DNA from: a virus | Direction: 5' to 3' (one strand) | Length of the DNA stretch: 39,251 nt | IMG/VR virus record: IMGVR_UViG_3300028608_000039 | Coordinates: 1 to 39,251 of that record | In this document: positions 1 to 39,251 of the stretch, piece after piece | How positions within the stretch are numbered: the stretch's first letter is position 1 | Layout of the letters: each line of letters opens with the position of its first letter | The notes under the pieces: generated by a model | The model's input: only the letters and a program-made list of their open reading frames with translations | Database searches by the model: none | Told to the model about the DNA's origin: nothing | Made by a program: the position numbers and the translations under genes

Positions 1-99
1 TGCCAGTACCGCTACGAAACCAAAGGCACCGAGCTTGTAGAGCGCGATGCCACCCAAAGCGGTAAACGGTCCGGGTTCTGACATGGCTTGCGATCTCAT
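1..99 (-). CDS. 5' part of a small membrane protein gene cut by the window edge
   Basis: This is the N-terminal 33 residues of a minus-strand gene that runs off base 1. The start at 99 is chosen because GAGG lies 5 bases upstream; an internal ATG at 84 is the alternative. Residues about 12-33 form one hydrophobic segment (GGIALYKLGAFGFVAVLA) with a lysine in the middle. If base 1 joins base 39251, the frame continues into the 21 codons at 39189-39251, giving a 53-residue protein with one membrane segment and a charged helical tail. It sits in the late operon just before another small membrane protein and the terminase genes, so a holin or holin-associated role is possible. This is inferred from position and topology only. 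Confidence 0.6.
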   Translation of the reverse strand, partial: MRSQAMSEPGPFTALGGIALYKLGAFGFVAVLA

Positions 100-128
100 A
101 GGCGCCTCGTTGGTCTCGGCGTTGGGGG

Positions 129-155
129 ATAAAAAGGCGCCGTGTGAGGCGCCAA
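129..155 (-). terminator. Intrinsic terminator, minus strand
   Basis: On the minus strand, GGCGCC, a 6-base loop and GGCGCC are followed by five T residues. It lies between the 54-codon gene at 188-351 and the small membrane protein gene starting at 99, so late transcription must read through it. Confidence 0.7.
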
Positions 156-187
156 GACCGCTGGGGAGCGGTATCAGTGGAAATCTG

Positions 188-351
188 CTAGTGGAGTGTT
201 TCGGTGTTCTGGATGCTTTGGGCCAGGAGGTCAGCAGCAGCCTTGGCGAATGTCTCAGCGAGCTTAGGCATGCCGCTTTCCTTGCACTGCGATGCCGTGG
301 CTGCGAGACACTGAGCGATCTCGATCAGCTTGGCGTCGACAGTGACAGTCA
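188..351 (-). CDS. Small acidic/helical protein of unknown function between two terminators
   Basis: A 54-residue protein starting MTVTVDAKLIEIAQ. It is preceded by a good ribosome site (GGAG about 8 bases upstream of the ATG at 351); a longer reading from 370 would start inside a terminator hairpin and is less likely. It looks alpha-helical, with two cysteines and no membrane segment. It is the first gene after the predicted late promoter and terminator, and a second terminator follows it, so it may be expressed differently from the rest of the late operon. I do not recognise its family. Confidence 0.6.
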
Positions 352-366
352 TCTGGAACTCCAGGC

Positions 367-396
367 ACAAAAAAGCCCCGCACTGTGGCGAGGCTT
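367..396 (-). terminator. Probable tR'-type terminator at the head of the late operon
   Basis: On the minus strand, a 9-bp stem (AAGCCTCGC with GCGGGGCTT, one G-T pair) and a 6-base loop are followed by six T residues. It lies about 110 bases after the predicted late promoter start and before all late genes. This is where a Q protein would have to suppress termination. Confidence 0.75.
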
Positions 397-509
397 GGAA
401 TGGGTGCAGATGATGACGGTTTGAGCAAATGCCATGCCGCCTCTCGGCTTACCCTGCGACTATGCGCATTCATCTGCTTTCGAAGCGGTAAAACCGCATA
501 CTGGTAATC

Positions 510-539
510 AATATACCCCAAAGCGTCCGGACGATTCAA
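510..539 (-). promoter_or_regulatory. Predicted late promoter (PR'-like)
   Basis: On the minus strand, TTGAAT (539-534), an 18-base spacer and TATATT (515-510) match the sigma70 pattern. The -35 overlaps the last codons of the Q-like gene. A short inverted repeat, GCGGT/ACCGC (485-497), follows the -10, where a Q-engagement pause site could lie. The leader then runs into the terminator at 396-367. The layout matches lambda PR'-tR'; function is inferred. Confidence 0.6.
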
Positions 540-904
540 GCAACGTCTGCGAGCCTGTCGTCAATAATTGCCTCAACCCAAAGTTCACCGGATTTCACCA
601 GCGACTCAGCCCGCGGCTTTGACACATCAAGCATCCTTCCGATGACGCTGTAGCTGACTCCCCATGCGTACCGGTAGATCAGGGCTTTGCCCATGTTCTC
701 GTTGCGGTGCCTGAGCCTGGCCACAATACCGTCAACCAGCATGCAAAGGTCTTCGCTGATCATTGCCACTGGAGCGCTCGAGTGCTGCTCTACGTTGTCT
801 CGCATCAGTGCGTAGTGTGGTGACACGTAGCGCGGAATGCCGTCGCCATAGCGAAGCCAGATGCCCCATTGCGTCAGCAGGTGAAATATATCGAGCTGCT
901 TCAT
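536..904 (-). CDS. Antitermination protein Q-like
   Basis: A 122-residue protein starting MKQLDIFHLLTQWGIW. The early tryptophan/glycine pattern, the middle segment LMVDGIVARL-like (read as MLVDGIVARLRHR) and the C-terminal helix-turn-helix (SYSVIGRMLDVSKPRAESL) fit the Phage_antitermQ family, whose members load on RNA polymerase at the late promoter and let it pass the downstream terminator. The start at 904 overlaps the stop of the phosphoesterase gene (ATGA), showing translational coupling. A longer upstream reading in the same frame is a shadow of that gene. It is the last gene of the PR-type operon, and its end overlaps the predicted late promoter. Confidence 0.8.
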   Translation of the reverse strand: MKQLDIFHLLTQWGIWLRYGDGIPRYVSPHYALMRDNVEQHSSAPVAMISEDLCMLVDGIVARLRHRNENMGKALIYRYAWGVSYSVIGRMLDVSKPRAESLVKSGELWVEAIIDDRLADVA

Positions 905-2040
905 GCTGCCACCTCCTTGAGCATCGACGGGTGTACGGTGTGACGAGCCACTTCGCCGTGCTCGCGGTGCAGGACGATCGCCTTCATGTTCTGGCGCGAT
1001 CTCCAGCCACCGGCAGTGGCGTAGCTGTCGTTCGGGGCCAGGGTGTTGAACGACTCGACGGTGCAGCCCGGATATTCCTTCTTGCTTTCGTGATGGATGT
1101 GCCCGGTCCACCAGTAGCGGTGCAGGGTTTCGCCCCAGTCCTTGGCGCGGTCGGTTGCCATAACGCCCGGCAGCTTGTCGGCTTTGCTGGTGTGCCCGTG
1201 GTGCATGCCAATCAGGTTCTTGCCCCAGCGGTAGTAGCTGAAGACGCTCGGCGAGGTTTCGACGGTGACGCGCGGCTCATTGGCGTACAGATGGGCAAAC
1301 AGGCGGCTCAGCCAGACGGCGCCGGTCTCGTCGTGGTTACCAATGACGTGCACCACATGCACGAACTTGTGCTTCGTCAGGGCCGACTCAACGCACTGGC
1401 GCATGGCGAGGATGAGGATGTCGACCATCTTGGCGTAGCGACTGTCTGCGTCCAGGTGGTGCCCACTGCGCGGGGTGATGGCTGCCATGGAGTCGTAGTG
1501 TGCAGCGTCCCCGAGGTTAACGATGATCGCCGTCTCGGTCGGCGGCGCAGACTCAACCAGTGAAGCCATGGCCGCGCAATGCACGCGCTCGGCAATGCTC
1601 AGGTCCCAGTCTTCGCCACACTCGGCCGCCCAGATGTATTCGCCGAAGTGCGGGTCACCAATTGGGTAGGCCGTCATCAGGTCAGGCAGGTAGGTTCCGG
1701 TTGATGGCCTGGCGGGTACGTGCGGCAGATCCTTCACCGCTGCATCACAGGAGGCACGAATGAGGGCCTCTAATGCTTCGCCGTCGGTATTCGTCTTGAT
1801 CCAAGACAACAACGGCTCTGTCTCACCGCGGCGCATGAGCTGGGACGTGCCTTTGATCTTCAGGAACGACGGCAGCTTCGCCTCGATGTGCATTTCCGGG
1901 ATGTGCCCGCGCAGTGCCAACTTGGCCTTGCGCTTTTCAAGGCTGCGCTGGTTCATCTCGAAGTGCTCTGCGGCCTGTCGCAGGCTCATCGTCTTGAAGG
2001 CTTCGATGATCTGCTCGTCCGTGACTTTGCGTTCGGCCAT
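901..2040 (-). CDS. Calcineurin-like metallophosphoesterase with N-terminal HTH
   Basis: A 379-residue protein. Residues about 5-45 look like a helix-turn-helix (SLRQAAEHFEMNQRSLEKR). The catalytic domain has the metallophosphoesterase blocks in order: GDPHF (128-132), LGDAAH (176-181), GNHDE (234-238), MHHGH (279-283) and GHIHH (313-317). These place the two-metal site of a phosphodiesterase or phosphatase; the substrate is unknown. It overlaps its upstream neighbour by one base (TAATG) and the Q-like gene downstream by four. Related proteins are common in the same place in Pseudomonas phages. The HTH could direct it to DNA, but that is inference. Confidence 0.85.
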   Translation of the reverse strand: MAERKVTDEQIIEAFKTMSLRQAAEHFEMNQRSLEKRKAKLALRGHIPEMHIEAKLPSFLKIKGTSQLMRRGETEPLLSWIKTNTDGEALEALIRASCDAAVKDLPHVPARPSTGTYLPDLMTAYPIGDPHFGEYIWAAECGEDWDLSIAERVHCAAMASLVESAPPTETAIIVNLGDAAHYDSMAAITPRSGHHLDADSRYAKMVDILILAMRQCVESALTKHKFVHVVHVIGNHDETGAVWLSRLFAHLYANEPRVTVETSPSVFSYYRWGKNLIGMHHGHTSKADKLPGVMATDRAKDWGETLHRYWWTGHIHHESKKEYPGCTVESFNTLAPNDSYATAGGWRSRQNMKAIVLHREHGEVARHTVHPSMLKEVAA

Positions 2041-2315
2041 TACTGAGCTCCTGCGAGGGCTTCGGCTTTGAGGGCGGCATAGGCCACGCAGTCCTCTGCG
2101 GAATCAGCGTGGTATTCCGGTCGCTGCCACTGGCGCACGTCCTTGAGGATTTGGAGTAACAGCCACCCTTCAGCCTCGCTGATCAGTTGACCGGTGATGG
2201 TGTTGAACGCCAACACAGCAGTCCCCATGCTGCGCTCGCCTTCTGGCTTGTCGTACTGTTGGCCGCGTTCCAGCATGAGAGCCTGGGCCTTACCGAGAAA
2301 TTCGTGAGCCTTCAT
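2040..2315 (-). CDS. DUF6378-like phage protein
   Basis: A 91-residue protein starting MKAHEFLGKAQALM. The pattern of a helical start, a GQQYDKPEGERSM segment and a C-terminal DCVAYAALKAEAL helix resembles the phage family annotated DUF6378, found in early operons and of unknown function. It overlaps the next upstream gene by four bases and the phosphoesterase by one, so it belongs to the same coupled operon. Confidence 0.7.
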   Translation of the reverse strand: MKAHEFLGKAQALMLERGQQYDKPEGERSMGTAVLAFNTITGQLISEAEGWLLLQILKDVRQWQRPEYHADSAEDCVAYAALKAEALAGAQ

Positions 2316-2515
2316 GCCGCCTTCCCCTGTGTAGATTCAAAATGGTTTACGCATGCCGCTTTGGCGCTTTTCTCGTGCTCTCCTGAGTACAGAATCTTGG
2401 CCTCGGGCTGCGGCGTGCGGGCGATGAAAGCGCTCCCGTTCTGCATCCGGTACCGGCTGACCAGATAGCCCTCGTCGGATGAGAGGCAGTTGGTGCTGAC
2501 GCCCTTCCAGTTCAT
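2312..2515 (-). CDS. Hypothetical phage protein
   Basis: A 67-residue protein (MNWKGVSTNCLSSDEGYLVS...). Its body alternates charged and aromatic residues, with RYRM and AKILYSGEHEKSA segments that look like a small beta-rich domain ending in a helix. It overlaps genes on both sides by four bases (ATGA), which supports it strongly as a translated member of the operon. Family not recognised. Confidence 0.75.
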   Translation of the reverse strand: MNWKGVSTNCLSSDEGYLVSRYRMQNGSAFIARTPQPEAKILYSGEHEKSAKAACVNHFESTQGKAA

Positions 2516-2622
2516 GGCCGAATCCCCAGAGCCATCCGCTCCCGACGTAGCAACCGGCGAATCCCCTCAAGGCACCCGCCACAGATAACCAACATGAAAC
2601 CGAAATAGAGGTGAAGGATCAT
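2512..2622 (-). CDS. Very small membrane protein
   Basis: A 36-residue ORF (MILHLYFGFMLVICGGCLEG...) with one hydrophobic segment over residues 1-17, followed by an arginine-rich tail (IRRLLRRERM). The start overlaps the stop of the NinG-like gene (ATGA) and the stop overlaps the next start (ATGA), so it fills the gap exactly by translational coupling. The positive tail suggests the C-terminus stays in the cytoplasm. Function unknown. Confidence 0.6.
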   Translation of the reverse strand: MILHLYFGFMLVICGGCLEGIRRLLRRERMALGIRP

Positions 2623-3197
2623 GCTGCTCTCCTGAGTTCACGGGTCTTGGCGCGGTATTCGGCGGTAATGGCCTTGAGGTCTTCGATGGTGTAGCGCTTG
2701 GGTTCATGCGGGCCTTCTAACCATTCAACGAGCTCGGCGCCGATGCGCTTCACCAGCTCAATGCGGTAGTTCACGATGTCGCCGGACTTATGGGTATTGC
2801 AGGGCGAGCACTGGCGGTGGCAGTTGAGCGGCTCGAAGCGCAGCGCAGGGTTGCTGCCGACGGTTCGATAGTGCCCAGCGTCGTACTTGCCCTGGTGATG
2901 ACGACCACAGCTGATGCATGGCAGCTCGGCGTCACGCTCACGCACCCAGGCGTTGAATGCGGTCTGTGCCTCGCGCATGTACTGCCCCTTCGGCTTAACG
3001 CGCTCCTTGGCCGCTCTCAGCTCCTTGCGGCCTACGTCGGCAAGGGCCTTGCGAGCCTTGTCAGCGTTCACGTCCTTGGTTGCCAGTCCACAGGCTGGGC
3101 TGCAGACCTTCTGACCGAGGCGTTGCGGCACGAATGAGGCCCTGCACTCTTCGTTGATGCAGGTCTTTGGGCGTGGTTGTTTGGATGTAAGGCTCAC
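2619..3197 (-). CDS. ninG: NinG-like recombination protein
   Basis: A 192-residue protein when started at GTG 3197, which overlaps the previous stop (GTGA) and has GGAGG about 7 bases upstream. A longer reading to 3251 is possible but lacks such a site. It has an N-terminal zinc-binding region (TCINEEC and KVCSPACG) and a central HNH-like region (LPCISCGRHHQ, DAGHYRTVG, CHRQCSPCNTHKSG). This is the layout of lambda NinG/Rap, a Holliday-junction resolving nuclease of the phage recombination pathway. It lies with NinB in the PR-type operon, as in lambda. Confidence 0.9.
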   Translation of the reverse strand: MSLTSKQPRPKTCINEECRASFVPQRLGQKVCSPACGLATKDVNADKARKALADVGRKELRAAKERVKPKGQYMREAQTAFNAWVRERDAELPCISCGRHHQGKYDAGHYRTVGSNPALRFEPLNCHRQCSPCNTHKSGDIVNYRIELVKRIGAELVEWLEGPHEPKRYTIEDLKAITAEYRAKTRELRRAA

Positions 3198-3364
3198 ACG
3201 CACCTCCGCATCTTCACGTCGCCGCAAGATTGACATTGCAAACTGAACCATTTGCCGTTCTTGGATTCATTGCTATCGACGTAGGTCAGCCGATAAGGGC
3301 CTTGGTCGATGATCTTCCACTCGTGAACGCCGACGAAACACCAGAGTTTCGATGAGAGTTTCAT
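3194..3364 (-). CDS. Small zinc-ribbon-like protein
   Basis: A 56-residue protein starting MKLSSKLWCFVGVHEW. Near the end it carries CQSCGD and a final MRRCV, suggesting a single zinc knuckle with the early Cys/His pair. It starts within the NinB stop (TGATG) and ends in the GTG start of the NinG-like gene. The tight packing and zinc residues support a real gene; the function is unknown. Confidence 0.75.
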   Translation of the reverse strand: MKLSSKLWCFVGVHEWKIIDQGPYRLTYVDSNESKNGKWFSLQCQSCGDVKMRRCV

Positions 3365-3780
3365 CAGTACCGTCCTCCCCAGTTGTCCTTCTGCGTCCAG
3401 CGGACCCCATGCTCAGATCCGAACGCCTCGATCCAGGTAATCAGGTCAGCGCACTGCTTCACGCTCATCTTGCTTGTGCGCTCGTAGATGACGTCGAAGC
3501 CATGCCCGTCGAGCGCTGGTATCAGTTGCGGCTGATCGCCAGCCTCACGAAGCCATGCGGCCGTCAGGAGGCGTTTCCAGATCAGCACTGACCATTCCTT
3601 GTCGGCGTGGCGAACCTGCTTGGCGATATCGGTCAACATGGCGTGCAGCTTGGCGTTCTGGTCGCCGGACCGATCCGCGTCCTTGATCACCACCATCTTC
3701 GGCTTGCTGAAGTCGGTCGCGTGCAGGTAGCCCATGATCCGGGTGACGTCTTGCTGGCTGCGGAGAGGGAATTCACTCAT
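3364..3780 (-). CDS. ninB: NinB-like recombination protein
   Basis: A 138-residue protein from MSEFPLRSQQDV; GGAGG sits 8 bases upstream of this ATG, so it is preferred over the longer start at 3801. Segments such as QNAKLHAMLTDIAKQV, WKRLLTAAW and the C-terminal ITWIEAFGSEHGVRW match the NinB/Orf family, lambda's RecF/O/R-like mediator that loads recombinase on single-strand DNA. It overlaps its neighbours by a few bases and works with the NinG-like nuclease in the same operon. Confidence 0.9.
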   Translation of the reverse strand: MSEFPLRSQQDVTRIMGYLHATDFSKPKMVVIKDADRSGDQNAKLHAMLTDIAKQVRHADKEWSVLIWKRLLTAAWLREAGDQPQLIPALDGHGFDVIYERTSKMSVKQCADLITWIEAFGSEHGVRWTQKDNWGGRY

Positions 3781-3929
3781 TTCCACAGCCTCCCCTGCCA
3801 CACCATCAGCCCGGAAGAAGCGAACTGATAGGCACTCAAGCCGTATCCGACCGCGTCTGTCGCAAACACCAAGATCACTGTCCCGGCGGCGAAACAGGCC
3901 AAAGCCAAAACCAACTGGGAGACTTTCAT
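3777..3929 (-). CDS. Small membrane protein
   Basis: A 50-residue protein (MKVSQLVLALACFAAGTVIL...) with an N-terminal hydrophobic stretch of about 20 residues, then a short polar part ending MVWQGRLWK. The cysteine in LALAC is not in a canonical lipobox, so an anchor is more likely than a lipoprotein. It overlaps the NinB start (ATGA). Function unknown. Confidence 0.65.
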   Translation of the reverse strand: MKVSQLVLALACFAAGTVILVFATDAVGYGLSAYQFASSGLMVWQGRLWK

Positions 3930-3933
3930 CGGA

Positions 3934-4152
3934 TTAACCACGGCGAACACCCCCATTCACCAACGCCACCCGCTCAGCACAACCCACGCACAGCTGCACC
4001 CCCGGAATAGCCTGGCGACGGCCTTCCGGTATGTTCTCGCCGCACTCTTCGCACTCTTCGGCGCTGATGCCGGTGTAACGGGGGATCTGGGCAAGCGCTT
4101 GCTCACGGATTTGTTCGATTACGATGTCGGCGTCGTCGCAAATGTCGCTCAT
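3934..4152 (-). CDS. TraR/DksA-type zinc finger protein
   Basis: A 72-residue protein with the C4 finger CEECG-(about 16)-CVGC and the N-terminal acidic helix containing DIVIEQIREQAL. This is the size and layout of phage and plasmid TraR-like DksA homologues. These bind the secondary channel of RNA polymerase and alter promoter output without ppGpp. The start overlaps the stop of the upstream nuclease gene by four bases. An effect on host transcription is known for the family and inferred here. Confidence 0.85.
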   Translation of the reverse strand: MSDICDDADIVIEQIREQALAQIPRYTGISAEECEECGENIPEGRRQAIPGVQLCVGCAERVALVNGGVRRG

Positions 4153-4802
4153 GCCGCGGCTCCTTTAGATTTTCTGAATTCCTGGCGATCGAGGAACCAT
4201 TTCAAGCCCCGCTCACAAATAGAGATGTCGCGCACGATTGCCAGCCGCTCCTGATTCGCCTCTGCGTGGGTGGATCGCAGAACTTTCTCCATGTCTGCGC
4301 GTGTGGCGTTTTTCAGGAAGAACTCTTCGATCAAATCGCCGACAGGGCGTACCCAATCCATGTCGTCGTCCTGCACCGCAGCCCGAATGCGGCCCCAGGT
4401 GAGCAAGCCGACATGATCACGAACCAGGCGGTGAAGGTCAGATGGGGAAATGTTGCTATGCCAGCCGGCAGCACCGCGGGCGTACATCCCGCAGTTGTGC
4501 AGGCTCTCCGTATCGGACTCGGGCTTGCCGCAGAGGAAAACAACTTCGCGCCCGGTGCGGTCTATGACCGCGTCCGCTTTCTGAATTTCATCTTCGGTCG
4601 GCCAGTCGCCCTTCACTTCCACGTAGATACCGACGTTCGGCAGCCAGAAATCTGGCAGGTAGAAGCCATCGTCAACGCGGATCAGGTCAGGCTCGTAGAG
4701 GTAGAAAATGTCGGCAGCTTCAAGCACCCGAGCCCACAGCAGTTCTGTGTAAGACCGGAGCCTGTACCCGTTGTGGTGGTAAACCGTTCTGCGCTCTCTC
4801 AT
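4149..4802 (-). CDS. Predicted PD-(D/E)XK endonuclease-like protein
   Basis: A 217-residue protein. A conserved-looking core shows SYTELLWARVLE (Glu20), LYEPD, YLPDFWLP (Asp51) and YVEVKGDW (Glu62, Lys64), which is the E...D...ExK layout of the restriction-endonuclease fold. The C-terminal 120 residues are helical, with no recognised domain. It lies between DnaB and the TraR-like gene and overlaps both. The substrate is unknown; a replication or host-DNA-degrading role would fit its place. Confidence 0.7.
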   Translation of the reverse strand: MRERRTVYHHNGYRLRSYTELLWARVLEAADIFYLYEPDLIRVDDGFYLPDFWLPNVGIYVEVKGDWPTEDEIQKADAVIDRTGREVVFLCGKPESDTESLHNCGMYARGAAGWHSNISPSDLHRLVRDHVGLLTWGRIRAAVQDDDMDWVRPVGDLIEEFFLKNATRADMEKVLRSTHAEANQERLAIVRDISICERGLKWFLDRQEFRKSKGAAA

Positions 4803-6142
4803 CAGAAGTTCACCGACACGACGTTGCTAGCGCGCGCATGGCTGGCCAATGGGAGGAAGCGTGAGCGGTTGCCCTGGAACGCGGCCGGCACCATGCCGAT
4901 CTCGCCGTCACGGTTTTTCCTGATCAGGATTTCGGCAATTCCTTTGTCCATGGTGTTCGGGTGGTAAACCTCATCGCGGTAGACAAACATCACGATGTCG
5001 GCGTCCTGCTCGATGGCGCCAGACTCACGCAGATCACTTAGGACCGGGCGCTTATCAGGGCGTGACTCGCAGCTGCGGTTGAGCTGGGAGAGGACGATCA
5101 CCGGACAGTCGAGCTCGCGGGCCAGCAGCTTGATCTGACGCGACATGGCGGTGACGTCCTCAGTCCGACCGTTGCCATCGCCTTCAACCAGGCCGAGATA
5201 GTCAATGACCACCAGGCTAAGGCCGCCCATGCGGTGAGACTGGCGTCGAGCAATCGACCGAATGCGCGGCATCGTCATTACCGGGACATCAGACACGGCG
5301 ATCGGCGCGTCCCGGAGTCGGAGTGCAGCCATGGCCAGTTCGGATGAGTTGTCGCTGGAGCACACGCCAGTTTTCAGCGATGGCAGAGGGATGCCGCCTA
5401 CAGCAGCGAGCAGGCGGTCCATGAGCTGGGTCTTGCTCATCTCCAGGCTTATCACCAGAACAGGCTTGTGCTGGTTGATAGCCACGTCTGCGGCGATGTT
5501 CATGGCCAGCGTGGTCTTGCCCATCGCAGGACGACCAGCAACTACGATCATCTGGCCAGGCTTCATGCCCTGCGTGTAGCCGTCGAGATCCGGAAGACCA
5601 GACCCGAGGCCATCCATGATTATCCCGTTCTCGAACCGGTCCAGACGCTGCTGCAGTACCTCGATGTGTTCGGAGAGGATGTCGCCGATCATCTGGCACT
5701 CGCCGTCGCTGCCGCTCGAATCCAGCCCGAGAATGATCGACTGCGCCTGCGAGATCTTGTCCTCGACGCCGGACTGCTCGTGAGCCACCTCATTGATGCG
5801 CGCAGCGGCCGCCGACATCAGCCGGCAGACGGCGCGCTCACGGATGATCTTGGCGTAGACCTTGGCATTGGCAACGCTAGGGGTGTTGGACTGTATTTCG
5901 GCGGCATAGGCCATCACCCGCACGCCACTGCTCAAAGCGGAACGGCGGTCGTTCAGGGTTACAACGTCAACCGGCTGGCCGTCTGCGTGCAACTCCAGCA
6001 TCAGGCGGAACAACTCAGCGTTGTCCTCCCAGGCAAAGGCATCCGCCGAAAGCTCTTCACTGAGGACGTCGATCAGGTGCGGCTGCTTGAGCATGGCTCC
6101 TAAGACGCCGTGCTCTGCCTCAAGACTTTTGAGTTCCATCAT
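4802..6142 (-). CDS. dnaB: DnaB-type replicative helicase
   Basis: A 446-residue protein with the N-terminal DnaB domain (LEAEHGVLGAML start) and a RecA-like helicase core. Walker A is GRPAMGKT (203-210), Walker B is VVIDYLG, and the SQLNRSCE / DLRESGAIEQDAD / IRKNRDG blocks of motifs H3-H4 follow. Phages with this gene unwind their own forks and do not need a lambda P-type loader. The start overlaps the O-like gene stop (TGATGG). It is the replication partner of the initiator just upstream. Confidence 0.95.
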   Translation of the reverse strand: MMELKSLEAEHGVLGAMLKQPHLIDVLSEELSADAFAWEDNAELFRLMLELHADGQPVDVVTLNDRRSALSSGVRVMAYAAEIQSNTPSVANAKVYAKIIRERAVCRLMSAAAARINEVAHEQSGVEDKISQAQSIILGLDSSGSDGECQMIGDILSEHIEVLQQRLDRFENGIIMDGLGSGLPDLDGYTQGMKPGQMIVVAGRPAMGKTTLAMNIAADVAINQHKPVLVISLEMSKTQLMDRLLAAVGGIPLPSLKTGVCSSDNSSELAMAALRLRDAPIAVSDVPVMTMPRIRSIARRQSHRMGGLSLVVIDYLGLVEGDGNGRTEDVTAMSRQIKLLARELDCPVIVLSQLNRSCESRPDKRPVLSDLRESGAIEQDADIVMFVYRDEVYHPNTMDKGIAEILIRKNRDGEIGMVPAAFQGNRSRFLPLASHARASNVVSVNF

Positions 6143-7095
6143 TGCGCTGCCTCCGAGATCTCGCGGAAGACTGCGCGACTAACCAGGGCCTCAAGCCTTG
6201 GAGCCACGTTTTGACCGCGGAAGAAAACCTGATTGCGGCTATTCGCCTTCTGGAAAAACCCGAGCCAGAAGTTTTGTCCGCTTTGGTGGTCTGGAGACTC
6301 ATTCCAGCGCTCGACGATCATTGAGCGCAGCACCTTGTCGCCTGGCACGGTTACGACCGGCAGGTTGGGGCAGACTTTGTGATAGAGGGCGATGATCTGG
6401 TCGACAGGGATATTGGACTCGTCGACCGCGCTGCCGGACTTCTTGTGAGCGCGACCAAGCCAGTTGACCAAGAACCTGCGCCAGTCTTTCTTGGTAGGGC
6501 TTCCGCTTGCCCAAGCTGCGGCACGAACGATTTCGGCCTCTACATCAACCGGTGAGTAAGCCAAGGACCATTTAGTAATCAGGTCATCGGAGACGCTGAA
6601 ATCTTCGCCATTGAACTCTACAAAGGAGTGGTAATTTGTTGGCGCGCCAGCGCCATTCTCCCTCTTTGTATTACTCAAGATCTTTGTATTACTTCCCTTA
6701 ACCTTTCCGAGAGGGGGTTCGTTACCTTTCCGAGAGGGGTTCGCCTCGTTTTCGAGAGGGGTATGGAAGTTTTCGAGAGGGGTCATAATGCGCAGCTGGC
6801 GCTCGACCACTCGATTGCCTTCACGAATAAGGCTGACGCTCAGAATCCCGTCGCGGGCGAGATCGTTAATGATGTTCGATACGCGCTTTACCGACAGGTC
6901 AAAGAATTTTGCGAAATGGGCATTAGAGGCATAGCAGCCGCGATCATCACTCTCAAGGCTGCTGATCTCTACCAGCATCACCTTGTCAGTGATAGACAGC
7001 TCGCGGTTCATCCAAAGGTCAGCAGGAATCCATACGCCTTTGAATTTTCGCGGCAGACTATTCAGGCCCTGTACAACTGTGTTTGAGGTATGCAT
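6139..7095 (-). CDS. Replication initiator, lambda O-like
   Basis: A 318-residue protein from MHTSNTVVQGL; a GTG start at 7140 would add 15 residues. Residues about 20-105 form a winged-helix domain (SITDKVMLVEISSLE; FDLSVKRVSNIINDL; DGILSVSLI), followed by a low-complexity linker and a C-terminal domain that would contact the helicase. The linker is encoded by four near-identical 13-bp repeats, the predicted origin, as in lambda O. It overlaps the DnaB gene. The role in initiation is inferred from the domain, the repeats and the neighbour. Confidence 0.85.
   Translation of the reverse strand: MHTSNTVVQGLNSLPRKFKGVWIPADLWMNRELSITDKVMLVEISSLESDDRGCYASNAHFAKFFDLSVKRVSNIINDLARDGILSVSLIREGNRVVERQLRIMTPLENFHTPLENEANPSRKGNEPPLGKVKGSNTKILSNTKRENGAGAPTNYHSFVEFNGEDFSVSDDLITKWSLAYSPVDVEAEIVRAAAWASGSPTKKDWRRFLVNWLGRAHKKSGSAVDESNIPVDQIIALYHKVCPNLPVVTVPGDKVLRSMIVERWNESPDHQSGQNFWLGFFQKANSRNQVFFRGQNVAPRLEALVSRAVFREISEAAQ
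6664..6782 (-). repeat. Predicted replication origin: four iterons plus AT-rich repeats inside the initiator gene
   Basis: On the plus strand, four copies of TTTCCGAGAGGGG or TTTTCGAGAGGGG start at 6704, 6727, 6749 and 6770, at 23, 22 and 21 base intervals (about two helical turns). Beside them, two identical copies of CTTTGTATTACT (6664-6675 and 6682-6693) lie in an AT-richer stretch. Iterons next to an AT-rich unwinding region within the O-type gene is the lambda ori design. Confidence 0.8.
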
Positions 7096-7134
7096 AATCG
7101 GACTCACAGAGTTTTTTGCAGTGAGCAGCAGAGA

Positions 7135-7160
7135 AACCACCCGGCCAGGTGGTTTTTTTT
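7135..7160 (+). terminator. Intrinsic terminator read on the plus strand
   Basis: AACCACC, a 6-base loop and GGTGGTT run into eight T residues on the plus strand. On the minus strand the same hairpin has only a weak T tract, so it could also act as a leaky tR1-like barrier before the replication genes. No plus-strand gene ends here, so its clear role would be to stop antisense transcription. Confidence 0.65.
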
Positions 7161-7182
7161 CGTCTGCGCTCTGGCGGTCCAG

Positions 7183-7479
7183 CTATTCGAGGTCTTCATC
7201 AGTCCCTCCCCTTGCCTTTTCAGGCCCTTTTGAGTCCCGCTTGGGATCACGCTTTGTTACTGGTAGGAGTCGAAGTTTTTTCGCTCCCTTTGGCCTGGTC
7301 TTCTCGATAAGCGCTTCTCTACAAAGGCGTGCGGCGTATTCCTCTGGCGTGATTCCTTCTTGTTTTGCCAGTCGCTCAAGCTTTTCGTAGAGCTGCCCAT
7401 CGATCCCATGGCAGATCATGTTTTCAGGCACGGCGGCCTCCTTCGGGACTTCAGGCCATATCGCGTTGAGCGGTAACAT
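7183..7479 (-). CDS. Small DNA-binding-like protein (ribbon-helix-helix candidate)
   Basis: About 98 residues from ATG 7479 (a TTG at 7488 with an overlapping frame is an alternative). Residues 25-60 (HGIDGQLYEKLERLAKQ, then EEYAARLCREALIEK) resemble a ribbon-helix-helix pair. The tail is lysine/arginine rich (KGAKKLRLLPVTKRDPKRD). It overlaps the upstream small gene by about 29 bases. Position between cro and the replication genes suggests a regulator, as with lambda CII, but there is no clear homology. Confidence 0.65.
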   Translation of the reverse strand: MLPLNAIWPEVPKEAAVPENMICHGIDGQLYEKLERLAKQEGITPEEYAARLCREALIEKTRPKGAKKLRLLPVTKRDPKRDSKGPEKARGGTDEDLE

Positions 7480-7642
7480 CCTGTTCAACGATGCTTTCCA
7501 ATTTTTCTTCGACGCACATGCGCACGAAGACGGCGAGCTGCAACTTGTGCAGGCGAGCTACTGCTTTCAGGGCCTCGTACGTCTCGTCGTCATAGCGAGA
7601 CTTGATTTCCCGATCCTTCAGGTGTCGGTTGTTGTCGTACAT
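7451..7642 (-). CDS. Arc/MetJ-like ribbon-helix-helix protein
   Basis: A 63-residue protein. REIKSRYDDETYEALKAVAR followed by LQLAVFVRMCVEEKLE gives the beta-strand/helix/helix pattern of small RHH repressors, which bind DNA as dimers through the strand. It lies directly after the Cro-like gene and overlaps the next gene. Its target is unknown. Confidence 0.7.
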   Translation of the reverse strand: MYDNNRHLKDREIKSRYDDETYEALKAVARLHKLQLAVFVRMCVEEKLESIVEQDVTAQRDMA

Positions 7643-7672
7643 ATCGGTGTTGCTCCTGGCTTCAGAAATTGG

Positions 7673-7882
7673 TTAGGCGGCTTTTGGGTGCTGCAGGAAA
7701 TAGTTGGTCAGCGCCTGAACGGAGCTGATGCGCGGGTCCTTGGTGGCCCCGTTGGAAATCTTGCTCATCGTGAAGTACGGGACCTGGGCGGCCTCGCTGA
7801 TCTCCCGCCATTCACCGCGGCGGCTGAGGAGCTCGTCCTTGATGAAGCCGAGCAAGTCGTTTTGAAAATTGGCTACGGACAT
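7673..7882 (-). CDS. Cro-like helix-turn-helix regulator
   Basis: A 69-residue protein. WREISEAAQVPYFTMSKISNG is an XRE-type helix-turn-helix (residues about 24-44), followed by SSVQALTNYFLQH. It is the first gene of the minus-strand early operon, diverges from the repressor gene and shares the operator region with it. This is the place and size of Cro, which favours lytic growth by blocking repressor synthesis. AAGG lies 8 bases before the ATG. Confidence 0.85.
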   Translation of the reverse strand: MSVANFQNDLLGFIKDELLSRRGEWREISEAAQVPYFTMSKISNGATKDPRISSVQALTNYFLQHPKAA

Positions 7883-7913
7883 GGGGAAAACCTTTTATGA
7901 GTCATTCATGCAT

Positions 7914-7943
7914 ATCCTAGCCGTATACGAATAATTTGGTCAA
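7914..7943 (-). promoter_or_regulatory. PR-like early promoter
   Basis: On the minus strand, TTGACC (7943-7938), an 18-base spacer and TAGGAT (7919-7914). One operator (7919-7932) fills the spacer next to the -10 and another (7943-7956) abuts the -35. It drives cro and the replication operon; repressor bound here would occlude polymerase. Confidence 0.75.
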
Positions 7944-7989
7944 GCCGCAAACGACTATTGATTAATGCGATGCTAAGCCGTATATGGAT
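7919..7989. promoter_or_regulatory. Right-type operator group (three sites)
   Basis: Three 14-bp sites in the same orientation: AGCCGTATACGAAT (7919-7932), AGCCGCAAACGACT (7943-7956) and AGCCGTATATGGAT (7976-7989). The core CGTATACG is self-complementary, as expected for a dimeric repressor. Their positions relative to the two divergent promoters copy lambda OR1-OR2-OR3. Confidence 0.8.
7958..7986 (+). promoter_or_regulatory. PRM-like repressor promoter
   Basis: TTGATT (7958-7963), a 17-base spacer and TATATG (7981-7986). The third operator covers the -10, so binding there would shut off repressor synthesis. The expected start near 7993 leaves almost no leader before the ATG at 8003. Confidence 0.65.
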
Positions 7990-8002
7990 TAGGGGTCAGA
8001 CG

Positions 8003-8671
8003 ATGCTTTCGATACGCCAAATTTTGGCCAACAACCTGAAGTTCTTGATGGCGAGCAACGCCAACCTGGACACGCAGCAGAAGCTGGCCGATAAATCAGG
8101 TATCGGTCAGCCGACCATTGGTCGCACGCTTAGAGAAGAATCTGATGCGGGGATCAGCACGGTGCATAGTCTGGCCAAGGCGTTCAAGATCGAGGCGCAA
8201 GACTTGCTGGATGCAGGCCTTATCGATCGCCTAAAGGGAGAAGGCTCAAATGTCAGTTCCGGGCATGGCCTTTACAATCCAGTACCTTTGATTTCATGGG
8301 TAGCAGCCGGGATGCTAGACGAAAGTTTTGACCTGCTTGAGAAACACGACGCCGAGGAATGGCTGCAATGCCCCTACTCGCACAGCTCCAGTTCTTTCTG
8401 TTTGCAGATAAAGGGACTGAGCATGTGGCCGGAGTACAGGGACGGAGAAATCATTCTGGTGGATCCGGAAGTAGAGGCCAGGCACAACAGCGATGTAGTG
8501 ATACGAACGCCAGAGCCTGACAGGAAGACGACGTTTAAGAGGCTACAGATAACAGAAGACGGCACATATCTCATGGCGCTCAACCCGGATTTCCCGGACC
8601 GCTATATACAGATGCCGGAAGAAACGAAGATATGCGGTGTGGTTACAGGCTCATGGATGAGGCGCAGGTAG
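8003..8671 (+). CDS. CI-like repressor with S24 autocleavage domain
   Basis: A 222-residue protein from ATG 8003; AGGGG lies 7 bases upstream, so the longer reading from 7958 is rejected. Residues 25-45 form the helix-turn-helix (QQKLADKSGIGQPTIGRTL). The C-terminal half is a LexA/CI S24 peptidase domain: an Ala102-Gly103 cleavage pair (WVAAGML), catalytic Ser140 in GLSMWP and Lys179 in TTFKRL. DNA damage would promote RecA-stimulated self-cleavage and induction. It keeps both early promoters off through the flanking operators. Confidence 0.95.
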   Translation: MLSIRQILANNLKFLMASNANLDTQQKLADKSGIGQPTIGRTLREESDAGISTVHSLAKAFKIEAQDLLDAGLIDRLKGEGSNVSSGHGLYNPVPLISWVAAGMLDESFDLLEKHDAEEWLQCPYSHSSSSFCLQIKGLSMWPEYRDGEIILVDPEVEARHNSDVVIRTPEPDRKTTFKRLQITEDGTYLMALNPDFPDRYIQMPEETKICGVVTGSWMRRR

Positions 8672-8688
8672 AATAGAAGGTCCAACGG

Positions 8689-8711
8689 AGCCCGCCTAGC
8701 GCGGGCTTTTT
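8689..8711 (+). terminator. Terminator after the repressor gene
   Basis: AGCCCGC, a 5-base loop, GCGGGCT and then five T residues. It starts 17 bases after the repressor stop and separates lysogenic transcription from the early promoter immediately downstream. Confidence 0.85.
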
Positions 8712-8724
8712 GTCGCCAGCCGAA

Positions 8725-8789
8725 AACCGCATACGAATATTTTTGAAAAAATAGTCGAATACGGCTTGACGAGATAACCGTATACGCAT
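8725..8789. promoter_or_regulatory. Left-type operator group (three sites)
   Basis: AACCGCATACGAAT (8725-8738), AGCCGTATTCGACT on the minus strand (8766-8753) and AACCGTATACGCAT (8776-8789). They share the consensus of the three sites beyond the other end of the repressor gene. Two of them overlap the -35 or fill the spacer of the plus-strand early promoter, mirroring lambda OL. Confidence 0.8.
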
Positions 8790-8794
8790 AACTT
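8766..8794 (+). promoter_or_regulatory. PL-like early promoter
   Basis: TTGACG (8766-8771), a 17-base spacer and TAACTT (8789-8794). One operator lies in the spacer and one over the -35. It would drive the long plus-strand early operon that ends at the excisionase-like gene. Confidence 0.7.
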
Positions 8795-9010
8795 TAGAGC
8801 CATGAACGGCTAACACAGAGTTCGCCAGGACCTGAAAGGGACCGCCACACGACTGGTGAAGCCGCCAGATAGCACGGGATCAGCGAAGTGATCTCTCAGC
8901 CCTCTCCCCGAGGACCGACTGAAACCAAGTTCTTTAAGCAGAACGGAACCCACAGATTTACTGATGCCGCTTCGATGAGGCGGCATTGGAAATCAACGGA
9001 GGGCAAGACG
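8795..9010 (+). promoter_or_regulatory. Structured early leader without a convincing gene
   Basis: About 215 bases with no good ORF. Small inverted repeats follow one another: AGCC/GGCT near 8798-8810, GATCA/TGATC near 8879-8893, GTTCT/AGAAC near 8930-8945, and the strongest, ATGCCGC/GCGGCAT at about 8963-8987, 12 bases before the GGAGGG ribosome site of the first gene. The reading of the same frame from 8888 lacks a ribosome site. A role in antitermination or translation control is possible. Confidence 0.45.
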
Positions 9011-9337
9011 ATGAACAAGCATTTCACTGAATGGATGCAGGAAGGTCGCGACGCAGAGTGGCGGGAAATGACCACACGCTTGTTGCTGGTCGATGGGAGC
9101 AGCCTGTCAATCCAGGCATCCGAAGGTCACTACTGCGCGCCGCGCTGCGACTTTGATGACTACGACCAGTACTACGAATTTGAAGTTGGTTTCCCATCCG
9201 CTCACATGGATGAACTGGCGGCATATCAGGACGGCCAAGGCGATCAAACTTCTTCTGTTTTTGGCTACGTGCCGAAGGAAGTGATCGAATCTCTGGTCAA
9301 TGCCCGCGGCGGCGTTCAAGGATTCGACAAGCGATGA
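9011..9337 (+). CDS. First early-operon gene, acidic protein of unknown function
   Basis: A 108-residue protein from ATG 9011, with GGAGGG about 7 bases upstream. It is strongly acidic in the middle (CDFDDYDQYYEFEVGFP) and ends in a helical segment (PKEVIESLVNARGG). First-expressed phage genes are often host-takeover or anti-defence proteins, and acidic ones can mimic DNA. That is only a suggestion here. Family not recognised. Confidence 0.75.
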   Translation: MNKHFTEWMQEGRDAEWREMTTRLLLVDGSSLSIQASEGHYCAPRCDFDDYDQYYEFEVGFPSAHMDELAAYQDGQGDQTSSVFGYVPKEVIESLVNARGGVQGFDKR

Positions 9338-9438
9338 AGCATCACCTCAGCCAATTCGACGAGTTGGCTGAAGGATGTGGACGAAGCAAAATTCCTCGCA
9401 AAGAGGCCACCTACATCGACAACCTGACGCAACACCCA

Positions 9439-9540
9439 GTCGCTGCCTCCAGTAGAGAGCGACCGGATATCAGATGGCTTCCTGCTGTTTCAGGATCGCC
9501 ATCTGGCTTTACAAATGCCTCTCACACCCCGGGAGGCATT
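9439..9540 (+). ncRNA. Three tandem RNA hairpins in a non-coding gap
   Basis: Hairpin A pairs GTCGCT (9439-9444) with AGCGAC (9458-9463). Hairpin B pairs CAGATGGC (9471-9478) with GCCATCTG (9498-9505), with an inner CCTG/CAGG stem. Hairpin C pairs AATGCCTC (9514-9521) with GAGGCATT (9533-9540). All are perfect stems, and there is no convincing gene between 9338 and 9565. The block ends just before the AGGAG of the next gene. Whether it is a separate RNA, an antitermination element or a leader is unknown. Confidence 0.55.
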
Positions 9541-9565
9541 CGAAAGCCACGAAGGAGTAAGCGTG

Positions 9566-9760
9566 ATGAAAGTCATCGGCATGTACGACACCAAAGGCAA
9601 GCTGATCAAGTACCGCGATCAAATCGAGGTCTCTCAATTTTCCAATCGCCTGATGGATAAAAACGGAACCACTTGGGCGACGAAAGACAGTTACGGCGAT
9701 TGGGTAAGCCCTGAATCGTTTGCGATGGGCATCAAGACCGTGATCGCCGTAACTGAATAA
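9566..9760 (+). CDS. Small phage protein between two structured RNA blocks
   Basis: A 64-residue protein from ATG 9566, with AGGAG about 9 bases upstream. The sequence MKVIGMYDTKGKLIKY...GIKTVIAV looks like a small beta-sheet domain. The upstream extension to 9515 would run through hairpin C and is rejected. Function unknown. It is notable that it lies between the hairpin blocks at 9439-9540 and 9801-9898. Confidence 0.7.
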   Translation: MKVIGMYDTKGKLIKYRDQIEVSQFSNRLMDKNGTTWATKDSYGDWVSPESFAMGIKTVIAVTE

Positions 9761-9800
9761 CCCTCTCCGTGCACGTCTGCCAGACGCAAATGGCCCGATA

Positions 9801-9898
9801 TCTCCATGGTGATGGAGAGGCTGTATCGGAATGACCACTGTGACAATGCCAGCGCCGTGATTGCAAAGCGGTTTGCTTCAGTGGTCATTCTCATACAG
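9801..9898 (+). ncRNA. Long inverted repeat / structured RNA
   Basis: A 7-bp hairpin TCTCCAT-GGTG-ATGGAGA (9801-9818) is followed by a long one. CTGTAT (9821-9826) pairs with ATACAG (9893-9898), then a 2x2 internal loop, then GAATGACCACTG (9829-9840) pairs perfectly with CAGTGGTCATTC (9879-9890). The 38-base apical part can form GCAAA-GCGG-TTTGC. Eighty bases later comes an intrinsic terminator. Nothing codes here convincingly. It could be a small RNA, an attenuator or a protein-binding site. Confidence 0.6.
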
Positions 9899-9979
9899 CG
9901 CAACGCGGAGGATTTGCAGCCATGTAACAGACAGCCACGATCCGACGCCCCATGCGTCCGCTCGTTATGTAGGGAAGGT

Positions 9980-10006
9980 AAAGCCGGCTTTCGAGTCGGC
10001 TTTTTA
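9980..10006 (+). terminator. Intrinsic terminator inside the early operon
   Basis: AAAGCCGGC, a 6-base loop, GTCGGCTTT (one G-T pair), then a T tract. It follows the structured RNA and comes before the next small gene at 10029. Early transcription must pass it, so it implies antitermination or a deliberately short first transcript. Confidence 0.8.
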
Positions 10007-10028
10007 TTGCTCTATCGAGTGCCATGCC

Positions 10029-10154
10029 ATGAAACGCACCCCAAGAATTCCCCGCAAGCCCCGCCCCGACGTCCACGACTGCGCCAAAGGCCGTATGCAT
10101 GACCCTGTCGCCAAGAAGGTCGTTACCACTATGCCGGGCGGGTATATCGCATGA
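10029..10154 (+). CDS. Small basic phage protein
   Basis: A 41-residue protein (MKRTPRIPRKPRPDVHDCAK...) that is highly basic and proline-rich in its first half. The stop overlaps the next start (ATGA), which supports translation. A longer reading from 9861 would cross the inverted repeat and the terminator and is rejected. Such basic N-terminal regions occur in RNA-binding antitermination proteins of the lambda N type, but this is a weak analogy only. Confidence 0.6.
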   Translation: MKRTPRIPRKPRPDVHDCAKGRMHDPVAKKVVTTMPGGYIA

Positions 10155-10336
10155 GCGAATGGATCAAGTGCAGCGACAGGCTTCCGCCAGAAGGCGAGAA
10201 GCGCGATTACCTCTGTCTGTTCGAGTACGGCCAGATGCAAGTCACTGAATGGCTGCATGACGAAACGCTCGGCTGGTGCTTTTGGTACGGCGATCCAAGC
10301 CACTGGATGCCGCTCCCAGCCATTCCCACCGAATAA
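10151..10336 (+). CDS. DUF551-like protein
   Basis: A 61-residue protein. MSEWIKCSDRLPPEGEKRDY at the start and SHWMPLPAIP at the end are the hallmarks of the DUF551 family, a small domain common in phage early regions. No biochemical role is known. It overlaps the previous gene by four bases. Confidence 0.85.
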   Translation: MSEWIKCSDRLPPEGEKRDYLCLFEYGQMQVTEWLHDETLGWCFWYGDPSHWMPLPAIPTE

Positions 10337-10358
10337 CCCCGCCACTCTGGAGGCGAAC

Positions 10359-10766
10359 ATGAACGCAGCGGCACACAGCCTGCCACGCATTGGCAAGGCA
10401 ATCATTCCTTGCACGCCAGCCGAACAGTCTTGGCTGGATGATGCTGTCGAGCACTTAATGAATCGCCGCGACGTGCAGTTCAAGCGCCGCCTCCACAGTC
10501 CGCAGGGTGTCAGCTTTGAGCGATTTGCGCTGGCAATCGACGAGCACGTCTCCGAGCAGTTCTCGGCGCCTGGCATGAGCAACTCAGTGATTGGCCGCCT
10601 GATCATGCACGCACGCTGCAAATCATCGTCTGAAGCCGCCACAGCGGCAAACGAGGCGTTGAACAGCGCTGACCCTGACGAGACTCTTCGCAGTATCGCG
10701 GTCGAGCTTCTGCGCCCTATGGCGCGGGATGCGCTGCTTGCCCAAGCAGAGGATGCAGACCTATGA
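10359..10766 (+). CDS. Hypothetical helical phage protein
   Basis: A 135-residue protein starting MNAAAHSLPRIGKAIIP, chosen because GGAGG lies 6 bases upstream of ATG 10359. Mostly helical, with CTPAEQSWLDDAVEHLMNRRD and a long C-terminal helix ending LLAQAEDADL. The stop overlaps the next start. Family not recognised. Confidence 0.75.
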   Translation: MNAAAHSLPRIGKAIIPCTPAEQSWLDDAVEHLMNRRDVQFKRRLHSPQGVSFERFALAIDEHVSEQFSAPGMSNSVIGRLIMHARCKSSSEAATAANEALNSADPDETLRSIAVELLRPMARDALLAQAEDADL

Positions 10767-10963
10767 CATTCAGTCCGCACATTGCGCTCGACGAAGACCT
10801 CGACGTGCTGCCCCGCCCCGACTGCCCGGCCCACTACGAAGTGCTGGTGATGCGCAACATCACTGCCTTCATGGAGGCCAGCAGGATCACGGTCGACGAG
10901 TTTCACCATTACTGCAAACGGCTGAACAGCGCACTGGCGCAGCGGCCAGGGAGCGCAGCATGA
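10763..10963 (+). CDS. Hypothetical small phage protein
   Basis: A 66-residue protein with an acidic start (IALDEDLDVLPRP) and a helical region RNITAFMEASRITVDEFHHY that resembles a small HTH or dimerisation helix pair. It overlaps both neighbours by four bases (ATGA). Function unknown. Confidence 0.7.
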   Translation: MTFSPHIALDEDLDVLPRPDCPAHYEVLVMRNITAFMEASRITVDEFHHYCKRLNSALAQRPGSAA

Positions 10964-11094
10964 CCATCATCGCGAGAAACGCCAAAGCAATGACTGAGGC
11001 CCTGAATCGTCAGGGCTTTTTTCTGGTCGCTGATTTGCCTCAGCGCATCAAGGTTCAGACCCGGCGCGGCATGCTGGTTGTGAGGATTAGCTGA
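10960..11094 (+). CDS. 44-residue protein whose gene contains a terminator
   Basis: MTIIARNAKAMTEALNRQGF is followed by FLVADLPQRIKVQTRRGMLV. It is coupled to both neighbours (ATGA in front, TGATG behind). The codons for TEALNRQGFF form a perfect intrinsic terminator (10997-11022), so transcription could stop within this gene. The protein itself is of unknown function. Confidence 0.65.
   Translation: MTIIARNAKAMTEALNRQGFFLVADLPQRIKVQTRRGMLVVRIS
10997..11022 (+). terminator. Intrinsic terminator embedded in a coding sequence
   Basis: GCCCTGA (10999-11005), the loop ATCG, TCAGGGC (11010-11016), then six T residues, with two further weak pairs at the base. It has the form of a strong terminator yet lies wholly inside the 44-codon gene, where active translation would be expected to disrupt it. 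Confidence 0.7.
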
Positions 11095-11648
11095 TGAACA
11101 TCGATTGGAACGATGCGCCGGAAGGGGCCACGCACTTTAGTCCGGGAAATAAAGATCGCAGCAAATATCAAGCATGGTGGAAACCAATTGCACCCGGAAG
11201 CAGCAAATATCAGTGCTGGGCTGTTGGAACAAGTTTTGGGTGTGGTGGTTGGCAGCCAGGTCCGTTCGGTCTGCCTGAGAATGCAGTTAAGCGCGAATGG
11301 ACCGGCGAAGGCCTGCCGCCTGTTGGGACGGTGTGCGAGTACCTGTGGCAATGGTCAGACAAAATCGTTTACGTCCGGGTTAAAGTTCTGTCGCATGACG
11401 AGGAAAGGGCTCAATTCCGAGTGATCCAGGGTGGCGGGATTGGCTCACTTCGCGAGTGCAATCAGCGCTTGGAAGACGGCCTGCCGATGTTCCGCCCAAT
11501 CCGCACGCCCGAGCAGATCGCGGCGGAAGAGCGACTGAAGGCAATCGACGAAATGGCAGCAGTCTACAAGTCGAACTATGAAGGCCACGTCAAAGACGGC
11601 TGTCAGGCTCTGTACGACGCTGGCTACAGATTGCAGGTGAAGCCATGA
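11094..11648 (+). CDS. Hypothetical phage protein
   Basis: A 184-residue protein starting MNIDWNDAPEGATHF. The first 60 residues are rich in tryptophan, glycine and tyrosine, with WNDAPEGATHFSP and WQPGPFGLPENA motifs seen in many phage early proteins. A central beta-rich part is followed by a helical tail (EQIAAEERLKAIDEM). It shares one base with the previous stop. No function is known to me. Confidence 0.75.
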   Translation: MNIDWNDAPEGATHFSPGNKDRSKYQAWWKPIAPGSSKYQCWAVGTSFGCGGWQPGPFGLPENAVKREWTGEGLPPVGTVCEYLWQWSDKIVYVRVKVLSHDEERAQFRVIQGGGIGSLRECNQRLEDGLPMFRPIRTPEQIAAEERLKAIDEMAAVYKSNYEGHVKDGCQALYDAGYRLQVKP

Positions 11649-11776
11649 AACGCCTCGCCACCCGCGTCTACACCTTCCAGGAACTGATGAACCGAATCGA
11701 CATGGAGTACTGGTATGTCCACTGCCACGGGCAAGACCAGTTCACCTTCGTGCCGATCCAGTACAAGGGGCAATGA
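11645..11776 (+). CDS. Small aromatic-rich protein
   Basis: A 43-residue protein (MKRLATRVYTFQELMNRIDM...) ending in an aromatic, histidine-containing stretch (EYWYVHCHGQDQFTFVPIQY). It overlaps the previous stop by four bases. Unknown function. Confidence 0.65.
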   Translation: MKRLATRVYTFQELMNRIDMEYWYVHCHGQDQFTFVPIQYKGQ

Positions 11777-11777
11777 G

Positions 11778-11897
11778 ATGAAACCACTCTTCTGGATTCT
11801 CGCCGCCGGACTTTGCATCCTGATGCTTCAGCACAGCCTGTTCAAAGAGAACGGCGAGCCTCGGCAGATCAGCCTTCCTGTGATGGTGACGCGATGA
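11778..11897 (+). CDS. Small membrane protein
   Basis: A 39-residue protein; residues 4-18 (LFWILAAGLCILMLQ) form a single hydrophobic segment followed by a short polar tail. The ATG follows the previous stop by one base and the stop overlaps the next start. It is one of several very small membrane proteins in this operon. Confidence 0.65.
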   Translation: MKPLFWILAAGLCILMLQHSLFKENGEPRQISLPVMVTR

Positions 11898-12010
11898 CCT
11901 CCTACCAGCGAGCCAAACGCATCTACATGCTCCGAGGATCAGCCATCGTCCTCATCGGCACCACCTTCGTAATGCTGGCCAGCGCCTACGTCGGCCAGCT
12001 CACCTCTTAA
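11894..12010 (+). CDS. Small membrane protein
   Basis: A 38-residue protein with a basic start (SYQRAKRIYMLRG) and one hydrophobic helix (SAIVLIGTTFVMLASAYVG). The positive N-terminus suggests it faces the cytoplasm. Coupled to the previous membrane protein by ATGA. The two may form a pair. Confidence 0.65.
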   Translation: MTSYQRAKRIYMLRGSAIVLIGTTFVMLASAYVGQLTS

Positions 12011-12050
12011 CTCGAACTCATACGCCGCCTGCATGGCGGGGAGGATCATC

Positions 12051-12572
12051 GTGAACGATGAAACGAAAACTCACTTCAAGAAGGCCTTCAACAGCCCTTA
12101 CCTGAGCAGCGCCGACATCGTTGGCTACATGACCTTCACGGTGTCGCACGTAAAGCTGGAGATCGATAAGACGAAGAAGACCAAGGATCTATTTAACACG
12201 GCCTACTTCGCCGAGCGCGAGATCCGCCCGGGCGAGAAGCTGAAGCCGATGATCCTGAACGTAACCAACAGCAAGACGATGAAGGCGCTGACCGGCTCTC
12301 CATTCATTGAAGACTGGGTAGGCGTGAAGATCAGCGTCTACGTGGATTCGAACGTTAAGTTCGGCCGTGAGGTGATGGAAGGGCTGCGGATCAGCCCGAA
12401 GGCCCCTACGGTTGCATGGTTGACACCGGAAGTCGTAAGGCCGTGGGCCAATGCCAAAGCCGCATACAAGCGAGACGGCAACCTCGATGCAGTGCTCGCC
12501 CGCTACTCCATGACTGACGAACACCAGCAGCAACTGATCAGGGAGTGCAGCGATGAATCGGCAGTGGCATGA
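12051..12572 (+). CDS. Recombination-associated protein, OB-like candidate
   Basis: A 173-residue protein from GTG 12051, with GGAGG about 7 bases upstream; an ATG at 12033 lies in the hairpin before this site. The pattern SPYLSSADI..., LNVTNSKTMKALTG, WVGVKISVYVDSNVKFG and GLRISP resembles small phage proteins that accompany exonuclease/annealase genes and look like beta-barrel nucleic-acid binders. It overlaps the exonuclease gene by 20 bases. Its role as single-strand DNA binder or annealing partner is inference. Confidence 0.75.
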   Translation: MNDETKTHFKKAFNSPYLSSADIVGYMTFTVSHVKLEIDKTKKTKDLFNTAYFAEREIRPGEKLKPMILNVTNSKTMKALTGSPFIEDWVGVKISVYVDSNVKFGREVMEGLRISPKAPTVAWLTPEVVRPWANAKAAYKRDGNLDAVLARYSMTDEHQQQLIRECSDESAVA

Positions 12573-13176
12573 CGTTGAGCAGAACACGGATGTCTGGATG
12601 GGGCTGCGGATCGGCAAGGCAACCGCATCAAATGCTGGCTGCTTTATGGCAAACGGTGATGGTGCATTCGGTGAACCGGCCAAGAAGTACGCCTTGCAGA
12701 TCGCGCTGGAGATCGCCACCGGGCGCAAGGCTGAGTTCAGCTTTTCCAACGACCATACCGAGCGCGGGCATGAGCAAGAACCAATCGCCAGGATGAACTA
12801 CGAGGACGCCGAGTTCGTAACCGTCACCAATGGCGGGTTCTTCGACTGTGGCGACCATGGCGACTCACCAGACGGTCTAATAGGCACTGACGGGGTGCTT
12901 GAGATCAAGTGCGTCACAGCCGCCGTGCATTACGCGACACTCAAGCGAAACTCATTTGATCCGGCTTACCGCTGGCAGATCGTCAGCCATCTTGATTGCA
13001 CCGGCCGCGACTGGGTCGACTTCGTCAGCTTCTGCTCCGAATTCCCCGAGGCCAGCCAGCTTATCGTCTACCGATCGACCCGCGACGACTTCAAAGACGA
13101 ACTGAAACGCCTCGAAGAACGCCGCGCCAAATTCCTTGAGCTGGTGCAAACCACACTGGCAAGCATTCCACGGTGA
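12553..13176 (+). CDS. YqaJ/lambda-type exonuclease
   Basis: A 207-residue protein of the PD-(D/E)XK superfamily. ERGHEQEPIAR (Glu75), GDSPDGLIG (Asp107) and LEIKC (Glu117, Lys119) give the catalytic set, and YRWQIVSHLDCTG matches the QxQ-type region. It would resect double-strand ends 5' to 3' to provide single strands for annealing, as lambda Exo does with Beta. No RecT/Beta-type gene is obvious, so the upstream 173-residue protein is the candidate partner. Confidence 0.9.
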   Translation: MNRQWHDVEQNTDVWMGLRIGKATASNAGCFMANGDGAFGEPAKKYALQIALEIATGRKAEFSFSNDHTERGHEQEPIARMNYEDAEFVTVTNGGFFDCGDHGDSPDGLIGTDGVLEIKCVTAAVHYATLKRNSFDPAYRWQIVSHLDCTGRDWVDFVSFCSEFPEASQLIVYRSTRDDFKDELKRLEERRAKFLELVQTTLASIPR

Positions 13177-13182
13177 TCATCC

Positions 13183-13824
13183 ATGAACGCCTACATCAGC
13201 AACGATCTGAACATGGTCAAGGAGCTGGACCCGCAGCGCCATGCTCTGGCCCTGCAAATGGAGGCCTATCTCGGAAAAGGAGGGACTATTGAGGTCTTGC
13301 AGGGGCCGAGCTTCAAGCCTCCACCAGCGAGGAATGAACCGCCGCCAACCTTGAAAGCTGCAAAGCCAGCTGCAAAGACGCCCGCCACCGAAACGGTCTA
13401 CATGGACAAGATCACCCGGCGCGACATTGAGCGTGAGGAACGGATCGCTCAACGGACCAAGGATAAGGCCGACCATATCGAACGTATCCGCAAGCTGGCC
13501 CAGACCATGACCTACGCACAGGCGGTTGAGCAGACCGGGATACCTCGGCGCTCACTCCAGCGCATCGCCGTAGAGGGTGGATTCCACTTCGTGCCAGCAC
13601 CCAATGGTGGGCAGCCAAGAGCTCCGCGCATCAACGACGAGAAGGCCGCGAAATACGCCGAACGCATCAACGCCTTCAAGGCAGTCGGCCTATCCCGCAA
13701 CCAGGCCGCGATTCAACTCGGCGTCACGTTCAGAACCTTCAAAATGCTGCTGGACAAGTTCGATATCGACTATCCGAAGCGCATAGCAGGGCCTCATCCG
13801 GCCTTCTTCGCCAAGCAGCAGTAA
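13183..13824 (+). CDS. Protein with two helix-turn-helix regions
   Basis: A 213-residue protein. After a proline/alanine-rich linker (about 45-70) comes a charged helix (RRDIEREERIAQRTKDKAD). A first HTH follows (MTYAQAVEQTGIPRRSLQRI, about 110-130) and a second (GLSRNQAAIQLGVTFRTFKM, about 175-195). It probably binds DNA at paired sites. It lies six bases after the exonuclease gene. The target is unknown; a recombination accessory or regulator is possible. Confidence 0.75.
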   Translation: MNAYISNDLNMVKELDPQRHALALQMEAYLGKGGTIEVLQGPSFKPPPARNEPPPTLKAAKPAAKTPATETVYMDKITRRDIEREERIAQRTKDKADHIERIRKLAQTMTYAQAVEQTGIPRRSLQRIAVEGGFHFVPAPNGGQPRAPRINDEKAAKYAERINAFKAVGLSRNQAAIQLGVTFRTFKMLLDKFDIDYPKRIAGPHPAFFAKQQ

Positions 13825-13843
13825 ACCAACCCATCTGTCGCAT

Positions 13844-13874
13844 CCAGTCATTGGAGGGCGGCGCCTGACTGGAG
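13844..13874 (+). promoter_or_regulatory. Hairpin overlapping the ribosome site of the PP-loop gene
   Basis: CCAGTCA (13844-13850) pairs perfectly with TGACTGG (13866-13872) across a 15-base loop. The GGAG ribosome site (13871-13874) of the gene starting at 13880 begins inside the 3' arm, so folding would partly hide it. Confidence 0.5.
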
Positions 13875-13879
13875 TAAAA

Positions 13880-14749
13880 ATGAATCCCTACTTGATCACC
13901 GGCCCTGCCCAGATCGGGCTTAGCGGCGGCCGAACCAGCGCCCATATGGGCCGGATGATATTAGAGGCTCACAACTTCAAGCTGCCGCCAGATGTTCACT
14001 TCTTCTTCCAGAACACAGGCAAAGAGCGCGAAGAAACCCTGATATTCGTAGATCAGATTTCAAAGCGATGGGATGTTCCGGTCGTATGGATGGAGTGGTG
14101 CAGAGTGTACGGCCAGCCAGATGATGCCCCGTGGTACAAACTGGTGAATTTCGAGACGGCCAGCCGTAACGGTGAGCCCTTCACGATGATGCTCGAGTAC
14201 TACGCGGCATACCGAAAAGACGTAAAGAACCTTCCACCGGTGTTGCCGAACTTCTCAAACAACATGTGCACGGCGTACCTAAAGGTGAAAATAGGCGAGA
14301 AGCACATGCGCGCCCTGGGCTACGACGAGTGGGACTGCGTTGTCGGCATCCGCTATGACGAGCCTAAACGCTATCACCGCATGATGGCTGCCAACGACCG
14401 CGGCGGTACACGCTGGGAAAACCTTTGCCCCTCCTACACCGCCGGCATCACGAAGGAGGATGTAGCAGAGTTCTGGAAGGCCCAGCCGTTCGATCTTGGC
14501 ATGGACTCAGACTTCGGCAACTGCGACCTTTGCTGGAAGAAGAGCGAAGGGAAGCTGATAAAAACCATCATCGAAGAGCCGTCGCGTGTGATCTGGTGGT
14601 CGGGCACCGAAGAACGCTTCGGCCAGGTATTCCGCCAAGACCGAGCAGATTACAAAACGATGGGATGGTCAGCGGAGCAACGCTCCAGGCAAACCGACTT
14701 CGATTTCGACTATCTCGCCGAAGATATCGACTGCTTCTGCGGCGACTGA
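13880..14749 (+). CDS. PP-loop ATPase / PAPS-reductase-like protein
   Basis: A 289-residue protein with the PP-loop SGGRTS (15-20), then FFFQNTGKERE, RYDEPKR and the cysteine pair CDLC near 215, ending in CFCGD. This is the phage branch of the PAPS reductase/adenylylation superfamily, which activates a substrate with ATP. Known relatives act in sulfate reduction, DNA phosphorothioation (DndC) and tRNA or nucleotide modification. No Dnd partners are present, so the substrate is open. The cysteines could hold an iron-sulfur cluster or zinc. Confidence 0.85.
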   Translation: MNPYLITGPAQIGLSGGRTSAHMGRMILEAHNFKLPPDVHFFFQNTGKEREETLIFVDQISKRWDVPVVWMEWCRVYGQPDDAPWYKLVNFETASRNGEPFTMMLEYYAAYRKDVKNLPPVLPNFSNNMCTAYLKVKIGEKHMRALGYDEWDCVVGIRYDEPKRYHRMMAANDRGGTRWENLCPSYTAGITKEDVAEFWKAQPFDLGMDSDFGNCDLCWKKSEGKLIKTIIEEPSRVIWWSGTEERFGQVFRQDRADYKTMGWSAEQRSRQTDFDFDYLAEDIDCFCGD

Positions 14750-14762
14750 GTGAGGAGACAAA

Positions 14763-15089
14763 ATGCAAACCCATCTGATTGAGCCCACACACTGGGTTCG
14801 GCTGTACCTGTCCGGCCCAATCGAAGCGGCCAAGCAGGCAATCCGCGAAGACTGCCTACGTGAAGGCCTATGCGTGACAATAGAGCCAACCACGTTCATC
14901 TATACCGGCGGCGAAGAGGCCGGCTATGTCGTCGGCCTGATCAACTACCCGCGATTCCCCAGCGATCAGGAAACGATCGACGCCCGAGCCGTGGACTTAA
15001 TGAAGAAGCTGCTCGCCGCAACATTTCAATCATCGGCGCTGATGATGACGCCTACCAAGTCCGAATGGATTAGCACCCGCCCCGCCTGA
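14763..15089 (+). CDS. Hypothetical phage protein
   Basis: A 108-residue protein starting MQTHLIEPTHWVRLYLSG. It looks like an alpha/beta domain: beta strand VRLYLSGP, helix IEAAKQAIREDCLREG, strand LCVTIEPTTFIYTGG, then GYVVGLINYPRFP and a C-terminal helix. It follows the PP-loop gene by 13 bases with GAGGAGA upstream, so the two may work together. Similar small proteins occur in other Pseudomonas phages, of unknown role. Confidence 0.75.
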   Translation: MQTHLIEPTHWVRLYLSGPIEAAKQAIREDCLREGLCVTIEPTTFIYTGGEEAGYVVGLINYPRFPSDQETIDARAVDLMKKLLAATFQSSALMMTPTKSEWISTRPA

Positions 15090-15134
15090 CATTCACCCCT
15101 CTTCCAATTCAACCTCACCCTTCCGGGAGGCCCT

Positions 15135-15278
15135 ATGTCGTCCAAAGGAAAGCTCAAGGCTGGCTATTTGGAGCTCGGATTTTTCTGCACCTACTGCAAG
15201 CGGGCCCGCAGCTCCGGCAACCACAAAGAGTGCTCCAAGGCCCGCCAGCGGGAACACGCACAGAGGAATGAGCCATGA
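15135..15278 (+). CDS. Small zinc-finger-like protein
   Basis: A 47-residue protein with CTYCKRARSSGNHKEC, a C-x2-C...H-x3-C arrangement typical of a single zinc knuckle. The rest is basic. GGGAGG lies 7 bases upstream and the stop overlaps the next start. A role in nucleic-acid binding is likely but unproven. Confidence 0.7.
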   Translation: MSSKGKLKAGYLELGFFCTYCKRARSSGNHKECSKARQREHAQRNEP

Positions 15279-15577
15279 CAGCCAAGTTATCGCCTGACTC
15301 GATCGGGCTGATTTTCACGATGCACGCGGCCGGGCACCCGGTCGAGAGTATTGCCGATGCGGCCGGGTGCTCGTACCCGACCGTCGTGCGCTACCTGAAC
15401 AATGCCGGGATCGTGCTCGGCAACAAGGGGAAGCCAAAGCAGCTCACGGCGGACTACATGACCCTGGCTCTGGACATGCGCGCCCACGGCAAGCGCTGGA
15501 TCGACGTCGAGTACAAGACCGGCTTCCACCGCTCCACATTCCACAGTCAGCTTCGGGCGGCGAGGGTTCAGCAATGA
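15275..15577 (+). CDS. HTH-domain protein
   Basis: A 100-residue protein. Residues 10-45 (HAAGHPVESIADAAGCSYPT followed by VVRYLNNAGI) form a resolvase-type helix-turn-helix. A second similar pattern follows near the end (KTGFHRSTFHSQLRAARV). It is probably a DNA-binding regulator, coupled on both sides by ATGA overlaps. Confidence 0.75.
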   Translation: MTAKLSPDSIGLIFTMHAAGHPVESIADAAGCSYPTVVRYLNNAGIVLGNKGKPKQLTADYMTLALDMRAHGKRWIDVEYKTGFHRSTFHSQLRAARVQQ

Positions 15578-15636
15578 GCCGCGCGAAACGTACAACGCGG
15601 TGTTTACCGCCTGATCAATTGGAGATTTTGGAATGA
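15574..15636 (+). CDS. 20-residue coupled micro-ORF
   Basis: A 20-residue ORF rich in arginine (MSRAKRTTR...). It begins in the previous stop and ends in the next start (ATGA both ways), with a short GCGGT/ACCGC hairpin inside. It may simply carry ribosomes from one gene to the next. A function for the peptide is not supported. Confidence 0.4.
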   Translation: MSRAKRTTRCLPPDQLEILE

Positions 15637-16121
15637 GTAACGGTGTCGATTTTAGAAAATTAGCGCTGGACCTTCGCGGCCAGTTGACCTCCACAGAATC
15701 CCAACTCGCTGCTTTGCGGGAAGAGCTGGTGACAAGTAGAGCAGCGTACAAAGAACAGTTGCGCGGCGTGAACTACAAGCGTGGCCAGTTGCGATTGGAG
15801 CGCGACGACCTTCAGCAGCGCCTTGCGGACGCCGAGCGGCGGAATGTGGAGCTGAGCAGATTGCTTAATCTGGCCGATCACTATCTGCAAGACCAATTCT
15901 TTAATTCAGTCGGCGAAATAGTAGAGCCAAACTCAGATGACCGAGAAGAAGTTCGCGCATCGATAAGAGCCGCGATGACCGAAGCCACAGTCATAGATCA
16001 GCGGAATGTGACGGCCATCGGGCTTCTTCAAATGGTCAAGGACAACGGAGGCGCCTTGGAAGAACACGAGTGGGAGCTCATCGAAGCCGCCCTCAACAAA
16101 CCCGAAGAGGCCAAGTCATGA
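15633..16121 (+). CDS. Coiled-coil phage protein
   Basis: A 162-residue protein. Residues about 14-80 carry heptads (QLTSTESQLAALREELV; LERDDLQQRLADAERRNVEL), predicting a long coiled coil. The C-terminal half is helical and acidic. It resembles variable early-region proteins of unknown role in many phages. Overlaps the next gene by four bases. Confidence 0.75.
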   Translation: MSNGVDFRKLALDLRGQLTSTESQLAALREELVTSRAAYKEQLRGVNYKRGQLRLERDDLQQRLADAERRNVELSRLLNLADHYLQDQFFNSVGEIVEPNSDDREEVRASIRAAMTEATVIDQRNVTAIGLLQMVKDNGGALEEHEWELIEAALNKPEEAKS

Positions 16122-16699
16122 GCGATAAGACCGTAACCATGTCGCGGGAGCTGGCGGAGTCAGCATTGACGATCGTCTCCAGAAACTGCACTTCAAATTG
16201 GTCTGCACGGGTAAAGGACGGTATCGAGTCAGCGCTCGCCGCCCCAGCCGAAGAACTCCGCGCCGTTCTCGCTCAGGAAGCGGGGAAGTGCGAGCCGGTG
16301 GCGTTGACAGTTTGGGAAGGTCCTATGCCGGAGTCTAACGGCAAGTCGAATTTCACCGTAATTCTTCACAAGGGCGACCTTACAGAGGGGATTTGCGTTT
16401 ACCGATCCGAATATCCTGATCGAGCGCGATACGAAGCGGACTGTTTCCGCCACATCATTGGCGACCCTGCATTTCCAGAAAAGCCGTTCATTTGCGAATA
16501 CGACGCCGACAAGCACAGCGGTTACGTAAAGCCGGATACCTCCCCACCAGCGCCGGTATCGGTAGTGCTGGATGAGAATGTCGAGTTTGAAAAGTGGTGG
16601 CTCCGCACTCCAGTTCTACGCAAGGGCAAACTACAGATCGCACAAGAAGCATGGGAGGCCCGCGCCAGCCTCGACAAGGTCAAGGAGCCGAATCAATGA
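16118..16699 (+). CDS. Phage protein with Ea22-like C-terminal motif
   Basis: A 193-residue protein from ATG 16118. It starts with a helical stretch (SRELAESALTIVSRN), has a variable middle, and ends FEKWWLRTPVLRKGK then AQEAWEARASL, the short C-terminal motif found in many modular early phage proteins (Ead/Ea22-like). Such proteins vary by segment exchange. Function unknown. Confidence 0.7.
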   Translation: MSDKTVTMSRELAESALTIVSRNCTSNWSARVKDGIESALAAPAEELRAVLAQEAGKCEPVALTVWEGPMPESNGKSNFTVILHKGDLTEGICVYRSEYPDRARYEADCFRHIIGDPAFPEKPFICEYDADKHSGYVKPDTSPPAPVSVVLDENVEFEKWWLRTPVLRKGKLQIAQEAWEARASLDKVKEPNQ

Positions 16700-16806
16700 T
16701 CCTGAAAATTCTCATGTACTGGCCGCTTGCATCGGTCATCGTCGGCGCCGGCCTGTGCCGGATCATCCATCTGGCGAAGGTCGCCGAGCGGGAGTTGAGT
16801 CAATGA
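16696..16806 (+). CDS. Small membrane protein
   Basis: A 36-residue protein with one hydrophobic helix (ILMYWPLASVIVGAGLCRII) and a short charged tail. It starts in the previous stop and its own stop overlaps a further tiny ORF. Confidence 0.65.
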   Translation: MILKILMYWPLASVIVGAGLCRIIHLAKVAERELSQ

Positions 16807-16844
16807 TCGCCCTCGTCTGGCTCTACTTCTTCTACGTCCGCTGA
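16803..16844 (+). CDS. 13-residue hydrophobic micro-ORF
   Basis: MIALVWLYFFYVR, starting within the stop of the previous membrane protein (ATGA). It is almost wholly hydrophobic and aromatic. The exact coupling suggests it is translated, but a random origin cannot be excluded. The following 77 bases hold no gene, only a GCCTG/CGGGC hairpin before the next ribosome site. Confidence 0.35.
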   Translation: MIALVWLYFFYVR

Positions 16845-16921
16845 GCTTCATCCCTCCAGTTGTAACCCCCTAATTGACTACTCAAGCCTGCCGGTGACTG
16901 CGGGCGAGGAATTCTATTGCC

Positions 16922-17530
16922 ATGAGCGTATACAAACGATACTTCCGCGTAACCGAAGGCCCCATGGTTAATGAGATTGACCGGTTGCAGGATTTGATGG
17001 CAGGTGCGGCTGTGCACGCTGACAAAGTAGCAAAACAGGTCGGGGGAGACTTCCAGACTTGGCAATCCAGTGGGGGCTTTGCCGGCTTCAAGTTCAAAAC
17101 CGTACCATGCCAGAAGACGTTTCGACTTCTTAAAAAGCACGGCCTATGGGTCCCACGGAAAAACACACCGGAAGGGAAAGATGTGTGGGCAGCGATTCTT
17201 CAGGTCCCTCTGCCATCGCCCGTTGATAGCGCGCTGAAGTTGGTAGATCTGACTCCGAACTCCCCAGCCCTGTTTTATGGCTCTAGATGGTACTCGCCAA
17301 CTCTATGGGGCTTCGGCAAGCCTATCAGCGTTTGGTTCGTCAGTGTGCCATGGCTTGACGTCGATCCTATGGAGCTTGAGGCATATAAAGCAGAGCGAGA
17401 CGCGCGCACGCGCCGTGATGGAAACCTTGACCATCTGTGCTGGCTTCCACCGGAAGGATGGGAAGAGGTTAAGCACTGGCAGGTAGAGAAAGAGTCGGAA
17501 GAGATCAGCGCCCGCACGAAAGCCGCATAA
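16922..17530 (+). CDS. Hypothetical phage protein
   Basis: A 202-residue protein starting MSVYKRYFRVTEGPMVNEID. It has an alpha/beta look with many tryptophans (WYSPTLWGFGKPISVWFVSV; VPWLDVDPMELE) and a charged C-terminal helix. GAGGA lies 11 bases upstream of the ATG. No family recognised. Confidence 0.75.
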   Translation: MSVYKRYFRVTEGPMVNEIDRLQDLMAGAAVHADKVAKQVGGDFQTWQSSGGFAGFKFKTVPCQKTFRLLKKHGLWVPRKNTPEGKDVWAAILQVPLPSPVDSALKLVDLTPNSPALFYGSRWYSPTLWGFGKPISVWFVSVPWLDVDPMELEAYKAERDARTRRDGNLDHLCWLPPEGWEEVKHWQVEKESEEISARTKAA

Positions 17531-17572
17531 CCCACTCCCCTGCTTGCCGCACTTCGCGGCCGGAGCATCCAT

Positions 17573-17767
17573 ATGTCTCGCATTGAAGAAAGAGAAGGCT
17601 GGAACCTGGCTGATCAGTTGATCGCGGCCGGGCGCCAAGTAGACCAGCGATTCGGTGGCGTCGAGCGCGTCATCGCCAATATTGAACGGACTGCCGCGAT
17701 GAGGCCGGAAGGCTATCGGGCGGGCATCCAGAAACGCATTGAGGTGGAACGCCATGGCAACCTTTGA
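17573..17767 (+). CDS. Small helical phage protein
   Basis: A 64-residue, strongly charged, mostly helical protein (MSRIEEREGWNLADQLIAAG...). CCGGAG lies upstream, just after a GCCGC/GCGGC hairpin. Its end overlaps the next gene by 14 bases in another frame. Confidence 0.65.
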   Translation: MSRIEEREGWNLADQLIAAGRQVDQRFGGVERVIANIERTAAMRPEGYRAGIQKRIEVERHGNL

Positions 17768-17966
17768 CGTGCACGAACAGAACGCAGACGGTCGCCCGGG
17801 CAAGCTGCTCGACACCATCGACCGTGTACCGGACATCCGCAAGAAGGACAGCTTCGTCGAGTTCGACGGCGAGATGCACAAGGTCATGACGGGTATCCGC
17901 AACTTCATCATCGTCACCCAAGAGCGCTGGGCTCGGGTTTCGGCTGCTACGTGGAGGAAAATATGA
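17754..17966 (+). CDS. Hypothetical small phage protein
   Basis: A 70-residue protein from ATG 17754 (MATFDVHEQNADGRPGKLLD...). It looks like a beta-hairpin-rich domain (SFVEFDGEMHKVMTGIRNFI). Both ends overlap neighbouring genes. No function known. Confidence 0.65.
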   Translation: MATFDVHEQNADGRPGKLLDTIDRVPDIRKKDSFVEFDGEMHKVMTGIRNFIIVTQERWARVSAATWRKI

Positions 17967-18289
17967 GCGAAGTGCAACGAATCACGGTGCTGTGGCCAGT
18001 CGGACCGGCTGGTTATGGGAATTATGAAGTTGTTCTTGCATCGGTCTATGACAAAGCCCAAGCCACGATCGCCGAACAAGCCAAGATGATCGAGCACCTG
18101 CGCGGCGGGCCTACTCCGCTCTACACCGCCGTAGACATGGCCAATGCGGCGCGGGACGGGTTCAGGGATGGCAAGGCGAGTGTTGTGGTAGAGCTGCCTC
18201 AACCGTTTGATGGCGGTGATTTCACCATGTACGACGGTCTGGAAATTAAAGAAGCCATCATCGCGGCGGGCGGGAGCGTGAAAGAATGA
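17963..18289 (+). CDS. Hypothetical phage protein
   Basis: A 108-residue protein from ATG 17963. VQRITVLWPVGPAGYGNYEV starts a short beta sheet; KAQATIAEQAKMIEHLRGG is a helix; the C-terminal half is mixed and acidic. Coupled by ATGA to both neighbours. Unknown. Confidence 0.7.
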   Translation: MSEVQRITVLWPVGPAGYGNYEVVLASVYDKAQATIAEQAKMIEHLRGGPTPLYTAVDMANAARDGFRDGKASVVVELPQPFDGGDFTMYDGLEIKEAIIAAGGSVKE

Positions 18290-18462
18290 GAAAGATTATT
18301 GAAGGCGGCGGCCTATTAATCCTAGCCGGCGCATTGCTCCTCATAGTTTCCGCCGGATTCGGCTCCGGTCTGGGTAAGCAATCAATTGCAGCCATGTGCG
18401 ACAAGAGAGTGGATTTCATGATTGAGGGGAAAATATACCGTTGCGAGGAGCGCAGGCCATGA
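18286..18462 (+). CDS. Small membrane protein with two cysteines
   Basis: A 58-residue protein with a glycine-rich membrane segment (GGGLLILAGALLLIVSAGFG) and a C-terminal part carrying two cysteines 16 residues apart (MCDKR...YRCEE). If that part is periplasmic the cysteines may form a disulfide. Coupled to both neighbours. Confidence 0.7.
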   Translation: MRKIIEGGGLLILAGALLLIVSAGFGSGLGKQSIAAMCDKRVDFMIEGKIYRCEERRP

Positions 18463-18860
18463 CCGACTACAGCGAACTGAAACTGCTGGCCGAGCAATGC
18501 AAGGAATTGCGTAGTCATGGATGGCTTGGGCAGATGGCTGTCAGCGAAGATAAAGTTCTAGAGCTGATCGCCGAGAACGAGTCCGCCAACAAGCACTTGG
18601 CGAATGAATCGAGCAATGTGCAGGCAGCCTTGGCAGAAATCTTGAGGCTGACGGCCGAGAATGAGGCGTTGCGCAAGGAGCGCGAAGGGAAAGTCCTCTG
18701 CGATCTTGAGTTGTTCGAGACCCTTCGTGATTCGGCCAACTCAGAGGCGGACGAGCATCGACAGTGCATGGCGACATACCGCCCGCTCCGGCAGGCGAAT
18801 CTGGATTCGGTCGTGAAGAAGTGCGACGAGCTACTCGCAGCCATGAGCAAGGAGGGTTGA
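18459..18860 (+). CDS. Coiled-coil phage protein
   Basis: A 133-residue protein from ATG 18459. Residues about 35-78 are a long heptad-bearing helix (NVQAALAEILRLTAENEALR). Similar modular coiled-coil proteins are common near the integrase end of early operons. Unknown role. It precedes the excisionase-like gene by one base. Confidence 0.7.
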   Translation: MTDYSELKLLAEQCKELRSHGWLGQMAVSEDKVLELIAENESANKHLANESSNVQAALAEILRLTAENEALRKEREGKVLCDLELFETLRDSANSEADEHRQCMATYRPLRQANLDSVVKKCDELLAAMSKEG

Positions 18861-18861
18861 G

Positions 18862-19113
18862 ATGGGGGACGAATCAGAAATTATCTACATCGAGGGATTG
18901 GGGCGGATGCTCGGCCGCACGGAAGCGGCGGTGCGCCAGGGGTTGAGCCGGGGAGTCGACTGGCTGCCGAAGGGATTCAAGATGGGGAGCCGGCATTGTT
19001 GGCTACGGGAAGACGTGCGGGAGTTCTTGCGGGGATGTCGGGACGGGGAAAACAAGGCGCCGAAGGTTGGCAGGAAGCGGCAGGCACCGCCGACACTGCG
19101 CGGGGTGGCGTGA
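18862..19113 (+). CDS. Excisionase-like DNA-binding protein
   Basis: An 83-residue protein. Residues 8-60 (IEGLGRMLGRTEAAVRQGLS, then RHCWLREDVREFL) form a MerR/excisionase-type winged helix. The tail is basic (KAPKVGRKRQAPP). It is the last gene of the early operon and ends two bases before the convergent integrase gene ends. Position, size and fold point to a recombination directionality factor that would help excision at the nearby attP. This is an inference, not a match I can name. Confidence 0.65.
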   Translation: MGDESEIIYIEGLGRMLGRTEAAVRQGLSRGVDWLPKGFKMGSRHCWLREDVREFLRGCRDGENKAPKVGRKRQAPPTLRGVA

Positions 19114-19115
19114 TG

Positions 19116-20093
19116 CTACCCCAGCTTCTCGGCGAGGTTGCTCGGGCACAGGTGCGTGTATCGGCGAAGCATCGACAGAGTTTTGTGACCGGTGATGCTC
19201 GCCACCTCCATCATGGAAAGCCCACGCTCGAACATCCGGCTCGTCGCTTCGTGGCGCATATCGTGAAGGCGGAGGTCTTTGATCTTCGCCGCTTCACACG
19301 CCAGCGCAAAATAGTTGCTCACGCTGTCCAGCTTCAAGTGAAAGAACCTGCCGCCATCGATTGGCGTAGGCAATCCCTCCAAGAGCTCCGCCGCCCGCGT
19401 TGATAGCGGGACTGATCGGCGCTCGCCGTTCTTCGTGTCTTCGAGGAATGCGACCCTTCCCCTTATTTGATCCTTCCGCAGCATGACCAGCTCAGACCGG
19501 CGCATAGCCGTCTCTACGGCCAGCTCAATGATCACTGGCAGTTCCGCATTGATGTCGCCAGCGTGCTTGTACAGCGACTTTAGTTCGGCGGTGGTCGGCC
19601 TGCGCTCTCGCTGCTTGCTTCCCTTCGGCATACGGATTGCTGTGCACGGGTTCTTCAGCCCCTGGATGCCCCAGTCCTTCGCCGCGACCGTATAAAGGTG
19701 GCTGATCAGCGCCAGATTTAACCGGACGGTGGCTGTGGACTTGCCGGCCTTGAGCTCTGCATCCCGGTAAGCGGCCATGTCACTGGAGCGGATCGAGGCC
19801 AGGGACTTGCCGGCGTATTCAGACTTCTGCCACTTCTTGGCCCGGACTTTTTCCTGAGCAGATCCTTTCTTCGATTCGCTCACCTCGTTGACGTAGCGCT
19901 TCAGGGCTTCTTCAAGCGTGGTGCTCTCCGCCTCGCGGGTGTCGACGAATCGCGAGCGTGACATATCCCCCTCGATCTCGGCGGCCCATCGCTGGGCTTC
20001 TGCCTTGGTGTCGAAGGTGGCTGAAAGTGTCGGATATCCTTTGCGACGGATCTGGGCTCGCCAGGCGTCACCGCGTTTCTCGTAATAGGCCAT
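19116..20093 (-). CDS. int: Tyrosine-family integrase
   Basis: A 325-residue protein from MAYYEKRGDAW; a start at 20138 would add 15 residues that look atypical, although GGGGGA lies in front of it. It has an N-terminal arm-binding domain (1-50), a core-binding SAM-like domain (60-145) and a catalytic domain with Arg198 (AMRRSEL), Lys221, His277-x2-Arg280 (LHDMRHEA), His303 (TGHKT) and the nucleophile Tyr312 (RRYTH). It recombines attP, about 110 bases upstream of its start, with a host tRNA-Ser gene. Candidate arm sites lie in its own promoter region, so it may control its own expression. Confidence 0.95.
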   Translation of the reverse strand: MAYYEKRGDAWRAQIRRKGYPTLSATFDTKAEAQRWAAEIEGDMSRSRFVDTREAESTTLEEALKRYVNEVSESKKGSAQEKVRAKKWQKSEYAGKSLASIRSSDMAAYRDAELKAGKSTATVRLNLALISHLYTVAAKDWGIQGLKNPCTAIRMPKGSKQRERRPTTAELKSLYKHAGDINAELPVIIELAVETAMRRSELVMLRKDQIRGRVAFLEDTKNGERRSVPLSTRAAELLEGLPTPIDGGRFFHLKLDSVSNYFALACEAAKIKDLRLHDMRHEATSRMFERGLSMMEVASITGHKTLSMLRRYTHLCPSNLAEKLG

Positions 20094-20113
20094 TGGCGGA
20101 TATTGGCGGGTGC

Positions 20114-20159
20114 TTGGGGGAATCGCAAGAAGAGCCATTCCCCCAGATTTCCCCCAAAT
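20114..20159. repeat. Candidate integrase arm-type sites, integrase side
   Basis: TTCCCCCA-type repeats occur three times: ATTCCCCCAA on the minus strand (20123-20114), ATTCCCCCA (20137-20145) and TTTCCCCCAAAT (20148-20159). A fourth copy lies on the other side of the tRNA core at 20370-20378. Short repeats on both sides of the core fit P and P' arm sites. Confidence 0.5.
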
Positions 20160-20162
20160 ACA

Positions 20163-20198
20163 AAAAGGCCCCGAGGCTATTAAGCGCTCGGGGCCTTT
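20163..20198 (-). terminator. Strong terminator next to attP
   Basis: A perfect 12-bp stem, AAAGGCCCCGAG with CTCGGGGCCTTT, and an 11-base loop; on the minus strand it is followed by five T residues. In the free phage it would end late transcription before the integrase gene. After integration it would serve as terminator of the rebuilt tRNA-Ser gene. Confidence 0.8.
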
Positions 20199-20203
20199 AA
20201 ATA

Positions 20204-20268
20204 TGGCGGAGAGATAGGGATTCGAACCCTAGGTACCGGTGAAGGTACAACGGATTTCGAATCCGTTT
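20204..20268 (-). other. attP: attP core: 3' part of a tRNA-Ser(CGA) gene
   Basis: On the minus strand the sequence holds the anticodon stem-loop (ACGGA-TTCGAAA-TCCGT, anticodon CGA), a long variable arm of the serine type, the T arm (TAGGG-TTCGAAT-CCCTA), the acceptor strand TCTCTCC and CCA (206-204). Upstream there is no D arm or 5' acceptor strand, so it is not a working tRNA. Integration into the host gene would restore it. Crossover is expected near the anticodon loop, as for many tyrosine integrases. Confidence 0.85.
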
Positions 20269-20369
20269 TCGCACTCAATGATCATTGGCAGCATTTGCTG
20301 CGGACCCCTTCAGGGCCTCACTTTTGATGCAACTCTATGCCACATGCTTAATCATGTTTTGGTGCAATG

Positions 20370-20378
20370 ATTCCCCCA
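20370..20378 (+). repeat. Candidate integrase arm-type site, far side
   Basis: ATTCCCCCA, identical to the copy at 20137-20145, lies inside an 8-bp inverted repeat (TGGTGCAA 20360-20367 with TTGCACCA 20382-20389). The stretch 20270-20478 otherwise holds no convincing gene, only this and a GCAGCA/TGCTGC palindrome at about 20288-20301. Confidence 0.4.
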
Positions 20379-20478
20379 TTTTTGCACCAGCCCTCTCCGG
20401 CGTTCTGCCGACCGAACACAACCCACAAATCTCAGCTACAATCGGCCGCATTAATGACCCGCCTTTCATGGAGCAGTG

Positions 20479-20622
20479 ATGAGTAACTACACTCCCGATC
20501 CAATGTTCAACGACCCGCCCAAAATAAACCCATGGAAGAAAGAGCTAAAAATTGCAGCACTGGCTATTGCAGTGCTGTCGGCAGTGCTCGGCCTTCTCTG
20601 CGTGTTTGGCGTCCTGGAGTAG
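20479..20622 (+). CDS. Small membrane protein on the strand opposite to the lysis genes
   Basis: A 47-residue protein (MSNYTPDPMFNDPPKINPWK, then a single hydrophobic helix IAALAIAVLSAVLGLLCVFG). GGAG lies upstream of the ATG, and TACAAT (20437-20442) could be a -10 box, though no good -35 is seen. It lies alone on the plus strand between attP and the spanin genes, the place where prophages often carry genes expressed in the lysogen. Function unknown. Confidence 0.6.
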   Translation: MSNYTPDPMFNDPPKINPWKKELKIAALAIAVLSAVLGLLCVFGVLE

Positions 20623-20632
20623 CAGATCAGTC

Positions 20633-21148
20633 TTATCGACTTAGCCCATCATAGGCTTGTTCGCAGGTCACCCCCCTGGCTCTGGCTTGGTCAGCAACTT
20701 CAGCCAGGTCGCCCGCTCGTTGATCAACCCGCTTGAGCACGTCGGCAAGCACCACTGCGGCGCGGGTAGCTGCCTGGCTTGCGGCGGCAGTGCAGGAATT
20801 GCCGCTGGCTTGACTGGCTGCGAGTCGCGCGGCAATGGCGTCGGCTGCCCCGCGCAGGCTGTCAGCAGAAGCGCGAGCAGCGGTAGCATCAGCCGTGGCT
20901 TGATCGATCGTGCGTTGACCATCTTGGATCGCCTTGTTGATTGACTGTTGATAGGACTGCTCACGGGCGCGCTCTGCCGCCTCATTCTCGGCCTTAGCCT
21001 GGGCGTCCCGTGTATCGCGAGCATTCCATTTCGACTGCCATGTCTCGTTTGTGACACTCACGCCGTGGTGATAGGCGCCATACAGCGCGCCAAGGACCAG
21101 CAGCACCGCAGCTATATAAGGAAGGATTCGCAGCCAGATGGACGTCAT
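20633..21148 (-). CDS. Rz: Inner-membrane spanin Rz-like (DUF2514-type)
   Basis: A 171-residue protein with one N-terminal membrane helix (LPYIAAVLLVLGALYGAYH) and a long alanine/arginine/glutamine-rich periplasmic coiled coil. This is the i-spanin design: it joins the outer-membrane lipoprotein Rz1, encoded inside it, to disrupt the outer membrane at lysis. Overlaps the endolysin gene by four bases. Confidence 0.85.
   Translation of the reverse strand: MTSIWLRILPYIAAVLLVLGALYGAYHHGVSVTNETWQSKWNARDTRDAQAKAENEAAERAREQSYQQSINKAIQDGQRTIDQATADATAARASADSLRGAADAIAARLAASQASGNSCTAAASQAATRAAVVLADVLKRVDQRAGDLAEVADQARARGVTCEQAYDGLSR
20668..20922 (-). CDS. Rz1: Outer-membrane spanin Rz1-like lipoprotein, nested in Rz
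   Basis: An 84-residue protein in another frame wholly inside the Rz gene. MVNARSIKPRLMLPLLALLL leads to the lipobox LTAC (Cys23). The mature part is proline-rich (PLPRDSQPVKPAAIPALPPQ). Nested Rz/Rz1 is classic for lambda-like phages. A longer reading of the frame to 21057 adds an unlikely N-terminus. Confidence 0.8.
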   Translation of the reverse strand: MVNARSIKPRLMLPLLALLLTACAGQPTPLPRDSQPVKPAAIPALPPQARQLPAPQWCLPTCSSGLINERATWLKLLTKPEPGG

Positions 21149-21696
21149 GCCAGCACCTTCAGCGCGGTGTTGTAAAAGGCCAGGCGCTCGGCATAACCGT
21201 TCACCCCGCCGTTGATGCGCCGGGTAATTCGCTCGAAGTCGCCATCGTCAGCCAGGGCATTCAGGTTGCGTGAATTCCAGAACCACGCCGCCGACTTGCA
21301 TGCCCACTCGGCCCGCTCAAGCAGTTCCGGCGTGCGCAACAGACGATCATCGCCGAACAGCGCCTTGCTGCATGCCAAATAGTTGTCGCGGCCCGTTACC
21401 TGAATCAGGCCACGTCCGCGGTACTTCTGCCCGTCTCCATCAGCCTCTGGCGTATTGCCCAACCGTTTAGCCAGCGGCCCGGTGTCGTACTTGCTCAGGT
21501 ACTGGTCGCCGCCGAGTTCCTTGACATACCGGAACTGGCCCGACTCATGCCCTACCTGGGCAATGAACGCCGCCATGCGCAACCGCGTGTTGATCTGGAA
21601 CCGGTCCATGGCCAGGTTCAGCGCAGACGCAAAAACGCCGGCTTGCTTGCCGGCGTTCGGGAGGATCTGCAGCAGTTGCTGCGAGGTGATGGGCAT
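21145..21696 (-). CDS. GH19 (chitinase-like) endolysin
   Basis: A 183-residue protein of the glycoside hydrolase 19 family. VGHESGQF holds the catalytic Glu51; YRGRGLIQVTGRDNY is the family signature; WACKSAAWFWNSRNLN and ITRRINGGVNG complete the fold. No signal peptide is seen, so release to peptidoglycan needs a holin. It is coupled to the Rz gene. Confidence 0.92.
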   Translation of the reverse strand: MPITSQQLLQILPNAGKQAGVFASALNLAMDRFQINTRLRMAAFIAQVGHESGQFRYVKELGGDQYLSKYDTGPLAKRLGNTPEADGDGQKYRGRGLIQVTGRDNYLACSKALFGDDRLLRTPELLERAEWACKSAAWFWNSRNLNALADDGDFERITRRINGGVNGYAERLAFYNTALKVLA

Positions 21697-21699
21697 ACA

Positions 21700-22065
21700 T
21701 TACTCCGCTGGAGCTTGTACCGCTTGGGGGTCGGCAATGATCACGGGGATTGCCGGAATAACCGGCCAGATGGTATTGGCGTACCACCCCGGCTGCGCGG
21801 TGACTTTGCCCAGCGCGAACTTGTAACTTTTCCACGCTTTGAGGTTGATCAGCAGCGCAGCCTGCTCCGCTTCTTCCTCTGCGGTCGCCTCGCCAATATC
21901 GATGCCGTAGCCAAGCGTATCGACCCGGTCCTGGATGCGTGCGATCTGAAAGACGGCCTGCGCGTTATGGCTGGCAAGCACTGCTTTTGCGGCTGCAAGT
22001 GCCGCAGCAGCGCTCGCCGCGTCCTTCATGGCCTTGGTGATGAGTTTGCTCCAGTCGATATTCAT
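21700..22065 (-). CDS. Tail fibre assembly-like protein
   Basis: A 121-residue protein starting MNIDWSKLITKAMKDAA. An alanine-rich helix (about 12-60) and a C-terminal hydrophobic proline-rich tail (PVIPAIPVIIADP) resemble small proteins after tail-fibre genes annotated as fibre assembly chaperones. It overlaps the upstream gene by four bases. Confidence 0.55.
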   Translation of the reverse strand: MNIDWSKLITKAMKDAASAAAALAAAKAVLASHNAQAVFQIARIQDRVDTLGYGIDIGEATAEEEAEQAALLINLKAWKSYKFALGKVTAQPGWYANTIWPVIPAIPVIIADPQAVQAPAE

Positions 22066-22424
22066 GCTTCCACCTCCACGCCAGGCTCTTCTACTGGTGG
22101 CTCTTCAGGTTCCACTGGGGCCGGGTCAGGCAGCGGGGCCGGGAAAGTCACAGGTCCGTCCTGCACATCTTCAAGCGGCACCGGGAATGCCTGTTCTGGG
22201 CTGTAGTTCCACGGATTTGGCAGCCACATGCGAATGACCAGCTCACCATTGATGCGGTCAACATCGCCTGAGAACCAACCGCTGGTGATCGCTGCCGCCG
22301 GCAACGTGTCGCCATCACCCATCGGCGAAAAGTCGAACTCTTCGCCGTTGACGATCAGAGTGTCACCAGCCTTGACGACTTCCAGCAGGTCGTCTCTGCG
22401 CTGCGGGTCAAGAATGATGCGCAT
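22062..22424 (-). CDS. Small tail-associated protein
   Basis: A 120-residue protein from ATG 22424 (TAATG overlap with the tail fibre gene). A beta-rich start (MRIILDPQRRDDLLEVVKAG) is followed by a Pro/Glu/Val-rich tail (PAPVEPEEPPVEEPGVEVEA), probably flexible. Position between fibre and chaperone-like genes suggests a tail accessory role. Unknown. Confidence 0.65.
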   Translation of the reverse strand: MRIILDPQRRDDLLEVVKAGDTLIVNGEEFDFSPMGDGDTLPAAAITSGWFSGDVDRINGELVIRMWLPNPWNYSPEQAFPVPLEDVQDGPVTFPAPLPDPAPVEPEEPPVEEPGVEVEA

Positions 22425-23257
22425 TAGAACCACCTCCCGATGGCGAGGACTTGAACGCTGACAGTCGCCGTGGTGGATGTAGGGCTTAAAACAGCAAATA
22501 CCTGGGTGCCTGATGCTCCAGGGAATGCAGCGCCGCCACTCGCCCACATGGCCCCGCTTGGTGCCACTACCTTGATCGTCACGTCAGGCGAAGCGCTAAA
22601 CGTAGCGGCATATGGCAGCGAACCAGCAAGGGCGGTGAACAGGGACCCAACAGCCGTTGTAACAGCAACAGACCCGAGGTTGACGAGTCGCGTACAGATC
22701 ATTAACCCGTCGGCGAACTTCACGAAGTTGCCACTGGCGTTAGAGCCTGCCTCAATCAGTGCCCCGGTTGGAACGCCGCTTGCCTGGCTTACGGTGCCGA
22801 GGATGTTTGTCCTGTAGTAGTTGCCGCTGGCAGGGGAAAAGCTGGTGCATACCCAACTGCCACTCCCAAGGCTCCGAAACTCGGCGCAATCCCCCGCAGC
22901 CGTCGTGATATTCGCGCCGCCCGGCAGGATCAGCCCAACCGGGTTGTGCGTCAGAATCAGGATGCCACTGAAACGAACACTACGACGCGCGCCCGCTGCA
23001 ACCGTGCCAAGGCCGGTAATGGTGGTTGTCCCACTGATGATGACGACGTTCGACGTCGCAGCGCCAATGTCGGTAGTCGTGGCAGACGCAATAGTCTGGG
23101 TTGTTTCGTTGACAGACACCCTCTGATCGCGCAGCAAGGCGATGTATGATGCGTAGGTGCGCAGATAGTCATCGATGGTCGATGGCGATTCCGATCCTGC
23201 CGGGCTGTTACTGCCAGCAGTCAGCGAAAGGTCAGCGATCGAAGAAGGGATAGGCAT
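22424..23257 (-). CDS. Tail fibre / receptor-binding protein
   Basis: A 277-residue protein. The N-terminal part (MPIPSSIADLSLTAGSNSPA...TIDDYLRTYASYIALLRDQ) is the tail-attachment region seen in many podovirus and siphovirus fibres. The rest is Ser/Thr/Gly-rich beta structure that would form the trimeric tip. It is the last large tail gene, followed by fibre accessory and lysis genes. The host receptor is unknown. Confidence 0.8.
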   Translation of the reverse strand: MPIPSSIADLSLTAGSNSPAGSESPSTIDDYLRTYASYIALLRDQRVSVNETTQTIASATTTDIGAATSNVVIISGTTTITGLGTVAAGARRSVRFSGILILTHNPVGLILPGGANITTAAGDCAEFRSLGSGSWVCTSFSPASGNYYRTNILGTVSQASGVPTGALIEAGSNASGNFVKFADGLMICTRLVNLGSVAVTTAVGSLFTALAGSLPYAATFSASPDVTIKVVAPSGAMWASGGAAFPGASGTQVFAVLSPTSTTATVSVQVLAIGRWF

Positions 23258-23271
23258 GTTTTTTCATCCCA

Positions 23272-23299
23272 ATAAAAAAGCCCGCACATTGGCGGGCTT
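23272..23299 (-). terminator. Intrinsic terminator before the tail fibre gene
   Basis: On the minus strand, AAGCCCGC, a 6-base loop and GCGGGCTT followed by six T residues, ending about 15 bases before the tail fibre start. It would reduce fibre expression unless antiterminated. Confidence 0.8.
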
Positions 23300-23309
23300 G
23301 GAGGTCGAG

Positions 23310-23474
23310 GTGATTGAAGAGCATTTATTGAAAGCGCTTCAGATAGGTGGCGTCTTCATAGGCGTGCAACTGCTGGTCAAGCTGGAAGACTTTCTGACCT
23401 TCCTGGCCAAGAAGTACCTTCCAAAGGGCAGCAGGGTCAGGAAGCTCGTCCTCATAAACCCTGACGAGGACTAG
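23310..23474 (+). CDS. Possible small plus-strand gene inside the late operon
   Basis: A 54-residue ORF from GTG 23310 with GGAGG 5 bases upstream (MIEEHLLKALQIGGVFIGVQ...). It has an amphipathic or membrane-like middle and a basic, then acidic, end. It is opposite to all neighbours. The minus strand of the same stretch is also open in the frame of the preceding late gene, so only one of the two, or neither, may be real. Confidence 0.4.
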   Translation: MIEEHLLKALQIGGVFIGVQLLVKLEDFLTFLAKKYLPKGSRVRKLVLINPDED

Positions 23475-23477
23475 CCG

Positions 23478-25673
23478 TTACTGCTGAGAAATACCAAGCA
23501 GCCCTGGTGCCATCAGCATTGGCAGCATGCTTGACTGTGGGTTTTTCGGAATCACCATGCTCAATGGCGGGTTGAGCGCGGTTCCTACATCGGCCATCTG
23601 TTTGGCCTTGCTCGCGGCGGTGACCGTCATGTTCAGCAGCCCATTGAGCCCGGGGATTTTTGGCATAGCCTGAATGAAGCGCAGGGCATTGGATGCGGTG
23701 GTAGAGCCTGCCGGTTTCATCGGAGGGTTCATGATGCTGCCACCAGCGCGCAAGATGCGCTGATAATCAGCCCATCCGTCATTGCCAAACAGCGCCTTGC
23801 CCTTTTCAGGCCCGATCTTGTCGAGCGCCTTGCGCATACCGTTGATGGTGAACGAGCCTCCAGTTTCTCCTTGTAGCGTTGCCGAGTCACGGATATAGGC
23901 ACGGGCAGCATCCTGTAGGGAACTCATGATCGGCACGCCGCGGTCCTTCTCAAGCTGGGACAAGCCATTGAGCTGGTCAACCTTCATCTTGCCGACAATG
24001 TCCGGGAGGTCCTCTGGCGCATAGTTACCCTTCAGGATCTTATCTACCAGCGGGCTTGCCTCCTGAAAGCGGAAACGATCCGCTGCAGCGGCGCGTGCCG
24101 AGCGGAATGCCTCGGCAATGCCTGGAGCGGTTTGCTCTCCGGCCTGCTCAGCGCCCCCAGTTGCAGGGCCAATGCCACCTTGGAATGGAACCATACCGCC
24201 ATTCTGAGCCGACTCAGGCCCAGCAAGACGCGGATTCCCGCCGATGTGCGCGGCAGTGAACGGTTGACCGGAAGCAGCAGGGCTGCGCATGCCGGGGGCA
24301 GCACTGGTCGTGATTGACTCGCCACCATCAATCGCATTGATAAGGTGCTTCTTAACGATGCCCAACGCGACAGCTTCGGCCCGATCGTTGGTGCTGTAGA
24401 TCCGGCCATTCAGCGCTTGCAAACGCTGCATGGCTGTTCCCATGTCGAACGGCTCCTTGCCTTCCGTGGCCTTCTGGAACCAAGACAGGGTATCGGCTGG
24501 CAGTTTCGAGCCAAGCATTTGCTGATCAAGCTCTACGGATGCGTCATTGACGAACTTGTGCGGGTCGAGCGGTATGTCGCGGCCTGCAGTATTTCGTGCG
24601 GCCTGGTACAGGCTGTCTGCCTTCGATTTCAGCCCTGCGTCATAGTCGCTAACGGACTTTTGCAGGACCTGCCCGCGCTGATAATCCGTTGCATCACCGG
24701 CGCCTTTGCGCACCCCGTACAGCAGCGACCGGTTTGCATCCACGAAACGTTTTTGCATCTGATCGTCAACGGTGTTCAGCGTGTTCTCTTGCCACCATTG
24801 TTTAGGGTCACGATTCAGCCAACCCTTCGTCGGCTTAATCCCGAGCGCATTGAAGTCTGCCATGCGCCCAAGCTGGGTTGCATCAAGGTTGTCCACGTCT
24901 TCCATGGACTTCTTGCCGAGGCTGACAACTTGGTCTTTCACTGCTTTGGGTAGCGAGGCGAAGTCGATGCCTTTTTGAGCAAGCTTGGCCGTGACTTCCA
25001 TTTCTACGGGAGCCGCCGGAGTGAACAGTGACTTGACGCCACCAGCCACATTACCAATGCCTCGACCCACAGCAAGCCCGGCTGCGCCACCGGCACCCCC
25101 AGCAATTGCGTTTTGCGTCCGCTCCAGTAAAGAGCCTGGCTGCGAAAGCGCCCCAAATGCTGCGCCAGCGCCAGCCGCTTGACGGTATGTGGATGGGTTG
25201 ATCACGGCATTGCCTGCGGCTTGGATCAGCTTGCCGCCGGCCTCAAGTCCGGGGATTATGGAGCGCGCCGCGCCTGCCGATTGCAGCGCCGCGCCGCCTG
25301 CTTGCAGGCCGCGACCACCCAAATACGCAAGCCCCGCTTGACCACCGATATTGCCAACCAAGCCGGCAGGATCAGACATCAGATCGCTGTCCGCGCCTGG
25401 CGCTCGCTGCCAGCCACGAGGCCACAATACTCCGCCAAGGCCGACCCCCTCCATAAGGTCAGCCACCGCCTTGCCTGCGCCGAGCGTGCCCTTCTCCAGC
25501 CAGCCGCGCCCCTTCAGCCGGTCTGGTGGTTCTTGTGCGGCCGCAGGCTGCTTGGCACCTTGGGCGGGAACCGCAGCCATCTGGGACAGTGAAGCTGGTT
25601 GCGGGGCCGCCGCCTGCGTGGCTTGCTCCTGCTCCAAGCGCGCGCGGAACTCAAACTCTTCCTGTTCGGTCAT
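23478..25673 (-). CDS. Probable DNA-ejection (internal virion) protein
   Basis: A 731-residue protein. A charged Gln/Ala-rich N-terminus (MTEQEEFEFRARLEQEQATQ) is followed by Gly/Ala-rich hydrophobic stretches (130-230) that could cross a membrane, then a long helical region to the end. This size and composition at the end of the virion cassette match podovirus ejection proteins that leave the capsid with the DNA and form a channel through the envelope. No enzymatic motif seen. It begins two bases after the previous stop. Confidence 0.7.
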   Translation of the reverse strand: MTEQEEFEFRARLEQEQATQAAAPQPASLSQMAAVPAQGAKQPAAAQEPPDRLKGRGWLEKGTLGAGKAVADLMEGVGLGGVLWPRGWQRAPGADSDLMSDPAGLVGNIGGQAGLAYLGGRGLQAGGAALQSAGAARSIIPGLEAGGKLIQAAGNAVINPSTYRQAAGAGAAFGALSQPGSLLERTQNAIAGGAGGAAGLAVGRGIGNVAGGVKSLFTPAAPVEMEVTAKLAQKGIDFASLPKAVKDQVVSLGKKSMEDVDNLDATQLGRMADFNALGIKPTKGWLNRDPKQWWQENTLNTVDDQMQKRFVDANRSLLYGVRKGAGDATDYQRGQVLQKSVSDYDAGLKSKADSLYQAARNTAGRDIPLDPHKFVNDASVELDQQMLGSKLPADTLSWFQKATEGKEPFDMGTAMQRLQALNGRIYSTNDRAEAVALGIVKKHLINAIDGGESITTSAAPGMRSPAASGQPFTAAHIGGNPRLAGPESAQNGGMVPFQGGIGPATGGAEQAGEQTAPGIAEAFRSARAAAADRFRFQEASPLVDKILKGNYAPEDLPDIVGKMKVDQLNGLSQLEKDRGVPIMSSLQDAARAYIRDSATLQGETGGSFTINGMRKALDKIGPEKGKALFGNDGWADYQRILRAGGSIMNPPMKPAGSTTASNALRFIQAMPKIPGLNGLLNMTVTAASKAKQMADVGTALNPPLSMVIPKNPQSSMLPMLMAPGLLGISQQ

Positions 25674-25675
25674 GG

Positions 25676-26902
25676 TTATTGCCCCTGACGTCGCTTAAAT
25701 TCTTGGTATCGGGCTTCTTTGTCTGGGTCAGCAAACGCACCTGCTTGTGGAGTGGCCATAGGAGCCTGTTTCGCCGTGGGCTGCATTACCCCTGATTGTG
25801 GTAACTGCCCACCGTTGCGCGCAACGATCTCCTGGACCACGTCTAGCGCAGCCAGCCTCTCCTCGACCGGCACGGTTGGGTCGCCGATACGGCCCGCCAT
25901 CATTTCGTAGTTTCGCCGGTCGGCGTCAGACTGCGGCCCCTCCATACGCGGCATCATCATCATCATGTTGCCGCCGAGAGCGCTAAGCTTTGCCGCTGCC
26001 TGCGCGCTAGGGGTAGTTTTCCCCATAAAACGGTTGGCTTCATCTCGCCAGTTGCCAATCCCGCTACCGGTGGCACCCGGCAAAATTTCGCGCGCCTGGT
26101 TGATCAGGCCGCCGAGCTTTTCCATGTTTTTCTGGTTTTTCACAACTGCTTCAGCAACCGGGCCACCTTGAATTTGTCCGCCACCCTGTGTCATGGCTGG
26201 ACGTGCTTCACCAGTCCCCTTGTCAATCAACATGTAAGTACCGTCAGCACCCTGCACAACTTGCGTGCGCTGACCCATGCGGTTGATGTTGTTTGCGTCC
26301 TGCAGAATGCTGTTCTGCTGACGCTGGTTGTTAACGCCAGCCCAGCCTCTGGCGTTGGCAGCCTGCTCAGCCGGCGACATGCCCATGGCAAAGCTCTGCC
26401 CGGCCTTCGGAATGGCGAACTGCTTGGCGGCGCCAGTGTCGACCAGCTGCGGCGCGACATAGGAGTCGATTGCCTGGCCAACCGGGCGGCCGTATTCGTC
26501 GTACTGCATGGTCTGCTTGCCGCCGTCGGCACTCGGCACTTCAACGGTGCGCGCGACCTTACTTTTCGTGGCGTTGGGCAACTGCGCGTATTTGGCAATG
26601 TCGTCAGGTTGCAGCCCGAGCGCCGCGGCTTGCTGCCAGTCGAACGTGGAGTTGCCTTCCGCGTCCTTGCCGTACAGGGTTGGGATGGCCTGGCGCTGCT
26701 GTTGGAGCATCTGGGCCTTCTGCTGCTTCAGGGCGTTGGAACTGGCAGCCGAATACCCGGCAATCCCGGACAGACCCGCAGCGCCAAGCGTGTTGATTGG
26801 CCCACCACGGCCAGCCGTTGCCAGTCCGCCAAATGCAGCCGCCAGAAGCCCCTGCCCTGCGGGGGTTTGTACAAAATCAAGAAGCCCATTCATGTCAGGC
26901 AT
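25676..26902 (-). CDS. Probable DNA-ejection protein
   Basis: A 408-residue protein from ATG 26902, with AGAGG 8 bases upstream. The N-terminal 50 residues are Gly/Ala-rich and hydrophobic (GQGLLAAAFGGLATAGRGGP), then Gln-rich helices, with a run of five methionines near 320. A helical, low-complexity protein next to two similar ones suggests the P22 gp7/gp16/gp20 type of ejection cassette. Assignment is by position and composition. Confidence 0.65.
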   Translation of the reverse strand: MPDMNGLLDFVQTPAGQGLLAAAFGGLATAGRGGPINTLGAAGLSGIAGYSAASSNALKQQKAQMLQQQRQAIPTLYGKDAEGNSTFDWQQAAALGLQPDDIAKYAQLPNATKSKVARTVEVPSADGGKQTMQYDEYGRPVGQAIDSYVAPQLVDTGAAKQFAIPKAGQSFAMGMSPAEQAANARGWAGVNNQRQQNSILQDANNINRMGQRTQVVQGADGTYMLIDKGTGEARPAMTQGGGQIQGGPVAEAVVKNQKNMEKLGGLINQAREILPGATGSGIGNWRDEANRFMGKTTPSAQAAAKLSALGGNMMMMMPRMEGPQSDADRRNYEMMAGRIGDPTVPVEERLAALDVVQEIVARNGGQLPQSGVMQPTAKQAPMATPQAGAFADPDKEARYQEFKRRQGQ

Positions 26903-26903
26903 T

Positions 26904-27665
26904 TCAGTAACCTCTCTGGGCGCGGCGCTGCTGTGCTTGCATTTGCCGTCTTGCAATGAGCGGGTTGGTTTGACCTTGTGAGATTTCGGCAAGGGTCTGC
27001 GGCCCACCGCCAGGCTGCTGCGGGGTCGCGGCCATGATTGGCTGCTGCTGGCCCTGATTGAGCAGGCCGTAAACCTTTTGACCAGTGCTGGCCGCGTCCA
27101 TGTAGGGCTTTGCCGCCGTATTGAAGGAAGACAAGTTGCTGCCGAGCGTACTGAGCAGCCCAGGGGATTGCCCGGCCGCGCCCCCTGCGTATGCTGCGTT
27201 CCCCATGCTGCCAGCTACCACTGGCTGCCCCATGCCATAACCTGCGCCGGCTGATGCGCCAGCACTTGCACCTGCCCCAGCGCCCGCACCGGCTGCCGTT
27301 GTCCCGGCCGCTCCCGCACCTGCTGCACCGGCGCCACCAGCAGAACCGCCGAGCAGCCCGCCCATAGCACCCGCTCCCGCACCACCAGCGAATACCGACG
27401 CAATGGCCTTGGCGATGTTGTGCATGGATTTGCCAGGACCGGTGTTGATGCCCGCCTCTTGCGCCTCTTCATAACGCTGTGGTGCCGCACCGCCCCACTG
27501 GTCAACCAGCGGCTTATCATTGGTGCCCAACACCTTGTTCCACATGCTGGTAGAGAAAGGGTCTGCCGAACCGTAAAACAGGCGCGCCGGGTTGTCCTTT
27601 ACCTGATTCCCCATGGCGCCAAGGTTGAACATCTCAAAGCTGCCAACATCGCCAAGGAAACTCAT
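26904..27665 (-). CDS. Probable virion/ejection protein with Gly-Ala tract
   Basis: A 253-residue protein. Residues about 90-150 are an almost pure glycine/alanine tract, framed by a polar start (MSFLGDVGSFEMFNLGAMGN) and a Gln/Arg-rich end (RRQMQAQQRRAQRGY). It overlaps the upstream gene by four bases. The tract could be a flexible or membrane-inserting part. An internal virion role is inferred. Confidence 0.65.
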   Translation of the reverse strand: MSFLGDVGSFEMFNLGAMGNQVKDNPARLFYGSADPFSTSMWNKVLGTNDKPLVDQWGGAAPQRYEEAQEAGINTGPGKSMHNIAKAIASVFAGGAGAGAMGGLLGGSAGGAGAAGAGAAGTTAAGAGAGAGASAGASAGAGYGMGQPVVAGSMGNAAYAGGAAGQSPGLLSTLGSNLSSFNTAAKPYMDAASTGQKVYGLLNQGQQQPIMAATPQQPGGGPQTLAEISQGQTNPLIARRQMQAQQRRAQRGY

Positions 27666-28540
27666 TTACCACCCCCGGATTGCTTGGTGCTGGCGGTATT
27701 GCCAAGGCCCGAGCCAAACACGCCAGACATCGCTGCCAGTTGCTTGTAAGGCAGGTTTTGTTCATCCAGATAGCTCTGGTACCGCGCATCCAGATTCTGC
27801 TGATCCTTGTCATCGAACATCTGTCCGGCCTGCATGAGCTGAGCCGCGTCGGTGTATGCCTGGTTACCGTAAGTAGGCGCCAGATTCAGGTATTGCGACT
27901 TCATCTGGTCGTTGCGATTGGCATAACTCTCGGCCAGCTGCTGCTGCGCGGTGTAGTCCTGCATGCGCATGCCTGCCGCGGTATTGCCGAGATTCTTGGT
28001 CAGGTCATTCATTGAGTTCTGCGTGGTCGCCTGAGCCCCGGAGTTGCCGAAGGAACCGGAGTTGACCATCTGCGTGGTTAGGCCTGGCGCGATCGCGTCG
28101 TTGTAGTTGCGGGTGATGTCGCCCAGCGCCGCGTCGATATTTTGCTGTAGGTATGGGTTCGATCCGGAATAGGCATTCTTCGTCGCAGCATTCCCGCTTG
28201 CCAGGCTGTTCTGCATCGTAGTCTTGGCCTGGTTCATGAGCGGATCGCCGTTATATGCCCGCATGGCAATTGCCGTTGCGCCTCCGGTCTGAAGGTTGTT
28301 CAGGCCTGATACCTGCTGGCCTCCATAGCCCTGATAGCCCTGGTTACCCAGCGCCATGGCCTTGTTGCTATAGGCAGTAGCAAGTGGCTTCAGCTCGTCA
28401 GGAACGTTTTGCGTGGTGGTGCTGGAGCCGCCACCGCCCTTGTGAGGGCGCATTACGTCGCCCTTGAAAGCCGGCAGTGCGGCAATCGCCGGCCCACCGA
28501 ATTCGGCGCTGAGCTGTTCGTGCAAGGCATCAATGTTCAC
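27662..28540 (-). CDS. Probable internal virion protein
   Basis: A 292-residue protein from GTG 28540, which overlaps the previous stop (GTGA) and has GGAGG 7 bases upstream. It is Gln/Asn/Ala-rich and helical, with many repeated NN/QQ segments. It lies first in the row of four ejection-like genes after the GNAT-fold gene. An ATG-start alternative near 28453 would lose the coupling. Confidence 0.65.
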   Translation of the reverse strand: MNIDALHEQLSAEFGGPAIAALPAFKGDVMRPHKGGGGSSTTTQNVPDELKPLATAYSNKAMALGNQGYQGYGGQQVSGLNNLQTGGATAIAMRAYNGDPLMNQAKTTMQNSLASGNAATKNAYSGSNPYLQQNIDAALGDITRNYNDAIAPGLTTQMVNSGSFGNSGAQATTQNSMNDLTKNLGNTAAGMRMQDYTAQQQLAESYANRNDQMKSQYLNLAPTYGNQAYTDAAQLMQAGQMFDDKDQQNLDARYQSYLDEQNLPYKQLAAMSGVFGSGLGNTASTKQSGGGK

Positions 28541-28947
28541 AGTTCGACCTCCAGGACTTGGTAGACAGGCGCAAACCCGCAGCGCTGCCGGTAAAGACGT
28601 GCTTGGGCGGGAGCGGCAGCGCATCGCAGGCGTAAACAGCCGAACTCATGGGCCAACTTCCCAACCTCATCAAAAAATGCTTCAAAATGCCCGTGCGGGG
28701 CGTACAGCTCGTAGACGTACAGCACCCGGAAATTTGGCAATTGCTCGACGCCAACAACGGCCCAGCCGACGATGGCCGTTTCGTTATCCATGCGGACAAG
28801 CGTGCGCTCGCCGCGGGACAGCATCATTTTCAGCTGGTCTCCCGTGATCTCCCCGCCCGAGGTGGCACAGGCCAGGCCCAAATTGTGCGCGCCCTGCTTC
28901 CAGGCCAAATCGATGTGAGTCGTTGGCACCACGATCAGTTTGTTCAT
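28537..28947 (-). CDS. GNAT-fold protein in the virion cassette
   Basis: A 136-residue protein. ETAIVGWAVVGV, RVLYVYELYAPHGHFEAFF and ARLYRQRCGFAPVYQVLEV follow the strand and helix order of GCN5-type acetyltransferases, although the acetyl-CoA loop is degenerate. T7 gp13 and other podovirus proteins at this point of the cassette share a GNAT-like fold and help virion maturation. A structural or assembly role is more likely than catalysis. Confidence 0.7.
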   Translation of the reverse strand: MNKLIVVPTTHIDLAWKQGAHNLGLACATSGGEITGDQLKMMLSRGERTLVRMDNETAIVGWAVVGVEQLPNFRVLYVYELYAPHGHFEAFFDEVGKLAHEFGCLRLRCAAAPAQARLYRQRCGFAPVYQVLEVEL

Positions 28948-29240
28948 CAGTTACCCGTCAGGATTCGTCGCGGCACCCATGTGCCTGGTGTGCCGGAGAC
29001 AAGGCATGTCCAGCCCTCGATGAAGTATTTGCCGAGTGCAGGGCCTGTCTCTGATGGCGCTGAATTCATGACGAAATCACCCTGCATCCAGGTCCCACTG
29101 GTAGGGGCTGCGGTCAGAGCGGTGTAGAAACCCGCAATACGCCCCTCTGAAAGCAGGTTGATCTGGGTCGCGTGCTCGCGCAGTTCGCGCTGTAGAACCG
29201 GGTCACTGGTGCCGACCCTTGGCGTGGTGTTCGTCTTCAT
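28947..29240 (-). CDS. Small virion-cassette protein
   Basis: A 97-residue protein starting MKTNTTPRVGTSDPVLQREL. A short helix (VLQRELREHATQINLLSEG) comes first; the rest is beta-rich (GTWMQGDFVMNS; YFIEGWTCLVSGTPGTWVPR), like a small tail or needle accessory domain. Shares single bases with both neighbours. Unknown role. Confidence 0.7.
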   Translation of the reverse strand: MKTNTTPRVGTSDPVLQRELREHATQINLLSEGRIAGFYTALTAAPTSGTWMQGDFVMNSAPSETGPALGKYFIEGWTCLVSGTPGTWVPRRILTGN

Positions 29241-30685
29241 CAGCGGCCACCTGCCGGTGTCAGATCGGCGTCCATGTGCGTGACTCGCACCGGGCCGGTG
29301 AAATAGAAGGTCGCCTTGTGCCAGCGCGCCGACTGCCGCATGTCGAACTTCCCATCCAGCACGGCGCCGGCTGCGGATGCCGTAAAGCCGACACCCGCAT
29401 TCATCTGGATGAAGGTTTGCGCAGAGGCCGACATAGGCGCCAAGGCATAGCGCAGGCGGATCTTGTTGAGGGCCGTTACACCTTCGTCGTCGCCCACCTC
29501 GCCAGTCGTCATCGAGCTGGACACCGAAACGCCGGTCATCGACTGAAGCTGGTGCGAAGTGTTGAAAATTGACATCGACTTACCGCCAGCCAGCCAGAAT
29601 TGGGAGTCGAACGAATAGGACGACAAGCCGTCGATCGTGGACGAAATTGCAGAAAGCCCATCAATGGTCACGCCATTGGCGACATAGTTGAGCGCGGCCT
29701 CAATCGGCCTGTTCGCCACGCCCCATTTCTTGGCGTTGATGTGGTAAACCAGCGCGGCATCCGGCGTTGTCGAACTCAGCGATGGGTAGAACACCCAGAC
29801 CAGGTTCTTTTGCCGGTCGAACACGCAGATCGTCTTGTAACGATAGGACGGGTTCGAGTTGTCGAAGAAGAACTGGCGAACGTAGCCATCAGCGACAGGG
29901 ATTGGACGCGTGCCGTCGAAAATCCAGATATTGTCGTCGCCGACGAAGAAGTGGGCACCGCCAATATCGCAAATCGCTTCCTTGCCAACGCACCCAGCAT
30001 CCCCACCTGGCACCTGAATCCAGTTCCACACCGTCGGAGCGCCGACGTACTGCCCGAGGTAGATCGAGCGCTGTTTGTAGGCAATGGCGTACTCGCCCAA
30101 GCGCATTCCGGCAGTGAGCCGGCCCGCAGTGGCCACCAGCCGCCCGGACGTCGCCTGCGTTGCAAGACTCGGCGTCCACGACGTGTCATCGAAGGCCGCG
30201 CAGCAATGCCATCCATCTGGCTTTTCCGATCCGTCGTTGGTGTTCAGCGCCATGACGAACGCGCCGACGGTGAACAGGATCTCGGCCTTTGGAGCGGTGG
30301 CCACATCCGAGAATGAGGCACCGGTGGAACGCTGGATCACGTCGGAGCGGTTCGCGCACAGGGTCGCATCGCCGAATTGTGTGATGGCCCAACGCGTATC
30401 TACGCCACCGGTATAGGCCGCGACACGACCAATGTCCGTCCAGGCCCCTGCCAGCAGCTCATAAAGCTTGGTAGTGGTGCCCGCAATGATCCTGCGCGTG
30501 TCATCGAGCTTCGACACGACGGCGGCACCGATGCACGCGGCGGCAAGCACAGGCGTTGCAGCAGGCGTTGCAGGCTCCGGTGCGCCTTCCAAGCCATTCT
30601 GGTACGGGATCAGGTTGGCACACGTTGAGAGCACTCCTGGCGCCGTCACGTCGGCATCCGGCGCAAACCCCATCAGCGGGATCAT
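29240..30685 (-). CDS. Tail hub / packaged-DNA stabilisation protein, P22 gp10-like
   Basis: A 481-residue protein rich in repeated beta strands with Trp/Gly turns (DDNIWIFDGTRPIPVADGYV; FFDNSNPSYRYKTICVFDRQ; NLVWVFYPSLSS). It looks like the beta-propeller proteins of podovirus tails that plug the portal after packaging. Placed directly after the adaptor gene and overlapping it by four bases. The family match is by fold pattern and order. Confidence 0.75.
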   Translation of the reverse strand: MIPLMGFAPDADVTAPGVLSTCANLIPYQNGLEGAPEPATPAATPVLAAACIGAAVVSKLDDTRRIIAGTTTKLYELLAGAWTDIGRVAAYTGGVDTRWAITQFGDATLCANRSDVIQRSTGASFSDVATAPKAEILFTVGAFVMALNTNDGSEKPDGWHCCAAFDDTSWTPSLATQATSGRLVATAGRLTAGMRLGEYAIAYKQRSIYLGQYVGAPTVWNWIQVPGGDAGCVGKEAICDIGGAHFFVGDDNIWIFDGTRPIPVADGYVRQFFFDNSNPSYRYKTICVFDRQKNLVWVFYPSLSSTTPDAALVYHINAKKWGVANRPIEAALNYVANGVTIDGLSAISSTIDGLSSYSFDSQFWLAGGKSMSIFNTSHQLQSMTGVSVSSSMTTGEVGDDEGVTALNKIRLRYALAPMSASAQTFIQMNAGVGFTASAAGAVLDGKFDMRQSARWHKATFYFTGPVRVTHMDADLTPAGGR

Positions 30686-31287
30686 CGCGCACGCACCTTC
30701 ATGGTAGTGCCGCTGTACCAGTCAATGCCGTTGATGCCGCTGATCGCCTGGCTGTAAAGGCCTTGCCACACTGGCAGCCGCGCATCATTCATGATGAACG
30801 GGGTCGCGGCTATCAAAGAAGCCCACAGGTAGGCATCAGGCCAGTTGGTCAGCAACCAGTTGGTCGTATTGGTATCCGACAGCGCCGGGATGCGCTGACG
30901 ATAGGTCAGCTCCAGCGAATATATGGCGTCAGGGATTGGCGCAAGCTCGGCATTGGCGCCAATCACCGTAAACACAATCGGCTGGCCTGAAGAGTTGGAC
31001 GAAAAGTCAATGCTCTGTTCGTCCGGGGTGCGGTACGACAGTGGCTGGTTGTAGCTGCCAGCTACCTGAAACCTGCGCATTTCCAGCATGTCCGTCGGCA
31101 GGGCCACGGTATTGACCCCGACAACCGTCGACAACGTGGCCTTGAGCTCCATCTGCCGGGTTTTCAGGTCGCGACTCAGCTGCGATTCAGCCAGGGTGAT
31201 GAAGTCGTTGATGTTCGCCGTCAGGTCGGCACGGTTCAGCCATGAGGCCACTGACGCCTGTAGTTCGGAGTAGTTGGTGATGCTCAT
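30682..31287 (-). CDS. Head-tail adaptor protein
   Basis: A 201-residue protein from MSITNYSELQASVASWLN (ATG 31287). Residues 1-45 (WLNRADLTANINDFITLAES QLSRDL in sequence) form the helical start typical of podovirus portal-adaptor proteins (P22 gp4 / T7 gp11-like). The rest is a beta domain with YRTPDEQSIDF and LTYRQRIPALSD. It would sit between portal and tail hub. Confidence 0.75.
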   Translation of the reverse strand: MSITNYSELQASVASWLNRADLTANINDFITLAESQLSRDLKTRQMELKATLSTVVGVNTVALPTDMLEMRRFQVAGSYNQPLSYRTPDEQSIDFSSNSSGQPIVFTVIGANAELAPIPDAIYSLELTYRQRIPALSDTNTTNWLLTNWPDAYLWASLIAATPFIMNDARLPVWQGLYSQAISGINGIDWYSGTTMKVRAR

Positions 31288-31574
31288 ACTTTGCCCTTCC
31301 ACACCCGGAACACGGACAGATCAGGGTCGTTCAGCATCCGACGCATGTGTTCCTTGTTCGCGATGCACTCGTGGAACGTGATGTTGTGCTTGTTGCAATA
31401 GTCCTCGATGATCACGAAGGGGATCTTCGCCGCATGCTTCATTTCCGAACCGCCGTGCATGCCGGCGTTGTGCAGCGCCTTGGTGTGCTCGGCGATGGGC
31501 GTACAGTCCTGCGTGCGCTGGACCGTCATGTTCCCATCGTGGAAATGGAACTTCGTATCGAGGTCAAGCATCAC
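31284..31574 (-). CDS. Hypothetical head-region protein
   Basis: A 96-residue protein (MMLDLDTKFHFHDGNMTVQR) rich in histidine and aspartate, with a helical middle (AEHTKALHNAGMHGGSEMKH) and a C-terminal NKEHMRRMLNDPDLSVFRVW. Similar proteins lie between head decoration and adaptor genes in other podoviruses. Function unknown. Coupled to both neighbours. Confidence 0.75.
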   Translation of the reverse strand: MMLDLDTKFHFHDGNMTVQRTQDCTPIAEHTKALHNAGMHGGSEMKHAAKIPFVIIEDYCNKHNITFHECIANKEHMRRMLNDPDLSVFRVWKGKV

Positions 31575-31903
31575 GCGTTCTCCATCGGGGAAACTTGAAC
31601 GACTCCAGCGCCGGAGAACACACCGTTACCTGACGCAGCAACCCAGATCGCGGCGATCTTTGTCAGCCCGCCTGTTGCCAGGATGACGGTGTCACCTGGG
31701 CCGATCATGAGGTCAGTGCCAACCGCGACAGGTGTACCGTTGCCGATGCGCACGCACGCTGCCGCGGTGGCCGCTACACGGATGTACTTCGGCACGTTGC
31801 CGGCAGAATCCAAGGGCAGCGTGGCGCTGGCGGACGCGACTGAAGTCGTAATGGTGATGCCCGTCACCGTGACGGTGATGGGGTTGATCAATGTGTTGCT
31901 CAT
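31571..31903 (-). CDS. Small head accessory protein
   Basis: A 110-residue beta-rich, Thr/Ala/Val-rich protein (MSNTLINPITVTVTGITITT). It looks like a capsid decoration or stabilisation protein, by composition and position after the other head proteins. Overlaps the next gene by four bases. Confidence 0.65.
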   Translation of the reverse strand: MSNTLINPITVTVTGITITTSVASASATLPLDSAGNVPKYIRVAATAAACVRIGNGTPVAVGTDLMIGPGDTVILATGGLTKIAAIWVAASGNGVFSGAGVVQVSPMENA

Positions 31904-31917
31904 GGGGCGGACTCCAA

Positions 31918-31939
31918 AGAAAAACGCCCCGAAGGGCGT
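31918..31939 (-). terminator. Intrinsic terminator between two head genes
   Basis: On the minus strand, ACGCCC-TTCG-GGGCGT followed by four or five T residues. It lies 15 bases before the small head accessory gene, and probably lowers transcription after the capsid genes. Confidence 0.75.
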
Positions 31940-31943
31940 CAGG

Positions 31944-32366
31944 TCAGGCCGGGTTGAGAGTCACGCTGATGGCGCCTACGGCCGAAGTCGCAGTGCCGGT
32001 CAGGTCGAAGCAGATCGAGTCACCAGCAGCGAGCAGGAGGTCACTGGCAGTGGTCGACAAGGTCAGCGCTTGTTGAGTCGCGGCGGTACCAACCAGGTTG
32101 AAGGAGCCGGTGTGCAGCGCGGTGCCAGAGGTGAGTGCGGTGCCGCTTGGAACCTTGCGGATGGTTGCTGTGCATGCGCCACCGGTGCCAGCTACATCGA
32201 CGCGACCACGAATGGCCTTGACGGTGTATGGGCGGTCAGCGGTGAACATGGTGCAGTCGACAACCGTTGCCGTGTAGTTCAGCGTCAGCGGAATGAAGCC
32301 ACCGTCGCCACCAGCGGCCCCCTCGATGCCGAGCGAACTGTCGGCGTTTTGTCTGATCATGGGCAT
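31944..32366 (-). CDS. Head decoration-like protein
   Basis: A 140-residue, Thr/Ala/Gly-rich beta protein starting MPMIRQNADSSLGIEGAAGG. Its place directly after the major capsid gene and its repeated strand pattern (VDCTMFTADRPYTVKAIRG; TASDLLLAAGDSICFDL) suggest a capsid decoration or head-fibre protein. It is framed by two terminators, so it may be made at its own level. Confidence 0.7.
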   Translation of the reverse strand: MPMIRQNADSSLGIEGAAGGDGGFIPLTLNYTATVVDCTMFTADRPYTVKAIRGRVDVAGTGGACTATIRKVPSGTALTSGTALHTGSFNLVGTAATQQALTLSTTASDLLLAAGDSICFDLTGTATSAVGAISVTLNPA

Positions 32367-32380
32367 ATCAAATTCTCCTC

Positions 32381-32408
32381 AAAGAAAAGGGGAGCCGAAG
32401 CTCCCCTT
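32381..32408 (-). terminator. Intrinsic terminator after the major capsid gene
   Basis: On the minus strand, AAGGGGAGC-TTCG-GCTCCCCTT (9 bp, stable tetraloop) then TTCTTT. It probably makes the capsid transcript the most abundant one. The T tract is interrupted by C, so read-through is expected. Confidence 0.75.
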
Positions 32409-32426
32409 GGGTGATTGCCGTCAGAA

Positions 32427-33350
32427 TCAGGCGACGTCGTAGATCGCGCCGTTGGCTTTCGGTGCGCGGGCTTCGACAGTCCACTCAACAACCAGCATCT
32501 TCTTGTCAGCGTCACCGGTTTTCGCCAGATCTTCGCTGCCGAATGGGCGTTTGTAGCAAATGGCCCACTTGTCCGCTTGGAGCACGAACACATCGTTCGC
32601 GTCCTGGAAGCGCGAAGGGATCGCCTTCAGTTCGCCGAAGTCCGACACATACACGTCGACCGAGGCAAACAGCTTGGCGTCTTCGCTCTTGTCGAAGCGG
32701 GTGGCGTTACCGGTGAAGGTGGAGAAGGTCTGCTTGGCGCCTGGCGGCAGCAGGATCGAATCAGGATCACCGCCAGCGGTGAAGCACTTCTGCAGCACGT
32801 CTTTGAGGCGGGCCTCGGTGAACGCAATCGCGGTGCCCTTGGTACGCCCGGTGTTGCCGGTGTACGAAGCCAGGGTGCCGGCGTTGCGGTTCACGTTGTC
32901 CACGACCCAGCCAACCAGGCCGCGAGACTGACGCGGTGCGGTGGCAGTGACGTCCAGCTGGGTAGCCGAGCTTTCCATGTCGCGGCGCAGTTCCAGGGCG
33001 GCCAGGCTCATCTGATAAGCCATTTCGTTCTTGCGGCCGGCGGTGTCCATGCTTTGCTGGGTGCCGGACACGATCACGGTTTTGGTCGAGATCTGGGTGC
33101 GGTTGTTCAGGCGCACGGTCGGGGTGATGACCTTGGCCGACGCGTCGTCGCCTTCAGCCTGGGCGTTGTTGGTGATAGCCGCCGCCAGATCTTGGGTTTG
33201 CCATTCGTGCAGGGTGTTGGATGCAGTGCCCTTGGCCGCCAGCGAGATGAATGGCGTGGCAGTCGGGGAAATGCGGTAGATGGTGTCGGTCAAGTCCTCA
33301 CGGTTACCGATCGCGGCAGTCGTGAGGAAGGTATTGGTAGGTGCAGTCAT
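32427..33350 (-). CDS. Major capsid protein, SU10/DUF5309-type
   Basis: A 307-residue protein starting MTAPTNTFLTTAAIGNREDL. The order TPFISLAAKGTASNTLHEWQ, TVRLNNRTQISTKTVIVSGT, MAYQMSLAALELRRDMESSA and AKLFASVDVYVSDFGELKAI matches the SU10-type major capsid family (HK97 fold). It follows the scaffold gene and is framed downstream by a terminator. About 300 residues is usual. Confidence 0.85.
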   Translation of the reverse strand: MTAPTNTFLTTAAIGNREDLTDTIYRISPTATPFISLAAKGTASNTLHEWQTQDLAAAITNNAQAEGDDASAKVITPTVRLNNRTQISTKTVIVSGTQQSMDTAGRKNEMAYQMSLAALELRRDMESSATQLDVTATAPRQSRGLVGWVVDNVNRNAGTLASYTGNTGRTKGTAIAFTEARLKDVLQKCFTAGGDPDSILLPPGAKQTFSTFTGNATRFDKSEDAKLFASVDVYVSDFGELKAIPSRFQDANDVFVLQADKWAICYKRPFGSEDLAKTGDADKKMLVVEWTVEARAPKANGAIYDVA

Positions 33351-33365
33351 GATGAATCTCCGGAA

Positions 33366-34373
33366 TTAAAGGAATTGAGCGAATACGGCGGCGGCAGATT
33401 CAACGGTGCCCGACTTCGCATGGTTCTTAGCAGCAACCGTGCGGCCGTCAGGGTTTCCGTTGGATGTGACGCCGGGCTTGACCACCCGCTGGGGCGCTTC
33501 CTGAACCTTCTTGGCTTGCAACTTGGCATTGGCCATGACTTGGTCGTAGAGCATCGCCTTGCGCGCGATAATCACGTGGCGGTGGTCGGCAATGGACGAA
33601 ATGTCCTCATCCCCGAACCCCTGCTCTTGCAGGAACTTCGAGATAGCGGTTTTTTCGGCTGCGGCCTTGGCATCGTCTTTCCAGTCCGGGAGCTTGGCGA
33701 GGAGGTCTTCCTGCTGCTGGGCCAGGTAACTTTGGTGGGCTTGTGCCTGTTCGTTCTGGAACTGCTGAGCGAGCTTTTGGCGTTCCTGGGTGTTTTGCTG
33801 ATACAGCGCTTGTCTCTGTTGAAAGAGTTGCTGCTGCTTCAGGTACTCCACCGGATCTGAGTCGATCAGCGCTTGCCAGTCGATTTGACTTTGTTGCTCC
33901 AACACGCCTTCGAGCTGGACGGCCATGCGCTGGAGTTCACCGGCATATTGCTGGCGTTCCTGCTGGGCCTTCTGCGTCTCGGCGTCTGCTGCTTTGCGTT
34001 GCTCGGCTGCCTCCATCGTCTTCTTGGTGTAGTCAGACTGACGTTGGTAGCCATTCAACAGCTCGCTGAGTGGAACCTGAACCTCCTTGCCGTCGATCTT
34101 GACGGTGAAGGTCTGGGGCTCCGCATCGGTGTCGCTGTCTGTATCTACATCGGTGTCTACTTCGGTATCGACGTCCGCGTCATCGGCGGCGTCTTGATTG
34201 TCGCTGTGTCCATCGGACTCATCGCCAGCAGCAGAGGCTTTCGGCGGGTCCAGCAGTGCGGCGAAGGCGGCAGCGCCACCATTCACATCAAGCGAACCAC
34301 CACCGTCGCCACCATCAGCGCCAGATTCGTTCATGAGGAAGTGGCCGAGTGCACGGTGAATAAACAAGCTCAT
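33366..34373 (-). CDS. Scaffolding protein
   Basis: A 335-residue protein from ATG 34373 (AGGGG 8 bases upstream; a second ATG at 34334 lacks a site). It has an acidic N-terminus with a VDTEVDTDVDTDSDTD repeat, a beta segment (FTVKIDGKEVQVPLSELLNG), then a long Gln/Ala-rich helical coiled coil, and a basic end. This is the usual composition of internal scaffolds that guide capsid assembly and are then lost. Its place between portal and capsid genes agrees. Confidence 0.85.
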   Translation of the reverse strand: MSLFIHRALGHFLMNESGADGGDGGGSLDVNGGAAAFAALLDPPKASAAGDESDGHSDNQDAADDADVDTEVDTDVDTDSDTDAEPQTFTVKIDGKEVQVPLSELLNGYQRQSDYTKKTMEAAEQRKAADAETQKAQQERQQYAGELQRMAVQLEGVLEQQSQIDWQALIDSDPVEYLKQQQLFQQRQALYQQNTQERQKLAQQFQNEQAQAHQSYLAQQQEDLLAKLPDWKDDAKAAAEKTAISKFLQEQGFGDEDISSIADHRHVIIARKAMLYDQVMANAKLQAKKVQEAPQRVVKPGVTSNGNPDGRTVAAKNHAKSGTVESAAAVFAQFL

Positions 34374-34433
34374 TGATTGTCCCCTGTGGGATTCATTTGC
34401 GAATGATTACGGAACGGCCTGTGAGCATGGCGG

Positions 34434-34724
34434 TCAGCGCCGCAAGATCCCTTTGGCGCGGTCGATTAGCGATTGCTGGTACACCTTCTCCGCATCCGCC
34501 AACTTGCCCGTCTCCAGGCTCGACGTGAGTGCTGCCTTCAACTTGGTCAGGAGTTGGAGTGACAGGAAGATCTTTTCCCTTGCCTCCACGTCCCTTGCCG
34601 GTGAGGTTCGCCATGCGTTGGTCAACTCCTGCTCAATGCTTTCGAATGCCCAGTTGAACTGCTCGTTTTCGAGACATTCGCGGGCTCTATTGCCGTCGTA
34701 GATGCGTTCTTCAAGCGATGCCAT
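34434..34724 (-). CDS. Small helical protein between portal and scaffold
   Basis: A 96-residue helical protein (MASLEERIYDGNRARECLEN) with EAREKIFLSLQLLTKLKAAL, ending LIDRAKGILRR. Proteins of this size in this place occur in many podoviruses and may aid capsid assembly. It overlaps the portal gene by 14 bases. Confidence 0.75.
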   Translation of the reverse strand: MASLEERIYDGNRARECLENEQFNWAFESIEQELTNAWRTSPARDVEAREKIFLSLQLLTKLKAALTSSLETGKLADAEKVYQQSLIDRAKGILRR

Positions 34725-36984
34725 CCGGCGCCTCTTTAGTGGCTGCGCTGGTCTGCGCGTTACTCATGCTGGTGTGGGCCTGGATTTGCGCGACAAGGAC
34801 CTTGGTCTCGTTGTCCGCCACGGTCTTCCACTGGTCGAACTCCAGCTGCATGCGTAGCTGTTCGGTCTTCTGCTGCTCTTTCAGGGCATCCAGCTCGGCC
34901 TGCTGCTGGCTCTCCAGGGTCTTCTGGTCGGCCTCGACCTGCTGACGATTGGCGTCAACCTGAGCCTGCATCTGCATCTTGGCCTGCTCCAGCTGGAGCT
35001 CATGGTTGCGCTTGGCCTCGTCAAGCTGAGCGTTGTGCTGAAGCTCCATTTGCTTCATCTGCATGCTCGACTGGATCTTGGCCTGCTCGACCTGCATCTG
35101 CGCCTGAGCCTTCTGCTGCTCAGGGTCAGGCTTGTCCTGCGGCGGTTGCTTGGATGGGTCGGTGAAGAACTTGTCGGCGTTCTTGAAGCCAAGCTGCTTG
35201 GCCATCTCGGACGCGGCGTGGAAGATGTTGTCTGGGGTCGCGATGCCGATCTCCAGACCTTGAGCCTGCACGGCGCCGAGCATTTGCAGGTGCTGGATCT
35301 TCTGATCCTTGTTGCCCATGCCAATGCCGACGTTGATGCAGACGTCGAACTGGTTGCTCCACTCGCGTGGGTCGATTGGTACCCAGCCACCAGTGAGCTT
35401 GACGATCTGTTCTTTCTGCTGGTACTGGCAGACAAGCTTGAGGATCAACTTGAAAAGGTCGACGTAGCCCTCGGAGAAGTTGCGGGCGATCAGGTCGAGG
35501 CGCATGTCGGCGCGGTTGGTCAGCACGTTGACCCCGGTGGCAGTGTCGTTCAGTGCCGCTCCGTCATTGCCTTGGCTGTAGCGCGTCCAGCCGGTCTTGT
35601 TTTCCAAGTCCTGCTGCATGTATTCCATCATCTGGAATGACGTGCCGATGTCCGGGGCGCCTTGATCGAGACGGCCGACTGCGCCAAGCTGTTTAACGCG
35701 AACTACGCCACCAGGGCGCGAGGTCAATAGGTCATCAAGATTGACCTGATTCTCTACTGCGAAGTACCGCCCGTTCACGGTCAGATACATGTTGTCGAGC
35801 TGGGCGCGCAGGATGCTGGTCTTGGTCTTCTGGCTCTCCATCGCCAGATCAGCGATGGACAGGCCGAAGAACTCATGAGGCAGCGGGACGGGCGTGATGG
35901 ACACGAACGGGATCATGTCGATCGGCTCGTTATCCAGCATCTCGTTGCCGGCCAGCGTGACCTTGCGCAGTTCGGCAATGCCATCACCGTCGTAGTCCAC
36001 GCGCATGTAGGCCTCGAGCACCCAGATCAGGTCCTGGCTCTTGTCGCCATCACCGTCATTGTCTGCATAGGCGTCTTCATCGTTCCAACTCAGGCGCTGG
36101 ATGCGCTCGGAGCTCATCGCCTCGCCTTGGTCCTGAGACGTGAGCTGATCCACGTTCTTGTAGCCCATGGACTTCAGCTCGGACCGGGAGCGCTGCACGC
36201 GGTGAGCCACAAAAGACGCGGTTTCGATATCCTTGGCGTTGCGCGAAATCAGGAACTCTTCAGGCGGCACGTTCTCGATGCAGACCTTGCCATCGGTCTT
36301 GGTGCGCTTGCAGACGACGTCGTAGACCAGTTTTGGCGGCTGAGCCTCGATCATCTGAATCTGCTGCATGACCTGCGGCGCGGACTGCGGCTGGGCTTGG
36401 GCCTGCTGCATCAGCTGCATGATGGCCTGCTCGCGCTGCTCCTGATCGTCCTCATCGACGCGAGTTTCCTGCTCAACGACCTTTACTTCGTCGTCTTGCA
36501 TGAGCTGCATCAGCTCGACCTCGGACAGTCCGCGGTATTCCTCGCGCGTCTCTTCGTTGCGCGTGTCCCACCAGACTTTGACGATGCCGTTCTTCTGGAG
36601 CAACGCATCCTTCATCCAGGTGTAGGCGATCTTGTGGCCGTTGTTCTTCTTGTAGAACAGGTAGTTGACGTATTCGGTCGCCTGCTCTGCCTTCTGCTCA
36701 TCGCCGGGCTTGGTCGCCTCGAACTCGGCCACCGTGTCGGAGCCTACGAACGTGACCATCAGCTGTGGCAGCATCGACTCGATCGTGTCGCGCACGTCAG
36801 TCGATACCACAGAAGACCGCCCATCAACCTCAGGCGGCGATAGATCCCCCACCGGCAGGCCGAGGTAGTAGCACATCGATTTCTGCCGCGCTTGGCTCAG
36901 CCTGGACGAGGAATACCCAAGCGCTTGACGTGACTCGGCCCCGACCAGGGCTTTCAATTCGTCCTGAGTCAGACCCTTTGTCAT
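34711..36984 (-). CDS. Portal protein, P22-type
   Basis: A 757-residue protein. Its N-terminal two thirds (for example VSTDVRDTIESMLPQLMVTF, YTWMKDALLQKNGIVKVWWD, PPEEFLISRNAKDI, PFVSITPVPLPHEFFGLSIA, TGVNVLTNRADMRLDLIARN) match large podovirus portals. The last 150 residues are a Gln/Lys/Glu coiled coil that would form the barrel. As a dodecamer it is the packaging channel and tail attachment point. Confidence 0.9.
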   Translation of the reverse strand: MTKGLTQDELKALVGAESRQALGYSSSRLSQARQKSMCYYLGLPVGDLSPPEVDGRSSVVSTDVRDTIESMLPQLMVTFVGSDTVAEFEATKPGDEQKAEQATEYVNYLFYKKNNGHKIAYTWMKDALLQKNGIVKVWWDTRNEETREEYRGLSEVELMQLMQDDEVKVVEQETRVDEDDQEQREQAIMQLMQQAQAQPQSAPQVMQQIQMIEAQPPKLVYDVVCKRTKTDGKVCIENVPPEEFLISRNAKDIETASFVAHRVQRSRSELKSMGYKNVDQLTSQDQGEAMSSERIQRLSWNDEDAYADNDGDGDKSQDLIWVLEAYMRVDYDGDGIAELRKVTLAGNEMLDNEPIDMIPFVSITPVPLPHEFFGLSIADLAMESQKTKTSILRAQLDNMYLTVNGRYFAVENQVNLDDLLTSRPGGVVRVKQLGAVGRLDQGAPDIGTSFQMMEYMQQDLENKTGWTRYSQGNDGAALNDTATGVNVLTNRADMRLDLIARNFSEGYVDLFKLILKLVCQYQQKEQIVKLTGGWVPIDPREWSNQFDVCINVGIGMGNKDQKIQHLQMLGAVQAQGLEIGIATPDNIFHAASEMAKQLGFKNADKFFTDPSKQPPQDKPDPEQQKAQAQMQVEQAKIQSSMQMKQMELQHNAQLDEAKRNHELQLEQAKMQMQAQVDANRQQVEADQKTLESQQQAELDALKEQQKTEQLRMQLEFDQWKTVADNETKVLVAQIQAHTSMSNAQTSAATKEAPDGIA

Positions 36985-36993
36985 TTCGTGCCC

Positions 36994-38253
36994 TTATGCG
37001 TTGTTGAGCTTGCGATAGTTGAGCTGGCCGCCCCACTCGTCGTTACTGAGCTGGTCGGCAACAATGGCGAGGTAGCGCATCACGTCAGCCCCGTGGCTGT
37101 ATTCGTCATGCAGTGGTGCGCCTGGCTCGTTGGTCTGCTGATTGATCTGCCGGCGGTAGCGCTTCAAGCACTCCACCAGTCGGCCCGTGCGGTCACGGTT
37201 GAAGTAGGTGCGAGGGAAGACCTCGCGAACGCGGTTTATGCCGGTCTCGACGTGCATGTTCGGCACTGGCATGACGGCCCATCCCAGCTGGCCCATCACT
37301 TCGGCGTCGGACTTGCCGCTCTGGTGGCGCTTGGCGTACCCGTCGTGAGGCAGGTAGACGTTGCCCCAGTTGATCGGTTGGCCATCCAGCGTCAGGCCTT
37401 TGAGCTCGGCGCTGTACTCGGCCAGCGTGCGTTGGTGCCCTTCGATGTAGTGGATCAGGCGGATCTCGCCGGCCATCTTCTGCGCCAGAATGATCGTCAT
37501 CGCGTCATTCCAACCAAGGTCAAAGATGACGTGAGTCTTGAGCAGCCCGTCGTGCGGAACGTTGGCAATGCGCGACTCGGCCTGGCTCATCTGCTCGAAG
37601 TAGATGGCGCCTTCGACTGCTGGCATGCATCGTCCTTCCCAGATGTGGGCGTATTGTTCGGGCTTCATGGTTGCTTGAGCGTGCAAGCGCTCTTGTTCGA
37701 GCACTGCCGGGAACCAGGGGTTGTCGTTGTAGTTCATCAGCACTGACACGCAGTCAGGCGGCGGATTGATCACAAAGCGCTGATGCGTTTCGTCAGACTC
37801 AAGCTGTGGGTTGTAACCTGCCCAGATCTCAGAACCAGGCTTACGAATCGTCGGGAGCAACACGTCCCAACTCTTTTTGCCTACCGCGTGGGCTTCTTCA
37901 ACCCAGACGATGTCGACACCCTCATACGACTTGATCGAGTCAATCGTGTGCTGCTGCAGCCCGGCGAAGCTGAACTCTGTGCCGTTCCTGCCCCTGATAT
38001 AGGTCTGCTGGACGTTGTAGAACGATTCCAACCCTAAGGCAGCGATCTGGTCAGCAAGCAGCTTGTGTACCGAATCAGCGATGCTCTTCTGAATCTCTCG
38101 AGTGCAGAGGACTCGCTTCTGTGCCTGCGCGCCCTGCAACAGTAGTGCTCGAGCAAAGCTCCATGACTTCGCGCTACCCCGCCCGCCGTATGCCACCTTG
38201 TAACGGTGCGGCTCGAACAGGAACGCGAGCTTGTCGGGGAACTCAATTGCCAT
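36994..38253 (-). CDS. terL: Terminase large subunit
   Basis: A 419-residue protein with Walker A GGRGSAKS (23-30), Walker B VDIVWVEEAH, a coupling region, and nuclease motifs FDLGWNDA and HDEYSHGADVMRY of the RNase H-like fold. PBSX/P22-like terminases of this type usually cut headful concatemers, which would give permuted genomes that assemble as circles. It overlaps the small subunit by 11 bases. Confidence 0.95.
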   Translation of the reverse strand: MAIEFPDKLAFLFEPHRYKVAYGGRGSAKSWSFARALLLQGAQAQKRVLCTREIQKSIADSVHKLLADQIAALGLESFYNVQQTYIRGRNGTEFSFAGLQQHTIDSIKSYEGVDIVWVEEAHAVGKKSWDVLLPTIRKPGSEIWAGYNPQLESDETHQRFVINPPPDCVSVLMNYNDNPWFPAVLEQERLHAQATMKPEQYAHIWEGRCMPAVEGAIYFEQMSQAESRIANVPHDGLLKTHVIFDLGWNDAMTIILAQKMAGEIRLIHYIEGHQRTLAEYSAELKGLTLDGQPINWGNVYLPHDGYAKRHQSGKSDAEVMGQLGWAVMPVPNMHVETGINRVREVFPRTYFNRDRTGRLVECLKRYRRQINQQTNEPGAPLHDEYSHGADVMRYLAIVADQLSNDEWGGQLNYRKLNNA

Positions 38254-38689
38254 TGGATGGCTTGACGAACTGGATTGTCAGACTGTGATCGATTGGGCCG
38301 CCGTTTGGCCCTTCAAGGCCGTGATCGATCTTGTCGCGCCATTTGGCTTTCTGCCGGTTCTTCAGCCAAAAGATCGCAGCCGCAGTATCTGGCGGGTAAT
38401 GCTTGATGAGCTGCGTTTGAACAATCTGGTTGTCAATCACTCGGATATCCACGTCGGCATGGCCGTAACCAGTTGCACGATGGAACAGCTTGTTGGCCAC
38501 TTCAGCGTCCGCCAGGGTTTTGCCCTTTTTTATGGCCCCCAAAAACGGCTTGTGATCGCGCTTCCAATTGTCAATGGTCGTCACTGCGACCTCGAAGAAC
38601 TCTGCAAGCTCATCGTCAGTTGCCCCAAGCTTGCAAAGCTTCTCCGCCTGAGTGGCGAACTCCGCCTTGTACTTGGTTGGGCGAGCCAT
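38243..38689 (-). CDS. terS: Terminase small subunit
   Basis: A 148-residue protein. An N-terminal helix-turn-helix (LGATDDELAEFFEVAVTTID) is followed by helices and a C-terminal part (DTAAAIFWLKNRQKAKWRDK) typical of small terminase subunits. It recognises the packaging site, usually within or near this gene, and feeds DNA to the large subunit. Directly upstream of terL. Confidence 0.9.
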   Translation of the reverse strand: MARPTKYKAEFATQAEKLCKLGATDDELAEFFEVAVTTIDNWKRDHKPFLGAIKKGKTLADAEVANKLFHRATGYGHADVDIRVIDNQIVQTQLIKHYPPDTAAAIFWLKNRQKAKWRDKIDHGLEGPNGGPIDHSLTIQFVKPSNGN

Positions 38690-38700
38690 TTTGATTCCTT

Positions 38701-38877
38701 CTAGCGTTGATCTTCGTGTGGCTCAATCTCGCGGTACCGGGTCGCCCTTCTTCCCTGGGCATGCAGCTTGTCGTCGTCGACATCAAGCCCTGTCAGGTAG
38801 GCAAAGGTGTAAACCCCTACCACGTACAGGCGGAACCACCATGGGTGATAGGCGGTGAGGTGAACCTTTCTGGCCAT
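38701..38877 (-). CDS. Small membrane-type phage protein
   Basis: A 58-residue protein (MARKVHLTAYHPWWFRLYVV...) with an aromatic hydrophobic segment (WWFRLYVVGVYTFAYLTGL) and a polar, charged tail. Similar short proteins occur near terminase genes in Pseudomonas phages. GGTGA precedes the ATG at 38877. The opposite-strand ORF here is judged a shadow. A hairpin CCGGAA/TTCCGG lies upstream at 38939-38956. Confidence 0.7.
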   Translation of the reverse strand: MARKVHLTAYHPWWFRLYVVGVYTFAYLTGLDVDDDKLHAQGRRATRYREIEPHEDQR

Positions 38878-38956
38878 ATCGTCACCATGGGATTAATCGG
38901 CAATGTAGTGCCGGTTTAACGAGCTCATTCGGTCTTATCCGGAAATATGCTTCCGG

Positions 38957-39175
38957 TTAAGGTGCTGTTGGGGCTGTCAGCGCAGGTTGCTGGATCACGC
39001 GCACTACAGCGATACCGGCAGCCAGCAGGCTGTTCACTGCGGCAAAGAGCTCAGGGCCGACGAAGGCCTGGAACCCGGGCCAGAAGTAGGCGGCGGTGTT
39101 GAGCAGAGTCAACAGAGCGGCCAGCTGAACGCTGTACATCTTCCAGAGCTGGGTCCATTGGGGAATGAGGTTCAT
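38957..39175 (-). CDS. Holin-like membrane protein
   Basis: A 72-residue protein starting MNLIPQWTQLWKMYSVQLAA. It has two hydrophobic segments, about 14-35 and 42-60 (LFAAVNSLLAAGIAVVRVI), with a short turn between. Pseudomonas phage proteins with this WxMxSVQ start are commonly annotated as holins. GGAG lies 7 bases upstream. It would form the lesions that let the cytoplasmic GH19 endolysin reach the wall, although the endolysin gene is at the other end of the late operon. Confidence 0.7.
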   Translation of the reverse strand: MNLIPQWTQLWKMYSVQLAALLTLLNTAAYFWPGFQAFVGPELFAAVNSLLAAGIAVVRVIQQPALTAPTAP

Positions 39176-39188
39176 GGCGTACTCCGGC

Positions 39189-39251
39189 TTACTGGTGGGT
39201 GATGGTCTTCTTGAGGTCCGTCAGTTCCGTGGCAAGCTCTGCCAGATCCTT
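39189..39251 (-). CDS. 3' part of the small membrane protein gene cut by the window edge
   Basis: Twenty C-terminal codons plus stop (KDLAELATELTDLKKTITHQ), a charged amphipathic helix. They are in the same frame as the 33 codons at 99-1 if base 39251 follows base 1 on the minus strand. It ends 13 bases before the holin-like start. Confidence 0.6.
   Translation of the reverse strand, partial: KDLAELATELTDLKKTITHQ

Follow-up and report, generated by a model that had tools for sequence, protein, structure and literature searches.

A repressor gene flanked on either side by a group of four related operators very probably forms a standard lambdoid CI/Cro switch in the immunity region of a temperate Pseudomonas phage. 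One of the groups, OR (sites A-B-C-D), lies between the cro gene and the repressor gene, and the other, OL (D'-C'-B'-A'), on the far side of the repressor gene. The virus record (39,251 bases, here called the window) has phage gene content; elsewhere in it an integrase, NinG and an SU10-type portal are encoded. A preliminary description of this DNA had proposed lambda-like operator arrays around the repressor gene in a mirror plan. The flanking arrays are strongly supported by the present analysis, while the supposed mirror is the lambda plan on the other strand.

Repressor, Cro and gene setting

The genes and the terminator of the switch are the following.

8003..8671, plus strand: repressor gene (222 aa, HTH_3 and Peptidase_S24 domains)
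7673..7882, minus strand: cro-like gene (69 aa, all-alpha HTH repressor, PHROG 9425)
8689..8712, plus strand: terminator-like hairpin AGCCCGC..GCGGGCT with a T run, 3' of the repressor gene (direct reading)

As expected of a lambdoid switch, the repressor is of the CI type, with a helix-turn-helix and an S24 self-cleavage domain, and its sequence matched the lambda repressor (3bdn) in a phmmer search (E 3.4e-13). The pair Ala102-Gly103 (the A-G cleavage site), Ser140 and Lys179 are all present and, in the sequence comparison, invariant across the repressor relatives. Given this invariance and the RecA-dependent self-cleavage that is an established property of the CI/S24 repressor family, RecA-dependent self-cleavage is to be expected of this repressor as well. 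A structure model of the repressor built from eight sequences was too poor for use (pLDDT 55).

The small cro-like HTH gene is transcribed divergently from the repressor gene, adjoins it in every relative checked and is followed by replication genes, another lambdoid trait: leftward from the repressor come the cro-like, O-like and DnaB genes, and rightward a YqaJ exonuclease. The AlphaFold model of Cro (pLDDT 86) is all-helical, with four helices, and a PDB fold search with it gave weak HTH matches only (434 Cro included), none at E <= 0.001. A hairpin with a T run resembling that at 8689..8712 was seen in all the close relatives inspected; a simple terminator scan of the window missed it.

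Promoters and operators

Three promoters were predicted from reading the sequence.

7914..7943, minus strand: PR, lytic promoter for cro (-35 TTGACC at 7943-7938, 18-bp spacer, -10 TAGGAT at 7919-7914)
7958..7986, plus strand: PRM, repressor promoter (-35 TTGATT at 7958-7963, 17-bp spacer, weak -10 TATATG at 7981-7986)
8766..8794, plus strand: PL-like promoter (-35 TTGACG at 8766-8771, 17-bp spacer, -10 TAACTT at 8789-8794)

The predicted -10 boxes match the consensus poorly; the counterparts of the PL -10 in the relatives read TAGATT, TAATTT or TACTTT at the same place. The -35 of PRM is unrecognisable in L022-L027, where it is not conserved, and this fits an activation-dependent promoter, with which it would be compatible without being proof of it.

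The eight operators are 16-bp imperfect palindromes with the consensus TAGCCGTA followed by TACGGCTA. In the list below the first score comes from a matrix made from the relatives only and the second from a matrix made from the distant relatives only.

7899..7914, unstranded: operator A, GAGTCATTCATGCATA, over the PR start region (scores 10.0 and 8.9)
7918..7933, unstranded: operator B, TAGCCGTATACGAATA, in the PR spacer (22.2 and 19.3)
7942..7957, unstranded: operator C, AAGCCGCAAACGACTA, overlapping the PR -35 and directly adjoining that of PRM (18.4 and 16.9)
7975..7990, unstranded: operator D, AAGCCGTATATGGATT, covering the PRM -10, OR3-like (20.4 and 19.7)
8724..8739, unstranded: operator D', AAACCGCATACGAATA, upstream of PL (16.6 and 13.9)
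8752..8767, unstranded: operator C', TAGTCGAATACGGCTT, overlapping the PL -35 (18.3 and 15.9)
8775..8790, unstranded: operator B', TAACCGTATACGCATA, in the PL spacer (17.7 and 15.2)
8797..8812, unstranded: operator A', GAGCCATGAACGGCTA, over the PL start region (15.2 and 15.9)

Related operators are found, as in lambdoid switches, on both sides of the repressor gene and overlap two outward-directed predicted early promoters, and one of them lies on the predicted repressor promoter (D, over the PRM -10). B and B' occupy the -35/-10 spacers, C and C' are set against the -35 TTGACS, and A and A' cover the start regions, each just past the -10 of a lytic promoter. The preliminary description had correctly placed one site of each group in the spacer and one at the -35, and had rightly seen an OR3-like site over the -10 of the repressor promoter. 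Its six sites (B, C, D and their primed counterparts) are all present where it put them, but as 16-bp near-palindromes and not as copies of one strict 14-bp consensus: A-R-CCG-Y-A-W-A-CG is exact in four of the six, with one mismatch each in the sites at 7976 and 8753, and the core CGTATACG that all six were said to share is complete in only two (7918-7933 and 8775-8790). Describing the 8753 site as reversed has little meaning, since the site is near-palindromic. The groups of three that it proposed are in fact groups of four, A (7899-7914) and A' (8797-8812) having been overlooked; three operators per group are typical of lambdoid switches, without defining them.

Chance occurrence of the motif

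The motif can be obtained with no seed from the window. A de novo symmetric motif search in the repressor-gene flanks of five relatives with 57-63% identical repressors (L028, L029, L030, L033 and L032, which is phage PAJU2) converged on TAGCCGTATACGGCTA. On the window, this distant-relatives matrix ranks D first (19.7), followed by B (19.3), C (16.9), C' and A' (15.9 each), and gives lower scores to B' (15.2), D' (13.9) and A (8.9). Scores of at least 12 are expected 0.63 times per 39 kb, and eight were seen in the window, seven in the two control regions and one at 18512. When seven phage sequences were scanned whole, scores above 14 were confined to the two control regions.

That the matches are effects of chance or base composition is hardly conceivable. 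The consensus of the preliminary description does occur, with two mismatches allowed, 68 times in the window against 51 expected, which is slightly over chance and is given no weight here, but the matrix scores and the conservation in relatives are opposed to such an origin, and it was rejected on the strength of the matrix whose training set excluded the window and its near relatives. Further operators elsewhere in the genome were considered and rejected: 13178 and 18512 (scores 11 and 14) are within or next to coding sequence, and the outlying hits in the relatives included no consistent counterpart of either. The match at 18512-18527 (TAGTCATGGATGGCTT, score 14-15) is a good isolated one inside an open reading frame.

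Conservation in relatives

The arrays were compared in 16 IMG/VR records with full-length similar repressors (57-95% repressor identity), one of which is PAJU2 and a few of which are near-identical to each other; conservation across them is only partly independent because of shared ancestry. A, B, C and A', B', C' were found in all 16, so that the start-region, spacer and -35 sites are kept at both promoters throughout. The centre spacings of B-C (24 bp) and C'-B' (23 bp) are invariant in 16/16 records, those of A-B and B'-A' range over 18-20 and 21-22 bp, and D'-C' spans 28-30 bp in the relatives that have D'. In the closer group of relatives, the site columns are more conserved than the intervening DNA (0.895 vs 0.639 in OR, 0.858 vs 0.626 in OL). 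Most relatives have four sites per group.

The outer sites are less regular. D is present in 16/16 records, at 14 bp from C in L028, L029, L030 and L033 and at 32-33 bp in the others, and D', the least conserved of the eight, was not found at its usual place in the distant relatives L028, L030 and L033. The expectation that the earlier six sites would recur in relatives is borne out for B, C, B' and C' in every record, with D shifted in four and D' missing in three. Between C and D, L025/L026 have a possible weak fifth OR site (TAACCATAAATGAGAC, score 5.6), 14 bp from C towards D, which is the position of D in L028, L029, L030 and L033; it may be a clue to the way in which D shifted.

The array is lacking in phage D3 and in more distant repressor relatives (38-41%), which gave isolated weak hits of at most 11.4. 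In a relative from the genus Pseudomonas (L017, 55% over residues 25-222) the possible operators are richer in AT, AATTCATTTGTGAATT and TATTCTTAAATGAATA, and their sequence suggests a shifted binding specificity.

The start-region sites

A' is a strong site (per-position chance 5e-7), and A a weak one in the window (score 8.9, per-position chance 1e-4) that is better matched in most relatives; A was accepted as an operator mainly because of its fixed position and its conservation in relatives. Its weakness in the window, and the overlap of both sites with initiation sequence, could be taken to mean that only the six sites described earlier are operators and that A and A' are by-products of start-region constraints. 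We consider this improbable: A' reaches 15-20 bits in most relatives and stays near-palindromic where its sequence differs (TAGCCACAAACGGCTA; TATCCACGGATGGATT in PAJU2), and A is near-palindromic in other clades too (AAGCCATGTGCGGCTA, TATCTATTCATGGATA). Another reading of A', as the stem base of a 5'-terminal hairpin in the PL RNA, was rejected, because a transcript beginning at the predicted start would include no more than roughly half of the site.

A different matter is which protein uses these sites. A central 'GA' is found in nine of 17 distinct A/A' sequences and in none of 62 others, as if they were a subclass, and CI and Cro might divide the sites in a way unlike lambda, with A and A' mainly Cro sites or with Cro limited to one or two of the eight operators. 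In phiKO2 and PY54, Cro binds OR3 only, and the phiKO2 repressor binds all its sites (PMC4997575), and the Cro found here appears from its model to be a different, all-alpha HTH protein. Such a division is possible, if on the doubtful side, for the 'GA' subclass was spotted post hoc among related sequences and is a lead only, base constraints on promoters in the start region could yield the same bias, and A' matches the shared motif well (10.8-19.8 bits in relatives). That A and A' form a separate operator class with its own centre, serving Cro or a second pair of repressors, with CI and Cro (or, within one loop, two CI octamers) sharing the work unlike in lambda, we regard as unlikely.

A model of the switch

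In the standard switch with four and four operators that we favour, LexA/CI-type repressor dimers, and probably also Cro, would bind the 16-bp near-palindromic operators. Each group would span an outward lytic promoter from its start region through the -35/-10 spacer and the -35 to its upstream side. One group would shut off cro and the replication genes, and the other the recombination-side operon. Both lytic promoters would be silenced by repressor pairs at B-C and B'-C', with the A sites contributing extra blockage at the transcription start. C has its centre about 43 bp upstream of the start predicted for PRM, near the place that OR2 has in lambda, so that repressor bound at C may activate its own promoter. 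Since D covers the PRM -10, high levels of repressor (or Cro) would shut PRM off there and limit repressor synthesis. Cro may share some of the repressor's sites, and the switch would be released when RecA triggers the repressor to cleave itself. Repression and the autoregulation at D we infer strongly; the assignment of proteins to sites, the cooperativity of B-C (24/23 bp apart) and induction are probable, and the activation of PRM and OL-OR looping over 810-857 bp are plausible by analogy.

Looping would be an addition to the 4+4 switch and not a replacement of it. Repressor tetramers on site pairs would join the groups across the 810-857 bp, and four sites per group would permit two octamers, compared with lambda's octamer plus tetramer. 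To this we give an even chance. The two matched arrays with conserved spacing would suit it, and looping of OL to OR is known for the repressors of lambda, HK022 and phiKO2, at natural spacings of 2.3, 0.7 and 0.63 kb; for HK022 (about 700 bp) and phiKO2 (about 630 bp) it was seen in an assay (PMC8053113). However, the A-B (18-20 bp) and C-D (14-33 bp) spacings vary among relatives, whereas B-C does not.

Comparison with known switches

As here, lambda has its repressor gene between two operator groups and divergent early operons, spacer and -35 sites 24 bp apart at OR and a site on the repressor promoter; unlike here, it has three 17-bp operators per group and 2.3 kb between OL and OR. A symmetric matrix made from lambda's own operators returned exactly six sites on lambda, with no start-region site and nothing else nearby, which indicates that the method does not create extra sites. 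Three operators on each side are annotated in the records of lambda, P22 and phage 21. P22 and phage 21 share with the window the operators on both sides of the repressor gene and differ in their unrelated 18-bp consensus (ATTTAAG..CTTAAAT) and in having three annotated sites per group. Like site A, P22 OR1 covers the start region of PR, so that a start-region operator is not new in itself; P22 OL1 is upstream of the PL start, unlike A'.

The immB regions of N15 and phiKO2 likewise have a repressor gene flanked on either side by 16-bp operators, and N15 a small all-alpha Cro, but they carry three OR and two OL sites and a repressor without the self-cleavage residues (PMC4997575). Pseudomonas phage D3 has related replication-gene DNA (66%) and the same cI-cro layout; its operators are unrelated 14-bp sequences such as ATGAGTATTCCCAT, three of them annotated between cI and cro and none beyond cI. 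For BPP-1 and YA3, de novo motif searches gave a signal too unclear for site counts. The unusualness of four and four sites is judged against lambda, P22, 21, D3 and N15/phiKO2. What seems new, as a modest variation, is the combination of start-region, spacer, -35 and upstream sites at both promoters, each position having a precedent (lambda, P22 OR1).

The closest known phage for comparison of the sites is PAJU2 (Pseudomonas phage, Detrevirus), with a repressor 57% and a Cro 41% identical to those of the window and the same eight-site layout, in a slightly shifted consensus (TATCCGTA-like half-site). The layout predicts the operators of PAJU2, of which its record annotates none and on which a literature search found no paper. 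The phages concerned, of Pseudomonas and Azotobacter, offer a lambda-type switch whose eight operators are alignable even between divergent relatives. Two of the spacings are constant and others vary, which makes these phages a series in which to ask which operator positions and spacings a lysogeny switch needs, and whether additional operators at the transcription start alter repression or loop stability.

The PL leader

The PL leader contains a strong RNA hairpin element at 8948-9002 (shuffle z -4.1), which is 98% identical in Pseudomonas phages MR13/MR15, 96% in L018, 87% in cyanobacterial Leptolyngbya phages and 85% in L033. It has no Rfam match and is without annotation, and may be a structured leader RNA, of the antitermination kind or another. 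A boxA-like CGCTCTTTA is found in the PL leaders of L020, L021, L028 and L030, with near matches in most other relatives; the window has only a GTTCTTTAA-type sequence, at 8930-8938. The sequence of these boxA-like elements suggests Nus-dependent antitermination.

Follow-up and report, generated by a model that had tools for sequence, protein, structure and literature searches.

A structured region in front of the early genes

Why would a phage keep a series of hairpins, ending in a terminator, in front of its main early genes? This question is raised by the viral record IMGVR_UViG_3300028608_000039, from a temperate phage of Pseudomonas type, of which we analysed a stretch of 39,251 nucleotides, hereafter the window. 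The region under study is preceded by a gene for an S24-type cI repressor (7958-8671). To its left, on the other strand, lie replication genes (for an initiation protein and a DnaB-like helicase), and to its right genes for a RecE-type exonuclease and an integrase. The structured element, all of whose features given below are on the plus strand, is located 3' of cI, in a direction like that of lambda pL, after a boxA-containing leader and before the main early genes; in lambda, pL, nutL, N and tL1 occupy the matching place. In the named phages phiPSA1, Medea1, PseuP_224 and Cruim01, the counterpart is an unannotated gap from the repressor gene to the early genes.

Direct comparison of the window with near and distant phages gave only pieces of similarity, and the Staphylococcus matches in the distant comparison were 29-nt matches over the terminator. 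No similarity of the window to plasmids was found. In Rfam, no match above the gathering score was obtained in the window and lax thresholds likewise gave nothing usable, the best weak match being RcsR1 with 20.8 bits where 60 are needed. Elsewhere in the window, the gene at 13880-14749 matches phage phosphoadenosine phosphosulfate reductase families.

Compensatory changes in the tandem hairpins and in a long stem

A preliminary description of the locus reported three perfect tandem hairpins. All three are present; "perfect" is slightly too strong, since A1 (9436-9466, CCAGTCGCT/AGCGACCGG) is paired at 8/9. This first hairpin is missing or replaced in several relatives. Hairpin A2 (9471-9505, CAGATGGC/GCCATCTG, with an inner CCTG/CAGG) directly adjoins A3 (9505-9549, GGCTTT..ATGCCTC/GAGGCAT..AAAGCC). 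When the predicted RNA folding was compared with that of shuffled sequences, we obtained z = -7.2 for 9430-9550 and z = -7.6 for 9470-9550, none of the 200 shuffles being as good in either case, while the controls were ordinary (z = -0.07 for the 64-aa gene described below and +1.65 downstream).

Across relatives, 98.2% of the cells of A2 and A3 (9470-9549) are paired and eight pairs are changed on both sides, with a covariation score of 0.225, compared with 0.109 for shuffles and no more than 0.044 after sliding of the structure. A covariance model built on these two hairpins, R1, matches more than 30 loci. In the window, 9470-9549 is the only strong R1 copy, with no second one in the other early operon, and a search of the HK022 genome with E up to 1 gave no match. 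Many relatives that have the long stem, the minigene and the terminator described below lack the tandem hairpins. Phage UFJF_PfDIW6 carries the tandem hairpins (3044-3123) without the minigene core that is seen downstream of them in the window, which indicates that they form a separate module.

Three blocks are conserved in related contigs (9424-9551, 9758-9835 and 9901-10009); the ORF that separates the first from the second is either absent or replaced by another. In the window, this place is taken by a 64-aa ORF (9566-9760), which separates hairpin blocks A and B and can be exchanged: it is 91% identical in L002, replaced in L003 and L004 and absent in L035 and L045. From L002 it differs by 12 synonymous and 6 non-synonymous codon changes; judged by this pattern it behaves like a gene, in agreement with the preliminary description.

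The same description mentioned a further hairpin and a two-part inverted repeat of 6+12 bp with an inner hairpin, and we found both. The hairpin, TCTCCAT/ATGGAGA (9801-9818), belongs to block B (9758-9819), which is conserved in relatives. The repeat forms a long stem, V (9820-9899), whose arms (9820-9840 and 9879-9899) have 21 nt, are 90% complementary in 6+12 parts and enclose a small inner stem. Folding gave z = -4.5 for 9758-9900 and -5.5 for 9820-9899, again with 0/200 shuffles as good in each case. The lower part of stem V, GCATCGG/CCGATGC, is kept, and the ten pairs above it vary greatly from locus to locus, with compensatory changes and four or five pair types per position. In this upper part 9.2 of the 10 positions are paired, compared with a mean of 5.7 and a maximum of 6.8 in 2000 shuffles of the arms; as the arms were picked by best pairing, only this comparison with shuffled arms counts as evidence. 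Two alternative pairings with the core of the minigene were considered and rejected: that of the 5' arm of stem V, for which 7 bp are possible in the window, is not kept in relatives on inspection, and that of GCAAAT in block B with ATTTGC in the core is broken in L003.

According to the preliminary description, a lack of compensatory changes in related phages would speak against an RNA function. In fact, covariation is strong both in the tandem hairpins and in the inverted repeat and, on this comparative ground, the region preceding the terminator very probably encodes a functional early RNA element.

A conserved start-stop minigene

Between the inverted repeat and the terminator lies an island that the preliminary description did not contain, of the form GGAGG-ATTTGCAGCC-ATG-TAA. 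It comprises a Shine-Dalgarno sequence (9907-9911), a spacer, a start codon (9922-9924) and immediately a stop codon (9925-9927). In our comparisons, this predicted start-stop minigene (9907-9927) is the most constrained feature of the region, and its surroundings (9900-10010) are not unusually folded (z = -0.5) except for the terminator. The island recurs in dozens of viral contigs and in Pseudomonas prophages: an 18-mer of block 9901-10009 matched 58 viral contigs, in two cases evidently by chance, and a 17-mer matched 97, of which some are chance matches. Chance matches of the core in host coding sequence, recognised by their long frames, were set aside.

We then examined 80 distinct contexts, selected solely by the presence of a terminator at most 260 nt downstream, a criterion blind to frame. 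An in-frame stop occurs within three codons in 78 of them (at once in 74), compared with 8 and 1 in the other frames. The two exceptions, L081 and L094, have longer frames and, among the 78, L110 has a different context and may be a chance match. As these contexts share descent, the 80 cannot be counted as independent events, and the independent weight lies in the different solutions. Indeed, several in-frame variants of two or three codons exist (M-K, M-H-Q, M-Y-Q, M-P-Q, M-H-I, M-G-N and M-Q-E). In addition, loci with a diverged core and spacer and a similar 3' module keep a minigene, which is ATG-TAA in phiPSA1, M-K in PseuP_224, M-D in L067 and M-K in L074. When the six bases after the spacer were left free in the search, ATG was present in 35/35 genuine loci and was directly followed by a stop in 34 of them (TAA in 31, TGA in two, TAG in one; the last locus has TAC).

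The encoded peptide shows no conservation between loci. Sequence is conserved from about -16 to +11 around the ATG, the search pattern itself having fixed positions -14 to +2 except for one mismatch, and is nearly unconstrained outside; this span is close to the footprint of an initiating ribosome. From the set of loci that gave this profile, only the profile was used: a count of 72/74 in the cluster is not evidence, because membership was filtered partly by stop distance. From +15 relative to the A of the ATG, a hairpin can be read in the sequence (9937-9965), and relatives have CCGACGCNNCATGCG-type hairpins at about the same distance. A six-codon ORF starting in the loop of this hairpin, at 9952, is not kept in relatives and was rejected. 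These comparisons are best read as selection that keeps a Shine-Dalgarno sequence, a start codon and a near-immediate in-frame stop, and not a peptide.

The leader and the terminator

Upstream, a candidate early promoter, TTGACG-17-TAACTT (8766-8794), lies amid CGTATACG-type operator-like half-sites; we only infer it from the letters, since a consensus scan does not call it. It is followed by a boxA-like site, GTTCTTTAAGCA (8929-8940), and in many relatives the motif G[CT]TCTTTA lies upstream of the RNA, at up to 2.6 kb in 56 of the 107 collected contexts as far as the available sequence extends. After this site we observed a leader hairpin (8955-8994), boxB-like by its position, in a segment with a folding z of -5.3 against shuffles (8920-9000); the hairpin stretch 8948-9002 has 98% identity to phages MR13 and MR15. 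The first gene of the operon is an ORF of 108 aa (9011-9337) with no assigned function, 84% identical in L003 and L004 and weakly matching phrog_18736. No ORF family before the terminator is common to all loci, the commonest being found in 20 of 56, so that no N-like protein is evident.

At the end of the element, the intrinsic terminator of the preliminary description was recovered (9980-10008) as a stem (9980-10003) followed by a U tract, and most relatives have one at a similar distance. The gap from the terminator to the next gene is 17 to 242 nt in 70 relatives (median 98), and in 69 of these there is no promoter-like site in it; expression of the main early genes thus appears to require read-through. 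In a lineage with X-CAG-stop minigenes, no convincing terminator was found within 650 nt, which means that control of a terminator cannot be the whole role of the minigene.

Possible role of the early RNA

We propose, with a probability of about 0.5, that the element is a cis-acting leader RNA of the early operon, in which the minigene docks an initiating ribosome and thereby affects read-through or RNA stability. The leader transcript would be modular and conserved, built from a boxA-like site with its hairpin, small genes that can be exchanged, the tandem hairpins and the long stem, whose top varies, and would end in a start site of the AUG-UAA type, followed by a terminator that RNA polymerase apparently must pass. 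An initiating ribosome would dock on the minigene, its stay perhaps being lengthened by the awkward start-stop, and would act in cis on the early transcript. Its action would most likely take one of two forms: it may act with the boxA and hairpin elements in setting how far the adjacent terminator is read through, or it may protect the RNA next to the long (RNase III-type) stem against nucleases, like some known mini-ORFs. More broadly, the comparison suggests that many Pseudomonas phages use a folded early RNA and a start-stop to park a ribosome for regulation, not to make a protein. That the AUG-stop of this widespread phage RNA, a reading frame that could not be shorter, is a parking site at which the ribosome itself, in place of a peptide or phage protein, regulates the early operon is a more tentative idea, which we put forward with some reserve.

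A predicted short translated ORF near an intrinsic terminator, before an operon, also recalls a leader-peptide attenuator. However, the minigene has only one to three codons and no regulatory codon content, and inspection revealed no mutually exclusive hairpins. A ribosome on the ATG would reach to about +15 only and leave the terminator stem (from 9980) uncovered and, by inspection of the folds, we found no alternative pairing usable as an attenuation switch; together these two points weaken the classical attenuation model. Counting against the cis-docking model is the spacer TTTGCAGCC, which is conserved beyond the needs of a plain start site.

The near-invariance of the unpaired core, spacer included, would fit a trans-acting phage noncoding RNA. 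Its product would be the transcript ended by the terminator, which may be cut at the long stem, and towards a host small RNA or an RNA-binding protein the unpaired core GAGGATTTGCAGCCATG would act either as a seed or as a decoy that imitates a host translation start site. A long structured RNA with an intrinsic terminator at its end, and a stem top that is hypervariable yet always paired, agree with such a product. The transcript may also be a programmed short early one. Against a trans-acting RNA, the element lies inside an operon, the exchangeable ORFs directly 5' of block B leave it no conserved promoter of its own, and the downstream early genes seem to require transcription through it. 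A seed also leaves unexplained the in-frame stop of the two- and three-codon variants and of the diverged cores, and we consider a trans-acting RNA unlikely.

The put element of phage HK022, with its copies putL and putR in both early operons, binds the beta-prime zinc-binding domain of RNA polymerase and suppresses terminators. It consists of a pair of neighbouring stem-loops, about 70-80 nt, in the early-operon leader (PMC9378689). In outline, 9470-9549 is similar: two adjacent covarying stem-loops of about 80 nt in an early leader, with a terminator downstream. One could imagine a leader for processive antitermination, in the manner of put or of rrn boxA, in which RNA polymerase, once modified by the boxA-like site and the tandem hairpins, passes the terminator, the minigene being an accessory. 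The boxA-like sequence and hairpin in the leader of many relatives, and a terminator that must be passed with no conserved protein encoded before it, favour this possibility. On the other hand, the tandem hairpins are missing from many relatives that have stem, minigene and terminator, the other early operon has no copy, and the model finds nothing in HK022. As a full explanation we hold it to be rather improbable; as for the suggestion in the preliminary description, RNA-based antitermination is possible for the leader, with its boxA-like site and hairpin and its tandem hairpins, and membership in the put family is not supported, given the missing HK022 match and second copy and the many relatives of the 3' half that lack these hairpins. 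The position after cI, the direction, the boxA-like site with its hairpin and the early terminator likewise recall lambda nutL-N-tL1, from which the locus differs by having no common N-like protein before the terminator and by its long structured RNA and minigene.

Lambda bar provides an example of phage minigenes of very few codons, and a similar minigene could burden host translation early in infection by sequestering ribosomes or tRNA. Very short minigenes with a strong Shine-Dalgarno sequence can indeed be toxic (PMC8708949). However, most copies described here have no elongator codon, which makes drop-off of an elongator peptidyl-tRNA impossible, the codons vary between lineages, and toxicity needs no structured setting such as the leader in which the minigene is conserved. 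We regard this explanation as highly improbable.

The docking of a ribosome, which we prefer, has closer precedents in regulatory mini-ORFs (axe-txe mg2, LEE1 ler and six-codon mini-ORFs), where ribosome docking stabilises the mRNA or affects a neighbour (PMC8708949). As in these, the minigene has a Shine-Dalgarno sequence and one or a few codons, with a selected start-stop (78/80 against 8 and 1), and in the known mini-ORFs the peptide is not the point, the effects in cis falling on an adjacent gene or on the stability of the RNA. Unlike them, it belongs to a covarying RNA found in many phages, is mostly AUG-stop and stands before a terminator. Ribosome profiling has also revealed start-stop ORFs in bacteria (PMC11955535).

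In a literature search of incomplete coverage, we found no description of this early RNA; its parts are of known kinds, and their conserved combination in phage early operons appears to be new. To our knowledge, evidence of selection keeping bacterial start-stop ORFs is scarce, and the minigene family offers a clear evolutionary signature of such selection over many phages. It also suggests a way in which these phages, with no recognisable N protein, may run their early operons. The natural variants (start-stop, two or three codons, with or without a terminator) make the role of a parked ribosome directly testable.

Variable genes and hairpins around the element

The slot between the boxA-like site and the RNA holds exchangeable small genes (in L009, L010, L039 and others). 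One family of slot genes, TerB-like judging by sequence, is present in 20 of 56 loci, and the slot gene of L093 resembles a periplasmic binding protein. In phage MR13, the copy of the 8948-9002 hairpin sits between the annotated early genes gp46 and gp45, and L023 carries two hairpins similar to it.

Directly after the terminator, an ORF of 41 aa (10029-10154) can be read; it is basic, beginning with MKRTPRIPRKPRPD, and a similar ORF start follows the terminator in L002, L015, L045 and L055. A second subtype (L009, L023, L037 and similar loci) has an extra conserved GTCAGCACTCT..AGAGTGCTGAC hairpin between the terminator and the next gene, and a motif related to this hairpin persists in some of the loci that have no terminator.
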